Origin: an uncultured Clostridia bacterium
GTDB taxonomy: Bacteria; Bacillota; Clostridia; Oscillospirales; Ruminococcaceae
Length of the DNA stretch: 64,000 bases
Reading direction: 5' to 3'
Assembly (NCBI GenBank): GCA_947627875.1
Contig: CANQXS010000003.1
Coordinates: forward strand, 82,227 to 146,226
Shown: positions 1 through 64,000 of the stretch, piece after piece
Layout: every line of letters begins with the position of its first letter
Position numbering within the stretch: the stretch's first letter is position 1
Program-made: the position numbers and the translations under genes
The notes under the pieces: model-generated
What the model was told of the DNA's origin: nothing
The model's input: the letters and a program-made list of their open reading frames with translations, nothing else
Databases searched by the model: none

Positions 1-3
1 AAA

Positions 4-876
4 ATGGCAAGCGGAAATTTATCTCCGATGACCTACCCCGTTTTCTGCTATCACACCTATACCCAACCCGGAGTCCAGGGTGAAAACGCAGTGCCGTTCC
101 ATTATCATGACGGCTATGAATTCTATCTGTTTTTGGGCGGAAGCGTCAATTTTTACATAGGCGATTCGGTGTATTCGCCCGTAAGGGGAGACCTGTTCAT
201 CATCAGCCCCGGGCAGACCCACAGGGGAATAAGCCGCGGGACCCAGCCTTACGACAGATTCATCATAAACATCAGGCGCGACAAAATCAAGCAGTATTTC
301 AATCCCGACGGCGATCTGAGCGCGAGCTTTCCGCTCGACGACTCCGAGACAATAAGAAGAGTCAGGCTGAGTGCCGAGAGCATCGACGAATACTGCGCGA
401 TAGCGGACAAGCTCTCGACCTCGGTTTATCTCAGAAAGCCCTGCGACGACCTGCTTGTAAGCGCATATATCACCGAGATACTCGTTTTGGTGAGCCGTCA
501 GCTCGCCGGAAGCCGCAGCCAGGAGGAGCAGGATTCCGTTCCCGACCTTGTGGCGGACGTAAAGAATTACATCTTCGAGCATCTCACCGAGCAGATAGCT
601 CTGAGCGACCTCTCGAAGCAGTTCTTCTTCAACGGGAAGTACATCAGCGCGATGTTCAAAAAATACACCGGAATGACTCTGCGCTCGTATATCCTCGAGC
701 AGAGAATCTGCCTTGCAAAGAGGCTTCTGCGGGAGGGCAGCAACGTTTCGGAGGCTTGCTATCATTCGGGCTTCCTCGATTACACCAACTTTATCAGGAG
801 CTTCACCCGCGCCGTGGGTATGTCGCCGGGGAAGTATTCGAGGTGTGCAAGAGCCGGAGCCCTCGGAAAGTTTTAA
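4..876 (+). CDS. AraC family transcriptional regulator (cupin N-terminal, AraC HTH C-terminal)
   Basis: ORF; HxHxxxE-like cupin segment (FHYHDGYEFYLFLGG) and C-terminal AraC HTH (LSKQFFFNGKYISAMFKKYTGMTLRSYILEQRI...GFLDYTNFIRSFTRAVGMSPGKYSR). True start could lie upstream of the window. Confidence 0.9.
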   Translation: MASGNLSPMTYPVFCYHTYTQPGVQGENAVPFHYHDGYEFYLFLGGSVNFYIGDSVYSPVRGDLFIISPGQTHRGISRGTQPYDRFIINIRRDKIKQYFNPDGDLSASFPLDDSETIRRVRLSAESIDEYCAIADKLSTSVYLRKPCDDLLVSAYITEILVLVSRQLAGSRSQEEQDSVPDLVADVKNYIFEHLTEQIALSDLSKQFFFNGKYISAMFKKYTGMTLRSYILEQRICLAKRLLREGSNVSEACYHSGFLDYTNFIRSFTRAVGMSPGKYSRCARAGALGKF

Positions 877-880
877 AGTA

Positions 881-916
881 AAACCGCTTCGCCGATATCG
901 GCGGGGCGGTTGGTTT
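881..916 (+). terminator. Rho-independent terminator after the AraC gene
   Basis: Inverted repeat aaccgcttcgccgatatcggcggggcggtt followed by ggtttttt. Confidence 0.6.
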
Positions 917-1094
917 TTTCACGCGGAAGCAGAAAAGCATTTTATACATTTCGGTCAAGCCCCAATTTTCTCACTTGAAGATTTAAAGCGCAGGGCAATC
1001 GGGTCGAGAGCGAAGCGAACGGAGAAAATGCCGGAGCCCTCTCCCCAATGGGAGAGGGCGTGGCTGAAATACGGGCAGCAAGGCAAATAACCGC

Positions 1095-2294
1095 TTACTT
1101 CAGGCTTCCTCCCGCTCTCAGCATATTCTCTATGAATATACCGTAGCCCATAGCGGGGTCGCTCACAAAAACGTGGGTCACCGCGCCGACTATCCTGCCG
1201 TCCTGCAAAATCGGGCTGCCCGACATTCCCTGTACTATCCCGCCGGTAAGACTTAAAAGCTCGGGGTCGGTGATCCTTACTATGATGTTTTTCGTACTTG
1301 CGGCGTCGCTAAGGCTGAGCTTCTCAATCACGGCGTCGTATTCCTTCGGAGCGCTGCCGTCGACGGTCGTTAAAATAGTCGCGGGACCCGTCTTTACTTC
1401 CGTCTTGAAGGCTATAGGCAGAGCCTCTGCCCGCCTGCTAACATAATTCAGCGTGCCGAATATCCCCTGCTCGCAGTTGCGGCTGATGTTTCCCGCCGCG
1501 AGCCCGCTGAGAAAGGTCCCGCAGAGCTCACCGGGGCAGCCCGCCGAGCCCATCTCGCAGCCCGTTATCGTTACGTCGACTATCTCCCCCGAACCGAGAG
1601 GGAGAATTTTCTGGGTATCGGCGTCGGAGATCGGGTGACCGAGCGCCCCGAAGCCGCCCGTATTGGGGTCGATATAGGTCAGAGTCCCAACTCCCGCCGA
1701 GCTGTCCTTTATCCAGAGCCCCGCCTTAAAGGTCCCTTCCGCCTCCGAGAACTCCGGCGTTACCTCCGTTTCGAATATTTTTCCGTCTCTGCGAATACGG
1801 AGGCTTATTTTTTCGCCGTGAGAGCCCATAATTATCTCGGCAAGACGGTCGGAAGAGGAGAGCGCCTCGCCGTTAGCCTCAAGTATGCAGTCGCCCGCCT
1901 TTATCCCCGCTTTTTCCGCAGGATTCCCGCCGCCCGCAGTCTTCTGAGTTGAAACAACTATAACTCCGTCGGTAAGAAGCTTTATCCCGATAGGCGAGCC
2001 CCCGGGAATGAGCAGCGGCGCCTCGGTGCGCTTTATCTCGGCGTCTTTTATAGGTATGAGTCCGAAAAGGCTGACTGTTCCTCTTTCCTGAACCGCAGTC
2101 TCCGAGCTTGCCGCGGCGACGGCGCCGTCAGCCGAAGCCGGTGTCATCGAAAACAGCCCGCCGAGCTCGGGGCAGCCGTCTCCCGAAACATAGTAGCTGT
2201 CGGGGAGCGTTTCGCTGAAATACCCCACAGCCGTCATCACTGCGGCGCAGAGCAGCGCAAGTATTCCCGTCAAGCGTTTTGTAAACCTGTTCAT
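1095..2294 (-). CDS. spoIVB: SpoIVB-type S55 serine peptidase with PDZ domain
   Basis: PDZ segment plus GFGALGHPISD and GMSGSPILQDGRIVGAVTHVFVSDPAMGYGIFIENML, characteristic of SpoIVB. Confidence 0.93.
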   Translation of the reverse strand: MNRFTKRLTGILALLCAAVMTAVGYFSETLPDSYYVSGDGCPELGGLFSMTPASADGAVAAASSETAVQERGTVSLFGLIPIKDAEIKRTEAPLLIPGGSPIGIKLLTDGVIVVSTQKTAGGGNPAEKAGIKAGDCILEANGEALSSSDRLAEIIMGSHGEKISLRIRRDGKIFETEVTPEFSEAEGTFKAGLWIKDSSAGVGTLTYIDPNTGGFGALGHPISDADTQKILPLGSGEIVDVTITGCEMGSAGCPGELCGTFLSGLAAGNISRNCEQGIFGTLNYVSRRAEALPIAFKTEVKTGPATILTTVDGSAPKEYDAVIEKLSLSDAASTKNIIVRITDPELLSLTGGIVQGMSGSPILQDGRIVGAVTHVFVSDPAMGYGIFIENMLRAGGSLK

Positions 2295-2647
2295 TTCAAA
2301 AATCCGTTCCTTTCAGAAAGCTTGTTGCCCCGATATTTTTCGCAGGGAACAAAAAAATACTCCGCCCGCGGGTCATGTATTATTTTCATTGTCAGGAATA
2401 CACACAAAAGTTTCCCCCTCTCTGCAAAATAAGGGTTGAATCTTTGGTGTGTTTTATGCTATAATAATCGCAAGCGATTATTATATTTTATTTTAGTCGC
2501 CCTTTTGCTCCTCGGCTTCGCCGAGAACCGCAAAAGATGGCTAATTATAGCACAAAGCCTTCGGCTTTATGCTATAATATGAAGAACCGTAAAATTTGCT
2601 CGCAATCGGCCTTATCATTTGCAGATTCGGAAAGGATATACCTTATC

Positions 2648-3034
2648 ATGGATACTTTAAGAGAGCTTTTATCGGCGGCGGTGTTCGTTGTTTTGGCGGC
2701 GCTGTTTTTAAGAATGCTGATTGTCAATATAAAAAGCGCCGTTCTGAGAAAAAAGACCCCAGCCGAAAACAAAAGGGCGAAGGTAATTTCAAAGACTTCG
2801 GAAACGGGCAGCGGCGAATTCGTAAAGGACGGCGTAAGGAAGGGAAAAACGGTTTATTTTCTTACCTTCGACTGCGACGGCGAAGAGCTGAGCTTCGGGG
2901 TCTTAAGGCAGGAATACGACTCCGTTTCGGAGGGCGACACGGGGTATCTTACCTACAGCGGAAATAAATTTTTCGGCTTTGAAAAAGACCTTCTTTTAAA
3001 GGAAAGTGATTTGAATGAAAAGACCGACGGATAA
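2648..3034 (+). CDS. Small membrane-anchored protein, DUF2500-like
   Basis: ORF starting at ATG 2648 (MDTLRELLSAAVFVVLAALFLRMLIVNI...), one TM helix plus soluble beta-rich domain resembling DUF2500. Confidence 0.65.
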   Translation: MDTLRELLSAAVFVVLAALFLRMLIVNIKSAVLRKKTPAENKRAKVISKTSETGSGEFVKDGVRKGKTVYFLTFDCDGEELSFGVLRQEYDSVSEGDTGYLTYSGNKFFGFEKDLLLKESDLNEKTDG

Positions 3035-3488
3035 GCCCATACATATCGTCGCGAAGTCGGCTATGACCGCCGTATACCTCTGGTCCGGCTTTTTCTGGAG
3101 CGGCGTTGCGATACTAAACTTCTGGCTCAACGACCCTTCGGATTCTCACCTTTCGGTCGGCTTTCTCGCGGGGAGCCTTATTCTGCTCGTTTCGCTGATC
3201 CTCTGCTGGCTGAGGCTGTATATTCTTCAAATAATCCCCTGCATCGCGGGGCTCGCCGTTTATCTCAGGCCCGCAAGGGAGATGATGGACAAGGCGGCAA
3301 GGCTCACCGAGGTAACCTTCAAGCCGACCTTTGAGCAGAGATATATGCCGATAATCGGGTTTGCGCTGCTTTCGCTCGCGCTTTTTATCGCGAGAATCTG
3401 GCAGATATTCTCGGCGCGCGCCGAAAAAAAGCGCGAATTCAACGATCTTCCGGCGGAGAGCATACTCGAAAAGCGCCGCGACGAATAG
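3015..3488 (+). CDS. Hypothetical multi-pass membrane protein
   Basis: ORF overlapping the 3' end of the previous gene; several hydrophobic helices. Confidence 0.65.
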   Translation: MKRPTDKPIHIVAKSAMTAVYLWSGFFWSGVAILNFWLNDPSDSHLSVGFLAGSLILLVSLILCWLRLYILQIIPCIAGLAVYLRPAREMMDKAARLTEVTFKPTFEQRYMPIIGFALLSLALFIARIWQIFSARAEKKREFNDLPAESILEKRRDE

Positions 3489-3545
3489 TTTTCCCCGCGC
3501 GGCATAGTATTATTTATCACCTTTAAAAAGGAGCGTCGTTCATAT

Positions 3546-4355
3546 ATGAGCAGCGATAACCGCCCCATCGGGGTGTTCGACTCGGGAATCGGAGGACTCA
3601 CGGCAGTGACCGAGCTCAGAAAGCTCCTCCCCAACGAGGATATAATCTATCTCGGCGATACGGCGCGAGTCCCGTACGGGACCAAGAGCCGCGAGACCAT
3701 TCTCCGATACGCCGAGCAGGACTACCGTTTTTTGAAAAATCAGGGGGTTAAGTTCACTATTGCCGCCTGCGGCACCGTTTCGAGCGTTATGGTCGGCGAA
3801 AACGCGTTTTCGGCGGATTTCTGCACCGGAGTAATCCAACCGACCGTCGAAGCCGCCTGCAAAGCCTCGAAAAACAAAAAAATCGGCGTCATCGCAACGA
3901 GCGCCTCGATAAGAAGCGGCTGCTACGAGCGCCTTATAAAGCAGACCGTCCCGGGGGCGGAGGTATTCTCGAAAGCCTGCCCGATGTTCGTTCCGCTCGT
4001 CGAAAACGGCTACACCGCCCCGGGCTGCGCGCCTGCGGAGACCATCGCGAGGGAATATCTCGAACCGCTGAAAGCCGAAGGGATAGATACGCTTATTCTC
4101 GGCTGCACCCATTATCCGCTGCTTTCGCGGATCATTTCGGGAGTGGTCGGGAGCGGCGTAAGCCTTATATCCTCGGGAGCGGAAGCCGCGAGATATGCCG
4201 GCGGCTTCCTTGAGGAAAACGGTCTTATAAACGAAAGCAAACGCGCGGGGAGCCTTAAGCTCTTCTGCACCGACAGCGCCGAGCTCTTCCGCGAGAGCGC
4301 CGCGCATTTCATAGACCTTGACGGAGCGGAGATAGAAAAATGCAGCCTCGACTGA
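3546..4355 (+). CDS. murI: Glutamate racemase
   Basis: PIGVFDSGIGGLTAVTELRKLLPNEDIIYLGDTARVPYG; AACGT and LGCTHYPLL catalytic Cys motifs. Confidence 0.96.
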   Translation: MSSDNRPIGVFDSGIGGLTAVTELRKLLPNEDIIYLGDTARVPYGTKSRETILRYAEQDYRFLKNQGVKFTIAACGTVSSVMVGENAFSADFCTGVIQPTVEAACKASKNKKIGVIATSASIRSGCYERLIKQTVPGAEVFSKACPMFVPLVENGYTAPGCAPAETIAREYLEPLKAEGIDTLILGCTHYPLLSRIISGVVGSGVSLISSGAEAARYAGGFLEENGLINESKRAGSLKLFCTDSAELFRESAAHFIDLDGAEIEKCSLD

Positions 4356-4384
4356 AGCTGCGCGTCCGAAAAAAGGAGCAGGAC

Positions 4385-4804
4385 ATGAGCGAAGCAGTGA
4401 TAAAAATCAAGAGCGTCCAGCACGACGGAAACGACAAAAACGAAACCGAAGTAATAACCGAAGGGTCTTTTCGGAAAATACAGTCGGGGTATGAGCTCTG
4501 CTACGACGAGACCGACGCCACGGGCTATGAGGGCTCGAAGACCGTCCTCAAGATACTCGACGGCTCAAGGATAGAGCTTCTGCGCTCGGGAACTTTTTCG
4601 AGCGAGCTCTATATCGAGCGGGGCAGAAAGAATTTCAGCCTCTACGGGACCCCCTTCGGCGAGATGAAGATAGGCGTTCAGGCTAAAAACGTCGAGAGCC
4701 TTTTAACCGACATCGGCGGAAAGGTAAAGGCGAGCTATGTTATAGACATCAACTCGACCCTCCTCGGCGACTACGACCTCGAGATAGACGTAAGATGCTC
4801 ATAA
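4385..4804 (+). CDS. DUF1934 domain-containing (calycin-like beta-barrel) protein
   Basis: MSEAVIKIKSVQHDGNDKNETEVITEGSFRKIQSGYELCYDETDATG; typical DUF1934 pattern. Confidence 0.8.
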   Translation: MSEAVIKIKSVQHDGNDKNETEVITEGSFRKIQSGYELCYDETDATGYEGSKTVLKILDGSRIELLRSGTFSSELYIERGRKNFSLYGTPFGEMKIGVQAKNVESLLTDIGGKVKASYVIDINSTLLGDYDLEIDVRCS

Positions 4805-4807
4805 TAA

Positions 4808-4843
4808 AGAAGCCGTCGGGTATAAAGCCCGACGGTATTTTTA
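4808..4843. terminator. Bidirectional terminator between convergent genes
   Basis: CCGTCGGG-tataaag-CCCGACGG flanked by A- and T-rich tracts. Confidence 0.75.
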
Positions 4844-5257
4844 TATATCTTTTTTCATCGGAACGTGGGGGTAGTCCTGCTCGAAATACCTTTCGCCGAA
4901 ATGCTCGAAGCCGCACCGCGAATAGAACCCCGCCTTGTCCTCCTGCGCGCCGACTGTGAGCGCGCTGCCGCCGAGAAGCTTTACCTCCTTCACGGCTTCG
5001 TCTATCAGAAGTCTGCCGAGACCTTCGCCGCGGCGATCTTTTTTTACCGCGACCCTGCCGATATGGTATGAGCCGCCGCCCTCGTCATAAAATCTCAGAG
5101 TTGCAACGGGTTCTTCGCCGTCGAACAGAACAAGATGGACCGAGCGCGAATCGAACTCGTCGAACTCGTCGCAAAAGCCCTGCTCTTTAACGAATATCTC
5201 CTCTCTGAGCGCCGCAGCCTCCGCCGGCACGGCGTTTTTATATACCTTTACGTTCAT
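4841..5257 (-). CDS. GNAT family N-acetyltransferase
   Basis: MNVKVYKNAVPAEAAALREEIFVKEQGF...GRVAVKKDRRGEGLGRLLIDEAVKEVKLLGGSALTVGAQEDKAGFYSRCGF. Confidence 0.92.
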   Translation of the reverse strand: MNVKVYKNAVPAEAAALREEIFVKEQGFCDEFDEFDSRSVHLVLFDGEEPVATLRFYDEGGGSYHIGRVAVKKDRRGEGLGRLLIDEAVKEVKLLGGSALTVGAQEDKAGFYSRCGFEHFGERYFEQDYPHVPMKKDI

Positions 5258-5991
5258 TTTTTCTTCCTGTTGAGATAGGGGTAGGGGCTCTTGTTTGCTT
5301 CGGCGCGCTTGTTTTCGAGGTGTGTGCCGTAGATAAAGAGCGCCGCGCTGACGATGAACGCCGCGGTAAACGGCACCGCTATGAACCAATAGGCGACGGT
5401 GTCGCTCCTCTTGGGGAGAGGACCGAGCTTAAGGGTGTAGCCGATAGTCTTTTCCTGAGTAAGGCTGAGCTTCGATATCCCCGACGACATCATCGACTCC
5501 TCGGAGTCGGTCATCTTTTTGAATCGCCCGCTGAGATCCGAAAAAGCTCCGCCCACATATCCGCCGTCGGGATTCTGGACATAAGAGAGGAAGGAATCGA
5601 TGACGTTCTGAATGGTGGGGTCCATATCCTTGGGCGCTTCAACTAAGGTCAGATACTGATTTCCGTCGGCGGCGTCGATATACATAAGGTAGTAATAATG
5701 AGTGGCGGCTCTTTCGGATTCGGCGATATAGCCGAGCTTCGCGAGGAATTTATATGCCGCGCCCGAAACATACTGCCCGTCGAGGTCTCTCGAAACGTCG
5801 AGACCCGTGATGTCGCTGAGGTTTTCAGCCTGATTCGCGTTGGAATATATACCGATGATGCCGGCAAAGGTAAGTATAAGCACAAGCGCAGATATTATCG
5901 CGACCGCAAGCTGGGAATACACCCTGCCGCCGGTAAGAAACTGCTTAAGCTTTGTATCTTCTGTTTCCGAAAAGACTGAGTCGTTTTTCAT
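5254..5991 (-). CDS. Hypothetical membrane protein (DUF6709-like uncertain)
   Basis: MKNDSVFSETEDTKLKQFLTGGRVYSQLAVAIISALVLILTF..., two TM segments around an extracytoplasmic domain; 4-nt ATGA overlap with the GNAT gene. Confidence 0.7.
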   Translation of the reverse strand: MKNDSVFSETEDTKLKQFLTGGRVYSQLAVAIISALVLILTFAGIIGIYSNANQAENLSDITGLDVSRDLDGQYVSGAAYKFLAKLGYIAESERAATHYYYLMYIDAADGNQYLTLVEAPKDMDPTIQNVIDSFLSYVQNPDGGYVGGAFSDLSGRFKKMTDSEESMMSSGISKLSLTQEKTIGYTLKLGPLPKRSDTVAYWFIAVPFTAAFIVSAALFIYGTHLENKRAEANKSPYPYLNRKKK

Positions 5992-6229
5992 TGTTATGCG
6001 CTCCTTTGGAATAGCTTTCCGAAACAGTATAGCACATCCGCGGAAAATAGTCAATAATCGCGCTGCAAAGGAAAACCTTGCTTGCGGCGGCGCGCATCAA
6101 ATCTCCTCAAAATTTTGTATTGATTTGTTCCCCGAAACGTGGTACAATATAATGACTTTGATTCGGGGAGTGCTTCCAATGTAGATTTTTGCGGAATTAC
6201 TTTGCAAATATTTCCGAAGGGAGTTTAAT

Positions 6230-7819
6230 ATGTCAGATTTGGAAAAAGAAATAAGCCGGCGGCGGACTTTTGCGATAATTTCGCACCCCGACGCGGGCAA
6301 GACCACCCTCACCGAAAAGCTTCTTTTATACGGCGGAGCGATCGCGCTCGCAGGCTCGGTAAAGGGCAAAAAGACCGATCGCCACGCCGTTTCGGACTGG
6401 ATGGAGATAGAAAAACAGCGCGGAATTTCGGTCACGAGCTCGGTAATGCAGTTTGAATACGGCGGCTGCTGCATAAATATCCTCGACACCCCGGGTCACC
6501 AGGACTTCTCGGAAGACACCTACCGCACCCTGATGGCAGTCGACTCGGCGGTTATGGTCATCGACGCTGCGAAGGGCGTCGAGAATCAGACCCGCAAGCT
6601 CTTTAAGGTATGCGTAATGCGTCATATACCGATATTTACGTTCATAAACAAGCTCGACCGCGACGCTAAGAACCCGTTTGATCTCCTTGCCGAGATCGAA
6701 GACGAGCTCGGGATATCTACCTATCCGATGAACTTCCCCATCGGCGACGGCGTTGATTTCAAAGGCGTTTACGACCGCGAAACAAAGCGCATTTTAAGCT
6801 ATGAGCGCGGCGACGGGCAGCACGAAATTGAAGCAACCGAAGCAGATATCTCGGACCCCGCGCTCGACTCTCTCATCGGCGGGCAGAACAGGCTCAGGCT
6901 TATGGAGGACATCGAGCTTTTGGACGGCGCGGGCGACGAGCTCGATATGAACGAGGTAAACGCGGGGCGGCTCTCGCCGGTGTTCTTCGGGTCGGCGCTC
7001 AACAACTTCGGCGTGGAGCCGTTTTTAAAGAGCTTCGTCAAGATGGGTCCGAGCCCGCTCCCGCGCGAATGCGAGGAGGGGATAGTCGAGCCGACCGACC
7101 CCGCTTTCTCGGCGTTTGTCTTTAAAATCCAGGCAAATATGAACAAAGCCCACCGCGACCGCCTCACCTTTATGAGAATATGCTCAGGAAAATTCGAGCG
7201 GGATATGGAGGTCGTCCACGTTCAGGGCGACGGCAGAAAAATGCGCCTTTCTCAGCCCCAGCAGATGATGGCTGACAGCCGCGAGGTCATCGAAGAAGCC
7301 TACGCGGGCGATATAATCGGCGTATTCGACCCGGGAATTTTCTCGATTGGAGACACCGTTTGCGCCCCGGGGAAGAATATCCGCTTTGAGGGGATACCTA
7401 CCTTTGCGCCGGAGCACTTTGCGCGTATCCGCCATAAAGACACGATGAAGCGCAAGCAGTTTGTAAAGGGCGCCACCCAGATAGCCCAGGAGGGCGCAAT
7501 TCAGATCTTCCGCGAGCCTGACACCGGTATGGAAGAGGTCATCGTCGGAGTGGTGGGAATGCTCCAGTTCGACGTATTCGAGCACAGAATGCGGACGGAA
7601 TACAACGTCGAGATAATCAACGAGGGTCTGCCCTATCAGTATATAAGGTGGATAGACAACGCCGATATCGACCCCAAAAAGCTCAATCTGAGCTCCGACA
7701 CAAAAATCGTTCAGGACTTCAAGGACAACTACCTGCTTCTGTTTACGAGCGAGTGGAATATCCGCTGGGCGCTCGAAAAAAACGAGGGGCTTCTGCTCTC
7801 GGAGTTCAACAGGAATTAA
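6230..7819 (+). CDS. prfC: Peptide chain release factor 3
   Basis: GTPase motifs SHPDAGKTTLTEKLLLYGGAI, DTPGHQDFSEDTYRTL, NKLDRDAKNP; RF3-type C-terminus. Confidence 0.97.
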   Translation: MSDLEKEISRRRTFAIISHPDAGKTTLTEKLLLYGGAIALAGSVKGKKTDRHAVSDWMEIEKQRGISVTSSVMQFEYGGCCINILDTPGHQDFSEDTYRTLMAVDSAVMVIDAAKGVENQTRKLFKVCVMRHIPIFTFINKLDRDAKNPFDLLAEIEDELGISTYPMNFPIGDGVDFKGVYDRETKRILSYERGDGQHEIEATEADISDPALDSLIGGQNRLRLMEDIELLDGAGDELDMNEVNAGRLSPVFFGSALNNFGVEPFLKSFVKMGPSPLPRECEEGIVEPTDPAFSAFVFKIQANMNKAHRDRLTFMRICSGKFERDMEVVHVQGDGRKMRLSQPQQMMADSREVIEEAYAGDIIGVFDPGIFSIGDTVCAPGKNIRFEGIPTFAPEHFARIRHKDTMKRKQFVKGATQIAQEGAIQIFREPDTGMEEVIVGVVGMLQFDVFEHRMRTEYNVEIINEGLPYQYIRWIDNADIDPKKLNLSSDTKIVQDFKDNYLLLFTSEWNIRWALEKNEGLLLSEFNRN

Positions 7820-7824
7820 AGCAT

Positions 7825-7862
7825 AAAAACAGCGGTACGGGAAAGCCGTACCGCTGTTTTAT
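7825..7862. terminator. Bidirectional terminator
   Basis: aaaacagcggtacg-ggaaagc-cgtaccgctgttttat. Confidence 0.85.
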
Positions 7863-8950
7863 CATTTTATCTCTTCTACGCCGGTGAGCTCGCCGCTGTC
7901 GCTATAAACCGTTTGGACCGAAATTTCCCCGCCGCCGTCGGAGCTGAACACATATATTCCTCCGTCAGGGCTCAAATCGAGGAATTTACTGACCGGCGTG
8001 CCGTTGAAGTAAAGCTTCCGCTTTCCGCCCTTTTCCTTATATTCAAGCCCGTATTTTTCATACGGCGCGAATATCTCTTCAAAGGTCATGCCGTCCGCTT
8101 CTGAGCTTCCCTGCGCGACGCTTTCTTCCGTCGTTGCGACGTTGCCGTTATATGTCAGGAACATGTCGGACACTTCGCCCTCAAACGTCGTCTCACCGTC
8201 ACCGTTGACGCTCGTATAGGCAACAGTCTTTATTATCGAATACTCCTTCCCGTCGGGAGCCGTCCAGCTTATGACCTCATTCTTTGAGCAAAGGTCGCCG
8301 TCGATGATAGTTTTCAGCGTCTCGTCGAGGCTCTTCTCGATGCTCTTTAAATCGTCCTCGGTGAGCGCACGGTATATCTCTTCGCCGTCTGCGGTGTGCC
8401 ACCAAAGCTTTTCTCCGATTTCATACATCTCGCGATAATATTCAAGCTGCTCCTTCGCCCATTTTTCGTAGTCTTCGGCGGTCCAAAATTCGTTTTCATA
8501 GGTATAGGAGATGTTGGAAAGCTTCGGCGAGGTGTTTTCGTCGAGGTGGTCCTCCATAGGTCTTAGAGCCCACGCCGTGCCGAACTTTATTATTGCAAGG
8601 TGAATCAAAACCGACGCAGCCAGTATCACGACCAACACCGCGGCGAAAATGAGCTTTACCTTAAGGGGCATCGGCTCTTTTACAGCGGCGGCGGCAGCGG
8701 GCTCGGGGAGCGGTTCGGGCGGAGGGGCAAGCTCGACCTTTGCGGGCTCGGGCGGCGTTCCGTTCAGAAGATTGTCCGCCGACACGCCGAAGATATCGGA
8801 GAGGTTTTTAAGAATGTATACGTCGGGCGCGGTATCGCCCGACTCCCACCTCGCCACCGCCTGCCGCGAGACATTGAGCTTTTCCGCAAGCTGCTCCTGG
8901 GTGTAGCCCTTTTCTTTGCGCAGCTTCACGAGTGTTTCGTTGAATTGCAT
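7862..8950 (-). CDS. XRE family HTH regulator with TM helix and extracytoplasmic domain
   Basis: MQFNETLVKLRKEKGYTQEQLAEKLNVSRQAVARWESGDTAPD HTH; central TM segment. Confidence 0.88.
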   Translation of the reverse strand: MQFNETLVKLRKEKGYTQEQLAEKLNVSRQAVARWESGDTAPDVYILKNLSDIFGVSADNLLNGTPPEPAKVELAPPPEPLPEPAAAAAVKEPMPLKVKLIFAAVLVVILAASVLIHLAIIKFGTAWALRPMEDHLDENTSPKLSNISYTYENEFWTAEDYEKWAKEQLEYYREMYEIGEKLWWHTADGEEIYRALTEDDLKSIEKSLDETLKTIIDGDLCSKNEVISWTAPDGKEYSIIKTVAYTSVNGDGETTFEGEVSDMFLTYNGNVATTEESVAQGSSEADGMTFEEIFAPYEKYGLEYKEKGGKRKLYFNGTPVSKFLDLSPDGGIYVFSSDGGGEISVQTVYSDSGELTGVEEIK

Positions 8951-9064
8951 ATAAGCACTTCCTTTCGCAATTTATGCTTCCATTATAGGAAAAACGAGCC
9001 GCCGAGTCAATCGCAGAGGTGTAACATTCGCGCTACAAATTGTAACATCGACCCCAAAGCATAA

Positions 9065-9098
9065 AAACGGCTCCCCAATCGAGGAGCCGTTCTTTTAT
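9065..9098. terminator. Terminator for gdhA
   Basis: aacggctcc-ccaatcga-ggagccgttctttt. Confidence 0.7.
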
Positions 9099-9110
9099 TC
9101 GCTGTAAAAA

Positions 9111-10499
<1,389 letters not shown>

Positions 10500-10636
10500 T
10501 TATTATAGCATATATTTTGCAGGATTGCAAGAGGAAAATTGCAAAATCATAGGAATTTCCGAAAAATTCGGCTTGATTGGCGGGGAGTTTTGTAGTATAA
10601 TCATAACCGACATTTAAGATACGGGGGTGTTGGCGG

Positions 10637-11074
10637 TTGAAAGCCGTTATTCAGAGGGTTTTGTCGGCGAGCGTGAGCGTCGGCGGGAGCGTTACTGGCA
10701 AAATAGGCAGGGGATTTCTTGTTCTTTTGGGCGTGGGCTCCGGCGATACCGAGGAGAGCTGCCTTAAGCTCGCCGCTAAGATTTCGAAGCTCAGGATATT
10801 TGCCGACGAAAACGGAAAGACCAATCTTTCGCTTAAAGACGTAGGCGGAGAGGTGCTCGCCGTTTCGCAGTTCACTCTTTTTGCCGACTGCTCACACGGC
10901 AACCGCCCGAGCTTCTTTGAAGCCGCCGAGCCCGAGACCGCAAAACGGCTTTACGGGAGGTTCTGCCTCGAGCTTTCCGCGCTCGGTTTCGAGCCGCAGA
11001 AGGGTGTATTCGGGGCGGATATGAAGATAGATATGACCGCGGACGGACCGTTCACGGTGCTGCTTGAAATTTGA
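10637..11074 (+). CDS. dtd: D-aminoacyl-tRNA deacylase
   Basis: MKAVIQRVLSASVSVGG...SQFTLFADCSHGNRPSFFEAAEP...GVFGADMKIDMTADGPFTVLLEI. Confidence 0.96.
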   Translation: MKAVIQRVLSASVSVGGSVTGKIGRGFLVLLGVGSGDTEESCLKLAAKISKLRIFADENGKTNLSLKDVGGEVLAVSQFTLFADCSHGNRPSFFEAAEPETAKRLYGRFCLELSALGFEPQKGVFGADMKIDMTADGPFTVLLEI

Positions 11075-11082
11075 GGTGGAAT

Positions 11083-11421
11083 ATGAACATTCAGATCTAC
11101 GCAAGAAGCAAATGCTTCGATTCAAAAAAGGCGGAGCGCTGGTTTAAGGAGCGCAGGATAAAATATCAGCTCATCGACCTCGACAGAACGGGTCTGAGCC
11201 CGCGCGAGCTCGAGAGCGTTGTTTCGGCGGTCGGGCTCGAAAATATCGTCGACGAAAAATCGAAGTCGCCCGACGCCGCCGCGATGAAATACCTTTCGAG
11301 CCGCGAGCAGAGGCTCGAAAAGCTCCTTGACGACCCGAGGCTTTTAAAGAGCCCGATAGTCCGCAACGGCAGGCAGGCGACGGTCGGTTACCGCCCCGAG
11401 GTCTGGGAAGAATGGAAATAA
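11083..11421 (+). CDS. ArsC/Spx-family thioredoxin-fold protein
   Basis: MNIQIYARSKCFDSKKAERWFKERRIKYQLIDL...RLLKSPIVRNGRQATVGYRPEVWEEWK. Confidence 0.88.
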   Translation: MNIQIYARSKCFDSKKAERWFKERRIKYQLIDLDRTGLSPRELESVVSAVGLENIVDEKSKSPDAAAMKYLSSREQRLEKLLDDPRLLKSPIVRNGRQATVGYRPEVWEEWK

Positions 11422-11452
11422 AAAGCAGGAGGGAAGAAATCCCTCCTGTTTA
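11422..11452. terminator. Terminator between arsC-like gene and sigma-like remnant
   Basis: aaaagcaggaggga-agaaa-tccctcctgttt. Confidence 0.75.
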
Positions 11453-11457
11453 TGTAT

Positions 11458-11693
11458 TCAGGCGTTTTTTACTCCGAAAATGCAGAGCGGGGTCATTTTG
11501 TCGGGCAGCTTCAGCAAGCCGTCGGCGAGCATCTGCTCCATAGTTATCGCGCCGACGTCGAGCCGAGCGCCTCGCAGACTATCTCGGAAGCCAGGTCCTC
11601 CGCCTTGTCCTGCTCGTATAGCCGCGATGCGGCATAGGCATAGACCGAGGCTAAATTTTCCGAAATAAGTCGGGCAGCCGTTTTTGTATCCAT
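11458..11693 (-). pseudogene. Truncated/frameshifted sigma-factor-like remnant
   Basis: Minus strand from ATG 11693: MDTKTAARLISENLASVYAYAASRLYEQDKAEDLASEIVCEALGSTSAR* (stop 11544-11546); in another frame downstream ...ITMEQMLADGLLKLPDKMTPLCIFGVKNA* ending 11458. Confidence 0.5.
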
Positions 11694-11980
11694 TTTTACG
11701 TCCCCTTTGAAAGCTTTCGCGGATATAGTATAAAAAAGAAGCAGCCGGTTAGGATTTACGAAAGAATTATACCGAATTTTCCGAAAATGTCAAACCGCGG
11801 CTTCAAATTGTCCTCTTAACCTGTCATAAATTTAACATATCCTCATTCACGTGAAAATCTTTCTGAATGTTGTGTGAAAATTTCGGTTTTGCGATTGACA
11901 AAAGCCCGCCGCGCTGATATAATAGCCGCGGGCGAAAAGCCTTTAAACAAATATATGACATTATACGGGAGGAAATAAAT

Positions 11981-13138
11981 ATGCCGAAGAATCTCGGACT
12001 CACCCCGCCTATGGGCTGGAATTCCTGGAACACATTCAGCTGGAAAATTGACGAAAACCTCATTAAGGGCGCCGCCGACGCTATGGTCGAGAGCGGTCTT
12101 AAAGACGCCGGCTATGAATACGTCGTCATAGACGACTGCTGGAGCCTTAGGGAGCGCGACAAGGACGGCAACATCGTACCCGACCCCGAAAAATTCCCGA
12201 ACGGAATGAAAGCCGTCGCGGATTACGTTCATTCAAAGGGGCTCAAGTTCGGGATATACTCCTGCGCGGGGACCCATACCTGCGCCAACTACCCCGGCTC
12301 TTTCGAGCACGAATATCAGGACGCCGCGCTCTTTGCCTCGTGGGGAGTAGACTTCCTGAAGTATGACTACTGCTACAAGCCCAAGACCGTTCCCGGCGAC
12401 CTTCTCTACCGCAGAATGGCTATGGCGCTTCGCAACTGCGGCAGGGATATCCTCTTCTCCGCCTGCAACTGGGGAGCCGACAACGTCCACGACTGGATAA
12501 GAAACACCGGCGCCCAGATGTTCCGCTCGACCGGCGACATTCAGGACAGCTGGAATTCTATAAAGAACCTCGCTCTCTCTCAGCTCGACAAGCAGAGCCA
12601 AGGGGGGACCTACTGCTGGAACGACATAGATATGCTCGTTGTCGGAATGAGCGGACACTCCGAAAACGGCTGGATATCCGGCAAGAACTTCGGCTGCACT
12701 TATGAGGAGTATAAGACTCACTTCTCGCTCTGGGCGATAATGAACTCCCCGCTGATGATAGGCTGCGACATAAGGAATATGTCGGAGGAGACGAAGAATA
12801 TCCTGCTCAATAAGGACGTCATCGCGATAAATCAGGACCCCGAGGGCAGGGGAGTATACGAGATCGACCACTGGTGCAACCAGAGCTGCAAGGGGCTCGT
12901 TAAGCCGCTCGAAAACGGCGACTACGCTATATGCCTCGTAAACTTCGCCGACGGCGAACACCCTGCCGAAATTTCCTTCAACTTCTGGGATATGGGGCTC
13001 ACCTACAACTCCGGCTTTGCCCTTGAATTCTACGACTGCTGGGAGCACAAGACGGTCGGCACCTTCCGCGAGAGGTTCTCGGCGCATATCATGCCCCACT
13101 CCTGCCGCCTCTACAGAGTAAAGCTCGTCAAGATATGA
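11981..13138 (+). CDS. Alpha-galactosidase, GH27 family
   Basis: LGLTPPMGWNSWNTFSWKIDENLIKGAADAMVESGLKDAGYEYVVIDDCW; FLKYDYC catalytic Asp. Confidence 0.95.
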   Translation: MPKNLGLTPPMGWNSWNTFSWKIDENLIKGAADAMVESGLKDAGYEYVVIDDCWSLRERDKDGNIVPDPEKFPNGMKAVADYVHSKGLKFGIYSCAGTHTCANYPGSFEHEYQDAALFASWGVDFLKYDYCYKPKTVPGDLLYRRMAMALRNCGRDILFSACNWGADNVHDWIRNTGAQMFRSTGDIQDSWNSIKNLALSQLDKQSQGGTYCWNDIDMLVVGMSGHSENGWISGKNFGCTYEEYKTHFSLWAIMNSPLMIGCDIRNMSEETKNILLNKDVIAINQDPEGRGVYEIDHWCNQSCKGLVKPLENGDYAICLVNFADGEHPAEISFNFWDMGLTYNSGFALEFYDCWEHKTVGTFRERFSAHIMPHSCRLYRVKLVKI

Positions 13139-13341
13139 GCCCGAATTTCGAGACCTGCAAGCAGTGCGGGGCAAAGCTTATGTCGGACGATATAGCGATC
13201 TATAAAAAAATGGTCCTTCGCACCGCCGAGGAATTTCTCTGTATCGACTGCCTTGCGAAGTATTTCAACGTGAGCCGCGAGGCTATCGAGGAGAAGATAC
13301 GCTTTTTCCGCGAGAGCGGGAACTGCACGCTTTTCAGATGA
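13135..13341 (+). CDS. Small CxxC...CxxC zinc-ribbon-like protein
   Basis: MSPNFETCKQCGAKLMSDDIAIYKKMVLRTAEEFLCIDCLAKYFNVSREAIEEKIRFFRESGNCTLFR; ATGA overlap with upstream gene. Confidence 0.7.
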   Translation: MSPNFETCKQCGAKLMSDDIAIYKKMVLRTAEEFLCIDCLAKYFNVSREAIEEKIRFFRESGNCTLFR

Positions 13342-13382
13342 AAAACAGCCGCCCTATACAGAATAGGACGGCTTGTTATTTT
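13341..13382 (+). terminator. Terminator
   Basis: aaaacagccgccctatacagaataggacggcttgttatttt. Confidence 0.65.
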
Positions 13383-13533
13383 AAGCAAAAATTGCTCCCG
13401 ATTTTTAGTAATCTTTCACATAGTCATCACACAGTAAATATTGAAAACAGCAACAGCAAGTGATATAATAACTACGCGAAATTTATATCCGAAAGAAGAA
13501 AACGGCATTTCGGTAATATCGGGAGGAAAGATA

Positions 13534-16479
13534 ATGCTGAAGCTCGAAAACATAATCAAGGATTACGACGCGGGAGGGGAGAGCGTCCGCGCGCTCAACG
13601 GCATTTCGATAGAATTCAGAAAGAGCGAATTCGTCGCGGTCCTGGGGCAGTCGGGCTGCGGAAAGACCACGCTGCTCAACATAATAGGAGGCCTCGACCA
13701 ATATACCTCCGGCGATTTGCAGATCAACCATAAGTCCACGAAAAAATTCAAGGATTCCGACTGGGACACCTACCGCAACCATTCGATAGGCTTCGTTTTC
13801 CAGAGCTATAACCTCATTCCGCACCAGACCGTGCTTTCAAACGTCGAGCTCGCGCTCACTCTTTCCGGCGTGGGCAAGGCGGAGCGCAGGCGCAGAGCGA
13901 AGGAGGCCCTTGAAAAGGTCGGGCTGGGGGACCAGCTCAAAAAGAAGCCGAATCAGATGTCGGGCGGGCAGATGCAGAGGGTAGCCATCGCGAGAGCTCT
14001 CGTGAACGACCCCGAGATACTCCTTGCCGACGAGCCGACCGGCGCTCTCGATTCTCAGACGAGCGTTCAGATAATGGATATCCTTAAGGAAATATCGAAG
14101 GATAAGCTCATAATAATGGTCACCCATAACCCCGAGCTTGCAGATAAATACGCCTCCCGCACCGTAAGGCTGCTCGACGGCGAGATAATAAGCGACTCCG
14201 ACCCCTACGACGGCGCCGAAGAGGCCTCGGAGCACCAGAGCGAGGTTAGAAGCGTGAAAAAAGGTCAGAAGACCTCGATGTCGTTCTTCACAGCGCTTTC
14301 CCTTTCGCTCAACAACCTTATGACCAAAAAGACGAGGACCATTCTCACAAGCTTTGCGGGCTCTATCGGCATAATCGGCATCGCGCTGATACTGTCGGTT
14401 TCGACCGGCGTTCAGACCTATATCGACCGCGTTCAGGAGGACACCCTTTCGAGCTATCCGATAACGATAAACGCCCAGGAAGTCGATATGACCCAGCTTA
14501 TGACTTCGCTCAGAGACACCGCCAACGGCAGCTCGGAGTCGGGGCACGAGCTCGACGCCGTTTACGAGAGCAAGATAATGTATGAGATGATGAACTCCTT
14601 AAACTCGATGGAGGCTCAGGAAAACAACCTCGTAAAATTCAAGGAATTTATCGAGAACGGCGACGAAATAAAGCAGTATTCCTCGGCGATAAGCTATGTT
14701 TACGACACCGATATGAACGTCTACACCAAAGACCCCGACGGAAAGATCGTTAAATCCGACATTCTCGAGCTTATGAGCAGTATGTACTCGATGATGGGCT
14801 TTGAGACCTCGAGCTCGACTCTCTCCAACTTTATGCAGATAAACGCCTGGCAGGAGATGCTCGCGGGAATGGACGGCGAGCTCGTCAACGACCTGCTCAA
14901 AGAGCAGAACGACCTCGTCGCTGGGCGCTGGCCCGAGAATTATGACGAGGTGGTAGTCGTCGTGAGCGACAAGAACGAGCTAAGCGATATGATGCTCTAC
15001 GCCCTCGGGCTTAAGACCCTCGACGACATTCAGGACGCTCTCAAGAGCGCCGCGAATCAGGAGCAGATAGACACCTCTGAATTCGGAAGCTGGAGTTATG
15101 ACGACATTTTGGGGCTCGACTTCCGCGTTATCCTCGACTGCGACAAATATCAGCGCTCTGGCGACGGCTACGTCGACCTCAGCACCACCGACACCGGACT
15201 ACAGCTCCTCTACGACTCCGACAACGCGATACGCCTTAAAGTTGTAGGAATAGTCCGCCCGAGCAAGGACGCCGTCGCCTCCTTCCTCACCGGAGCGGTG
15301 TGCTATCCCGCCGCGCTCACGGATTACATCATCGAGCGGACCAATTCGAGCGACATCGTTAAGGCTCAGCTCAGCGATCCCGAGACCGACGCCATAAGCG
15401 GGCTGAAATTCAAGGTCGACGGCGAAGAGCCCTCGGAAGAGGAGATAAAGACCGCCGTTGACGGCTGGGTATCGGGGCTTAGCAACACCGAAAAATCCGC
15501 GCTCTATACCGAGCTCGCGTCTATCCCGACCGAGGAATACCTCGCTTCGGCGATAGGGCAGTACCGCGCTGCTATGGACGACGCGGCAATAGACAATATG
15601 CTGATGCAGGCGTTCGTCTCGCAGACTCAGATGGACGAGGAATCGGTTCTTGCCTACATTCAGAATATGGACGCTGAAACCAAAGAAGGCTATCTGAATC
15701 AGATACTCGCCGCAACAATTACTCAGCAGTATGCCGAACAGATACAGGCTCAGCTCGGAGCGCTTACGGCAGACGACACCGCCGCGATGTTCGACGCCTC
15801 CGAGATAACTCCCGAGCAGTATGCCTATATTTACGACAACCGCCTGCCCTCGACCCGCTCTGATTCGACCTACGAGCAGAATCTCAGGCTCCTCGGTCAG
15901 GTAGACCTCGATTCCCCGCGCTCGATATACATTTACGCCTCTACCTTTGAAAACAAAGACTTCATCTCCGACGCCATAGCCGCCTATAACGACGCCGGCG
16001 ACGAGGCGGACAACATCGTTTATACCGATTACGTTGCCCTTCTGATGTCGTCGGTAACAACGATAATCAGCGCGATATCCTATGTTCTTATAGCCTTCGT
16101 TGCGATTTCGCTTGTCGTAAGCTCGATAATGATAGGAATAATCACCTATATCTCCGTCCTCGAGAGGACCAAGGAGATAGGTATCCTTCGCTCGGTAGGC
16201 GCCTCGAAGAAGGACATTTCGAGGGTGTTCAACGCCGAAACGCTTATCGTCGGCTTCGTTGCCGGAGCCCTCGGAATAGGGATAACGCTGCTGCTTATCC
16301 TGCCTATAAACCTTGTTCTGCACCACCTCACCGGAATCGACAACCTCTCGGCGGTGCTGCCGGTCGCAGGTGCAGCGATACTCGTTATTATAAGCATGGC
16401 TTTAACTCTGATAGCGGGGCTCATTCCCTCGGGCATCGCCGCGAAGAAAGACCCTGTTGTTGCGCTGAGAACGGAATAA
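13534..16479 (+). CDS. ABC transporter, fused ATP-binding and MacB/FtsX-type permease
   Basis: Walker A GQSGCGKTTLL, signature MSGGQMQRVAIARAL, Walker B ILLADEPTGALD; C-terminal FtsX-like permease (ISVLERTKEIGILRSVGASKKDISRVFNAE). Confidence 0.94.
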   Translation: MLKLENIIKDYDAGGESVRALNGISIEFRKSEFVAVLGQSGCGKTTLLNIIGGLDQYTSGDLQINHKSTKKFKDSDWDTYRNHSIGFVFQSYNLIPHQTVLSNVELALTLSGVGKAERRRRAKEALEKVGLGDQLKKKPNQMSGGQMQRVAIARALVNDPEILLADEPTGALDSQTSVQIMDILKEISKDKLIIMVTHNPELADKYASRTVRLLDGEIISDSDPYDGAEEASEHQSEVRSVKKGQKTSMSFFTALSLSLNNLMTKKTRTILTSFAGSIGIIGIALILSVSTGVQTYIDRVQEDTLSSYPITINAQEVDMTQLMTSLRDTANGSSESGHELDAVYESKIMYEMMNSLNSMEAQENNLVKFKEFIENGDEIKQYSSAISYVYDTDMNVYTKDPDGKIVKSDILELMSSMYSMMGFETSSSTLSNFMQINAWQEMLAGMDGELVNDLLKEQNDLVAGRWPENYDEVVVVVSDKNELSDMMLYALGLKTLDDIQDALKSAANQEQIDTSEFGSWSYDDILGLDFRVILDCDKYQRSGDGYVDLSTTDTGLQLLYDSDNAIRLKVVGIVRPSKDAVASFLTGAVCYPAALTDYIIERTNSSDIVKAQLSDPETDAISGLKFKVDGEEPSEEEIKTAVDGWVSGLSNTEKSALYTELASIPTEEYLASAIGQYRAAMDDAAIDNMLMQAFVSQTQMDEESVLAYIQNMDAETKEGYLNQILAATITQQYAEQIQAQLGALTADDTAAMFDASEITPEQYAYIYDNRLPSTRSDSTYEQNLRLLGQVDLDSPRSIYIYASTFENKDFISDAIAAYNDAGDEADNIVYTDYVALLMSSVTTIISAISYVLIAFVAISLVVSSIMIGIITYISVLERTKEIGILRSVGASKKDISRVFNAETLIVGFVAGALGIGITLLLILPINLVLHHLTGIDNLSAVLPVAGAAILVIISMALTLIAGLIPSGIAAKKDPVVALRTE

Positions 16480-16508
16480 AATTTTTCAAAAAAATCCGCG
16501 GCGGGGTA

Positions 16509-16537
16509 TTGACAACTCCGCCGCGTTGTGTTATACT
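16509..16537 (+). promoter_or_regulatory. Sigma-A-type promoter of sdpR-like operon
   Basis: TTGACA (16509-16514), 17-nt spacer, TATACT (16532-16537). Confidence 0.75.
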
Positions 16538-16538
16538 A

Positions 16539-16567
16539 CATTTAACATTTAGGCTAAATGTTAAATG
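16539..16567. promoter_or_regulatory. Perfect 29-bp palindromic operator, candidate SdpR/ArsR-family site
   Basis: CATTTAACATTTAG-G-CTAAATGTTAAATG immediately after the -10 box and upstream of the ArsR-like gene. Confidence 0.75.
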
Positions 16568-16589
16568 ATGACCCGAAAGGAGCGACCCG

Positions 16590-16862
16590 ATGGGACTTCA
16601 GGCGACGCTTCGCGCCCTTGCCGATCCTACAAGGCGCGAGATACTCAACATTTTAAAGAGCGGACCTCTTTCTGCGGGGGAGATATGCGAGAGGTTCGAC
16701 ATTACCGGCGCGGCGATCTCGCGGCATTTATCGGTACTCAGGGAAGCCGATCTTATACGCGACCGCCGCGAGGGAAAATTCATCTATTACGAGCTCAACG
16801 CCTCGGTGCTTGAGGAAATAATTCTCTGGATAAAGGATTTAGGAGGTAACGAAAATGATTAA
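16590..16862 (+). CDS. ArsR/SdpR family autorepressor
   Basis: MGLQATLRALADPTRREILNILKSGPLSAGEICERFDITGAAISRHLSVLREADLIRDRREGKFIYYELN. Confidence 0.92.
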   Translation: MGLQATLRALADPTRREILNILKSGPLSAGEICERFDITGAAISRHLSVLREADLIRDRREGKFIYYELNASVLEEIILWIKDLGGNEND

Positions 16863-17514
16863 AAAATATCTGCCCGCTATAATAATAACCGCTCTGCTGA
16901 CGGTTCTGCCGATAGTCTTAGGCTTGATACTCTGGGGCAGACTGCCCGACCCTATGCCCACCCACTTCAACGCTTCGGGCGAGGCTGACGGCTTTATGTC
17001 AAAGGCGGCTGCCGTTTTCGCGCTGCCGGCGTCGATGCTTTTGGTGCATATCGTATGCACGGTGACGACGTTTATAGACCCCAAGCGCCGCAATATCGAC
17101 GGCAAGCCGATTTTTATGGTGCTGTGGATATGCCCCGTTATGTCGATACTCGTAAGCGGCTTTATGTATGCCTACGCCCTCGGAATGAATGTGAACATAA
17201 CTACCGGCATGTTCATCGCCATAGGCATACTGTTTATCATTCTCGGAAACTACCTCCCGAAGTGCGGTCAGAACTATTCGATAGGTATAAAAGTCCCGTG
17301 GGCTTTAAACGACGAAGCCAACTGGCAGGCGACCCACCGCTTCGGCGGGAAGGTTTTCGTTGCCGCGGGAGTGGTCACGGTTATCCTTGCGTTCTTTGTG
17401 ACTGCCTCGCCGGTGCTGTTCTGGGTATATTTCGCGGTGGATATGATCGCCTGCGCGATTCCGGCGGTGTATTCCTATGTCTATTATCTCAGGCACGGGA
17501 AGAAGGAGGACTAA
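16855..17514 (+). CDS. SdpI family membrane protein (DUF1648 plus SdpI domain)
   Basis: GRLPDPMPTHFNASGEADGFMSK; GNYLPKCGQNYSIGIKVPWALNDEANWQATHRFGGKVF. Confidence 0.92.
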   Translation: MIKKYLPAIIITALLTVLPIVLGLILWGRLPDPMPTHFNASGEADGFMSKAAAVFALPASMLLVHIVCTVTTFIDPKRRNIDGKPIFMVLWICPVMSILVSGFMYAYALGMNVNITTGMFIAIGILFIILGNYLPKCGQNYSIGIKVPWALNDEANWQATHRFGGKVFVAAGVVTVILAFFVTASPVLFWVYFAVDMIACAIPAVYSYVYYLRHGKKED

Positions 17515-18312
17515 ATGTTTTCTTCCTCGACGATAATTTTTTTGGCTGCGACGGGTCTGCTTTCCGTCGCGATACCCGTTATCTGCGCGATTATGTTCAA
17601 ATCAAGGGTTAAAACCGCGCCCGTTTCGGCGCTTTTTATCGGCGCGGCGGCGTTCTTTGTCTTCGCGCTTGTGCTTGAACAGCTTCTTCACGCCGTGATG
17701 ATACCGCTCGTCTCAAAAAGCGATATCGCATTTGTGATCTACGGAGCACTCGCTGCCGGAATTTTCGAGGAGACCGGCAGATTTGCTGCCTTTAAGACGC
17801 TTTTAAAAAAGCAAAACCGCCCCGAGTCTGCGGTTATGTACGGAATCGGTCACGGCGGCTGCGAGGCTGTTATGATTTTGGGAATGTCGGCGCTTTCCGG
17901 AGCAGTAATAGCGATAACGGTAAATTCTGTCGGAATCGACGAAATGATAAAGCTTGCCTCTGCGGGCAGACCGGAGCTCGAAGAGACCGCAAGGCTTCAA
18001 ATCGAGGCTTATGCCGGCTTCGGGCTCTCGAATATGTTGCTTTCGCTTTACGAGCGGGCGATGACGACAGCGCTTCATATTTCTCTGTCGGTGCTCGTTT
18101 TCGAGGGCGCAAAAACAAAGGGAAGGGCGTGGCTCTATCCTGTCTGCGTGCTTGTACATGCCGTCTGCGACGTTCCCTCCGCAATGTATCAGCGCGGGCT
18201 TTTGGGTCTCGCGGCGGTATATGCAATAACAACCGCACTGACTGCGGCTGTTGCCGTTTTCGCCGTAAGGTCGTTTAAAAGGCAACCCCGAGCCTTGGCG
18301 GCAGCCGAATAA
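17515..18312 (+). CDS. YhfC family intramembrane metalloprotease-like protein
   Basis: Polytopic; GIFEETGRFAAFKTLLKK, AVMYGIGHGGCEAVMIL, VHAVCDVPSAMYQ motifs. Confidence 0.85.
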   Translation: MFSSSTIIFLAATGLLSVAIPVICAIMFKSRVKTAPVSALFIGAAAFFVFALVLEQLLHAVMIPLVSKSDIAFVIYGALAAGIFEETGRFAAFKTLLKKQNRPESAVMYGIGHGGCEAVMILGMSALSGAVIAITVNSVGIDEMIKLASAGRPELEETARLQIEAYAGFGLSNMLLSLYERAMTTALHISLSVLVFEGAKTKGRAWLYPVCVLVHAVCDVPSAMYQRGLLGLAAVYAITTALTAAVAVFAVRSFKRQPRALAAAE

Positions 18313-18332
18313 ACCGCCCGGGCGAAATAAAG

Positions 18333-18362
18333 AATAAAAGCACCCTCATCGGGTGCTTTTTT
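18333..18362 (+). terminator. Terminator
   Basis: aaaagcaccc-tcatc-gggtgctttttt. Confidence 0.85.
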
Positions 18363-18388
18363 GTATGCCGAAAAATTTCCGAAAAGCT

Positions 18389-18441
18389 CTTGACAAGTAA
18401 ACTTGGCAGTGATATAATCATCTTGACAAGAAAACTTGGCA
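18389..18441 (+). promoter_or_regulatory. Promoter with two copies of a CTTGACAAGWAAACTTGGCA operator
   Basis: Copy 1 18389-18408 (includes -35 TTGACA 18390-18395), -10 TATAAT 18413-18418 (17-nt spacer), copy 2 18422-18441; copies differ at one base. Confidence 0.8.
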
Positions 18442-18459
18442 CAATACGGAGGTATCATT

Positions 18460-18786
18460 ATGGACAAAGAAGAAATTTTAGCGAAGAGCAGAGCCGAGAA
18501 CAAAAACAAAGACGTTTACTGGTACGAAATATCGAAGCTCTCGGGGTCGGTAACTACCACGGTAATGCTGGTTATTGCCGGAGTGTTTTTCGCCGTTCAG
18601 GCGATCACCGGCGGCGGGCTCAACTTCGGGCTGTGGGCGCTCGTTTTAAGTGCGGATATGGCGAACCACTGGTTCAAATACATAAAGCTCCGCCTCGGGG
18701 GAGAGCTCCTGGCGGCGCTGTGTTATACGCTGCTCGTATCCGTTATGTCGGGATACCATATCTACAGCCTGATAGCGGCTGCGTAG
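18460..18786 (+). CDS. Small membrane protein, DUF6442-like
   Basis: MDKEEILAKSRAENKNKDVYWYEISKLSGSVTTTVMLVIAGVFFAVQAITGGGLNFGLWALVLSADMANHWFKYIKL. Confidence 0.75.
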   Translation: MDKEEILAKSRAENKNKDVYWYEISKLSGSVTTTVMLVIAGVFFAVQAITGGGLNFGLWALVLSADMANHWFKYIKLRLGGELLAALCYTLLVSVMSGYHIYSLIAAA

Positions 18787-18790
18787 GGCG

Positions 18791-19006
18791 GTGGAACGTT
18801 TGGACGACAAGCTTATTCTGAAAAACCGCCTCAAAGAGGCTCGCGCCGAGTGTGGGCTTTCTCAGCAGCAACTTGCGAATATAGTCGGCGTATCGCGGAA
18901 CACTATAAGCTCGATAGAAACCGGGCAGTTCTGCCCGACCGCAAAGCTCGCGCTTATACTCTGCACCGCGCTCGACAGGAAGTTTGAAGACCTTTTCTAC
19001 TTCTGA
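18791..19006 (+). CDS. XRE family HTH regulator (GTG start or later TTG)
   Basis: NRLKEARAECGLSQQQLANIVGVSRNTISSIETGQFCPTAKLALILCTALDRKFEDLFYF. Confidence 0.88.
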   Translation: MERLDDKLILKNRLKEARAECGLSQQQLANIVGVSRNTISSIETGQFCPTAKLALILCTALDRKFEDLFYF

Positions 19007-19028
19007 GCGCCTTGCGCAGGCTCGGGGG

Positions 19029-19820
19029 CTATCTCTTTCGAAGGATATCGAGAGTATGGTGCGACGCGCCGACGAGGTCCTGCCGCTCGCAGGTCGCGAG
19101 GTGATATTCCACCCACTTTTCAAAGGTCTTCGCGTCCATAGCGTCGATGTACTCCCGCATATAATTTGTAGCGCCGTCCGTTGCCACGAGCTTTATCCGC
19201 TCCGCCGGAAGCTCCGCGTCGAGCTCGGCGATATCCTCGGTGCGGACAAGCTCGAATATCTCCTTCGGCTCGCTTACGCAGTGCCAGCCGTCGGTTATCA
19301 TTTTGAGGTCCATCACCTCGCGGAGTTTGTTCATACCGAAGACATACTGTATCACCGTCGGCTCGTTCATACAGTAGGCGACTAAGATATGCCCGTTCGG
19401 CTTTGTAACGCGAACCGCTTCGGAGAGGGCGCGAAGCTTTTCCTCTTTGGTGTATAGGTGATACATCGGTCCCAATACAAGGGTGAGCCCGAAATGATTG
19501 TCGGGAAGGGCGGAAAGGTCGAGGGCGTTGCCCTGTAAAACGGAGATTTTTTCACTGCCGTCGAGCTTTTTGCGTAGGATATCAAGGTTATGCTCTATCA
19601 GCTCTACTGCCGTAACGTCGCAGCCCTCTTTTGCGAGCGCGATGCTGTATCTGCCGGTGCCGGCGCCGATTTCAAGAATAGGTTCCGCAAGGTATTCGTG
19701 AATATACTTTTGGGTGGTGATATATTCTACCTGCCCGTGCTGAGAGAGCAGCCTGCCCTCCTCGTCGTAATTCCGGTAAAATTCTTCGAGATAGTTCATT
19801 GGCGGCTCCTTTTTACTCAC
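19029..19820 (-). CDS. Class I SAM-dependent methyltransferase
   Basis: PILEIGAGTGRYSIALAKEGCDVTAVELIEHNLDILRKKL; start may be MSKKEPP (19820) or MNYLEEF. Confidence 0.88.
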   Translation of the reverse strand: MSKKEPPMNYLEEFYRNYDEEGRLLSQHGQVEYITTQKYIHEYLAEPILEIGAGTGRYSIALAKEGCDVTAVELIEHNLDILRKKLDGSEKISVLQGNALDLSALPDNHFGLTLVLGPMYHLYTKEEKLRALSEAVRVTKPNGHILVAYCMNEPTVIQYVFGMNKLREVMDLKMITDGWHCVSEPKEIFELVRTEDIAELDAELPAERIKLVATDGATNYMREYIDAMDAKTFEKWVEYHLATCERQDLVGASHHTLDILRKR

Positions 19821-20576
19821 ATCGCTTCTTTCATCGACCTGACGTATTCCCCGACGTAGGGCGCGGCGTCTTTGCCGTATTTTTCGAGTATCTTTATTAT
19901 CGCCGAGCCGACTATGGCGCCGTCCGAGAGCGCCGACATCTTTGCCGCCTGCTCGGGGGTGGAAATTCCGAAGCCTACCGCGCAGGGAATATCGGTGTTT
20001 TCGCGGATGACCTTTACTATCGCGCCGATGTCGGTTTTAATTTCGCTTCGCATTCCGGTAACGCCGAGGCTCGAAACAACGTAGATAAAGCCTTCGGCTT
20101 CTTTGGCTATCATCGCTATGCGGTTCTCCGAGGTGGGAGCGATGAGCGGGATAAGCGCTATTCCGTATTTGCGGCAGGTGGGGAGGAATTCGTCGCGCTC
20201 CTCAAACGGAAGGTCGGGCAGTATCAGCCCGTCGATGCCTATTTCGCGGCAGGTCGAGATAAAGCGCTCCGAGCCGTAGCTGAACACTACGTTCGCGTAG
20301 GTCATAAACACCAGCGGGATCTTGACGTCGGCGCGAAGATCACGCACGAGGTCGAATATTTTGTCGGTAGTAACTCCGCCCGCAAGAGCGCGGATATTTG
20401 CGCCCTGAATTACCGGTCCTTCGGCGGTAGGGTCAGAAAAGGGAATGCCGAGCTCGATAAGGTCGGCGCCGTTTTTAACCGCCTCGCGGACGGTTTTTGC
20501 GGTGGTCTCAAGGTCGGGGTCGCCGCAGGTGATAAAGGGTATAAACGCCTTGCCGTTTTCAAATGCCGAACGTATC

Positions 20577-20596
<20 letters not shown>
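19817..20596 (-). CDS. trpA: Tryptophan synthase alpha subunit
   Basis: [17 protein letters not shown]...[22 protein letters not shown]... Confidence 0.97.
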
Positions 20597-21767
<1,171 letters not shown>

Positions 21768-21780
21768 ATCAAAATCTCCT

Positions 21781-22383
21781 TTATTTCGTATTTCTGACAG
21801 CATCCGCAAAGGCTTTCATCTTCGCGAAGTCCTTGATTTTATCGGTTTCGGTCCCCGAGCTGACGTCGACCGCGTAGGGGTGAAGCGCCCTCACGGCTTC
21901 CGACACGTTTTCGGGGTTGAGCCCTCCGGCGAGGAAGTAATCCCGCCCGAGTCCGGATATAAGCGACCAGTCGAAGCCTATTCCGCTGCCCGTTCCCGCG
22001 TCGAGAAGAACAAAGTCGGCAGGGGAGCGCGCGGCGAGCTCAACGTCGCCCTCGGAGGCAATTTTAAACGCCTTTATTACGGGCTTGCCGGTCTCTTCGC
22101 GGAGGCGGGTTATAAAGCCGCCGTCCTCGGCGCCGTGGAGCTGGGCGATGTCGATTATCCCGCTTTCAAGATAGTCTTTTACCTCGTCATACGGGTTGTC
22201 GACGAAAACTCCGACCGCCTTTATTTCTGGAAGCAAGGCTTTTTTGAGCTCGGCAGCCGTTTCGCGCGAGATGCAGCGCCGGAATTTCGGCGCGAGCACG
22301 AATCCCGCGTAATCCGGTCCGAGCCCATTGGCATAGCCGATGTCGCGTAGCGTTCGCAGCCCGCAGAATTTAATTTTTGTCAC
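21781..22383 (-). CDS. trpF: Phosphoribosylanthranilate isomerase
   Basis: [34 protein letters not shown]...[10 protein letters not shown]...DVSSGTETD. Confidence 0.96.
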
Positions 22384-23159
22384 AGCCCTTTCAGCTCCTT
22401 AAGCCTTGCGCTTTTGTCTTTTGCGCGCATAAGCGTCTCGCCGACGAGGACCGCGTCTGCTCCTATTTCGCGGAGAGCGCTGATGTCGTCGGGGGAGCTT
22501 ACCCCGCTCTCCGAGACGAATACCCTGTCCTTCGGGACGAGCTCGCGGAGCCTTCGGCTGTTTGAGGTATCGACCGAGAAGTCCTTTAAGTTGCGGTTAT
22601 TCACGCCGATTACCCTCGCGCCGCAGCCGAGGAGCGTTTCGACCTCGCTTTCGCCGTGGGCTTCGCAGAGAGCGGAGAGCCCGAGAGAGTCGCAGATCTG
22701 AATATAGTCGCGTATCTGCGGCGGCTCGAGGATAGAGCATATCAGCAGGACCGCCTTTGCCCCGAGGAGCCTCGCCTCGAAGATCATATAGCTGTCGACG
22801 GTGAAGTCCTTTCTGAGGCAGGGGACCGACACGCTTTTTGCTATTTCGCCGAGGTATTCGTCGCTGCCGAGGAACTTCGTCGGCTCCGTCAAGACTGATA
22901 TAGCGTCGGCTCCTGCGGCTTCGTAGTCCTTTGCAATCTCAAGATAAGGGAAATCGGGCGAGATGAGCCCCTTTGAGGGCGAAGCCTTCTTGCATTCGCA
23001 GATAAAGGCGACGTCCTCTTTTTTGAGAGCGCGCTCGAACTCGAACCCGAGCTTCGGCAGCGCAAGAGCCCTGCGCTCTATCTCGGCAGCGGGGAGCCTT
23101 AGCTTATTAAGCTCGGTGCGCTCTTTGGCGCTTTGAGCCAAAATGTCGAGTATATTCAT
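22380..23159 (-). CDS. trpC: Indole-3-glycerol phosphate synthase
   Basis: FICECKKASPSKGLI...LTEPTKFLGSDEYLGEI...IGVNNRNLKDFSVD. Confidence 0.97.
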   Translation of the reverse strand: MNILDILAQSAKERTELNKLRLPAAEIERRALALPKLGFEFERALKKEDVAFICECKKASPSKGLISPDFPYLEIAKDYEAAGADAISVLTEPTKFLGSDEYLGEIAKSVSVPCLRKDFTVDSYMIFEARLLGAKAVLLICSILEPPQIRDYIQICDSLGLSALCEAHGESEVETLLGCGARVIGVNNRNLKDFSVDTSNSRRLRELVPKDRVFVSESGVSSPDDISALREIGADAVLVGETLMRAKDKSARLKELKGL

Positions 23160-23160
23160 A

Positions 23161-24177
23161 TCAAGCCTTTGAAGCCGCGGCGAATTCCTCAAGCTTGCGG
23201 TATGCGGCGCCAGAGTCTATAGCTTCGGCGGCAATCTTTATTCCCTCGGCTATCGAGGAGGCCTTTTTGGCGACGTAAAGAGCCGCGCCCGCGTTCATAA
23301 GTACTGCGTCGCGCTTCGGACCTTTCGCGCCCTTGAGGATAGCGCGGGTTATATCGGCGTTTTCGGCGGGAGCGCCGCCCGCGAGGTCGGATTTCTTGCA
23401 GGTCTTAAAGCCGAATTCCTCGGGGGTGATGACGTATGACTTCGTTTTGCCGTCGGCAAATTCGCAGACGGTGGTCGGGGCGCTCAGCGATATCTCGTCT
23501 AATTTATCCTGACCGTAAACGACCATTCCGCGCTCTACTCCGAGGCTCATAAGTACCTGGGCGAGCGGCTCGCAGAGATAGTCGTCGTAAACGCCGAGGA
23601 GTATCATCTTAGGGCTGGCGGGGTTGGTGAGCGGACCGAGGATGTTGAACACCGTTCTGAAGCCGAGCTCGCGCCTTATCGCGCCGACGTATTTCATCGA
23701 GGGGTGGTATTTCTGGGCGAAGAAGAAGCATATCCCGACGGTGTCGAGCAGCTTTACGCACTTTTCGGGGTCAAGGTCGATGTTTACGTCGAGGGCTTCG
23801 AGGCAGTCGGCGGCTCCGCATTTCGAGCTTGCCGCGCGGTTGCCGTGCTTCGATACCTTTACCCCCGCCGCGGCGACGATTATCGCCGAGGTGGTCGAGA
23901 TGTTTATCGAGCCGGCGTTGTCGCCGCCGGTGCCTACAATTTCGAGCAGCGGCTTGTCATATTCGACTTTGAGCGCGCGGGCTCTCATAGCCGCCGCGCA
24001 GCCGGCTATCTCGTCGATGGTCTCAGCCTTGGCGCTCTTTGTAGAGAGAGCCGCCAAAAAAGCGGCATTCTGGGTCGGGGTGGTCTCGCCGGTCATTATC
24101 TCGGTCATAACGGCGTAGGCCTCGTCGTAGGTGAGGTCTTCCTTGTTGACTATTTTTGCGATTGCTTCTTTTATCAT
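23161..24177 (-). CDS. trpD: Anthranilate phosphoribosyltransferase
   Basis: [51 protein letters not shown]. Confidence 0.97.
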
Positions 24178-24202
24178 TGTTGTTTCCTCCTTGGAAAGTT
24201 TA

Positions 24203-24772
24203 TTATATGCCGAAAATAAAGTTTTTGAGCATCTGCCTGCCGTCGGGGGTCATTATGCTCTCGGGGTGGAACTGAACGCCGTAGATCGGGTACTCTTTGT
24301 GCTCCACCGCCATAATTTCGCCCTCCTCCGTTACGGCAGTTACCTTAAGGCAGTCGGGCATCGTCTCGGGAGCCGCCGCAAGGGAATGATACCTCGCGAC
24401 GAGGGCTAAGTCGGGGCAGCCCGCAAAGAGCTTCGAGCCGGTGTCGAGCCTGACCTTCGACTGTTTGCCGTGCATAAGCCGCTTGGCGTAGGTGACCGTT
24501 GCGCCGTAGGCGAGGCAGATAGCCTGATGCCCGAGGCATACGCCGAGAGTCGGGATCTTCTTCGATACCGTTGCCGCGACTTCGGCGGTAACCCCCGCGT
24601 CCTCGGGGCGGCCCGGTCCGGGCGAGAGGATTATCCGCGAGGGCTTGAGCGCCTCGATTTCCGGAACGGTAAGCTCGTCGTTTCTTATAACCCTGATGTC
24701 GGGCGAGAGCTCGCCGACGAGCTGGTAGAGGTTATAAGAAAAGCTGTCGTAATTGTCTATAAGAAGTATCAT
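24203..24772 (-). CDS. trpG: Anthranilate synthase glutamine amidotransferase component
   Basis: [16 protein letters not shown]...[13 protein letters not shown]...[12 protein letters not shown]...[11 protein letters not shown]. Confidence 0.96.
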
Positions 24773-26244
24773 AAGCTCACCCCCTCAGCCTGTTTAAGCG
24801 CGCTCAGGACCGCCGCCGCCTTGTTGAGGCATTCCTCGAATTCCTTTTCGGGGACCGAATCGGCGACTATCCCCGCGCCCGAGCGGACGAACACTCTGCC
24901 GTTTTTCTTGTAGGCTATTCTTATCGCGATGCAGGTGTCGAGATTTCCCGCAAAGTCGATATATCCTATCGCGCCGCCGTAGATACCGCGCTTGTTGTTC
25001 TCAAGCTCGCCTATGAGCCGGCAGGCTCTTATCTTCGGGGCGCCCGAGAGCGTTCCCGCAGGGAGAACCGCGCCCACGGCGTCGAGAGCGTCGAATTTAT
25101 CGGAATCTATCTCACCGCGGACCGTCGAGCCGATATGCATAACGTGGGAGTAGCGCTCGATAGAGTGGTATTTTTCGACCTTGACCGTACCGAAGCGGCT
25201 TATCTTTCCGAGGTCGTTTCTGCCGAGGTCTACGAGCATATTGTGCTCGGCGAGCTCTTTTTCGTCGGCTAAAAGCTCGCGCTCGAGCTCGCGGTCCTCT
25301 CTCTCGGTTTTACCGCGCGGGCGGGTCCCGGCGAGCGGGAAGGTGTGAAGTATCCCGCCCTCGAGCTTGACGAGTGTTTCGGGCGAAGCCCCCGCGACCT
25401 CTACGTCGGTCCCGCAGAGATAGAACATATAGGGCGAGGGGTTTATCGTCCGCAGAATTCTGTAGGTATTCAGCAGGCTGCCCTCGAATTCCGCGCTGAG
25501 GCGGTTTGAAAGGACGATCTGAAATATATCGCCCTCGCGGATATACCGCTTCGCCCTCTCGACCATCGAGCAGTAGGCTTCGCGTTCAAAGAGCGGCTTT
25601 ACCTCGCCCTTAAGCTTTCCTCCGCTTTCGGCGGGGATATTCCCCCGCTTCGAGAACAGAAGCCGCGAAAGCTCCGAGAGCTCTTTAGAAGCGGCTTTAT
25701 AGCCCTCCTCGGGATCGTCGAGGGGGATATTTGCTATAAGGATCAGCTTCTGGCGGAAGTTGTCGAAGGCTATTACCTTGTCGAAGAGCATTAAATCGAG
25801 GTCTCTGAAATCCTCCTCGTCGTTTACGTCAACATGCGCCGCGGGCTCTACATCGCCGAAGTAATCGTAGGCGAAATACCCTACAAGCCCTCCCGTAAAC
25901 GGCGGGAGCCCTTCTATTTTCGGACTCTTATGCTCGGCGAGGATATCCCTTATGTATTTTGCGGGGTCGGCGGTTTTGACCTTCAGGCTGCCCGCGCTGA
26001 AAACGCCCTTTGAATATGTGAGCTCAAGCTTAGGTTCGAAGCCGAGGAAGGTGTAGCGCCCCCATCGCTCCTTGCCCTCTATTGATTCGAGCAGATAGCA
26101 ATGGCTCGAAACGGATTTGAGTATCCGAAGGACCTCTATCGGCGTAAAGCTGTCTGAAAGAAGCTCGAGCGAGAGAGGGCAGAGACGGTATTTGCCCTCG
26201 GATGCGATTTTTTTGACGGTCTCTAAAGACGGTGAAAAGTTCAT
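24769..26244 (-). CDS. trpE: Anthranilate synthase component I
   Basis: YMFYL...[65 protein letters not shown]; start set at ATG 26244. Confidence 0.96.
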
Positions 26245-26269
26245 AGACACACCCCGTATTTCTTTATAA

Positions 26270-26585
26270 TATATAAAAAGCGCCCCGGACAGAAAGAACT
26301 CTGTCAAGGACGAACAGCAATAAACTATCCGCGTTGCCACCTTGATTCGCCTTAATAGGCGCGCTCTGCGGAGTACGCTTTTAAAAAAGTTATACTCCCG
26401 GCAACTGACGTATGCCCACACGTTGCAGAATACTCGGGCTTCCCCTTTGACTGCACCCTCGGCGGACCATTTGACGAACAGCTTCAGACCCGGCTCTCAG
26501 CTTCCCGGGCTCTCTGTGCCGGCTTATTCGCCTTTACTCCCGCTTCAACGGTTTACACCGAAATTATACACCGCCGTTTTTGTTT
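26270..26585 (-). ncRNA. T-box riboswitch leader of the trp operon
   Basis: Minus strand contains AAGGTGGCAACGCGG (26329-26343), stem I AGAGAGCCCGGGAAGCUGAGAGCCGGG, candidate UGG (Trp) specifier (26467-26469), and terminator CGTCCTTGACAGA-GTTCTT-TCTGTCCGGGGCGCTTTTT. Confidence 0.92.
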
Positions 26586-26619
26586 TGTCAAGCGGTTTTG
26601 AAAATTTTTTGCCAAAAGA

Positions 26620-26654
26620 TGAAATGCCTCCGGTTTTAAGCCGGAGGCGGGGTT
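26620..26654 (-). terminator. Terminator for acpP
   Basis: gcctccgg-ttttaa-gccggaggc flanked by A/T-rich sequence. Confidence 0.6.
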
Positions 26655-26882
26655 TTACTGATTGTCTTCGATGAATTTTACCAGATCGGCAACAGTGCTG
26701 ATGCTTTCCAGAGCGTCATCCGGAAATTCAACGCCGAACTCGTCCTCGATAGACATTGAGATATCGACGAGGTCAAGCGAATCCGCGCCGAAATCATCAG
26801 CGAGATTCGACTCATAGGTTATACCGTCGGCGTCGATATCGAGCTGATCGGCGATGATCTTCTTTACCTTTTCAAATACCAT
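26655..26882 (-). CDS. acpP: Acyl carrier protein
   Basis: MVFEKVKKIIADQLDIDADGITYESNLADDFGADSLDLVDISMSIEDEFGVEFPDD. Confidence 0.97.
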   Translation of the reverse strand: MVFEKVKKIIADQLDIDADGITYESNLADDFGADSLDLVDISMSIEDEFGVEFPDDALESISTVADLVKFIEDNQ

Positions 26883-26972
26883 TACTAAAACCTCCTGTCA
26901 AGCTGATGTCGTATGTCATTACTAATAGTGTAGCGTGAGAAAGGCGATTTGTCAATAGTGTTTTTGAAATTT

Positions 26973-27818
26973 TCAGGACGTCAGCCCGATGATCTCCTCT
27001 AAATCGAGCCCGGGGTGGAGCGCAAGGTTGAGCGCCGAGGATATAAGCTGCGCCGAACAGCTTATCAGCTTGTCTACCGAGCGGGGAGTTACCATAAGCG
27101 GCTCGCCGCCCTGCCTTTCGGCGCCGAGATCGGCTATAGTAGGCACTCCGACGGCTATGCAGGGGACCCCGAGAGTGGCTTTTGAGAGCTCTTTTCTCGA
27201 ATTGAGAACGCCGCTTCCGGGGGAGATCCCCGAATCGGTGAGCTGAACGGTTTTGCCTAAGTGCGAGAGCTCTGAGCAGGCGAGTGCGTCGACTGCGACT
27301 ACGAGCGACGGCTTTACCGACTCGCAGACCGATTTTATCAGCTCGCCGGCTTCTATCCCCGTCTGACCCATTACCCCCGGGGCGAAGGCGCATACCTCAC
27401 CGAGGTCGCTGCTGTAGAGCGAGGGAGCGTTGGTTTTGATGTGGCGGGTCGAAAAGATATGGGATATCACCCTCGGACCGAGGCTGTCGGGGGTTATGGC
27501 TTCGTTCCCGAGCCCGACGACGAGAACGCTCCCGCGGGCTTTCATAAGCGAGCGGAGCTCGTCTGCCAAGTCCGCCGCGCTCTGCTCAAAATTCTGCGGG
27601 CGCATATCGAGGCGGCTGCCGGTCTCGAGGGTTATATAGCGCCCCTTCGGCTTCTCGATTTTCTTCGCGGCGGAGTCTGAGGTCACCGAAACGTCGGTTA
27701 TCTCGAAGCAGGAGGTTTTCTTTGTGCTTACGGCGATCCCCTCGGGGAGGGGAGCCTCGGTCCGGATGGTTTCGGCGCGCTCGAGCGCAAGATCCGTTCT
27801 TTTGTAGGTATCCGACAT
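26973..27818 (-). CDS. gpr: GPR endopeptidase (spore germination protease)
   Basis: RTDLALERAE...VLVVGLGNEAITPDSLGPRVISHIFSTRHI...VVAVDALACSE...DSGISPGSGVLNSRKELS. Confidence 0.95.
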   Translation of the reverse strand: MSDTYKRTDLALERAETIRTEAPLPEGIAVSTKKTSCFEITDVSVTSDSAAKKIEKPKGRYITLETGSRLDMRPQNFEQSAADLADELRSLMKARGSVLVVGLGNEAITPDSLGPRVISHIFSTRHIKTNAPSLYSSDLGEVCAFAPGVMGQTGIEAGELIKSVCESVKPSLVVAVDALACSELSHLGKTVQLTDSGISPGSGVLNSRKELSKATLGVPCIAVGVPTIADLGAERQGGEPLMVTPRSVDKLISCSAQLISSALNLALHPGLDLEEIIGLTS

Positions 27819-28041
27819 AAAATACGTCCTTTCGCATCAAAAATTTTCCTGAATAGGGAGAAAAATTTTAAAAAAGGTATTGCTTTTTTTGAAAAGTGAT
27901 GATATATTTATTGTTGATACTTGTTGAATAAGTAAGGAGTCATTAACCTTTTGCATTTTCTCTCAGTCATGCAAGTAGCTTATCCAAATAAGTGCATTTC
28001 ATACCCCGAGGTCGGGGCGCTAAGACGAAGGAGGTGTCTTA

Positions 28042-28287
28042 ATGGCAAACATTAAGTCTGCAAAGAAAAGAGTAGAGGTCATCAAGACCAAAACACTCAG
28101 GAACAAAATGGTTAAAAGCTCGCTGAAGACCGCCGTAAAGAAGGCGGAGAACGCCGACGCCGCTTCGAAGGAAGCCGCCGTCAGAGCAGCTATCAAGAAG
28201 GTAGATCAGGCTTGCGCCAAGGGTATTCTTCATAAGAACACCGCGGCGAGGAAAAAGTCGCAGCTCGCTAAGAAGCTCAACGGCTGA
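28042..28287 (+). CDS. rpsT: 30S ribosomal protein S20
   Basis: [34 protein letters not shown]...[20 protein letters not shown]. Confidence 0.97.
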
Positions 28288-28293
28288 TTTTAA

Positions 28294-28335
28294 AGGGGCT
28301 CCGTCGGGAGATTTTCCCGGCGGGGTATTTTTTCG
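28294..28335 (+). terminator. Terminator after rpsT
   Basis: ggggctccgtcgggagattttcccggcggggtatttttt. Confidence 0.65.
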
Positions 28336-28398
28336 CGGGCTCAGACGACAATAATTCTGCGCGCCGCGACAGATCCTGTTGAGAAAGGACGAAAAAAT

Positions 28399-28926
28399 AT
28401 GAAAAAATTTCTTACTGCGGCAGTTGCAGCAGCGATGATCCTCGCGCTTACGGCTTGCGGTCCCGAGGGAGGAACCGAGCCCGAAACGACTCAGGATACC
28501 ACCGCAGCCGCTCTAACGGTAAGCCTTCCCGAAACCGAGCCGGAGGCAACGACCCCCGCGCCCGAATCCGAGGCTCCTGCCGAAACCACCGCGGAACCCG
28601 CCGTTACCGAAGCTCAGGCTACTGCTGCCGAGGTCGTGACCACTGCCGAGGCGACCACCACCGAAGCCCCCGCGCAGGCAACGACTGCAAAGACCGAAGC
28701 CACCACCAAGGCGACCACTGCCGCCACTACCAAGGCTCCCGAAAAGACCACCGCCAAGGAGACTACCGAAGCAACAAAGGCTCCTGAGCCCGATGTCACC
28801 GACGAAAGCATCGTCGAGGGCGAAGGCGAGACCGAAGACCTCGGCGAATGGGAGGATATCCCGAATCTCGACGAATACCTTGCGGGTCTCGGAATCGAAA
28901 CCGGCGGGCTTGACGGCGGAGAATAA
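28399..28926 (+). CDS. Thr/Ala/Glu-rich low-complexity lipoprotein
   Basis: Lipobox MKKFLTAAVAAAMILALTACG followed by long Thr/Ala/Pro/Glu-rich region with no visible folded domain. Confidence 0.75.
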   Translation: MKKFLTAAVAAAMILALTACGPEGGTEPETTQDTTAAALTVSLPETEPEATTPAPESEAPAETTAEPAVTEAQATAAEVVTTAEATTTEAPAQATTAKTEATTKATTAATTKAPEKTTAKETTEATKAPEPDVTDESIVEGEGETEDLGEWEDIPNLDEYLAGLGIETGGLDGGE

Positions 28927-28937
28927 CGCATCATAAC

Positions 28938-28977
28938 AAAAAGCTCTCTCCTATTCGGAGGGAGCTTAATTTTTTGC
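28938..28977 (+). terminator. Terminator after lipoprotein gene
   Basis: aaaaagctctctcc-tattc-ggagggagcttaatttttt. Confidence 0.75.
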
Positions 28978-28986
28978 GTTATTGTA

Positions 28987-30189
28987 TTATCCTATAGGTA
29001 TTTGGCTTGTCAGTACCTCTATCGCGCGCTTGAGCGCCGGGTCGGTGGTTTCGTCAAGGGCGGCGAGCTCCTCGTCGGTGTCGTCAAAGGTGGCGGGGGC
29101 TTCGTAGTCGGGCTTTATGCCTACGCCCTCTATTGCGATGTTTTCTGAGCTGAGCGTTGAAATGGGGAGGATTATCGCGGTGCCGTCGTAGAGCGGGTAC
29201 GACTCGAACAGGTTCCCTTCGCCCGCGGTGCTCACCCCGACGGTAGAAGCCGCGAGCCGGTCTTTTAAGACCGCCGCCATAAGCTCGGCGGGTCCTTCGG
29301 TGCGGGAATTAACTATCACGCAGAGCGGAATATCCGCTTCGCGCGAGCCCGAGGCGGTGTCGTAAACCGTGACCGTTCCGTCGCGGCTCTCGTTCATAGC
29401 AACCGTTGTTCCCGCAGGCAGCAAAGCCCCGAGGATATTTACCGCAGGGTCGAAAAGCTGACCGCTGTTGTTGCGCAGGTCGATAAGAAGCCCTGTGATG
29501 TCCTGAGAGCGGAGCATCGAATACGCCGCTATAAACTGCTGATAGGTCTTTTCGTTGAATTCGGTGACCTTAATATATCCGAGAGAGCCGTATGTCGCCG
29601 TCCTTACGGTCGCCACGGTCATCTGTATCGTAGAGACGACAGCCGAGCGGTCTACTCCGGCGGTCCTCAGCGTAAGCTCAAGCTGAGTTCCCACGGCGCT
29701 CCTCAAAAGCTCGGTCGCTTCGGAATAGCCTATATCGAGCGCGCTCTGACCGTTTATTTCAACAATGCTGTCTCCGACCGATATCCCCGCAGTAGCGGCG
29801 GGGCTGTTTGCAAGGACCTCGGTGACCGTCGGGTATCCGCCGTCCTCCTTGGTATAAACCCCTATGCCGAGGTGGGTGCCGCTCAAATGCTCGCGGTAAA
29901 GGGTGTATTCCTGTGCGGTCATATAGCGGGCGTCGGCGTTGTCGAGAATAGAGATATATCCGTTGGCGAGAGCCTCGATAAGCTTGTCTTCGTCGATGGT
30001 GCCGTCGTAATATGCGCGGACGTATGCGTCGATCTGCTCTAACTTCTGATACATCTCGGCGCGCTGCTGAACGTCGGGTATAAGGCTGTTGTAAATGCCC
30101 ATTGAGTAGCTCGTCGAGATGATAAAGGTTATCGCGGCGGCGATCGCCATAAGAGCGATCGTAAGTCCGAGCGGGATTTTCCGGTTCAT
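28987..30189 (-). CDS. S41 family C-terminal processing peptidase with PDZ domain
   Basis: LGIGVYTKEDGGYPTVTEVLANSPAATAGISVGDSIVEINGQSA; IDLRNNSGQLFDPAVNILGALLP; catalytic Ser region replaced by NSRTEGPAELMAAVLKDR. Confidence 0.88.
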   Translation of the reverse strand: MNRKIPLGLTIALMAIAAAITFIISTSYSMGIYNSLIPDVQQRAEMYQKLEQIDAYVRAYYDGTIDEDKLIEALANGYISILDNADARYMTAQEYTLYREHLSGTHLGIGVYTKEDGGYPTVTEVLANSPAATAGISVGDSIVEINGQSALDIGYSEATELLRSAVGTQLELTLRTAGVDRSAVVSTIQMTVATVRTATYGSLGYIKVTEFNEKTYQQFIAAYSMLRSQDITGLLIDLRNNSGQLFDPAVNILGALLPAGTTVAMNESRDGTVTVYDTASGSREADIPLCVIVNSRTEGPAELMAAVLKDRLAASTVGVSTAGEGNLFESYPLYDGTAIILPISTLSSENIAIEGVGIKPDYEAPATFDDTDEELAALDETTDPALKRAIEVLTSQIPIG

Positions 30190-30199
30190 ACTGATTTCC

Positions 30200-31510
30200 T
30201 TACTTTACGATGAGATTTACTTTCGAACCCTGCGGGTCAACTCTGTCGCCGTCGATACGGGTCTCAAAGTGGAGGTGCCAGCCGGTCGAGTCGCCGGTAG
30301 AGCCGACGTATCCCAGAACGTCGCCGGTCGAGACCTTCTGCCCGACCTTGACTATTATCTTTTCGGCGTGACCGTAAACGGTGGTATATCCGCCGCCGTG
30401 GTCGATTATGCAGTAGTTTCCGAAGCCGCTTCCGCAGCCGCAGGATTTTTTCTTTCCGTAGTTATGGGTGCAGGAGTTGTTTACGAATATTACCTCGCCC
30501 GAGTTGGCGGCGCATATCTCGGCGCCGTGAATGCTGCCGTCGGAGATGTCTATTCCGCGGTGCATCCTTCCCGAACGCATCCCGTATTTGGATGTTATGG
30601 TGTAGTGACCGGGGCAGGGCCAGAGGAAGGTCCCTTCGGGCAGGTCGCCCATATACTGCGCGCGTGAAGCCTTGCGGATTATATCCTGAATTTCCTTCTC
30701 GAGCTTGTCCGCCTCTTTGTCGAGGGCTTCCTTGTCGTCCTCATAGGCGTCTTCCTTGTCTTTAAGAGCCGCAATAGCCTTTTTCGACTGCGATAAAAGG
30801 TCCTGAAGCTCAACGAGCTTGTCGTTCCACTGAGCCTGAAGGTCTTCCTGTTCCGTTTTCTTGCCCTCGGTTATTTCAACGGTCTCTTCGAGCGCGGCGA
30901 CTTCGTTTTCGAGTTCGAGCTTGTCGGCTTCATATTCCGCCGCGGTGTCGAGCATCGACTGAATGAGCTGTGCGTCGTTTTTGGAGACGCGCTTGACGAG
31001 CTCTATTTTCATCAGCATATCGAAGAAATCGGTCGAGCCGAGGACTATCGACGCAACGGAATCGTTTCCGCTGAGATAGATGGCTCTTAAGCGCTTGCCG
31101 TAGAGCTCGGTGTTTTCCTCTATCTCCTGTTCCTTAGCCTCGATTTTTAAGGACTGTATCTCGATCTCGCCCTCAAGAGCCGCAATTTCGTCTTCGAGCG
31201 ATTCTATCTGAGAGGTGTAGTCGCTTATGAGGTCGACAAGGGTGCGGATATATTCCTCGGTGGCTTCGATCTGCTCGTCGATGGCTTCCTGGTTTTCCTT
31301 TTCCTTTGCGATGTCGTCCTTGGTGCTCTTTATTTTCTTGTCGATCTCTTTCTGCTCAGCCTCTATTTCCTTGAGGCGCTGTTCGAGCTCGGACTGCGTT
31401 GAAGCCTCGGTCACGGTAAGACTCGAGGCTGAATACGACGCAAAGCTTATGACCACCGCCAGAGCGGTGACGACAGTGAATATTTTCCTGAATAAAACGC
31501 GGTGTTTCAA
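30200..31510 (-). CDS. M23 murein hydrolase activator with coiled coil (EnvC/PcsB/CwlO-like organisation)
   Basis: Signal peptide, coiled coil, C-terminal LytM (HRGIDISDGSIHGAEICAANSGEVIF...HGGGYTTVYGHAEKI...GWHLHFE). Confidence 0.94.
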   Translation of the reverse strand: MKHRVLFRKIFTVVTALAVVISFASYSASSLTVTEASTQSELEQRLKEIEAEQKEIDKKIKSTKDDIAKEKENQEAIDEQIEATEEYIRTLVDLISDYTSQIESLEDEIAALEGEIEIQSLKIEAKEQEIEENTELYGKRLRAIYLSGNDSVASIVLGSTDFFDMLMKIELVKRVSKNDAQLIQSMLDTAAEYEADKLELENEVAALEETVEITEGKKTEQEDLQAQWNDKLVELQDLLSQSKKAIAALKDKEDAYEDDKEALDKEADKLEKEIQDIIRKASRAQYMGDLPEGTFLWPCPGHYTITSKYGMRSGRMHRGIDISDGSIHGAEICAANSGEVIFVNNSCTHNYGKKKSCGCGSGFGNYCIIDHGGGYTTVYGHAEKIIVKVGQKVSTGDVLGYVGSTGDSTGWHLHFETRIDGDRVDPQGSKVNLIVK

Positions 31511-31540
31511 TGCCGGCTCCTTTCAACAGTCTATGACGGA

Positions 31541-32449
31541 TCAGACGTTTAAATGCTTGCGGGTGGAGACGACCGTGCCGACGGCGCTCAAAATTATGCC
31601 GAAGGCAAGATATGCGAGACCGGTTTTCAGCGCGATGCTTTCAAACGGGATTATCGCGGAGAGACCGAATATCGAGAATACGTTGGCGTCGCTCGAGAGC
31701 ATTTTGAATACCTCGGTATAGGCGAACCAGGTCATTCCGAAGGCTATCCCCGCGGATACGACGCCTATTACGAGCCCCTCTACGAAGAAGGGAATCTCGA
31801 TAAACGACTTCGACGCGCCGACGTATCTCATAATGCTTATCTCGCGCCTGCGGGCGTAAACGCTCGCGCGGGTGGAATTGGAGATTATAACGAAGCAGAC
31901 GATTATCAGCGCGGCGGTTATCGCCGAGAAGAGTATCGCGCAGACGTTTCTTATGCCCGTCAGTATGCTTGCAAAGTCGTTCGGCGCCTGCACCGATTCC
32001 ACGAACTGAAGCTGCTGTATCTGCTTTACGGTCTCGGAGAGCTCCGAAATGTCGCTCACCCTTACCCTATAAGTGTCGGGCAGGGGGTTGTTATGGATAT
32101 AAGAGGCGAAATACGCCTTTTCGTCTTCTGTCATAGTCTCCTGCATATCGGCAAGCGCCTCGTCGCGGGAGTAGAAGTTTACCTCGAAAATATTCGGGTT
32201 TTGGGCGAGCTGCTCGCCCAAAAGGGTAACGTTATTGTCGGGGGTGCCGTCCAATATGACGACCATAACCTCGTTGCGCTTTTCTATTGCGCCTATCATC
32301 TGGGTTATATTGAACGAAACAAGGACGGATATTCCGACCATTATAAGCGATATCGTTATAACGCAGAGGGAAGCGAAGGAATTTACGCGGTTGAACCAAA
32401 GCCCCGCGAAGCCCTGCTTCACAAGATACTTAAAACTATTTAGCCTCAT
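31541..32449 (-). CDS. ftsX: Cell division protein FtsX
   Basis: N-terminal MRLNSFKYLVKQGFAGLWFNRVNSFASLCVITISLIMVGISVLVSFNI; adjacent to ftsE. Confidence 0.96.
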   Translation of the reverse strand: MRLNSFKYLVKQGFAGLWFNRVNSFASLCVITISLIMVGISVLVSFNITQMIGAIEKRNEVMVVILDGTPDNNVTLLGEQLAQNPNIFEVNFYSRDEALADMQETMTEDEKAYFASYIHNNPLPDTYRVRVSDISELSETVKQIQQLQFVESVQAPNDFASILTGIRNVCAILFSAITAALIIVCFVIISNSTRASVYARRREISIMRYVGASKSFIEIPFFVEGLVIGVVSAGIAFGMTWFAYTEVFKMLSSDANVFSIFGLSAIIPFESIALKTGLAYLAFGIILSAVGTVVSTRKHLNV

Positions 32450-33125
32450 CTGCGCCCCCTATGATTTCGTCGAAGACCACGGCGCCGGTGTTGATGTTGA
32501 TTATGCGCCCGCCGAAATAGCGCACGAGGTCGTGCTGATGGGTGACCATAAGAACTGTGGTGCCGCACTCCTCGTTTATCGACTTTAAAAGATCGACTAT
32601 CTCGAAGCTCCTTGCGGGGTCAACGTTGCCTGTGGGCTCGTCCGCTATGATGAGCTGAGGGTCGTTGACGAGGGCTCTTGCAAGAGCGACGCGCTGCTGC
32701 TCGCCGCCCGAGAGGTCGTTGGGATAGGATTTAGCCTTCTGGGTGAGCCCTACAAGGCTTATAACGTAGGGGACTCTCGTCCTGATGTATTTAGTGGGCG
32801 CGTCGATAACTCTGAGCGCGAACGCCACATTGTCGTAAACGGTCATATTCGGAATCAGGCGGAAATCCTGAAAAACCACGCCGATGGTTCGGCGCAGTTT
32901 CGGAATGTTTCTCTGCTTCATCGAGGAGAGGTTAAAGCCGTTTACGGTGACCTCTCCCTCGGTGGCGGTGAGCTCGCGGAGAAGCAGCTTTATAAGCGTT
33001 GACTTGCCGGCGCCGTTGGCTCCGACAACGAAGACGAATTCATCGTCTTCTATTTTAAGGTTTATGCGGCTCAAAGCCTGCTGACCGTTGGGGTATGTAT
33101 ATGAAACGTTGCGAAATTCAACCAT
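32436..33125 (-). CDS. ftsE: Cell division ATP-binding protein FtsE
   Basis: MVEFRNVSYTYPNGQQALSRINLKIEDDEFVFVVGANGAGKSTLIKLLLREL; LSGGEQQRVALARALVNDPQLIIADEPTGNVDP. Confidence 0.97.
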   Translation of the reverse strand: MVEFRNVSYTYPNGQQALSRINLKIEDDEFVFVVGANGAGKSTLIKLLLRELTATEGEVTVNGFNLSSMKQRNIPKLRRTIGVVFQDFRLIPNMTVYDNVAFALRVIDAPTKYIRTRVPYVISLVGLTQKAKSYPNDLSGGEQQRVALARALVNDPQLIIADEPTGNVDPARSFEIVDLLKSINEECGTTVLMVTHQHDLVRYFGGRIININTGAVVFDEIIGGADEAK

Positions 33126-33158
33126 TCGGGGTAACTGCTCCTTTCAGGCAGCAAAAAA

Positions 33159-34244
33159 TCAATACTTTGTGGGCTCCGAGGAAAGGTATTTCTTGACCAT
33201 AAGCGCGATCTTGAAGATGATAGCGTGGTCGAACTCGCGAAGGTCGAGCCCCGTGAGCTTCTTTATCTTCTCGAGGCGGTAAACAAGGGTGTTTCTGTGG
33301 ACAAAGAGCTTGCGCGAGGTCTCCGAGACGTTGAGGTTGTTCTCGAAGAACTTCTGAATAGTGAACAGAGTCTCCTGGTCGAGCGACTCTATTGAGCCCT
33401 TCTTGAAAACTTCCTTGAGGAAGGTCTCGCAGAGGGTGGTGGGTAGGTGGTAGATGAGCCTTGCGATGCCGAGATTTTCATAGCTTACTATGGTTTTATC
33501 GGTGTCGAATACCTTTCCGACCTCGAGGGCTATCTGGGCTTCTTTAAACGAGACCGCAAGCGCGCGGACGGTATCGACAACGGTGCCGATTCCGACGTTT
33601 ACCCTCGTGTAGAATTCGCTCGAAAGGGTATCGGCAATAGAGAACGCCAGCTTTTCGAGGTCGGCGGGCTCAATCGACGGGCGGACCTCTTTAATGAGGA
33701 CGATATCCGCCTCGGAGGTGGTGAAAACAAAGTCTTTATTCTTGTCGGGGAAGAGGTTCTGAATAACGTCGAACGCGGAGACGTCGTTGGAAGAGACTAT
33801 TCTTATGAGCAGTACGACGCGGTGCGCTTCGTTGTTGAAATGGAGCTCGCGCGCCTTTATCATAATGTCTCCCGGGAGAATATTGTCTAAAACGACGTTC
33901 TTGACGAAGTTGGTGCGGTCATACTTTTCGTCGTAGAACTGCTGGAGATTCGAGAGGGCAACGCAGAGCATCGAAGCGGTCTTATAGGCAGACTCGTCCG
34001 TTCCCTCGACAAATACGGCGTATTCATTCTTGGTCTTGGCTCCAAAGGGCTTATAGGTGTAGCCGTCGCGGACGAAATAATCGAAGGTCTCGTTCAGATC
34101 CAACGATACATATTCGTTTGCGGAGCCTATCTTTGAGACGTCGCTGCAGGCTACTACAAGGGCTCCCTCGTCGACGACGCCGATCTCACAGCCGACCGTC
34201 TCGCTCATCTGATGTACGATACCTTGGAAAAATCTGTTAGGCAT
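33159..34244 (-). CDS. PucR/CdaR-type HTH regulator
   Basis: C-terminal FFENNLNVSETSRKLFVHRNTLVYRLEKIKKLTGLDLREFDHAIIFKIALMV. Confidence 0.88.
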   Translation of the reverse strand: MPNRFFQGIVHQMSETVGCEIGVVDEGALVVACSDVSKIGSANEYVSLDLNETFDYFVRDGYTYKPFGAKTKNEYAVFVEGTDESAYKTASMLCVALSNLQQFYDEKYDRTNFVKNVVLDNILPGDIMIKARELHFNNEAHRVVLLIRIVSSNDVSAFDVIQNLFPDKNKDFVFTTSEADIVLIKEVRPSIEPADLEKLAFSIADTLSSEFYTRVNVGIGTVVDTVRALAVSFKEAQIALEVGKVFDTDKTIVSYENLGIARLIYHLPTTLCETFLKEVFKKGSIESLDQETLFTIQKFFENNLNVSETSRKLFVHRNTLVYRLEKIKKLTGLDLREFDHAIIFKIALMVKKYLSSEPTKY

Positions 34245-34565
34245 AGTTGTTACTCCCCAAAAAATATTTCAGCACTCTTTCCGAACGCGGGCATTTAAGC
34301 CCGAGCGCTCGCTTCGTATGCGACGCGTGCGCTTTTTATGCGCCGTAAACCGACCGCAACGCCGAATTTTCGCGTCTGAATCATTATATCATTTATTTTC
34401 GGAAGATGTGTTAATAAAGTGTGAATAACCACAAAAAAATAATGACTTTTTTATACAGAATCACCAACGTACAAATTTTGCCTCCGAAAACGGGAAAATA
34501 TATGTGCAAAAGTACAGACTACGCGGGGCGAAAATCTGGAAAGGGGAGCCCCGAAGGCAAAAAAG

Positions 34566-34600
34566 AAACGGCTCCGCCAAAGCGCGAAGCCGTTTACAGG
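34566..34600 (-). terminator. Terminator downstream of HPr gene
   Basis: Minus strand aaacggcttcgcgctttggcggagccgtttctttttt. Confidence 0.65.
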
Positions 34601-34630
34601 GAAAAATCACTGATGTTAAGATGATGGCTC

Positions 34631-34906
34631 TTATGATCTTGCTTCTTCGGAAAACTCGCTGTCCACCAAAGAAACGAGACTCGAAACGGCGGTTTCCTCG
34701 TCTGCTCCGTCGGCTATGATGCGGATACCGGTTCCGCCGATAATGCCGAGGGACAGTACACCGAGAAGGCTCTTGCCGTTTACACGTCTCTCTTCCTTTT
34801 CGACCCAAATCGAAGACTTGAATTCGTTTGCCTTCTGGATGAAGAAGGTTGCCGGACGGGCGTGAAGACCGATCTGATTCTTAACAACTACATCTTTAAC
34901 AAACAT
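34631..34906 (-). CDS. ptsH: HPr family phosphocarrier protein
   Basis: VKNQIGLHARPATFFIQKANEFKSSIWVEKEERRVNGKSLLGVLSLGI; His-15 and Ser-46 motifs present. Confidence 0.95.
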   Translation of the reverse strand: MFVKDVVVKNQIGLHARPATFFIQKANEFKSSIWVEKEERRVNGKSLLGVLSLGIIGGTGIRIIADGADEETAVSSLVSLVDSEFSEEARS

Positions 34907-35126
34907 AACATACTCTCCGTTTCAATTATTAAAATGTACCTGTTGGATTAACGTGATGTTAGTATACAAATTTTTTTGCCGATAGTCAACGGACAAAACC
35001 GATGAATCAAAGCTTTTCACCAAAATTTCTGCCATTTGCCGACGCCCTGCCAAATTTTAAGACCCCAATTTGTGCATTTTGCTATAGATTTTTCAGCGAA
35101 TGAGAGCACAATAAACAAACAAAAAT

Positions 35127-35891
35127 TCACTTATTGTTGAAAAATTCAGGCATATCCTCATATCTCGCTCTGAGCTCCGAAAGATAAGCCCTGTCGGCGT
35201 CGGTGAGCGGGGCGGTTTCGAGGAGCTCTGGGCGCTTAAGATATGTCTCCTCAAGCGATTTTTCCCGCCGCCATTTCATTATATTCGCGTGGTGACCCGA
35301 AACGAGTATGTCCGGCACCGGCATGTCCTGCCAAATCTGAGGCTTGGTATACTGGGGGTATTCAAGCAGTCCGCTGTAATGGCTCTCGTCCATAAAGCAG
35401 TCCTCCTGAGAGAGCGTACCGTCAAGAAGGCGGACGACCCCGTCGGCGAGTATCATAGCGGGGAGCTCTCCGCCGGTGAGAACGTAGTCGCCGACAGAAA
35501 TTTCCTCGGCCTCTAATTTGTCGAGCACCCGCTGGTCGACGCCCTCGTAATGCCCGCAGAGGATAAAGAGGTCCTCGCCCGCCGAGGCAAGCTCCTTCAG
35601 GCGCTGCTGATTCAGGGTCTTTCCTCGGGGAGACATATATATAACGTGAGGTCTGCGCTCGCCGACGACGGCTTTGTAGCACTGCCAAATCGGCTCGGCA
35701 AGAAGAAGCATTCCCTGCCGCTCGGAATACGGGGTGTCGTCTACGCGGTGATGCTTATCGAAGGCGTAGTCGCGTATCTGGTGGCAGTAAAGCTCGAAAA
35801 CGCCTTTGTTCCGCGCCCTGCCTACAATGCTTTGCCCGAGGTAGGTCTCGCATATTTCGGGGAAAAGAGTTGCTATGTCAATCCTCATCAA
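35127..35891 (-). CDS. trmD: tRNA (guanine37-N1)-methyltransferase
   Basis: MRIDIATLFPEICETYLGQSIVGRARNKG...LCGHYEGVDQRVLD...SVGDYVLTGGELPAM. Confidence 0.97.
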   Translation of the reverse strand: MMRIDIATLFPEICETYLGQSIVGRARNKGVFELYCHQIRDYAFDKHHRVDDTPYSERQGMLLLAEPIWQCYKAVVGERRPHVIYMSPRGKTLNQQRLKELASAGEDLFILCGHYEGVDQRVLDKLEAEEISVGDYVLTGGELPAMILADGVVRLLDGTLSQEDCFMDESHYSGLLEYPQYTKPQIWQDMPVPDILVSGHHANIMKWRREKSLEETYLKRPELLETAPLTDADRAYLSELRARYEDMPEFFNNK

Positions 35892-36384
35892 AAAGTCCCT
35901 CCATCGGGAAGACGGTCATTTTTCCCGCTTCGACGTCGGTTTTGAGCACCACCGACGGTATCGCGGGGATATAGTATTTCTTTCCGTCCTTCGTTATTTC
36001 GTAGACGTCGTTTGCTCCCGTTCCGAAAACGTCGGTTATCCTGCCGTAGGACCTTCCGCTTTCGTCGACTGCTTCGAGCCCAACGAGGTCGGCGATAAAA
36101 TAGCTCCCCGCGGGAAGCTTTATATCGCTTCGGTCGGCATAGAGAATCTTATTCCGAAGCGTCTGGGCGGCTTCGGGTGTATCTGTTCCCGCGAGCTTAA
36201 GTATCGCCATTTCCCCGCCCTTCGGGCGCGCGCGCTCCACCGGATATACGGTCGAGCCGTCCTTTGAATAGAGCTTTTTAAGCTTGCAGAGCACCGCGGG
36301 CGAGTCGCACCACGCCTGAGCGTTGACCTCGCCCTTTATTCCGTGAACGGAAACTATCTTTGCAATTTCAAGATATTTTTTCAT
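35878..36384 (-). CDS. rimM: Ribosome maturation factor RimM
   Basis: YLEIAKIVSVHGIKGEVNAQAW...GSYFIADLVGLEAVDE...YIPAIPSVVLKTDVEAGKMTVFPMEGLFDED. Confidence 0.96.
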   Translation of the reverse strand: MKKYLEIAKIVSVHGIKGEVNAQAWCDSPAVLCKLKKLYSKDGSTVYPVERARPKGGEMAILKLAGTDTPEAAQTLRNKILYADRSDIKLPAGSYFIADLVGLEAVDESGRSYGRITDVFGTGANDVYEITKDGKKYYIPAIPSVVLKTDVEAGKMTVFPMEGLFDED

Positions 36385-36404
36385 GGCACCTCATTATGAA
36401 AAAT

Positions 36405-36432
36405 GCGGCTCAAAGGCTGAGCCGCGTTTTCA
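36405..36432 (-). terminator. Hairpin/terminator between rimM and the KH-domain gene
   Basis: gcggctcaaaggctgagccgcgttttc. Confidence 0.4.
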
Positions 36433-36666
36433 TTAGTCGATTTCCACCTTTATGTCCTGATTGTTTCTGGCGGCGGCGGAGCGCATCAGAGTGCGGATAG
36501 CCTTGGCGATTCTGCCCTGCTTTCCGATTACTCTTCCCATATCGTCGGGTGCAACGTGAAGATGGAAAACGATTACTCCCTCTTCATTGGGTTCGTCCTG
36601 AACCACCTCGACGGCGGTCTTATCGTCGACAAGTCCGACGGCGATGTTCTTTAAAAGTTCAGTCAT
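36433..36666 (-). CDS. khpA: KH domain RNA-binding protein (YlqC/KhpA)
   Basis: VVQDEPNEEGVIVFHLHVAPDDMGRVIGKQGRIAKAIRTLMRSAAARN. Confidence 0.95.
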   Translation of the reverse strand: MTELLKNIAVGLVDDKTAVEVVQDEPNEEGVIVFHLHVAPDDMGRVIGKQGRIAKAIRTLMRSAAARNNQDIKVEID

Positions 36667-36696
36667 TTTTTAAGTTCCTTTCCGGTTGATTATTGT

Positions 36697-36939
36697 TCAG
36701 ATGATGCCGTTTTTCTTAAAGAGAGCCTTTACGGTATCGGTCGGCTGAGCGCCGGTGTCGATCCACTTTTTCGCCTTTTCCGCGTCAGCCTTAAGGGTGG
36801 CGGGTTCGGTAGTGGGGTCGTAGTAGCCTATCTCCTCAATGAAGCGACCGTCGCGGGGATAACGCGAATCGGCGACGACGATGCGGTAGAAGGGGTTCTT
36901 CTTGGCACCGATTCTTCTGAGCCTGATCTTTACTGCCAT
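36697..36939 (-). CDS. rpsP: 30S ribosomal protein S16
   Basis: [42 protein letters not shown]. Confidence 0.97.
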
Positions 36940-37016
36940 AATATATTCACCTCCTGATAGTGATAAAAGATGTAATTGCTTTATTTGTTTTATGGCGGTT
37001 TATCGCCGTAAAAGAC

Positions 37017-38387
37017 CTATTTGAGATTCGAGAGGTTCTGCATAAGCTCCTTCGGTATCGCGGGCATCTTTTTGCGCTTGCCCTTGCCGTTTCTGCCCGA
37101 GCCGGTTATGCCCATCTGCTTCATAAGCTTCTGCATCTGCTCATACTGCTTCAAAAGGCGGTTGACGTCCTCAACTCTGGTGCCGCTTCCGGCGGCTATC
37201 CTGCGCTTTCGCGAGGGATTTATGAGCGAGGGCTTCGCGCGCTCCGCAGGGGTCATCGAGAGGATAATAGCTTCGGTCCTCGGGACCTGCTTTTCGTCGA
37301 TCTGGTCTTCGTCTATCTTGTTTCCGCCCGGCATCATCGCAAGAAGCGAGCGCAAAGAGCCCATTTTTTTGATCTGGCGCATCTGGTCGAGCAGGTCGTT
37401 GAGGTCAAAGCCCCCCTGCTGCATTTTACCTGCAAGGCGCTCGGCTTCCTTTTCGTCGAATGAGCTCTGAGCCTTTTCTATCAGCGAGAGAACGTCGCCC
37501 ATACCGAGTATCCTCGAAGCCATTCTGTCGGGGTGGAATACCTCGAAGTCGTCGAGCTTTTCGCCGGTGCCGATGAATTTTATCGGCTTGCCGGTAGCCG
37601 CAAGAACCGAAAGCGCCGCGCCGCCGCGGGTATCGGAATCGAGCTTGGTAAGAATAACGCTGTTGATGCCTATCTGCTCGTCGAACGTTTTGGCGACGTT
37701 TACTGCTTCCTGCCCCGTCATAGCGTCTACAACGAGGATTATCTCTGAGGGCTCGGCTATCTCTTTTATGTCCTTGAGCTCCTGCATAAGCTCTTCGTCT
37801 ATTTGCAGGCGCCCTGCGGTATCGAAAAGGACTATGTCGTTGCCGTAGTCGCGGGCGTGTTTAACCGCTTCCCGCGCGATTTTACGCGGATCGGTCTGCC
37901 CCATTTCAAAAACGGGGACTCCCGCCCTTTCGCCGACGATTTTGAGCTGCTCTATCGCCGCGGGGCGGTAGATGTCGCATCCGACCAAAAGCGGGCGGTG
38001 CTCCTGAGCTTTAAAATACTTCGCAAGCTTAGCTGCGTGGGTGGTTTTACCGCTTCCCTGAAGACCGCACATCATAATGACGCAAGGCGGCTTGGAGGGG
38101 AAGTTTATCTTTGAGCTGCTCTCGCCCATAAGCGCGATGAGCTCTTCGTGGACTATCTTTATGACCTGCTGGGCGGGGGTGAGGCTTTCGAGGACCTCGG
38201 AGCCTACGCAGCGCTCGGTCACCTTAGCGACAAAGTCCTTGACCACTTTATAGCTTACGTCCGCCTCTAAAAGCGCCATGCGCACCTCGCGCATACACGC
38301 CTTGACGTCCGCCTCGGAGAGCTTGCCGCGGTTTTTCAGCCTTTTGAAAACGGCGCCGAGCTTTTCCGACAAGCCTTCAAATGCCAT
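37017..38387 (-). CDS. ffh: Signal recognition particle protein
   Basis: MAFEGLSEKLGAVFKRLKNRGKLSEADVKACMREVRMALLEADVSYKVVKDF; GLQGSGKTTHAAKLA; M-domain. Confidence 0.97.
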   Translation of the reverse strand: MAFEGLSEKLGAVFKRLKNRGKLSEADVKACMREVRMALLEADVSYKVVKDFVAKVTERCVGSEVLESLTPAQQVIKIVHEELIALMGESSSKINFPSKPPCVIMMCGLQGSGKTTHAAKLAKYFKAQEHRPLLVGCDIYRPAAIEQLKIVGERAGVPVFEMGQTDPRKIAREAVKHARDYGNDIVLFDTAGRLQIDEELMQELKDIKEIAEPSEIILVVDAMTGQEAVNVAKTFDEQIGINSVILTKLDSDTRGGAALSVLAATGKPIKFIGTGEKLDDFEVFHPDRMASRILGMGDVLSLIEKAQSSFDEKEAERLAGKMQQGGFDLNDLLDQMRQIKKMGSLRSLLAMMPGGNKIDEDQIDEKQVPRTEAIILSMTPAERAKPSLINPSRKRRIAAGSGTRVEDVNRLLKQYEQMQKLMKQMGITGSGRNGKGKRKKMPAIPKELMQNLSNLK

Positions 38388-38409
38388 TCGGTTTCGCTCC
38401 TTTTTAAAA

Positions 38410-38772
38410 TTATCTGCCTGTCTGCTCTATAACGGCTTTTATCCGCTCGAGCTTTTCGATAACGCTTTTTGTGGTGGTATACGAGCGGCAGTCGGCGATT
38501 ATTTCGTCGCAGCGCGCGCCGACCTCGTCGAGAAGCTTGTCGTATTTTTCAAGCATCTCTACTACGCCGATCTTTCCGTCGAGGTCCAAAAGCGTCTCCT
38601 CGCCGCGCTTTATGCTGTCGCGGACGCCCTGGCGGGAGATACCGTCGTTGGCTGCAATTTCGGAGAGGGATAAATCCTCGTTGTAATAAAGCTCGAGCAT
38701 TTCGCGCTGCTTATCGGTCAGAACACCGCCGTAAATGTCAAGCAAAGAGGAGAACTTCAAATCCTTAGCCAC
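38410..38772 (-). CDS. ylxM: SRP-associated HTH protein YlxM
   Basis: LLDIYGGVLTDKQREMLELYYNEDLSLSEIAANDGISRQGVRDSIKRGEETL; upstream of ffh. Confidence 0.95.
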   Translation of the reverse strand: MAKDLKFSSLLDIYGGVLTDKQREMLELYYNEDLSLSEIAANDGISRQGVRDSIKRGEETLLDLDGKIGVVEMLEKYDKLLDEVGARCDEIIADCRSYTTTKSVIEKLERIKAVIEQTGR

Positions 38773-39044
38773 ACAATATCACCCTTTCGGAAGCTGCTCG
38801 GGACACTAAATGTCGTGCTTAATGTAAAGCAAAACGGCTTTACAGTGGTATATTATATACCATTATGCCGCCGTTGTCAAGAGGATATTAAAAATTTTCG
38901 GAAAATTATACTTTTTGTAATTCTGAGCGCATTTTTTGGTAAACAAACGGTTGACTTTCAAACGACAAATCGTTAATTGACTTTAAGGAAATCCGATGGT
39001 AAAATTAAAGCACACCGGTGAATAAAACTTTTGGAGGAATAAAA

Positions 39045-40127
39045 ATGGCTTTTGAAATAGGAAAACAGCTTAAAGAGCTCCGTGTGCGCGACGGTCGCAC
39101 GCAGGACGAAGTCGCGGCGGCGCTCGGAGTAACCGCTCAGGCGGTGTCGAGGTGGGAAAAAGCCGTCTGCTGTCCAGATATCGGGCTGCTGCCGTCGATT
39201 GCGAACTACTTCAACGTATCCATCGACCGGCTTTTCGGCTATGACGTCGAGCGCAAAAGAAAGATAGACGCTCTTTGCAAAAAGCTCGCTGAAATGAACC
39301 GCGAAAACAACGGCGAGGACGTCTCGATGAGCGAGTGCATACGCCTTGCGCGGGAGGGGCTTCTCGAATTTCCCGGGAACCCGCAGGTAATGCTTGCGCT
39401 CGCGGATATCCTCTATAACGCGGGATATGTCCGCTACGGCGAGTTTCACCTCACCGACGAGGAGGGGTATGACGTTTTCGACGTCGAGCGGCACAAAAAA
39501 TACGCCGAGTGGCAGGAGGCTATATCGCTCTACGAGAGGGTGATACCTTTGCTCGAGGACGGCGACGAAAAGTTTGGCGCAGTAAATTTGCTTGTAAATC
39601 TTTACGCAGTGACCGGCGAGACCGAAAAGGCGGCAAAGCTCGCCGAAAGGGCGCCGACAATGTGGGGCTGCCGCGAATTTCTGAGCATCGGCGGGCTTTG
39701 CGGCAAAAAGCGCTCCGAAGCCTTTGAAGACGCGGTTATTGCGCTTGCGCAAAATCTTGTCCGGTATACGGTTTACTGCGAAATTTCGAGGAACACCGAT
39801 TCTCCCGCCGCGACCGCGAAAGCAGTTGCAAAGGCAATAGAAATCGGCGACGCGGTCCTCGGGGTCGGGTATCGGGACAACAAGGCGCTTAGAGCAGATC
39901 TCGCGGGGACAGCTCTGTTTCTCGCCGACCGCCTTTGGGAATCCGGCGACGGCGACGGAGCCTTTGAAGCCCTTGACGACGCTCTTCGCCGCGCGAAGAC
40001 GGTAAGCGACGCCTGCGCGAAATTTCAGCCGGAATACTTCCCAAGGTTCTGCGTTAAGGGCTCCCGCCCCGAAAACATAAAGGACGACCCGAGGTGGAGC
40101 GATTGGGTCGAAAGATGCGAGAGATAA
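39045..40127 (+). CDS. XRE HTH regulator with C-terminal TPR-like region
   Basis: MAFEIGKQLKELRVRDGRTQDEVAAALGVTAQAVSRWEKAVCCPDIGLLPSIANYFNVSIDRLFGYD. Confidence 0.9.
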   Translation: MAFEIGKQLKELRVRDGRTQDEVAAALGVTAQAVSRWEKAVCCPDIGLLPSIANYFNVSIDRLFGYDVERKRKIDALCKKLAEMNRENNGEDVSMSECIRLAREGLLEFPGNPQVMLALADILYNAGYVRYGEFHLTDEEGYDVFDVERHKKYAEWQEAISLYERVIPLLEDGDEKFGAVNLLVNLYAVTGETEKAAKLAERAPTMWGCREFLSIGGLCGKKRSEAFEDAVIALAQNLVRYTVYCEISRNTDSPAATAKAVAKAIEIGDAVLGVGYRDNKALRADLAGTALFLADRLWESGDGDGAFEALDDALRRAKTVSDACAKFQPEYFPRFCVKGSRPENIKDDPRWSDWVERCER

Positions 40128-40185
40128 CAGGCGCGCCGAGCTCCTAAAGGACGGGGATTACCTCAAAGTGCTCGAAAAAGTATGA

Positions 40186-40215
40186 GTAAAGGGCGGATTT
40201 CCCGCCCTTTTTTGC
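40186..40215. terminator. Terminator for aspS operon
   Basis: aaagggcggg/cccgccctttttt inverted repeat. Confidence 0.7.
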
Positions 40216-40216
40216 G

Positions 40217-41992
40217 CTATTCTTCGTCCGATACAGTCGCGATATGAAGCTCCCTGAGCTGCTTTTCGTCGACCGGCGACGGGCAGCCGCTCATCAGCTC
40301 GCTCGCGTTCTGGACCTTCGGGAAGGCGATGACGTCTCTTAAATTGTCTGCGTCGCAGAGTATCATCGAAAGCCTGTCGAGCCCGAGACCGACGCCGCCG
40401 TGCGGGGGCGCTCCGTATTTATAGGCGTCAACGAGGAACCCGAACTTGGCTTCTATCTCTTCGTCGGTCATTCCGAGCGCCTCAAACATTCTGTTCTGAA
40501 GCTCGGGGTCGGTTATTCTCATCGAGCCGGAGCAGAGCTCGGTGCCGTTGAGAACGAGGTCGAAGGCTGTCGCGCGGACGTTTTCGGGGTCGGTGTCGAG
40601 GTATTCGAGGCATTCCTCGAGCGGCATCGTGAACGGGTGATGCGCCGCCTCCCATTTTCCGGTCTCGTCGTTGAATTCAAAGAAAGGCATTTCGACTATC
40701 CAAACGAAGTTGAATTTATCCTTCGGAATGATGTCGAGCCTCTTCGCGACGATAAGGCGGAGCGCTCCCAAAACAGTGCAGACCGTCTTTTTGGTGTCTG
40801 CCGCGATGAGAACAACGTCGCCCTTTTCGGCTCCGAGCCTTGAAAGAAGCGAGTCGAGCTCGCCCTCTTTGAGGAATTTTGCAAACGAGCAGTTGGGCTG
40901 ATCTTCAGTCCAGCGGACGTAAGAGAGCCCCTTTGCGCCTATTCCCTTGGCGTGCTCAACGAGCTTGTCTATCTCCTTGCGGGTATATACCGCGGCGGCG
41001 TTCTTGGCGACTATCGCCCTTACGGTCCCGCCGTTTTCGACGGCGCCTTTGAACACGCTGAAATCGCAGTTTGCGGCGAAGTCCGAGATATCCTGTATCT
41101 CCATTCCGAAGCGGGTATCGGGCTTATCCGAGCCGTAGCGGTTCATAGCGTCGGCAAAGGTCAGGCGAGGCAGCGGGAGCTCGACCTCAACGCCCTTTAT
41201 CTCTCTGAACAGCCTCTTTACCCAGCCCTCGATCATATTCTGGATATCGGTCTGGTCTACGAACGACATTTCAAGGTCGATCTGAGTGAATTCCGGCTGG
41301 CGGTCGGCTCTGAGGTCTTCGTCGCGGAAGCAGCGCGCAAGCTGGATATAGCGGTCGAAGCCCGCGACCATAAGGAGCTGCTTATAGATTTGGGGCGACT
41401 GCGGAAGAGCGTAGAATTTTCCGTCGTGAATGCGGGAGGGAACAAGGTAGTCGCGCGCGCCCTCGGGGGTCGATTTCATCATCATCGGGGTCTCGATCTC
41501 GAGGAAGCCGTTTTCATAGAAGTATTCGCGGGTTATCTGCGCGATTTTATGGCGGGTGATTATGTTTTCGGTGAGCTTGCGGGTCCTGAGGTCGAGATAG
41601 CGGTATTTGAGCTTGAGCTCGTCGTTTACCTTGTCGGAATTGGTTATCTCAAACGGCGCGGTCTGAGCCTTTGAGAGGATTTTCAGCTCGGTGACCCTTA
41701 TCTCAACGGTGCCGGTGCGTATCTCCTTGTTTATGCTCTCGCGCGGGCAGACGTTTCCCTTCGCCATAAGAACATATTCGTTCCTGACGCCGCGCGCCTT
41801 CTCGAAAATTTCGCGGTCGGTGCCGTCGCCGAATGCGAGCTGCACTATCCCCGTGCGGTCCCTGAGATCGATAAATATGAGGTTGCCGAGGTCGCGTATC
41901 TTCTGAACGAATCCGCAGACGACGACTTCGCAGGGTTCGAGCGGAATTTCTCCGCAGTAATGCGTTCTTCTCTGATTACCCATTCTGTCCAT
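40217..41992 (-). CDS. aspS: Aspartate--tRNA ligase
   Basis: LRTRKLTENIITRHKIAQITREYFYENGFLEIETPMMMKSTPEGARDYLVPSR; bacterial insertion domain. Confidence 0.97.
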   Translation of the reverse strand: MDRMGNQRRTHYCGEIPLEPCEVVVCGFVQKIRDLGNLIFIDLRDRTGIVQLAFGDGTDREIFEKARGVRNEYVLMAKGNVCPRESINKEIRTGTVEIRVTELKILSKAQTAPFEITNSDKVNDELKLKYRYLDLRTRKLTENIITRHKIAQITREYFYENGFLEIETPMMMKSTPEGARDYLVPSRIHDGKFYALPQSPQIYKQLLMVAGFDRYIQLARCFRDEDLRADRQPEFTQIDLEMSFVDQTDIQNMIEGWVKRLFREIKGVEVELPLPRLTFADAMNRYGSDKPDTRFGMEIQDISDFAANCDFSVFKGAVENGGTVRAIVAKNAAAVYTRKEIDKLVEHAKGIGAKGLSYVRWTEDQPNCSFAKFLKEGELDSLLSRLGAEKGDVVLIAADTKKTVCTVLGALRLIVAKRLDIIPKDKFNFVWIVEMPFFEFNDETGKWEAAHHPFTMPLEECLEYLDTDPENVRATAFDLVLNGTELCSGSMRITDPELQNRMFEALGMTDEEIEAKFGFLVDAYKYGAPPHGGVGLGLDRLSMILCDADNLRDVIAFPKVQNASELMSGCPSPVDEKQLRELHIATVSDEE

Positions 41993-42016
41993 TTTTATTA
42001 CTCCTTTTCCCGACGC

Positions 42017-43297
42017 TTAATCGCCGGCGCTGTTTATTATTTTCATAAATTCATCGGCAAAGCAGCCGAGCGAAACCGCCGTCTCCTCGCCGGTGCTCAT
42101 ATTCTTTACCCTTGCTATGTTGCTTTCGAGCTCGTCGCTGCCGATAACGCAGGCGTATTTTGCCTTTATCTTGTCGGCATACTTCATCTGAGCCTTAACT
42201 CCGCGCTCCATAAGGTCGTATTCCGCGGCGATACCCCTCTGCCTGAGAAGATCGGTGAGAACGGCGCATCTGCGGTGAGCCTCTTCTCCCGCGGGGACGA
42301 GATATATGTCGCATACCGGCTGTTCCGCAAACGCCGCGCCGCTGCTCTGCATCGTAAGAATAAGCCTTTCGAGCCCCATTCCGAAGCCGAGAGCCGGAGT
42401 TTTCTGCCCGCCGAGCTCCGAAACGAGACCGTCGTATCTTCCGCCGCCGCAGACCGTTCCCTGAGCGCCGATGCAGTCGGTTATGAACTCGAATACGGTG
42501 CGGGTGTAGTAGTCGAGCCCGCGGACTATCTTCGGGTCGACGGTGAATTTTACTCCGCAGTCCTCCAAGATACTTTTCAGGGATTCAAAATGTTCGCGGC
42601 AGTCGTCGCAGAGGTAGTCGAGAATAACCGGCGCGCCATTGGCTATCTCCTTGCAGACCGGCGACTTGCAGTCGAGTATCCTCATCGGGTTTTTATCGAG
42701 GCGCTCGAGGCAGGTGTCGCAGAGCTCGGACTTATATCCTTCAAAGTAGCCTTTGAGGGCTTCCTTGTATTTTGCGCGGCATTCGGGGCAGCCGATGGAG
42801 TTTATATGGAGCTCGAGCCCGCCTATCCCGCAGCTTTCGAGGACGCTTCGCGCAAGAAGGATTATCTCGGCGTCGGCATAGGGCGAGGCCGAGCCGAACA
42901 TCTCGACTCCGAACTGGTGGAATTCGCGGAGACGCCCCGCCTGGGGCTTTTCGTGGCGGTAGCAGGGGATGATGTAATAAACCTTCTGGGGGAGCCCTTC
43001 GTTGAGAATGCCGTTTTCGAGCATCGCGCGGACTACTCCGGCGGTTCCTTCGGGGCGGAGGGTAAAGGTGTCGTCGCCCTTTGATGAAACGGTATACATC
43101 TCCTTCGTAACGACGTCGGAGGTGTCGCCTACGGAGCGGACGTAAAGTCCGGTATCCTCAAAGACGGGCGTGCGAATTTCGCGGAATCCGAATCTTTCGG
43201 CGGCTTCCGAGGTTATCCTTTCAACTGTGCGCCATTTTCGGATATCGGCAGGTATTACGTCCTGAGTGCCTTTAGGGCGTTTGATCTGCATTGACAT
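42017..43297 (-). CDS. hisS: Histidine--tRNA ligase
   Basis: IKRPKGTQDVIPADIRKW...RPEGTAGVVRA...GLDYYTRTVFEF. Confidence 0.97.
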   Translation of the reverse strand: MSMQIKRPKGTQDVIPADIRKWRTVERITSEAAERFGFREIRTPVFEDTGLYVRSVGDTSDVVTKEMYTVSSKGDDTFTLRPEGTAGVVRAMLENGILNEGLPQKVYYIIPCYRHEKPQAGRLREFHQFGVEMFGSASPYADAEIILLARSVLESCGIGGLELHINSIGCPECRAKYKEALKGYFEGYKSELCDTCLERLDKNPMRILDCKSPVCKEIANGAPVILDYLCDDCREHFESLKSILEDCGVKFTVDPKIVRGLDYYTRTVFEFITDCIGAQGTVCGGGRYDGLVSELGGQKTPALGFGMGLERLILTMQSSGAAFAEQPVCDIYLVPAGEEAHRRCAVLTDLLRQRGIAAEYDLMERGVKAQMKYADKIKAKYACVIGSDELESNIARVKNMSTGEETAVSLGCFADEFMKIINSAGD

Positions 43298-43319
43298 ATT
43301 ATATTCCTTTCTGTTTAAT

Positions 43320-43595
43320 GATTTTTGAGATAAAAAACGACCGCTGCCCCCATAAAAAGGGACGACGGCCGTCGCGGTACCACCCTTGTTACCGGAAGCT
43401 TCCGGTCACTCGAGCCCTTAACGCGGGAAACGTCTGCGCTTGAACACGCAGAGGCTCGCGAGTGTCCTTCGCAAAGGCGGGGCAAAGGCGCTTTCACCGG
43501 GGCGCGCCCTCTCTTTGATTGCCCGAACCCTGCTACTCTCTCGTTCGCAGCCTTTCGGATATTCGGTTTTGATTCGGTCCGAAAGATTTGACGGT
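43320..43595 (-). ncRNA. T-box riboswitch leader of hisS-aspS
   Basis: Minus strand canonical AAGGGTGGTACCGCG (43373-43387), AGAGAG loop elements, stem I GGCUGCGA.../...UCGCGAGCC, U-rich terminator before hisS; specifier region GAAGGACACTCGCGAG. Confidence 0.93.
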
Positions 43596-43991
43596 CTATC
43601 TGACCAGCTCGCGCCAATCGAGGTCGCCGCGTTCGAGCGCCATAATGAGCGCCTCGGCGGTGGCAATATTCGTCGCGAGGGGGATATTGTGAACGTCGCA
43701 CAGCCTCAGAAGGTCGTGCTCGTTCGGCTCTCCGGACTTGCGGTTGATCGGGTCACGGAAGAACAGCAGAAGGTCGATCTCGTTGCAGGAGATCTTGGCG
43801 CCGATTTGCTGGCAGCCGCCCTGTGAGCCGCTTAGGTATTGCTGAATGCTCAGGCCGGTTGCTTCGGAAACCTGTTTTCCTGTGGTGCCGGTCGCGCAGA
43901 GGGAGTGTTTACTCAAAATCCCGCTGTATGCGATGCAGAATTGGATCATCAGCTCTTTCTTGGAGTCATGCGCTATCAGTGCTATGTGCAT
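43596..43991 (-). CDS. mgsA: Methylglyoxal synthase
   Basis: IALIAHDSKKELMIQFC...CATGTTGKQVSEATGLSIQQYLSGSQGGCQQIGAKI...FFRDPI. Confidence 0.96.
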   Translation of the reverse strand: MHIALIAHDSKKELMIQFCIAYSGILSKHSLCATGTTGKQVSEATGLSIQQYLSGSQGGCQQIGAKISCNEIDLLLFFRDPINRKSGEPNEHDLLRLCDVHNIPLATNIATAEALIMALERGDLDWRELVR

Positions 43992-44131
43992 AAAAATCCT
44001 CCTTAAGATAAGCTTTTGCGGGTATACTTAAAATTGCGTACAATAGGGTGTGACTATAATATCACAAAATCTTCCGGCTGTCAAAGTATTTTTTTGGTTT
44101 TTTGAAAATTTTACAAAAATTTCATAAAACT

Positions 44132-46210
44132 TCACCTGTTTAACACCACGCTGCGCATCGTTCCGTTGCCGAGGTCTTCAACGCCGCTCTCGTAGCCGTA
44201 GTATGCCTCGATTATTTTTCTCACAAGATACTTTGAATATTCGCCGTTTTCTATAACTATCGCGAAGGCTATTTCGGGGTCGTCGGCGGGGTAGAAGCCT
44301 ACTGCGGTGGAGTTCTGAGTCGCTTTGTTCGAAGCCTGAGGTGTGCCGGTCTTTATAGCCGCGGGGTAGGGCAGCGCGTTGAGCGAAAACTGCGAAAGAT
44401 AGGCGTTCTGCTCGTTTGTCGGGTAATAAACGTCGGCGGTGGTGTTTTCAGCGGCAAGCTTCATTCCCGCGATAACGGTATCGAAAACGTCGGGCTTGGC
44501 GTCTACCGTCGCCGCGACTTCGGGCTCGGTCTTTGATATCATCTCGGTGCGGTTGTAGTCCCATACCGAATCTACAAGATAGGGCTTATACCTCGTGCCG
44601 TGGTTGGCAATCGTAGCCGCCAGCGAGCACATCTGGAGCGGCGTCACTCCGACCTCCGACTGCCCTATAGCCGCCTGAAGGACCTGACCTACGGTCCATT
44701 CAAGACCGAGGTCGGCAAAGGTATCTGGGCAGGCGAGATAGCCGTCGGCGCTCTTTATTTCGAGCCCCATATCCTCTCCGAGACCGTAAGCCTTTTCGTA
44801 TTCGAGCAGTCTGTCGAGTCCGAGCTGCTGGACCACCTGATAGAAGAAGATGTTGCAGCTCTTCTGAATAGCAGTGACTACGTTTATGTTGCCGTGGTTG
44901 CCGGTGCAGTGGACCTCGATGTCGAGGAAGTTATAGTTGCGGTGGCAGGTGAATTTGTCCTGCGGGGTGATAACCCCTTCGGCGAGCGCAGCCGTAGCCG
45001 TAACGGTCTTCATAACCGAGCCGGGGCGGTAGAGCCCGTCGGTCGCACGGTTATAGAGCGGCTGACCCTCGGCGTTGAGGACGGAAGAATAATCGTTTAT
45101 AAGGTCGTTTATGTCGTAATTCGGATAAGTCGCCATTCCCTTTACCGCGCCGGTCTTTACGTCCATAACTACTATCGCTCCCGCCGAGCAGTCGGTAAAA
45201 TCGTAGTCCTTTTTGGTGAGGGTGCCGTCGGCAAGGGAATGAATGAAGTCGCCGAGGATATTCTGGAGCTTCTCCTGGAACTGCGAGTCGATGGTGAGCA
45301 TAACGGTGTTCCCGGGGACGGCTTCTTTGGTTATATCCTCCGATATATCGCCGTCGCTCGTAACGGTTATCCGCTTTTCGCCCCGCTTTCCGCGAAGGTA
45401 ATACTCCATCGAGCGCTCGATGCCGGCTTTGCCGACGGTGTCGTTTATCAGATATCCGGCTTCTTTGAGCGAGGAGTATTCCTCGGCGTATATCGGTCCG
45501 ACGTAGCCTATCCCGTGGGGGAAGATCTCGCCGCTCTTATATACCCTTACGGCGTCCTCGACGACGCCCGCGCCCGAGAGCTGATAGGTGAGCTCTCTTA
45601 TCTTGGCGGCGGTCTCTATCGGAACGTCTTTTATAAAGACATAGTCGTTTTTCGAGGAGAAGTCGCCGAGTATCATCTGATACCTGACTCCGGCGACTGC
45701 GCGCTTTTCGGCTTCGCTCCATTCCTCGGGGATATCGTACATATCTGTGAGCGCGTCGACGCAGTTTTCGGCGGTCGCGTAGATTGCGAGCCTGAGCTTT
45801 TCAAATACGGTTTTTACCGCCCGCGAATCCGTCGCGAGGGTGTATTCATAGGGCTGCTCACGGGTTATCGGGAGCTCGTCTATCCACATAAGACCGTCGG
45901 ATTCGAGGAGCTTTGTGAGCCGAAGTATAACTTCGTTCTGAGCGGCGCGGTCGTCGGGGAAGAAGGATTCGTTTATAATAATGTTATAGGCGACCCTGTT
46001 TTCGACGAGCGGTCGCCCGCTTATGTCGACTATCTGCCCGCGCGCCGCCGAGACCGACTGAACGGCGGTTTTCGACGACTTCGACATTTCGAGGTACATC
46101 GCGCCGTCGACGACCTGTATCTTCATAAGCCGCGAGCCGGCGAATATTACCGCCAACGCGAGCAGCGCCACGGCTGCGCCTATCCTCAGGATTTCAAAAA
46201 AGCGTTTCAT
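44132..46210 (-). CDS. mrdA: Penicillin-binding protein 2 (class B transpeptidase)
   Basis: SAARGQIVDISGRPLVENRVAYNI; catalytic RPGSVMKTVTATAAL; SCNIFFYQV; IKTGTPQ. Confidence 0.93.
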   Translation of the reverse strand: MKRFFEILRIGAAVALLALAVIFAGSRLMKIQVVDGAMYLEMSKSSKTAVQSVSAARGQIVDISGRPLVENRVAYNIIINESFFPDDRAAQNEVILRLTKLLESDGLMWIDELPITREQPYEYTLATDSRAVKTVFEKLRLAIYATAENCVDALTDMYDIPEEWSEAEKRAVAGVRYQMILGDFSSKNDYVFIKDVPIETAAKIRELTYQLSGAGVVEDAVRVYKSGEIFPHGIGYVGPIYAEEYSSLKEAGYLINDTVGKAGIERSMEYYLRGKRGEKRITVTSDGDISEDITKEAVPGNTVMLTIDSQFQEKLQNILGDFIHSLADGTLTKKDYDFTDCSAGAIVVMDVKTGAVKGMATYPNYDINDLINDYSSVLNAEGQPLYNRATDGLYRPGSVMKTVTATAALAEGVITPQDKFTCHRNYNFLDIEVHCTGNHGNINVVTAIQKSCNIFFYQVVQQLGLDRLLEYEKAYGLGEDMGLEIKSADGYLACPDTFADLGLEWTVGQVLQAAIGQSEVGVTPLQMCSLAATIANHGTRYKPYLVDSVWDYNRTEMISKTEPEVAATVDAKPDVFDTVIAGMKLAAENTTADVYYPTNEQNAYLSQFSLNALPYPAAIKTGTPQASNKATQNSTAVGFYPADDPEIAFAIVIENGEYSKYLVRKIIEAYYGYESGVEDLGNGTMRSVVLNR

Positions 46211-46212
46211 TG

Positions 46213-46791
46213 TCACACCCGTTCTATGTTCTTGTCCTGTTCTTCGAGCTTGGGTTTGCGCGAGCTCCCGCAGAGCCTCTCGATAAGGTATACCGCGCCG
46301 AAGACCGGCAGCGACCATGCGAGAGTCTTGAGAGCCGAGGGGATCAGCCTGTGGGTCAGAACGAGCCTGTAGCCCTCGTAGCCCCATATCTTATAATAAA
46401 AATAGTAGTCGAGATAGAGATAAATTCCGCCCGCGAGCGAAAAAGCCAGCAGGTAGTTCACTATGTTTTTTCTCAGAAGGCGGGAAAACAGCGCGGATAT
46501 CCCCGCGCAGAAAAGGCACATCAAAAGCGCGGTGAAGCCGGTGAGCTTGCCGAGCGAAACGTCGAGCAGAAGCCCCGCGGCGGAACCGAGTATCGCCGAG
46601 GGTATCTCGGATTCGTAAACTGCTACCGCAGCCGCAAAGGGAAACAGCAGCAAAGCCTTAGAAGACGCTCCGCCCGAGGTCGAGGCGGTATACATAAATA
46701 CTGTGAACACCGCAAAAACGGTCCATTTTATCGCGGTTTTTACCTGAGGCTTTACGGCGGGGGATTCCGAGGCGTTACTGTTCTTCTTCAT
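46213..46791 (-). CDS. mreD: Rod shape-determining protein MreD
   Basis: Polytopic protein downstream of mreC; C-terminal Glu/Lys-rich tail. Confidence 0.85.
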   Translation of the reverse strand: MKKNSNASESPAVKPQVKTAIKWTVFAVFTVFMYTASTSGGASSKALLLFPFAAAVAVYESEIPSAILGSAAGLLLDVSLGKLTGFTALLMCLFCAGISALFSRLLRKNIVNYLLAFSLAGGIYLYLDYYFYYKIWGYEGYRLVLTHRLIPSALKTLAWSLPVFGAVYLIERLCGSSRKPKLEEQDKNIERV

Positions 46792-47632
46792 AAGCCGAGC
46801 CTTTCCCGTCGAAGTCGGTGATGACGAACACCGTCTTTAAGCCGTATGGGTCTACCGTCGGGGTGATGAGTCCGCTCCGCGAGAGACCGTTTGAAGCTAT
46901 CGAGGTCTCCCCGAGGGTCCCGAGGACTATCCCCTGCGGGACGGTTCCGCTGTAGCCCGAGGTTATAACTATGTCTCCCTCCGTCATTTCGCATTCGAGA
47001 GGGATATAGACCATTCTCACTCTGCCGTCGAGCGCGAGCTCATAGCTCCCCTCGATCACGCCTGTTTCGCCTGTTCTTACGCAGTAAACTCCGAGCGATA
47101 TCTCGTTCGAGAGAATGGTGGTAACTTTTGAATAGGTATATTCGACCTCAGTAACAAAGCCGACGATCCCGTTAGCGGTAACAACGGGGTCGTAGTATTC
47201 AATGCCGTCCTTTTCGCCCTTGTCGATGAAAAACGAGCCGTAAACGTCGTTGGCTACGCGCCCGATAACGGTGCAGGGCTCCGAGAGCTCAACGCCGTCG
47301 GCAGAAGAGGCGAGGTCTATCATCTCGCGAAGGTGGTCGTTTTCCTGCATAACTTCGGTGTAGTCCGAAATCTGGGCGTAAAGCTCGGCGAGCTGCTCTT
47401 TGAGCGACTGATTTTCTTCATAGTATTTTCTCGCGTTTATCAGCATATCGAGGGCGTCGGTAACGGCGTCGGAAATGCGCTGCGAAAAGCGCTGGACCGG
47501 CGAAAAAACAGTCCCGACCGCTGAGGATATCGCGTTGGAGGAGCTGACCGCCGCGTATATCATTATCCCTATCAGAAAAGCCGCTATACAGGCTATTACG
47601 ATGAATTTCTTCGAGCCGAAGAATTCCTTCAC
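46775..47632 (-). CDS. mreC: Rod shape-determining protein MreC
   Basis: TM plus coiled coil; VIGRVANDVYGSFFIDKGEKDGIEYYDPVVTANGIVGFVTEVEYTYSKVTTI. Confidence 0.94.
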   Translation of the reverse strand: MKEFFGSKKFIVIACIAAFLIGIMIYAAVSSSNAISSAVGTVFSPVQRFSQRISDAVTDALDMLINARKYYEENQSLKEQLAELYAQISDYTEVMQENDHLREMIDLASSADGVELSEPCTVIGRVANDVYGSFFIDKGEKDGIEYYDPVVTANGIVGFVTEVEYTYSKVTTILSNEISLGVYCVRTGETGVIEGSYELALDGRVRMVYIPLECEMTEGDIVITSGYSGTVPQGIVLGTLGETSIASNGLSRSGLITPTVDPYGLKTVFVITDFDGKGSAYEEEQ

Positions 47633-47727
47633 GGCAGCACACTCCTTTCTTAAAAACTGCGACGATAAACCGCGCCGCCGACGCCCCGGCGGGCAATCGC
47701 GGCGCGGAAGAAAGCTTTGCTGAGTTA

Positions 47728-48747
47728 TCAGGCGGAGGTCTCGGCGTTGAGAACGTCCTGAAGCTCCTCGATGTTGTCGAGCAGCTTGCCGGTGCCGTCT
47801 ACAACGCAGTCGAGCGGTCTTTCGGCGATGTGGACCGGAATGCCAGTCTCTTCGTTTATGAGCCTGTCGAGACCTCTTAAGAGGGCGCCGCCTCCGGCAA
47901 GTGTAATGCCCGAGTCGATAATATCCGCAGAAAGCTCCGGCGGGGTGCGCTCGAGGGTGACCTTTATCGCCTCGATTATGTGAGAAAGCGCCTCTGCAAG
48001 GGCCTCTCTTATTTCCTCGGAGGTAACGGTTATGTTCTCGGGAAGACCCGTCAAGAGGTTTCTGCCCTTTATTTCAAGCTCGGTGTCCTCGTCGGTCGGG
48101 TAAGCCGAGCCGATGGAAATCTTTATCTGTTCGGCGGTGCGCTCGCCTATGAGCAGGTTGTATTTTTTCTTGATGAAGTTGATGATAGAGTTGTCGAATT
48201 CGTCTCCCGCAACTCTTACCGAGCGGCTTGTTACTATTCCGCAGAGGGAGATAACCGCTACTTCGCTCGTGCCGCCGCCGATGTCTACTATCATCGAGCC
48301 GGTAGGAGATTCAACGGGGAGCCCGGCGCCTATCGCGGCAGCCATAGGCTCTTCGATTATCGCAACGCGCTTTGCGCCCGCGCCCTCGGCTGCCTCTTTA
48401 ACGGCTCTGCGCTCGACAGCAGTAACGCCGGAGGGTATGCAGATTATGACCCTCGCCCTTGCGAACGGGTTGTTTCCGAGAGCCTTTCTTATGAATTCCT
48501 GGAGCATAGCCGTGGTCATATCGAAGTCGGCTATAACGCCGTCCTTAAGGGGGCGGACAGCGCGGATCGAGCCCGGGGTCCTGCCTATGATGTTTTTGGC
48601 TTCGGTGCCTACATATCGGACGACTTCGGTCTTGGTGTCTACCGCGACGACCGAAGGCTCTCTTAAGATTATGCCCTTGCCCTTTGCGTAAACGAGGGTG
48701 TTGGCGGTGCCGAGGTCTATTCCTATATCCTTTTTGAACATGCTCAT
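47728..48747 (-). CDS. mreB: Rod shape-determining protein MreB
   Basis: [32 protein letters not shown]...[17 protein letters not shown]. Confidence 0.97.
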
Positions 48748-48872
48748 AATTTTTACCTTCCTTTTGCGGAAATTATTTCATCGTAATTATAGCACATTTA
48801 TTATGCCGATACAAGCGTTTTTTTCGGAAAATTTCTTAAAATGATCCGAAGCCCGACCGACCGCCTTGCGGG

Positions 48873-49382
48873 TCATCTAAGCGAATCAAGAAGCCCGCGG
48901 CAGCCCTCGGCGATGTCGTTATAGGCGCGCTCGAAGTCTCCGGAATACCAGGGGTCGTCGATGTCGCTCCCTTTTTTCGCCGTAAAGTCGAGCAGGCGGC
49001 AGACTTTCCCTTCCGAATCAGAGCCGATTATCCTCATAATGTTTCTCAGGTTGTAGGAATCCATCGCGACGATAAGGTCGAACGCGGAATAGTCGCGCTT
49101 CGACATCTGCCTCGCCCCGCGCTTAGAGAAGGGTATTCCCTTTTCGCGGAGCTTTGCCTTTGCGGGAGGATAAATATCGTTTCCGAGCTCTTCGGTGCTC
49201 GTTGCGGCGGACTCGATATAAAACTCTCCGCCGAGACCGCTTTTTTCAACGAGGTCCTTCATTATGAATTCCGCCATCGGAGAGCGGCATATATTGCCGT
49301 GGCAGATAAAAAGTATCTTTTTTATGCGGATTTCCTCCTTGGTCAAAAAATTTGCGCGCGGCTTTGAATCGCCGCCCGTCAC
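48873..49382 (-). CDS. Low molecular weight protein-tyrosine phosphatase
   Basis: ILFICHGNICRSPMAEFIMKDLVEKSGL; DPWYSGDFERAYNDI. N-terminal start uncertain. Confidence 0.92.
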   Translation of the reverse strand: MTGGDSKPRANFLTKEEIRIKKILFICHGNICRSPMAEFIMKDLVEKSGLGGEFYIESAATSTEELGNDIYPPAKAKLREKGIPFSKRGARQMSKRDYSAFDLIVAMDSYNLRNIMRIIGSDSEGKVCRLLDFTAKKGSDIDDPWYSGDFERAYNDIAEGCRGLLDSLR

Positions 49383-49432
49383 CGTTATGCCGCAAAGGAA
49401 ATATAATGGGCATAGGAGGTGAGAAAGCGCAA

Positions 49433-50236
49433 ATGAATCATCTTGTTTTAACGGCGCTTGCCGCCACTCTCGGAACTTGGCTCGTAACCGCTCTCGGCGC
49501 GGCGACGGTCGTCTTTTTCAAATCGCCCTGCCAAAGGGTGATGAATCTTATGCTCGGCTTTGCCTCGGGCGTTATGATAGCCGCGAGCTTCTGGTCGCTT
49601 TTGCAGCCTGCTATCGAGCGCGCTGAGGCGGCTCAGGGGCTTCCCGCCTGCATTGTCGCCACGGCGGGATTTTTGTTCGGAGCGGTGTTTATGTGGGCTG
49701 CCGATAAGGCAGTCTCGCTTGCAAGAGGCGGAGCCTACAGCGCTCAGGGAAAGCCCAACGAAAGGCTCAACCGGATAATCATGCTGGTGCTGTCCATAAC
49801 TCTTCATAATATCCCCGAGGGGCTTGCGGTCGGAGTCGCGTTCGGAGCGCTGAAGGGCGGGGGAAGCACCGCCGAGGGGCTTATGGGAGCGATAACCATA
49901 GCCGTCGGGATAGGATTGCAGAATTTCCCCGAGGGGGCTGCGGTCTCGGTCCCGCTAAGGCGCGAGGGGTATTCCCGCAAAAAGAGCTTTATGCTCGGTC
50001 AGGCTTCGGGCGCGGTAGAGCCGATAGCCGGCGTTATAGGGGCGCTGCTCGTAGTCTATGTAGAAGCGATGCTCCCTTATGCACTGTCGTTTGCGGCGGG
50101 CGCGATGATACTCGTAGCCGTCCACGAGCTCATTCCCGAGTGTCAGAAAAATCAGGATTCCCAGCCATATTCCGCAACGATGGGAATAGTCGCGGGGTTT
50201 GCGGTGATGATGCTCCTTGACGTTATGCTCGGTTAA
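49433..50236 (+). CDS. ZIP family metal transporter
   Basis: GFASGVMIAASFWSLLQPAIE; ITLHNIPEGLAVGVAFGA; GIGLQNFPEGAAVSVPL; alternative start at 49406. Confidence 0.94.
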   Translation: MNHLVLTALAATLGTWLVTALGAATVVFFKSPCQRVMNLMLGFASGVMIAASFWSLLQPAIERAEAAQGLPACIVATAGFLFGAVFMWAADKAVSLARGGAYSAQGKPNERLNRIIMLVLSITLHNIPEGLAVGVAFGALKGGGSTAEGLMGAITIAVGIGLQNFPEGAAVSVPLRREGYSRKKSFMLGQASGAVEPIAGVIGALLVVYVEAMLPYALSFAAGAMILVAVHELIPECQKNQDSQPYSATMGIVAGFAVMMLLDVMLG

Positions 50237-50724
50237 GAGGGACTTAAGGCGGAGAAAACGGAAAACTCCGTGCTTTCCGAGTAATCGCCGCAAGAAAGGG
50301 TAAACGAGCAGTAAAAGCCGCCGTCGGTAGGCGATACTTTTAGGTCTTCGAGCGAAAACCCGCCGTATGATTCCTTCGAGAGCGGGGTGAATATCTCGGG
50401 CTCGCCGCCGGAATATACGAGCAGCTCGGCGACTCCGTTTTCGGAGCGCAGCGAAGCTTCGCAGGGCGAATATTTCTCGCTTATGAATACGGCGTTATCG
50501 CCGCGCTGTTCAATAAATTCCGCGCCCGAGAGGATGTCCCTAAGGGCGGCGCTCACGGTGTCGGATACGGTAAGATATCGTGATTCTAACTTTGAGAGCC
50601 TTGCAGACCTTGCCGCCGATACCGATACCGCCGCGATCACCGACGCGATGAGCGCGAAAACTACGATTGCGACCAAAAGCTCGGTCAGCGTAAAGCCCCG
50701 CTTATGGCGCGCCGGGTCAGACAT
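50233..50724 (-). CDS. Prepilin-type N-terminal methylation domain protein
   Basis: KRGFTLTELLVAIVVFALIASVIAAVSVSAARSARLSKLE. Confidence 0.88.
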   Translation of the reverse strand: MSDPARHKRGFTLTELLVAIVVFALIASVIAAVSVSAARSARLSKLESRYLTVSDTVSAALRDILSGAEFIEQRGDNAVFISEKYSPCEASLRSENGVAELLVYSGGEPEIFTPLSKESYGGFSLEDLKVSPTDGGFYCSFTLSCGDYSESTEFSVFSALSPS

Positions 50725-51496
50725 TTTCCGCTCCCAGACCGTCTGGCGTGTATCTTTCCAAAATGTCGAGTATATCCTCGCGGTATATGCTTCCGCCGAG
50801 CAAAGAGCCGTCGGGCGAAACGCTCACGGAATGAAGGTCTGAGGGGTCTTCGTCATAGGGGTTCACAACCGGCGCGGAGAGGTCGAAGTAGTCGGCAAGG
50901 TATATCCTCGCGTTGCCCTGTGGGAAGATCACGTTGCCCTTGGCGGAGCTTATGCCGAGCTCCTCAAATTCCGAGACGATTTTGCGGGTCTCCAAGTTAT
51001 ACGGATTCGGGTCGTCGGGCGAAACGAGCCAAGCGGGATTGAGGCGGATATCCTCAGCACCTGCTTTAAGGCAGGCTTCGGCAAATTTCATCGCCGGCTC
51101 GAGCGGGATAGTCTCCTGATGGAAGGAATCCGCCGAGAGGAGTATCGCGTTGGCTCCGCTCTCGACGAGCCTTTCGGCGCAGAGGGTTATTTTTTCGGGA
51201 TCGCGGCTGAAAAATCCGTTGGTTATTATCTGGCGCTTCGGGATCCCCGCCCTTTTTGCCGCGGAATGTATCATAAAAACGTCCTCGGGGCAGAGAAGGG
51301 GCTCGCCGCCGAAGGTCATAACCGATTTTATCCCGTATGCCGAAGCTGCGCTTATAACGGCTTCGGCAGCCTTTTTGCCGTCGAGCCGCTCGGAATATCC
51401 CGCGTGGCTCCCCTCGGAACAGTGGCGGCAGCTGCCGGTGCAGGCGAGGGTCATTATAAACTCGAGGCGGTCAAGATTTCTGAGATATTGATTCAC
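50717..51496 (-). CDS. Radical SAM protein
   Basis: MTLACTGSCRHCSEGSHAG (CX3CX2C); MTFGGEPLLCPEDVF. Confidence 0.9.
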   Translation of the reverse strand: MNQYLRNLDRLEFIMTLACTGSCRHCSEGSHAGYSERLDGKKAAEAVISAASAYGIKSVMTFGGEPLLCPEDVFMIHSAAKRAGIPKRQIITNGFFSRDPEKITLCAERLVESGANAILLSADSFHQETIPLEPAMKFAEACLKAGAEDIRLNPAWLVSPDDPNPYNLETRKIVSEFEELGISSAKGNVIFPQGNARIYLADYFDLSAPVVNPYDEDPSDLHSVSVSPDGSLLGGSIYREDILDILERYTPDGLGAENV

Positions 51497-51509
51497 GGCA
51501 GGGCTCCTT

Positions 51510-52076
51510 TCAGCATTTTACCGCCTTTACCGTCCGCGATTCTCTTAGGCTGTAGCCTCGGCGGAAATCCGAGTCGCAGGCGCCTTTTTTAAGGCAGTAA
51601 AGGAGAATTTCTGCGCAGGCGCGGGCGTCGCTCGCGGCGTTGTGGTGGTTAAGGTCGATAAAGAGCTCTCGGCAGACGGTATCGAGCTTGTGGTTCGGCA
51701 TCCAGGGCATCATTTTCTTGCTCATACGGCAGGTGCAGAGGTATTCCGTGGAATCCCGACAGGGGATATTATATGCGCGCAGGCACTTTGAGAGCACGCT
51801 CATATCGAACTGCGCATTGTGGGCGACGAGGAGCCCGCTCTTAAGAAGAGGACCGAAGGACTGCCACAGCTCGCCGAAAGAAGGGGCGCCGGCGACCATT
51901 TCGGGGGTAATGCCCGTCAGAGAGATGTTAAAGCCGTCGAAGGGCTCTTCGGGGTTTACGAGGGAGTAGCGCTCTTCGGTTATCTCGCCGTTTTCGACAA
52001 CGCAGATACCTATCGCGCTCATTCTGTCGTTTCTGAAATTCGGCGTTTCAACGTCGAAGCAAATGTATCTGTCCAC
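51510..52076 (-). CDS. 3'-5' exonuclease (DnaQ/epsilon-like)
   Basis: YICFDVETPNFRNDRMSAIGI; VAHNAQFDMSVLSKCL; HHNAASDARACAEILL. Confidence 0.92.
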   Translation of the reverse strand: MDRYICFDVETPNFRNDRMSAIGICVVENGEITEERYSLVNPEEPFDGFNISLTGITPEMVAGAPSFGELWQSFGPLLKSGLLVAHNAQFDMSVLSKCLRAYNIPCRDSTEYLCTCRMSKKMMPWMPNHKLDTVCRELFIDLNHHNAASDARACAEILLYCLKKGACDSDFRRGYSLRESRTVKAVKC

Positions 52077-52173
52077 GGTGTCACCTCTTTCAGCGGTATT
52101 CTATCATATCGGGGAAAATGAGTCAAGAGGAGAAACAAATCGGCAAAGCATAAAAGTTTTAATGCCGGTTTCA

Positions 52174-52181
52174 CGCAGATC
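52174..52181. repeat. Left target-site duplication CGCAGATC
   Basis: Identical 8-mer at 53088-53095. Confidence 0.85.
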
Positions 52182-52233
52182 GGGTGTGTACAAATCACCC
52201 ACAATATGCTATAATATGATTGAGGTGATAAAA

Positions 52234-52518
52234 ATGTCGAGAGTAGCAAAAATTGACGAAAACATATATTGCCCAAAATGCGGCAAGCACGAGCATCAGG
52301 TCAGACACGGCAAAAACAAGTCGGGGTCACAGAAATATCGCTGCAATGACTGTAACATAGACTACACTCCCGAACCGCGTCCGTGGCAATACAGCGAGGA
52401 AGTTAGGGAGCAAGCGATCAAGACATACTATTCCGGAGTGAGCGGAAGAAAGGTCGGACTTTTGAATAACTTCAGCAAATCCAATGTCTATAATTGGATA
52501 AAAAAACGAGGCAAGTAA
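52234..52518 (+). CDS. IS1-like InsA (zinc finger plus HTH)
   Basis: YCPKCGKHEHQVRHGKNKSGSQKYRCNDCNIDYTPEPRPWQYSEEVREQAIKTYYSGVSGRKVGLLNNFSKSNVYNWIKKRGK. Confidence 0.9.
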   Translation: MSRVAKIDENIYCPKCGKHEHQVRHGKNKSGSQKYRCNDCNIDYTPEPRPWQYSEEVREQAIKTYYSGVSGRKVGLLNNFSKSNVYNWIKKRGK

Positions 52519-53065
52519 TCAACAAAATGTTGAAATTCCGTCAAAAGTTTTTGATTTTTTCAAGAAATATAATATCAAACCGAAGCTTTATGAGCTCGAC
52601 GAGCTTTATTGGTTCATAGGCAAAAAGCCGAAGACAGAAACAAAAGAGAATGTTTATTTGATGTCGATGGTTTCTCGTAAGCCGCGCATTATAGCGGGTC
52701 ATCAGGTAGCTCAGGACAAGTCTGCTCATAGGATTCAGGAGATAGTCGAAAGCGCCCCGTATGCCGATTACTACTGCACCGACGGGTATTTCGGCTATCT
52801 GAGTGTTATCTATCCCGGAAAACATATTTATAATTGTCATGACAAAAGCGATACATTTACGGTAGAAAGCGTTAACGCAGACCTGCGCGATTATATACCG
52901 TTGCTTCGCAGGAGGAGCAGATGCTTTGCAAGGAGCATTGAAACCTTAAAAGCTGTCGTCGAAGTTTTTGTTGACGCTTACAATAAATTCGGAATTGCAA
53001 AATTGATATATCGTGAACGCTATCCTAAAGGCGAAATCCCTTTCGGCTTGGTCGATTTCCTTTAA
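52502..53065 (+). CDS. IS1-like InsB catalytic region (no own consensus start; joined to InsA by frameshift or indel)
   Basis: Open frame from 52502: ...YELDELYWFIGKKPKTETKENVYLMSMVSRKPR...YYCTDGYFGYL...FTVESVNADLRDYIPLLRRRSRC; DDE residues visible. Confidence 0.88.
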   Translation, partial: KNEASNQQNVEIPSKVFDFFKKYNIKPKLYELDELYWFIGKKPKTETKENVYLMSMVSRKPRIIAGHQVAQDKSAHRIQEIVESAPYADYYCTDGYFGYLSVIYPGKHIYNCHDKSDTFTVESVNADLRDYIPLLRRRSRCFARSIETLKAVVEVFVDAYNKFGIAKLIYRERYPKGEIPFGLVDFL

Positions 53066-53087
53066 TGCGGGCGCTTTGGACACTCCC

Positions 53088-53095
53088 CGCAGATC
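53088..53095. repeat. Right target-site duplication CGCAGATC
   Basis: Identical 8-mer at 52174-52181. Confidence 0.85.
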
Positions 53096-53161
53096 TTTTC
53101 GCTTGACATTCCCCGAAAAAGGCGTATACTTGACATATAAAACAAAAAAGGAGTTGCGAAA

Positions 53162-53788
53162 ATGTCAAAGGTGATTTTGCTCAACGGCAGCCCCCGCGCA
53201 AACGGCTGCACGGCAGAGGCTCTCGGCGAGATGATAAAGGTATTTAACGCCGAAAGGGTCGAAACCGAGCTTATTCAGGTCGGCTCGAAGGACATAAGAG
53301 GCTGCATAGCCTGCGGGCAGTGCGGGAAGCTCGGAAAATGCGTGTTCGACGATCCGGTGAACGAGGTCGCGCCGAAGTTCGCCGAAGCCGACGGTCTCGT
53401 TATAGGCAGTCCGGTTTATTACGGCTCGCCCAACGGCAATATCCTCTCCTTCCTCGACAGGCTCTTTTACAGCACCTCCTTCCCGAAGCACATGAAGGTT
53501 GGTGCGGCGGTGGTCTCATGCCGCAGGGGCGGCAACACCGCTTCGTTCGACGTTCTCAATAAATACTTCACAATAAGCGGAATGCCGGTCGCCTCGTCGA
53601 CCTATTGGAATCAGGTCCACGGCTTTTCTGCCGACGACGTAAAAAAAGACGCCGAAGGGCTCCAGACGATGCGCAACCTCGCCCGCAATATGGCTTTTCT
53701 CATAAGGGCGATAGCCGCCGAAAAGGCCCGCAGCGGTCTGCCCGAGGTCGAAAGGGGCTCGTTTACAAGCTTCCCCGACGGAAAATAA
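53162..53788 (+). CDS. Flavodoxin-like NADPH-dependent FMN reductase family protein
   Basis: VILLNGSPRANGCTAEALGEM; CIACGQCGKLGKCVFDD; GSPVYYGSPNGNILSFLDRL. Confidence 0.94.
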   Translation: MSKVILLNGSPRANGCTAEALGEMIKVFNAERVETELIQVGSKDIRGCIACGQCGKLGKCVFDDPVNEVAPKFAEADGLVIGSPVYYGSPNGNILSFLDRLFYSTSFPKHMKVGAAVVSCRRGGNTASFDVLNKYFTISGMPVASSTYWNQVHGFSADDVKKDAEGLQTMRNLARNMAFLIRAIAAEKARSGLPEVERGSFTSFPDGK

Positions 53789-53793
53789 TTAAA

Positions 53794-53830
53794 AACCGCC
53801 GAACGCTTCGCGCGCCCGGCGGAATTTTTT
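53794..53830. terminator. Terminator
   Basis: aaaaccgccgaacgcttcgcgcgcccggcggaatttttt. Confidence 0.7.
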
Positions 53831-53835
53831 GCCCT

Positions 53836-56800
53836 TTATTCTTTTTCTTTAAACAGCTCTCCCAGCAGCTTCATCATCTTTTCGATGTCTATCGGCTTGG
53901 CAAGATGCCCGTTCATTCCCTCTTTAAGAGCCCGCTCGCGGTCCTCCTCAAAGGCGTTCGCGGTCATAGCTATTATCGGCAGACCCGAAAGCGCAGGGTC
54001 TTTCAGCTCTCTTATGGCGTGTGTCGCGGCGTAGCCGTCCATTATAGGCATCTGAATGTCCATAAGAACGAGGTCGTAATGCCCGGGCTTCGAGTTAAGG
54101 ACCATCTCGTAAGCCTGCTTGCCGTTTTCGGCGGATTCTACCTCAAATCCCGCCTCGGAGAGGACCTCGACGGCTATCTCGCGGTTTAGCTCGTTGTCTT
54201 CGGCAAGGAGGATCCTTCTGCCGCTGAAGTCGGCGGTTTCCTGCTCGGAAACGAGCTTTTTGGGAGCCGCCGCGCCCGAACCGCCTATGCTGCGCTCAAG
54301 GGTCTGGCGCAGGTCTGAGGCAAAGAGCGGCTTGCTTATGAATCCGGTTACGCCCGCTTTTCGGGCTTCTTCCTCGATATCCGTCCAGTCGTATGCCGAC
54401 ATAAGGATTATAGGCGAGTCGTCGCCGACTATCTTTCTTATCTCCTTTACGGTATCTATTCCGCTGAGCTCCGGCATCGACCAGTCGATTATGTAAACCT
54501 CGAACGGGTCAGACATCTCTTCGGCTTCGGCGGTGCGCGCAACGGCTTCTCTTCCCGAAAGAGCCCATTCCGCGCGCATTCCTATCTGGCGGAGCATTTT
54601 AGAGACGCTCTGGCAGCTTATCATATCGTCGTCGACCACAAGCCCTCTGAAACCGCTGAGCTCGGCGATGGGGGTCATTTCGCGGTGAGCCGCGGAGAAC
54701 TTCAGCTCGAGGTTTACGGTAAACGTCGTGCCTTTGCCCTGAACGCTGTCGACGCTTATCGTTCCGCCCATCATATCTACGATGTTCTTTGTTATCGCCA
54801 TTCCGAGACCCGTGCCCTGAATTCCGCTCACGGTCGTAGTCTGTTCGCGGGTGAATGGGTCGAAAACGGTCTTGGCGAATTCGGGGCTCATTCCTATACC
54901 CGTGTCGCTCACGCGGAATTCATATACTCCGCGCTTCGGCGAGCGCGAGGGCTTCTGGGTAACTCTTACAGAAACCGTTCCGCCCGCGGGGGTGAATTTT
55001 ATCGCGTTTGAAGTCAGGTTCAGAAGTATCTGGTTGAGCCTGAGCTTATCGCAGTATATTTCCTCGCCGGTTATATCTACGGTGTCGATAAACAGCTCCA
55101 TATGCTTCGCGTGGATATCCGACTGGATTATATTCCTTAGGCTCTGGAGTATCTCCGCAAGGTTTTCGGGGCGCTCGTTTATCGTAACCTTGCCCGATTC
55201 AATGCGGCTCATATCAAGAACGTCGTTTATCAGCGAGAGAAGGTGGTTCGATGCCTGGGCTATCTTCGAGAGATAGTCCTGCGCACGCTCCTTGTTGTCT
55301 ATATGCGCGGTGGTGAGGGCGGTATAGCCGATTATCGCGTTCATAGGAGTGCGTATGTCGTGTGACATATTGTTTAAGAAGGTCGTTTTTGCGCGGTTCG
55401 CGGCGTCGGCTGCGCTCAAAGCCCGGGTCAGCTCCTCGGTCTTGCGCTCGAGCTCGCCGGTAGCCTTGGCGATCTTCTCTTTAAGGCTTTTCTGGTTGCG
55501 CGTTCTTACGGCGAGCATAACTACTACGAATATAAATAACAGCAGTATCGCGACGACGATAAGCCCATAAAGCGGGTTGCGGTAGAACAGCGCGGCGATG
55601 CTCAGCTCGTCGCCCTGAGCGGCGTCTATCTCTTCCGACATTATCCCGTCGAGCTCGGCGTCGGTGCAGCTGTCGGCTCCCTTGTCGAGAAGCGAGAGCA
55701 GGTATCGCCCGCCGCTAACGTTATTCGCGACGGCATAAGAGAGCGAGGTCTCCCCGAACACGACCGAAGCGAGGCGATTGCGTATATCGCCTCTTGCATA
55801 GTATTCGGCGTTGTATGAATAGAGGATAGCTGCGTCGGCTCTGCCGTCGAGAACCGCTTCGACGCATTCGCGCGCGGTCCCGAATCTCATAACTGCGTCT
55901 TCGGAGTAGCGGCTCGTAACAAAGGCGTCGATGGCGTCGGCGTGCTCGGGGATCGCTACCTTTTCGGCGTCGCCGGTAAAGTCGCTGAGAATCAGGCGCG
56001 CGAAGTTGGACGAGAAGTAAGGGACGGTTATTTTATAGCCCTCCTCCTCGGCGATATAGTAGTCGCCCGTGAAGTCGAGAACAACGTCCGCGGCGCCGGT
56101 CGAGCGCAGCTCGTAATACTCGTCGCGGTCGCTGACGGGAATGAATTCATAGCTCAGCCCGATGCGCTCGGCAAGAACGTCGAACAGCGCGGGGAGGATA
56201 CCCTTCGCCTCGCCGTTTTCAAAATAGCTGTAGGGAACGCGGTCGGGGTTGCAGAGGACCTTCAACGGTTTCCCCGAGGCACTGAGCTTTTTAAGAAAAT
56301 CGCGCTCTCCGGCGTTCATGATTATCTCGCCGCTGCTGTCGGTGGCGTAATATTTTTCGTGGAGGACTTCGCGCCAGTTGGGGTCGTGAAGGTCCATTTC
56401 GTTTATGGCAGCGTTTATTTGAGCCATAAGCTCTGGGCGGTCTTTATTCGTGCAGATATAAAACGGGCTCGCGTCGAAGGAATCGAGAAGCCATTCGTCT
56501 TCAAGGAGCCTGAGACTGCCGGTAACCGCGGCGTCGACCTCGCCGTTCTGCAAAGCGTCGGTGAGGGCGCTCTGGTCGGCGAAATAAACGGGCGTGAATG
56601 TAAAGGAGTGCTCCTCGGCGAAGCGCTCGAAGTTGCCGTTTTTCGAGTTGCCCTCGAGCATACCTACGGTCAAGCCGTCGTAGGTGGAGTAATCCCCATC
56701 GACGACGGAATTATTGCCGGCTTTTACCGTGAGAATAGTGGAATTTACGCCGATGGACTGGTCGGAGAAAAGGAATTCCTCCTCGCGCTCGGGAGTCTTC

Positions 56801-57105
56801 GAGACTGAGGTGACAATATCCACCTCGCCGCTGCGGAGCATATCAAGCGAATCGGCATAAGAGCTCTCGTATCCGACGTATTCATAAGACCAGCCGCCGT
56901 GGATCGCGAGCCGCTGGAGGAATTCATAGCCGTAGCCGTTTCGGCGGCCGTCCTCCTCGATTATATGATAGCCCGAGAAGGCGAAAAACCCGACCCTGAG
57001 AACCTCGGACTGCTCGCCGCCCAAGCCTGCGGCATAAGCTTCAAAGCAGAAAGAAAACAGCGTCAGCACGGTCAGCAGAAGGCATAGCAGGCGTTTTTTC
57101 TTCAT
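53836..57105 (-). CDS. Hybrid histidine kinase: two SBP_bac_3-type sensor domains, HisKA/HATPase, two receiver domains
   Basis: Signal peptide; two periplasmic-binding-like repeats; TM; FLNNMSHDIRTPMNAIIGY; DTGIGMSPEFAKTVFDPF; GLVVDDD...IIDWSMPEL; ILLAEDNELNREIA...VLMDIQMPIMDG. Confidence 0.94.
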   Translation of the reverse strand: MKKKRLLCLLLTVLTLFSFCFEAYAAGLGGEQSEVLRVGFFAFSGYHIIEEDGRRNGYGYEFLQRLAIHGGWSYEYVGYESSYADSLDMLRSGEVDIVTSVSKTPEREEEFLFSDQSIGVNSTILTVKAGNNSVVDGDYSTYDGLTVGMLEGNSKNGNFERFAEEHSFTFTPVYFADQSALTDALQNGEVDAAVTGSLRLLEDEWLLDSFDASPFYICTNKDRPELMAQINAAINEMDLHDPNWREVLHEKYYATDSSGEIIMNAGERDFLKKLSASGKPLKVLCNPDRVPYSYFENGEAKGILPALFDVLAERIGLSYEFIPVSDRDEYYELRSTGAADVVLDFTGDYYIAEEEGYKITVPYFSSNFARLILSDFTGDAEKVAIPEHADAIDAFVTSRYSEDAVMRFGTARECVEAVLDGRADAAILYSYNAEYYARGDIRNRLASVVFGETSLSYAVANNVSGGRYLLSLLDKGADSCTDAELDGIMSEEIDAAQGDELSIAALFYRNPLYGLIVVAILLLFIFVVVMLAVRTRNQKSLKEKIAKATGELERKTEELTRALSAADAANRAKTTFLNNMSHDIRTPMNAIIGYTALTTAHIDNKERAQDYLSKIAQASNHLLSLINDVLDMSRIESGKVTINERPENLAEILQSLRNIIQSDIHAKHMELFIDTVDITGEEIYCDKLRLNQILLNLTSNAIKFTPAGGTVSVRVTQKPSRSPKRGVYEFRVSDTGIGMSPEFAKTVFDPFTREQTTTVSGIQGTGLGMAITKNIVDMMGGTISVDSVQGKGTTFTVNLELKFSAAHREMTPIAELSGFRGLVVDDDMISCQSVSKMLRQIGMRAEWALSGREAVARTAEAEEMSDPFEVYIIDWSMPELSGIDTVKEIRKIVGDDSPIILMSAYDWTDIEEEARKAGVTGFISKPLFASDLRQTLERSIGGSGAAAPKKLVSEQETADFSGRRILLAEDNELNREIAVEVLSEAGFEVESAENGKQAYEMVLNSKPGHYDLVLMDIQMPIMDGYAATHAIRELKDPALSGLPIIAMTANAFEEDRERALKEGMNGHLAKPIDIEKMMKLLGELFKEKE

Positions 57106-57299
57106 AAAAACTTCCTTTCTTTCGGGAGATTTCTATATTATACAGTAATCCCGCCGCAAATGCAATAGCCTAACGGAAGAGGAATGAAGAAAATCGGCGA
57201 CGGGCAGAAAATATTTGGGTTTTTGCTTATCTTTTTCCCTTATTGACTGCCGCGCGCCGCCGATGTATAATATAAGAAACTGACTTCGGGGGCGATGCC

Positions 57300-59282
57300 G
57301 TGACAAGACCGATGATCCCGTTCGGGACAGGCTTTTTTGCCGGTCTCTTTGCGGCGTTTTTTCTCTGCGTAAACGGACCTTTGGGGGCGGAGGGCTTCGC
57401 CGTTCTTTCGCTCTCGGCGCTGCTCTTGGGCGCTCTTTCCCTTGTTTTTAAGATGAAATTTCACGGCAGAGCGATGCTTTTCTGCGCGGCGTTTGCGCTT
57501 GCGGCGGCTTATTCCGCGCTCTTTGTCTCATTCCGTCTTTTTCCCCTCGAAGCTCTCAGCGGGACCGACGCCGAGGCCTCGGGCAGGGTGATATCTTATA
57601 CCGAGGGCGACCGCTCGCGCGTCGTCATATCCGGAACCGTAGGCGGAATTCCCGCAAAGGCGGTAATATATGCCGCTGGGTTTTCGGGGAGCGCCGGAGA
57701 CGGCGCCGAACTCACCGCGCGGATATCAAAGTTAGAAGATACGCCGTTTTTCAGAAGCCGCGAATATTATCTTCCCGACGGTATCTTGGTTTCGGGGACG
57801 GCGGTCGGCGGGGTGACGACCTCTGCGCACGGTAAAACCGTTCTCGACCTCCTTCGGGAATACGGCGGGAGCGTTTCGCTCAGCATTCGCAGAAACGTCG
57901 GCGGCGAAGCGGGAGAGCTTTTAAGCGCGCTTCTGACGGGCGACCGAGCCTCTTTCTCGGACGGGCTGAGGCTGAAGCTCAACCGCTCGGGGACCGCGCA
58001 TCTTGCGGCGGTGTCGGGGCTCCACGTTACCGTGCTCGCGGTGTTTATAGCCGCTGTTTTCAAAAGGCTGAGGCTTCCGCGCGGGCTTTCCGCAGCTGCG
58101 ACGCTCGCCTTTATTGCGGCGTTCATTGTCTTTTCGGGAATGAGGGTCTCGGCGGTGAGAGCGGGGATAATGGCGGCAATATCGGCGGCTTCGGTTCTTG
58201 TTCGGCGCAGGACCGACGCTTTCAATACCCTTTGCGTATGCGCGGTCGCGATGACCGCTTTTGACCCGTTTGCGGCGGCGGACAGCTCGCTCTGTCTTTC
58301 ACTCGCGGGGACCTTCGGGGTATCGGTCGCGGCTCCGGCGCTTATAAAGGCGCTCGGGGCTAAAGGGAAAATCACGAGGGCGATCTTAAGCTCGCTTTGT
58401 GCAAGCGTCCTGACCGCGCCTTTTGTGATGCTCTGGTTCAACGAGCTTTCTCTCGTCTCTCCGATAACGAATCTTGCGGCGGTGCCGCTTTGTTCGGCAG
58501 CGCTCGTCCTCGGAATGATATACGCCGCGACGGGCTGCCTGTTCACTCCGATAATAAAGCTTGCGGGGCTTCTCTGCGAAGCCGCGGTAAAGCTCAGCGG
58601 CGCGGTTGCGGGTCTCGGGTTTACTTATATCCCTCTCGGCTCGGCAGCAGTCGGGACTGCTGCCGCCTGCGGCGCGGCGATCTCTGCGGCGGTATATCTT
58701 GTAACTAAAAAGCCGCGTGTCTGCGCGGTCGCGGCGGCGCTTTGCCTTGCGGTTACTATGGGTATCTACAGCGCGCAAACCGTTATCACCGACGGGAACC
58801 TTTATCTCGGGGTGATGAGCCGCTCCGACAGCAGCGCTTTGGTATTGCGAAAAGGCGGAGAATGTATTATAATTGACTTTGACGGAAAAATGTCCTCGGA
58901 ATCCGAGAATTATATCGAGAGGTCGGGAGTGAGGAAGGTAAGAGCGGTGTTTCTGCTCGGAGGAGCCGACGCGGGCTATTCCGCTTATCTTCCGCTCAAG
59001 CCCGACGGGGTATATTGCCTCGGCGGGGCGTATTCCTCGGGCGAAATTCCGCAGACCGCGATTTATGACGGCTCGTCTGCCGAGATCTTCGGCGCGAGGC
59101 TGGAATTTGAGAGCGGAGAAGTTAAGATATTTACCGATAACAGCAGCGTTACGGTCAAAAACGGAGGCGCTGTCGAAGACGGCGGCATAAGAATAAGCCT
59201 GCTCGACGGGCTAACCGTGATAAAAAGCGGGGAGAGCGCCGAAATATACGGCGGCGGGCTGTTGAAGGAGCTGGAGGTGTGA
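57300..59282 (+). CDS. ComEC/Rec2-related protein (GTG start)
   Basis: ALLTGDRASFSDGLRLKLNRSGTAHLAAVSGLHVTVLAVFIAAVFKRLRLPRG; DUF4131-like N-terminus; competence domain. Confidence 0.88.
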   Translation: MTRPMIPFGTGFFAGLFAAFFLCVNGPLGAEGFAVLSLSALLLGALSLVFKMKFHGRAMLFCAAFALAAAYSALFVSFRLFPLEALSGTDAEASGRVISYTEGDRSRVVISGTVGGIPAKAVIYAAGFSGSAGDGAELTARISKLEDTPFFRSREYYLPDGILVSGTAVGGVTTSAHGKTVLDLLREYGGSVSLSIRRNVGGEAGELLSALLTGDRASFSDGLRLKLNRSGTAHLAAVSGLHVTVLAVFIAAVFKRLRLPRGLSAAATLAFIAAFIVFSGMRVSAVRAGIMAAISAASVLVRRRTDAFNTLCVCAVAMTAFDPFAAADSSLCLSLAGTFGVSVAAPALIKALGAKGKITRAILSSLCASVLTAPFVMLWFNELSLVSPITNLAAVPLCSAALVLGMIYAATGCLFTPIIKLAGLLCEAAVKLSGAVAGLGFTYIPLGSAAVGTAAACGAAISAAVYLVTKKPRVCAVAAALCLAVTMGIYSAQTVITDGNLYLGVMSRSDSSALVLRKGGECIIIDFDGKMSSESENYIERSGVRKVRAVFLLGGADAGYSAYLPLKPDGVYCLGGAYSSGEIPQTAIYDGSSAEIFGARLEFESGEVKIFTDNSSVTVKNGGAVEDGGIRISLLDGLTVIKSGESAEIYGGGLLKELEV

Positions 59283-59285
59283 CGG

Positions 59286-60338
59286 ATGGAGCTTAAGCTG
59301 ACGAACGAAACCGCGCTTTACCGTCAGATACGGGAGGGCAGCATAAAGCCCTGCTATTTCTTCTACGGAAAGGATATAGCAACGCTTGAGAGCGTCGTTA
59401 AAAGGCTTGTTGCGAAGCTTGTCCCTCGCGACGCGCGCGACCTCAACTACCACTTTTTCCCTGCCGACGAGATGAGCATTTCGGAGCTTGCCGACGTCTG
59501 CGCTTCGCTGCCGATGTTTTCCGACAGGGTAGTGGCGGCGGTGAACGACTTCAATGCCGATACCGCGAAAGCTGCGGATATGAAGCAGATGAAAAGCATC
59601 ATCGGCGACATTGACCCCGAGACCACGACGGTAATATTCTATGCGACCGGCGACGACCTTTGCAAGGGCAAAAAGAAGCTCACGAAAGCAAACCTCGATT
59701 TTGCGGCATATATCGTCGATAAGGGCGGAGTTGCGGTTGAATTTGCGTATAAAAAGCCGCGCGAGCTCGTCAAATATATCAGCGCGAGGGTGGAAAAGGG
59801 CGGAGCCTCGATAACCGACGCCGCCGCGCTCAGCCTTGCGCAGGTCTGCCTCTGCAACGTTCTTATGATTAACAACGAGATAGACAAGCTCTGCGCCTAC
59901 CGCGAGGGAGAATGCATAAACGAGGAGGACGTTGCGCTGATGGCGGCGGGTCAGATCGACGCCGACGCCTACAAGCTCGCCAAGGCGATAGCTCTCAGAA
60001 ACAGCGCGGATTCCTTTGCGCTGCTCTCCGAGCTCTTTAACCGCCAGCAGGAGCCCGTTCCGCTGCTCGGGGTAATAGGTTCTGCTTTTCTTGACCTTTA
60101 CCGCGCAAAGCTTGCGCTTATGAGCGGACGGGGCGAGCGCGACATCTCCGGCGACTTTGACTACCGCAACCGAGGCTTTGCCGTAACGAACGCGCTTCGC
60201 GACTGCTCGGGAATGAGCGTTGGCAGGCTGCGGAGCTGTCTTCGGGTCATATCAGACTGCGACGCCGACCTCAAGTCGAAGCGCACCGACGACAGGGTGC
60301 TCCTTGAGGTCGCGATAACAAGGCTTCTGAACGAATGA
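59286..60338 (+). CDS. holA: DNA polymerase III delta subunit
   Basis: IREGSIKPCYFFYGKDIATLESVVKRL...RREQ-type C-terminal clamp-loader region; adjacent to comEC-like gene. Confidence 0.92.
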   Translation: MELKLTNETALYRQIREGSIKPCYFFYGKDIATLESVVKRLVAKLVPRDARDLNYHFFPADEMSISELADVCASLPMFSDRVVAAVNDFNADTAKAADMKQMKSIIGDIDPETTTVIFYATGDDLCKGKKKLTKANLDFAAYIVDKGGVAVEFAYKKPRELVKYISARVEKGGASITDAAALSLAQVCLCNVLMINNEIDKLCAYREGECINEEDVALMAAGQIDADAYKLAKAIALRNSADSFALLSELFNRQQEPVPLLGVIGSAFLDLYRAKLALMSGRGERDISGDFDYRNRGFAVTNALRDCSGMSVGRLRSCLRVISDCDADLKSKRTDDRVLLEVAITRLLNE

Positions 60339-60374
60339 TTGCGCCCGCGCGCCACAGTTTGTGAGGCGAAGCCC

Positions 60375-60509
60375 GCCCCGCTTCGCGGGGCAGCCGCCTT
60401 CGGCGGCTCGCCAGCGCCGCCCCTTCGGGCGGCGCCGGCGGGGCTTCGCCCCCGCAGACGTTTAAGTCTGCGCAAAAGCCGCTTCGGAGCGCAAAACCAC
60501 CCGCGCGGG
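60375..60509. repeat. Cluster of consecutive GC-rich hairpins between holA and rnmV-like gene
   Basis: GCCCCGcttCGCGGGGC-like 60375-60391; AGCCGCCttcGGCGGCT 60392-60408; GCGCCGCCCcttcGGGCGGCGC 60414-60435; GGGGCttcGCCCC 60440-60452; GCAGACgtttaaGTCTGC 60454-60471; CCCGCGCGGG 60500-60509. Confidence 0.85.
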
Positions 60510-60532
60510 CGGGAGCACAAAAGAGGGATACG

Positions 60533-61111
60533 ATGATACATATTGACGGAGCGATAGTCGTCGAGGGGAAATACGACAAAATCAAGCTTTCGCGGGTCGT
60601 GGACTGCCCGATAATCACGACCGGCGGCTTCGGCGTGTTCAAAAGCGAGGAGACAAAGGCACTGCTGCGCTGGTATGCCCAAAACGGCGGCATAACCGTT
60701 TTGACCGACAGCGATTCCGCAGGGTTTAAGATCAGGGGATACATAAAGGGCATCGTCCCGAAGGGGACTGTCCGCAACGCCTATATTCCCGACGTTTTCG
60801 GCAAAGAGAGCCGCAAGGAAAAGCCCTCGGCAGAAGGAAAGCTCGGCGTCGAGGGTATAGATACAGCGCTTTTGAGGGAATGTCTCGAAAGGGCGGGCGT
60901 CTGCGGGAAAATCTCGGAAAATAAGCGCAGGATCGAGCGGCAGGACCTTTATGAGGACGGGCTTTTCGGTCGGGAGGATTCCTCGAAAAAGCGCGCCGCG
61001 CTTCTGAAGCTTTTGGGGCTTCCCGAAAGGCTTTCGACGTCGGGGCTTATCGACGTCCTCAACTGCGCTTATACCTACGAAGCCTATAAAGCGGCCGTCT
61101 CAAAGCTTTAA
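60533..61111 (+). CDS. rnmV: Ribonuclease M5-like TOPRIM protein
   Basis: IHIDGAIVVEGKYDKIKLSRVVDCPIITTGGFGVFKSEETKALLRWYAQNGGITVLTDSDSAGFKIRGYIKGI. Confidence 0.88.
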   Translation: MIHIDGAIVVEGKYDKIKLSRVVDCPIITTGGFGVFKSEETKALLRWYAQNGGITVLTDSDSAGFKIRGYIKGIVPKGTVRNAYIPDVFGKESRKEKPSAEGKLGVEGIDTALLRECLERAGVCGKISENKRRIERQDLYEDGLFGREDSSKKRAALLKLLGLPERLSTSGLIDVLNCAYTYEAYKAAVSKL

Positions 61112-61129
61112 AAGAAAGGAGGGGAGCAA

Positions 61130-62548
61130 ATGGTATTTTCGTCGGTGGAATTTCTGTATTTTTATCTTCCCGCCGTTATCGCGCTCTATTGCGTATGCCC
61201 GAGAAGGTTCAGAAACGCCCTGCTCTTCGCGACGGGGCTTGTGTTCTATGCCTTCGGCGAGCCGATATATGTATTTGTGCTGCTCCTTTCCTGCCTGATA
61301 GACTACTTCGCGGGCATAATAATGGCGAAATACTCCGAACGCCCGAAAATCAGAAAGGTTTGCCTGATAATTTCGCTCGCCCTCAATCTCGGGCTTCTCG
61401 GAGTATTCAAATACACCCCCTTTATAATAAGGAATATAAACGCCGTTTTCGGGACGTCGTTTTCCACGGCGCTCCCGCTGCCGATAGGGATATCCTTCTT
61501 TACGTTTCAGAGCATGTCCTACGCCATTGACCTCTACCGCGGAGAGATCGGAGTTCAGCGCAGCTTTATCGACTTCTCAGCCTATGTTACGATGTTCCCC
61601 CAGATAGTCGCGGGACCTATAGTGAGATATAAAGACGTAGAATCCGAGCTTGCCGACAGGCGGGTTACGGTAATAGGCTTCTCCGACGGCGTGAGCAGGT
61701 TCGTCAGGGGGCTTGCGAAAAAGGTACTTCTTGCAAATAACATCGGAGCGCTCTGGGAAGAGGTCAAGGCCGCCGACTATTCCGCGCTTCCGGCCCTTAC
61801 CGCCTGGCTTGGGATCGTCGCTTTCACGCTTCAGATATACTTCGACTTCTCGGGCTATTCCGATATGGCGATAGGTCTCGGAAAGATGCTCGGCTTCAGC
61901 TTCCCCGAAAACTTCGACCACCCCTACGTTTCAAAGAGCGTCCGCGAATTCTGGCGGAGATGGCATATAACCCTCGGGCAGTGGTTCAAAAACTATGTGT
62001 ATATCCCCCTCTGCGGCAGCAGGGAGGGAATTGCTAAGACAGTCCGCAACCTCGCTGTCGTCTGGCTCCTGACCGGTCTTTGGCACGGCGCAAGCTGGAA
62101 TTTCGTCCTATGGGGAGTATGGTTCGGCGCCCTTATCATCGCCGAAAGGCTGTTTTTGGGGAAGCTCCTCGAAAAGCTGCCGGGATTTTTCGGCTGGCTT
62201 TATACGATGCTCGCGGTCGTACTCGGCTGGGTCCTGTTCGACACCGAGAGCATCGCCTCGGCGTTCGGCTTTATCGGGGCGATGTTCGGCGCGGGAGGCT
62301 CCTTCAGCGACGTTCATTCCTTCTGGCTCCTCTGCGAATATTCCCCGATAATTTCGCTCTGCATATTCTTTGCCTCGCAGGCACCGGGGAACTTCCGCGC
62401 AAGGCTTGAGAGCCGCTTTGAAGGTCTCGGGCTCAGAGCCGACGTTTTCAGGCTCGCCGAACCGCTGATAACCCTTGTTTTCCTCGCGGCGTCGACCGCT
62501 TATCTCGTAAATCAGAGCTACAATCCGTTTCTTTACTTCAACTTTTAA
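61130..62548 (+). CDS. MBOAT family O-acyltransferase (AlgI/DltB-like)
   Basis: MVFSSVEFLYFYLPAVIALY; VREFWRRWHITLGQWFKNYVYIPLCGSREG; LWHGASWNFVLWG. Confidence 0.95.
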   Translation: MVFSSVEFLYFYLPAVIALYCVCPRRFRNALLFATGLVFYAFGEPIYVFVLLLSCLIDYFAGIIMAKYSERPKIRKVCLIISLALNLGLLGVFKYTPFIIRNINAVFGTSFSTALPLPIGISFFTFQSMSYAIDLYRGEIGVQRSFIDFSAYVTMFPQIVAGPIVRYKDVESELADRRVTVIGFSDGVSRFVRGLAKKVLLANNIGALWEEVKAADYSALPALTAWLGIVAFTLQIYFDFSGYSDMAIGLGKMLGFSFPENFDHPYVSKSVREFWRRWHITLGQWFKNYVYIPLCGSREGIAKTVRNLAVVWLLTGLWHGASWNFVLWGVWFGALIIAERLFLGKLLEKLPGFFGWLYTMLAVVLGWVLFDTESIASAFGFIGAMFGAGGSFSDVHSFWLLCEYSPIISLCIFFASQAPGNFRARLESRFEGLGLRADVFRLAEPLITLVFLAASTAYLVNQSYNPFLYFNF

Positions 62549-62565
62549 AGGAGGGCAGACCGCTT

Positions 62566-63702
62566 ATGAAGCTTAAAAAGCTGATATCAGCCGTAAACAT
62601 CGCGCTGTTCTTCGCGTTTACGGTCATTCTCGCTCTGGCTACGCTTATTCTGCCGAAGTCCGGCTTCTCAGAGCTCGAGAACCGCTATCTCGCCGAGAGC
62701 CCCAAGCTCAGCGCGCGGTCGTGGTTTTCTAAGGAATACCCGACGGACCTCGGCGAATATTTGCAGGAGCACTTTGCCCTCCGCACGAATTGGATATCGC
62801 TTCGTACCTCGCTCGAGCGCCTTTTGGGTCACGACGAGGTCAACGGGATATACTTTGCCGACGGCAGATTCTTCGAGGCTTCCGAGCCGATAGACTACTC
62901 CCGAATCGACCGCTCGGTCTCGGCGATAAATTCCTTTGCCGAAGGGCTCGGCGGCAGGCTCAGCGTTATGATAGTCCCGACCTCGTCTCAGATATATATC
63001 GACCGCCTGCCCGACTACTCGCCCGACCCCGGTCAGCGCAGAATGATAAACTATGTTTACTCTGCGCTTTCGGAGGATATCCGCACTGTAGACGTATACG
63101 ACCGCCTCTACCGTGCCCGCGAGGACTATATCTATTACCGCACCGACCACCATTGGACCACGGCGGGAGCCTATATCGCCTACTGCGAATTTGCGAGGGC
63201 GATAGGCTATGACCCCGTAGCGCTCGACCGCATCGACATCGAGCACGCGCGCCACGATTTTTTGGGCTCATATTATTCAAAGGTCATCTCTGACGAAGCC
63301 GAGCCCGACACCGTCGATATATATTCCTCCGACGGCGCCGAGGTCACTTCCGTAAAGATAACCGCCCCTGACGGCAGCGTTTCGGAGCGCGATTCGGTCT
63401 ACTTCCGCGAATATCTCGATAAGAAAGACAAATATCTTACTTTCCTCGGCGAAAACGTTCCGCTTGTCGAGATCGAGTCCGACGCCGGCGGCGGCTCTCT
63501 CCTTATTATAAAGGACTCATACGCCAACTGCTTCGCGCCTTTTCTTACCAAGCACTTCTCAAAAGTAACGCTCGTCGACCTCAGATATATGATGAGCCTC
63601 TCGGATTACGTCGACGTCTCGGAATATGACCGCATTCTGATACTTTACAACGCCTCAACCTTTGCCGAAGACGCTAATATCGCGAAGCTTTCGGCAAAAT
63701 AG
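62566..63702 (+). CDS. DHHW family (AlgJ/AlgX-like) protein
   Basis: YIYYRTDHHWTTAGAYIAYCEFA; signal anchor; downstream of MBOAT gene. Confidence 0.93.
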   Translation: MKLKKLISAVNIALFFAFTVILALATLILPKSGFSELENRYLAESPKLSARSWFSKEYPTDLGEYLQEHFALRTNWISLRTSLERLLGHDEVNGIYFADGRFFEASEPIDYSRIDRSVSAINSFAEGLGGRLSVMIVPTSSQIYIDRLPDYSPDPGQRRMINYVYSALSEDIRTVDVYDRLYRAREDYIYYRTDHHWTTAGAYIAYCEFARAIGYDPVALDRIDIEHARHDFLGSYYSKVISDEAEPDTVDIYSSDGAEVTSVKITAPDGSVSERDSVYFREYLDKKDKYLTFLGENVPLVEIESDAGGGSLLIIKDSYANCFAPFLTKHFSKVTLVDLRYMMSLSDYVDVSEYDRILILYNASTFAEDANIAKLSAK

Positions 63703-63783
63703 TGAAATTTCACAGACACCTTGCCGAAAAAATCGCGCAAAATGCGACTTTTTTATAAATTTGAATTTTTTTCGATTTTTCGC

Positions 63784-63812
63784 TTGACAACAGCTTTTGA
63801 ATATGGTATATT
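63784..63812 (+). promoter_or_regulatory. Promoter P1
   Basis: TTGACA (63784-63789), 17-nt spacer, TATATT (63807-63812). Confidence 0.75.
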
Positions 63813-63906
63813 AACGAAGCTGTCCCTTGGGGGATGAAAAGCGTAAGAGCTTTACAGCCGATGAGGGTATCTGAAAAAACTTTTGAAAAAAAGTTTAAAA
63901 AAGGTA

Positions 63907-63935
63907 TTGACAAGAGGCTTCGGATGTGATACAAT
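63907..63935 (+). promoter_or_regulatory. Promoter P2 with A-tract-rich upstream region, probably rRNA operon
   Basis: TTGACA (63907-63912), 17-nt spacer, TACAAT (63930-63935); downstream ttgaaaattgaacaatag resembles Firmicute 16S leader sequence. Confidence 0.7.
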
Positions 63936-64000
63936 AATCGAGCGCCTTTTGAGAAGGGGCAGACAGCAGCTTGAAAATTGAACAATAGAACGAAATACAA

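Follow-up and report, generated by a model that had tools for sequence, protein, structure and literature searches.

REP, BIME and REPIN sequences, with RAYT, are short palindromic extragenic repeats present many times per genome beside unrelated genes, and by the definition used here the palindrome of a REP has on one side a tag, GTAG or CGTC, that stays unpaired (PMC3733652). Bacterial MITEs such as NEMIS and Correia are non-coding, have inverted ends, lie scattered between genes and can fold when transcribed. The bacterial stem-loop sequence families are likewise repeats whose family members fold alike, and two thirds lie between genes (PMC2267715); in organelles the double-hairpin elements, the sponge RHE with its conserved stems (PMC2800124) and the algal LIMP, whose stems are built of pentamers (PMC4524435), invade intergenic DNA with no known mobility protein. 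Integron attC sites are recognised as folded single-stranded DNA, with structure conserved above sequence (PMC11641012). Bacterial repeat families are normally detected by sequence similarity; the cloverleaf family described below shares traits with each of these systems, and is conserved in fold while being nearly free in sequence.

The window, by which we mean the whole 64,000-nt stretch of DNA analysed, is part of contig C3 in a genome of 2.57 Mb and 50 contigs (G000), and contains a 194-nt gap (60339-60532) that separates holA from an RNase M5-like gene (rnmV). The upstream gene (59286-60338, + strand), encoding DNA polymerase III delta, matched TIGR01128 at 204 bits, above the cut-off, as well as Pfam PF06144 and PF21694. 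The downstream RNase M5-like protein (60533-61111, + strand) matched TIGR00334 at 77 bits, below the cut-off of 110.65, together with Pfam DUF4093 (PF13331). Among the named entries of the collection that was searched, the closest to it belonged to the uncultured Clostridia MAG Lapin-011 bin22 of the 'Lapin' (rabbit) series (CANRLU010000017.1, 93% identity). Further 3', the interval 61130-63702 encodes an MBOAT acyltransferase and a protein of DHHW/AlgX-like type, which may be partners in polysaccharide acetylation.

The first-pass annotation had described the gap as a row of separate hairpins, and while every stem that it listed is present where it was placed, the arrangement is a different one: three perfect or near-perfect hairpins stand inside a 10-bp outer stem (GGCGAAGCCC/GGGCTTCGCC), forming an 86-nt cloverleaf core at 60365-60450. 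This core, to which no strand is assigned, is the dispersed repeat unit, as judged by pattern search, DNA folding and the fall of flank similarity between paralogues outside it. The 5' half of the outer stem (60365-60374, + strand) contains the heptamer GCGAAGC and the 3' half is GGGCTTCGCC (60441-60450, + strand), both being supported by sequence and by compensated variants at one orthologous site; the supposed independent stem at 60440-60452 is better understood as this 3' half, paired with 60365-60374. Arm 1 (GCCCCGC-TTC-GCGGGGC, 60375-60391, + strand) and arm 2 (AGCCGCC-TTC-GGCGGCT, 60392-60408, + strand) are followed by arm 3 (CGCCAGCGCCGCCC-CTTC-GGGCGGCGCCGGCG, with one internal A/C mismatch), which includes the stem annotated at 60414-60435 but is longer, spanning 32 nt (60409-60440, + strand). 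The TTC and CTTC loops described earlier are borne out by the sequence.

Two further helices lie outside the core. An extra hairpin on its 3' side (CGCAGAC-GTTTAA-GTCTGCG, 60453-60472, + strand), annotated before as 60454-60471 and real here, is kept in part in the congener G010 and lost from the congener G004, and stands outside the family. A larger helix, in which 60342-60350 (+ strand) pairs with 60503-60511 (+ strand), closes the gap and encloses the whole insertion; it is retained in G010 through a compensated change and, by inspection, in G004, and the flank-pairing comparison revealed no such helix across the family as a whole.

The gap folded at -123.7 kcal/mol as compared with -95.0 ± 4.4 in dinucleotide shuffles (z = -6.5), none of 200 shuffles matching it. 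As DNA, the 86-nt core gave z scores of -7.6 for the + strand and -8.0 for the - strand, and the same cloverleaf was predicted on both strands of the single-stranded core. Strong G+C-rich hairpins in intergenic DNA might represent an intrinsic or bidirectional transcription terminator, a reading that we consider highly improbable: the + strand has no U-tract, as had already been remarked, terminator-like matches occur at the rate of chance (the sole match here is on the - strand), and the copy sits inside an operon-like gene pair. At another locus, L007, a hairpin with a T-run lies ahead of the element and is retained where the element is absent. Rfam gave no match above the gathering threshold around the site or at eight other loci.

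A DNA search of the genome with the holA-rnmV block recovered only four weak partial relatives, each within a cloverleaf having different arms. A strict pattern built on the outer stem, GGCGAAGCC-N(50-80)-GGCTTCGCC, matched 20 copies in G000 against none for the reversed pattern that served as control, and relaxing the outer stem, which added C11:52431 (GGA/TCC) and C12:5550 (GCA/TGC), brought the total to about 22 true copies, adjoining unrelated genes. Given that the fold is conserved and the sequence nearly free, ordinary repeat searches detect little of what such a fold-based pattern finds. The genome-wide search, which the first-pass annotation had proposed, thus placed the block in a repeat family, with up to 205 copies in a congener, an outcome that the annotation itself had named as speaking against a specific leader.

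Across the genus (31 genomes) we counted between 0 and 205 strict copies per genome, three congeners carrying 74-205. These counts use outer-stem sequence patterns and therefore miss copies with other outer stems, of which two kinds were seen in passing. When genomes were sampled at the levels of order, family and phylum, true cloverleafs of this type were seen in one family only, occurring in the genus itself, in the genus g16 (G097, G166) and as one copy in G275; pattern matches from other families, among those inspected or folded, were ordinary sequence lacking a tight three-arm fold. Viral carriers were considered and rejected, none of six IMG/VR pattern matches being a tight cloverleaf. 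On a rough longest-ORF reading, copies fall in tandem, divergent and convergent gaps; because many spurious small reading frames run across G+C-rich palindromes, we claim no orientation statistics.

At matching positions in G004 (L178:2662-2734) and G010 (L185:2663-2743) we observed a tight three-hairpin cloverleaf with the outer stems CGAACCCCG/CGGGGTTCG and GGCGACCCCG/CGGGGTCGCC, respectively, which indicates that the three-hairpin architecture is not bound to a single outer box. Separately, a 109-nt element in G023, from another family of the order (L050:1359-1467), encloses three hairpins, of which two have GAA/TCC loops, between inverted ends of 22 bp (GCCCCCCTTGTTAAAGGGGGGA).

The holA-rnmV gap is occupied by a cloverleaf in three close species, where it measures 194 nt (G000), 199 nt (G010) and 198 nt (G004). 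In 14 of 15 other congeners examined the gap has no cloverleaf and measures -4 to 54 nt, and in the remaining one (G006) it holds about 210 nt of other, non-cloverleaf sequence; as far as sampled, the insertion is restricted to the lineage of G000, G010 and G004. The 54-nt gap of G009 (L024) contains GGGGGCTTCGCC, possibly the 3'-box relic of a lost cloverleaf. RNase M5 family members mature structured 5S rRNA precursors, and the element lies close to a gene whose product matches the RNase M5 model TIGR00334. The first-pass annotation had raised, as a speculation, the possibility of a structured leader acted upon by the adjacent RNase. The distribution leads us to reject this proposal, which we hold to be extremely improbable: the gene is kept and the gap lacks the element in all 15 of the other congeners, and about 21 other copies in G000 adjoin other genes. 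The arms and stem lengths, moreover, differ among the three species that have the element.

The architecture was assessed in 54 strict copies (162 arms) from G000, G010 and G004. All 54 consist of the outer stem and exactly three hairpins, and 148 of the 162 arms are distinct in sequence. The inner pairs comprise 1281 G-C, 140 A-T and 16 G-T (16/1437, or 1.1%, G-T), and 26 of 2900 stem bases are unpaired. Orthologous sites were identified by flank matching. Of the 68 arm pairs that changed at shared sites, 57 are doubly compensated Watson-Crick changes and 9 are one-sided, in a comparison that takes only predicted pairs and so under-counts mismatches; in 44 of 123 arm comparisons the arm had been replaced or shifted and was not alignable. 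The outer stem varies in the same way, its central triplets at the L014 site being GAA/TTC, AAA/TTT and GGA/TCC across the three species, and this covariation is direct evidence of pairing between the two distant boxes.

The holA-rnmV site itself displays both kinds of change. When G000 is compared with G010, the only difference in arms 1 and 2 is the loop (TTC in G000, TGC in G010), and both strands of the outer half of arm 3 have been exchanged for other, still paired sequence; relative to G000, all three arms of G004 are different, arm 1 being built on a different stem. The parallel change from TTC to TGC in two arms prompted us to consider concerted loop evolution within an element, which was rejected in that loops of the same element are if anything less alike than expected by chance.

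These data bear on whether RNA or DNA is the conserved object. Were the cloverleaf to work at the transcript level between co-transcribed genes, by stabilising the mRNA, offering a processing site or causing partial attenuation, selection would act on the RNA fold. Co-directional genes flank the copy here and at many other G000 sites, the gap folds very strongly as RNA, an RNA role is often assumed for the stem-loop repeats that other bacteria carry (PMC2267715), and covariation could also result if selection for folding of the RNA were very strong. Wobble pairs, however, make up only 1.1% of the inner pairs, whereas GTAG-type REPs are often G-T paired, which has been read as a sign of RNA (PMC3733652); several copies appear in divergent gaps, the cloverleaf is strand-symmetric, and other congeners have the same operon without it. 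We consider an RNA element unlikely, although a stabilising or processing effect on the holA-rnmV mRNA is possible as a side effect. DNA is instead favoured over RNA by the paucity of G-T pairs, the small number of one-sided changes, the symmetry between strands and the triloops of DNA type described below.

Triloops account for 133 of the 162 loops, and 109 of these (82%) are GNA or its complement TNC, as compared with 43 of 259 (17%) among other triloop palindromes in the window; a C-G pair closes 154 of the 162 loops. With each orthologous site represented once (26 independent elements), GNA/TNC makes up 54 of 66 triloops. DNA mini-hairpins that have a GNA loop and G-C closing pairs are extraordinarily stable, the melting temperature of GCGAAGC being ~78 °C (PMC4686876). 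The outer 5' box GGCGAAGCC is centred on this heptamer and, like most of the arms on one of their two strands, has the composition of such C-GNA-G mini-hairpins (a GNA loop with at least two G-C closing pairs), the stability being as published (PMC4686876).

The order of the two boxes is polar: the reversed arrangement GGCTTCGCC...GGCGAAGCC is missing from G000, and the genus as a whole has about 594 forward matches against 3 reversed ones, which are chance matches. The near-absence of the opposite order means that GCGNAGC starts both strands.

Could such palindromes be functionless by-products, created, perfected and remodelled by template switching and scattered by occasional duplication? 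Replication template switching does yield perfect stems and multi-base compensatory changes (PMC8794818), arms are frequently replaced at orthologous sites, and no function could be linked to the positions of the copies. Loop inversion, which template switching would be expected to produce, showed no clear excess (5 of 53 changed loops at orthologous sites). Alone, such a process does not account for an arm number of exactly three in all 54 copies, for an outer box whose polarity is near-absolute or for a conserved outer sequence beside free arms, and we regard it as a doubtful account of the family. The fixed arm number and the polar outer box, unexplained by template switching, suggest either that a protein recognises the element or that some step of its copying depends on the fold.

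The limits of the unit were apparent in the high-copy congener G017, in which the cores are 90-97% alike and flank identity is mostly at the random baseline (~0.59), though sometimes shared on one side. Alike cores in different surroundings indicate that the core acts as a unit, sometimes within larger composite repeats. The same genome has mosaic repeats in which cloverleafs are joined to two recurrent flanks (L201, L202, L204, L207; L201, L203, L206), the first being a CCTACTTG...TTTACTG...TTAGAGG...CAAAG-GCAG block and the second a GCCCCCTCCC-GGGAGGGGG block. Terminal inverted repeats, as expected of a MITE, are present as the 9-11 bp outer stem at the unit ends. A recurring GCGCCTTGGTGCGG flank raised the possibility that terminal repeats extend past the outer stem, and this was rejected, as pairing between the two flanks of a copy is no better than between flanks taken from separate copies. 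At L007 in G004, the one spanning unoccupied site obtained, the sequence differs over a longer stretch.

The first-pass annotation had also suggested a dispersed REP-like repeat cluster. The repeat is indeed dispersed, as many scattered extragenic palindromes on a rough reading of gene context, but it does not belong to REP in the strict sense, having neither a GTAG/CGTC tag nor an association with RAYT. The ends of the copies (108 in all) show only an enrichment of G at -1/-2 and a weak one of C at -9/-10. A profile search for PF01797 (Y1_Tnp, IS200/IS605-type) gave no match in G000, G004, G009 or G042, and in the genus the number of matches bore no relation to the number of strict copies (10 matches against 22 copies in G003, 2 against 205 in G018, 0 against 74 in G042 and 0 against 26 in G009), so that a RAYT-driven REP was rejected.

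The explanation that we favour, as somewhat more probable than not, is that the gap holds one copy of a dispersed non-coding repeat of ~80-95 bp that is kept as folded DNA and spreads passively, and that the copy is a young insertion in an operon-like gene pair, not specifically connected with the RNase gene. That every copy has the same four-armed shape, with the letters of its arms nearly free, suggests that the folded DNA itself is copied or kept. The repeat would be a four-way cloverleaf in which a conserved outer stem gives each strand a 5'-terminal GCGNAGC box and the three hairpins vary in sequence while retaining pairing and GNA/TNC triloops. The conserved object would be folded single-stranded or cruciform DNA and not RNA, spreading as a non-autonomous unit bounded by the ends of the outer stem. 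Polymerase template switching from one half of a palindrome to the other, a process that homogenises the arms of palindromes (PMC8794818; PMC8604942), may be what keeps its arms perfect, and this would probably be aided by selection for the fold. Both the function and the mobility of the repeat are what we infer from these patterns.

More tentatively, and with considerably less confidence, the repeat may be passive mobile DNA read by its shape, a host or element enzyme engaging the four-way junction and the 5' d(GCGNAGC) mini-hairpin of the cloverleaf when this is folded as a single strand. Were this so, the sequences of the arms would be free while fold, arm number and loop type were enforced, and the family would be a lead toward a possible shape-reading enzyme. 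The many orthologous sites in close species are a natural system for how bacterial palindromes are made, corrected and replaced, and could be used to weigh template switching against selection.

Set against the systems described at the outset, the cloverleaf differs from REP, BIME and REPIN sequences in being a closed four-helix unit of ~80-95 bp, in lacking the GTAG/CGTC tag, in having almost no G-T pairs and no RAYT in the genome, and in that its arm sequences are not conserved within a genome. In contrast to MITEs, its ends consist of the 9-11 bp outer stem only and its interior is set by fold rather than sequence; no target duplication was found at the one unoccupied site, which was not a clean one, and no parent transposase in the search for PF01797. 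The stem-loop families were clustered by sequence similarity (PMC2267715), whereas the arms of the cloverleaf are largely dissimilar between copies, and the organelle elements as a rule have one or two hairpins rather than a three-arm cloverleaf with a polar outer box. The core has perfect arms where attC is a bulged hairpin, it does not lie in a cassette array, and the GTTRRRY/RYYYAAC boxes were not found in it, the 86 nt containing no GTT or AAC. A partial literature search, which is no proof of absence, found no published account of a bacterial MITE or cloverleaf-forming repeat that has these traits. Taken with these likenesses and differences, the element is probably a dispersed repeat of REP- or MITE-like kind, though not a REP, that acts as folded DNA.
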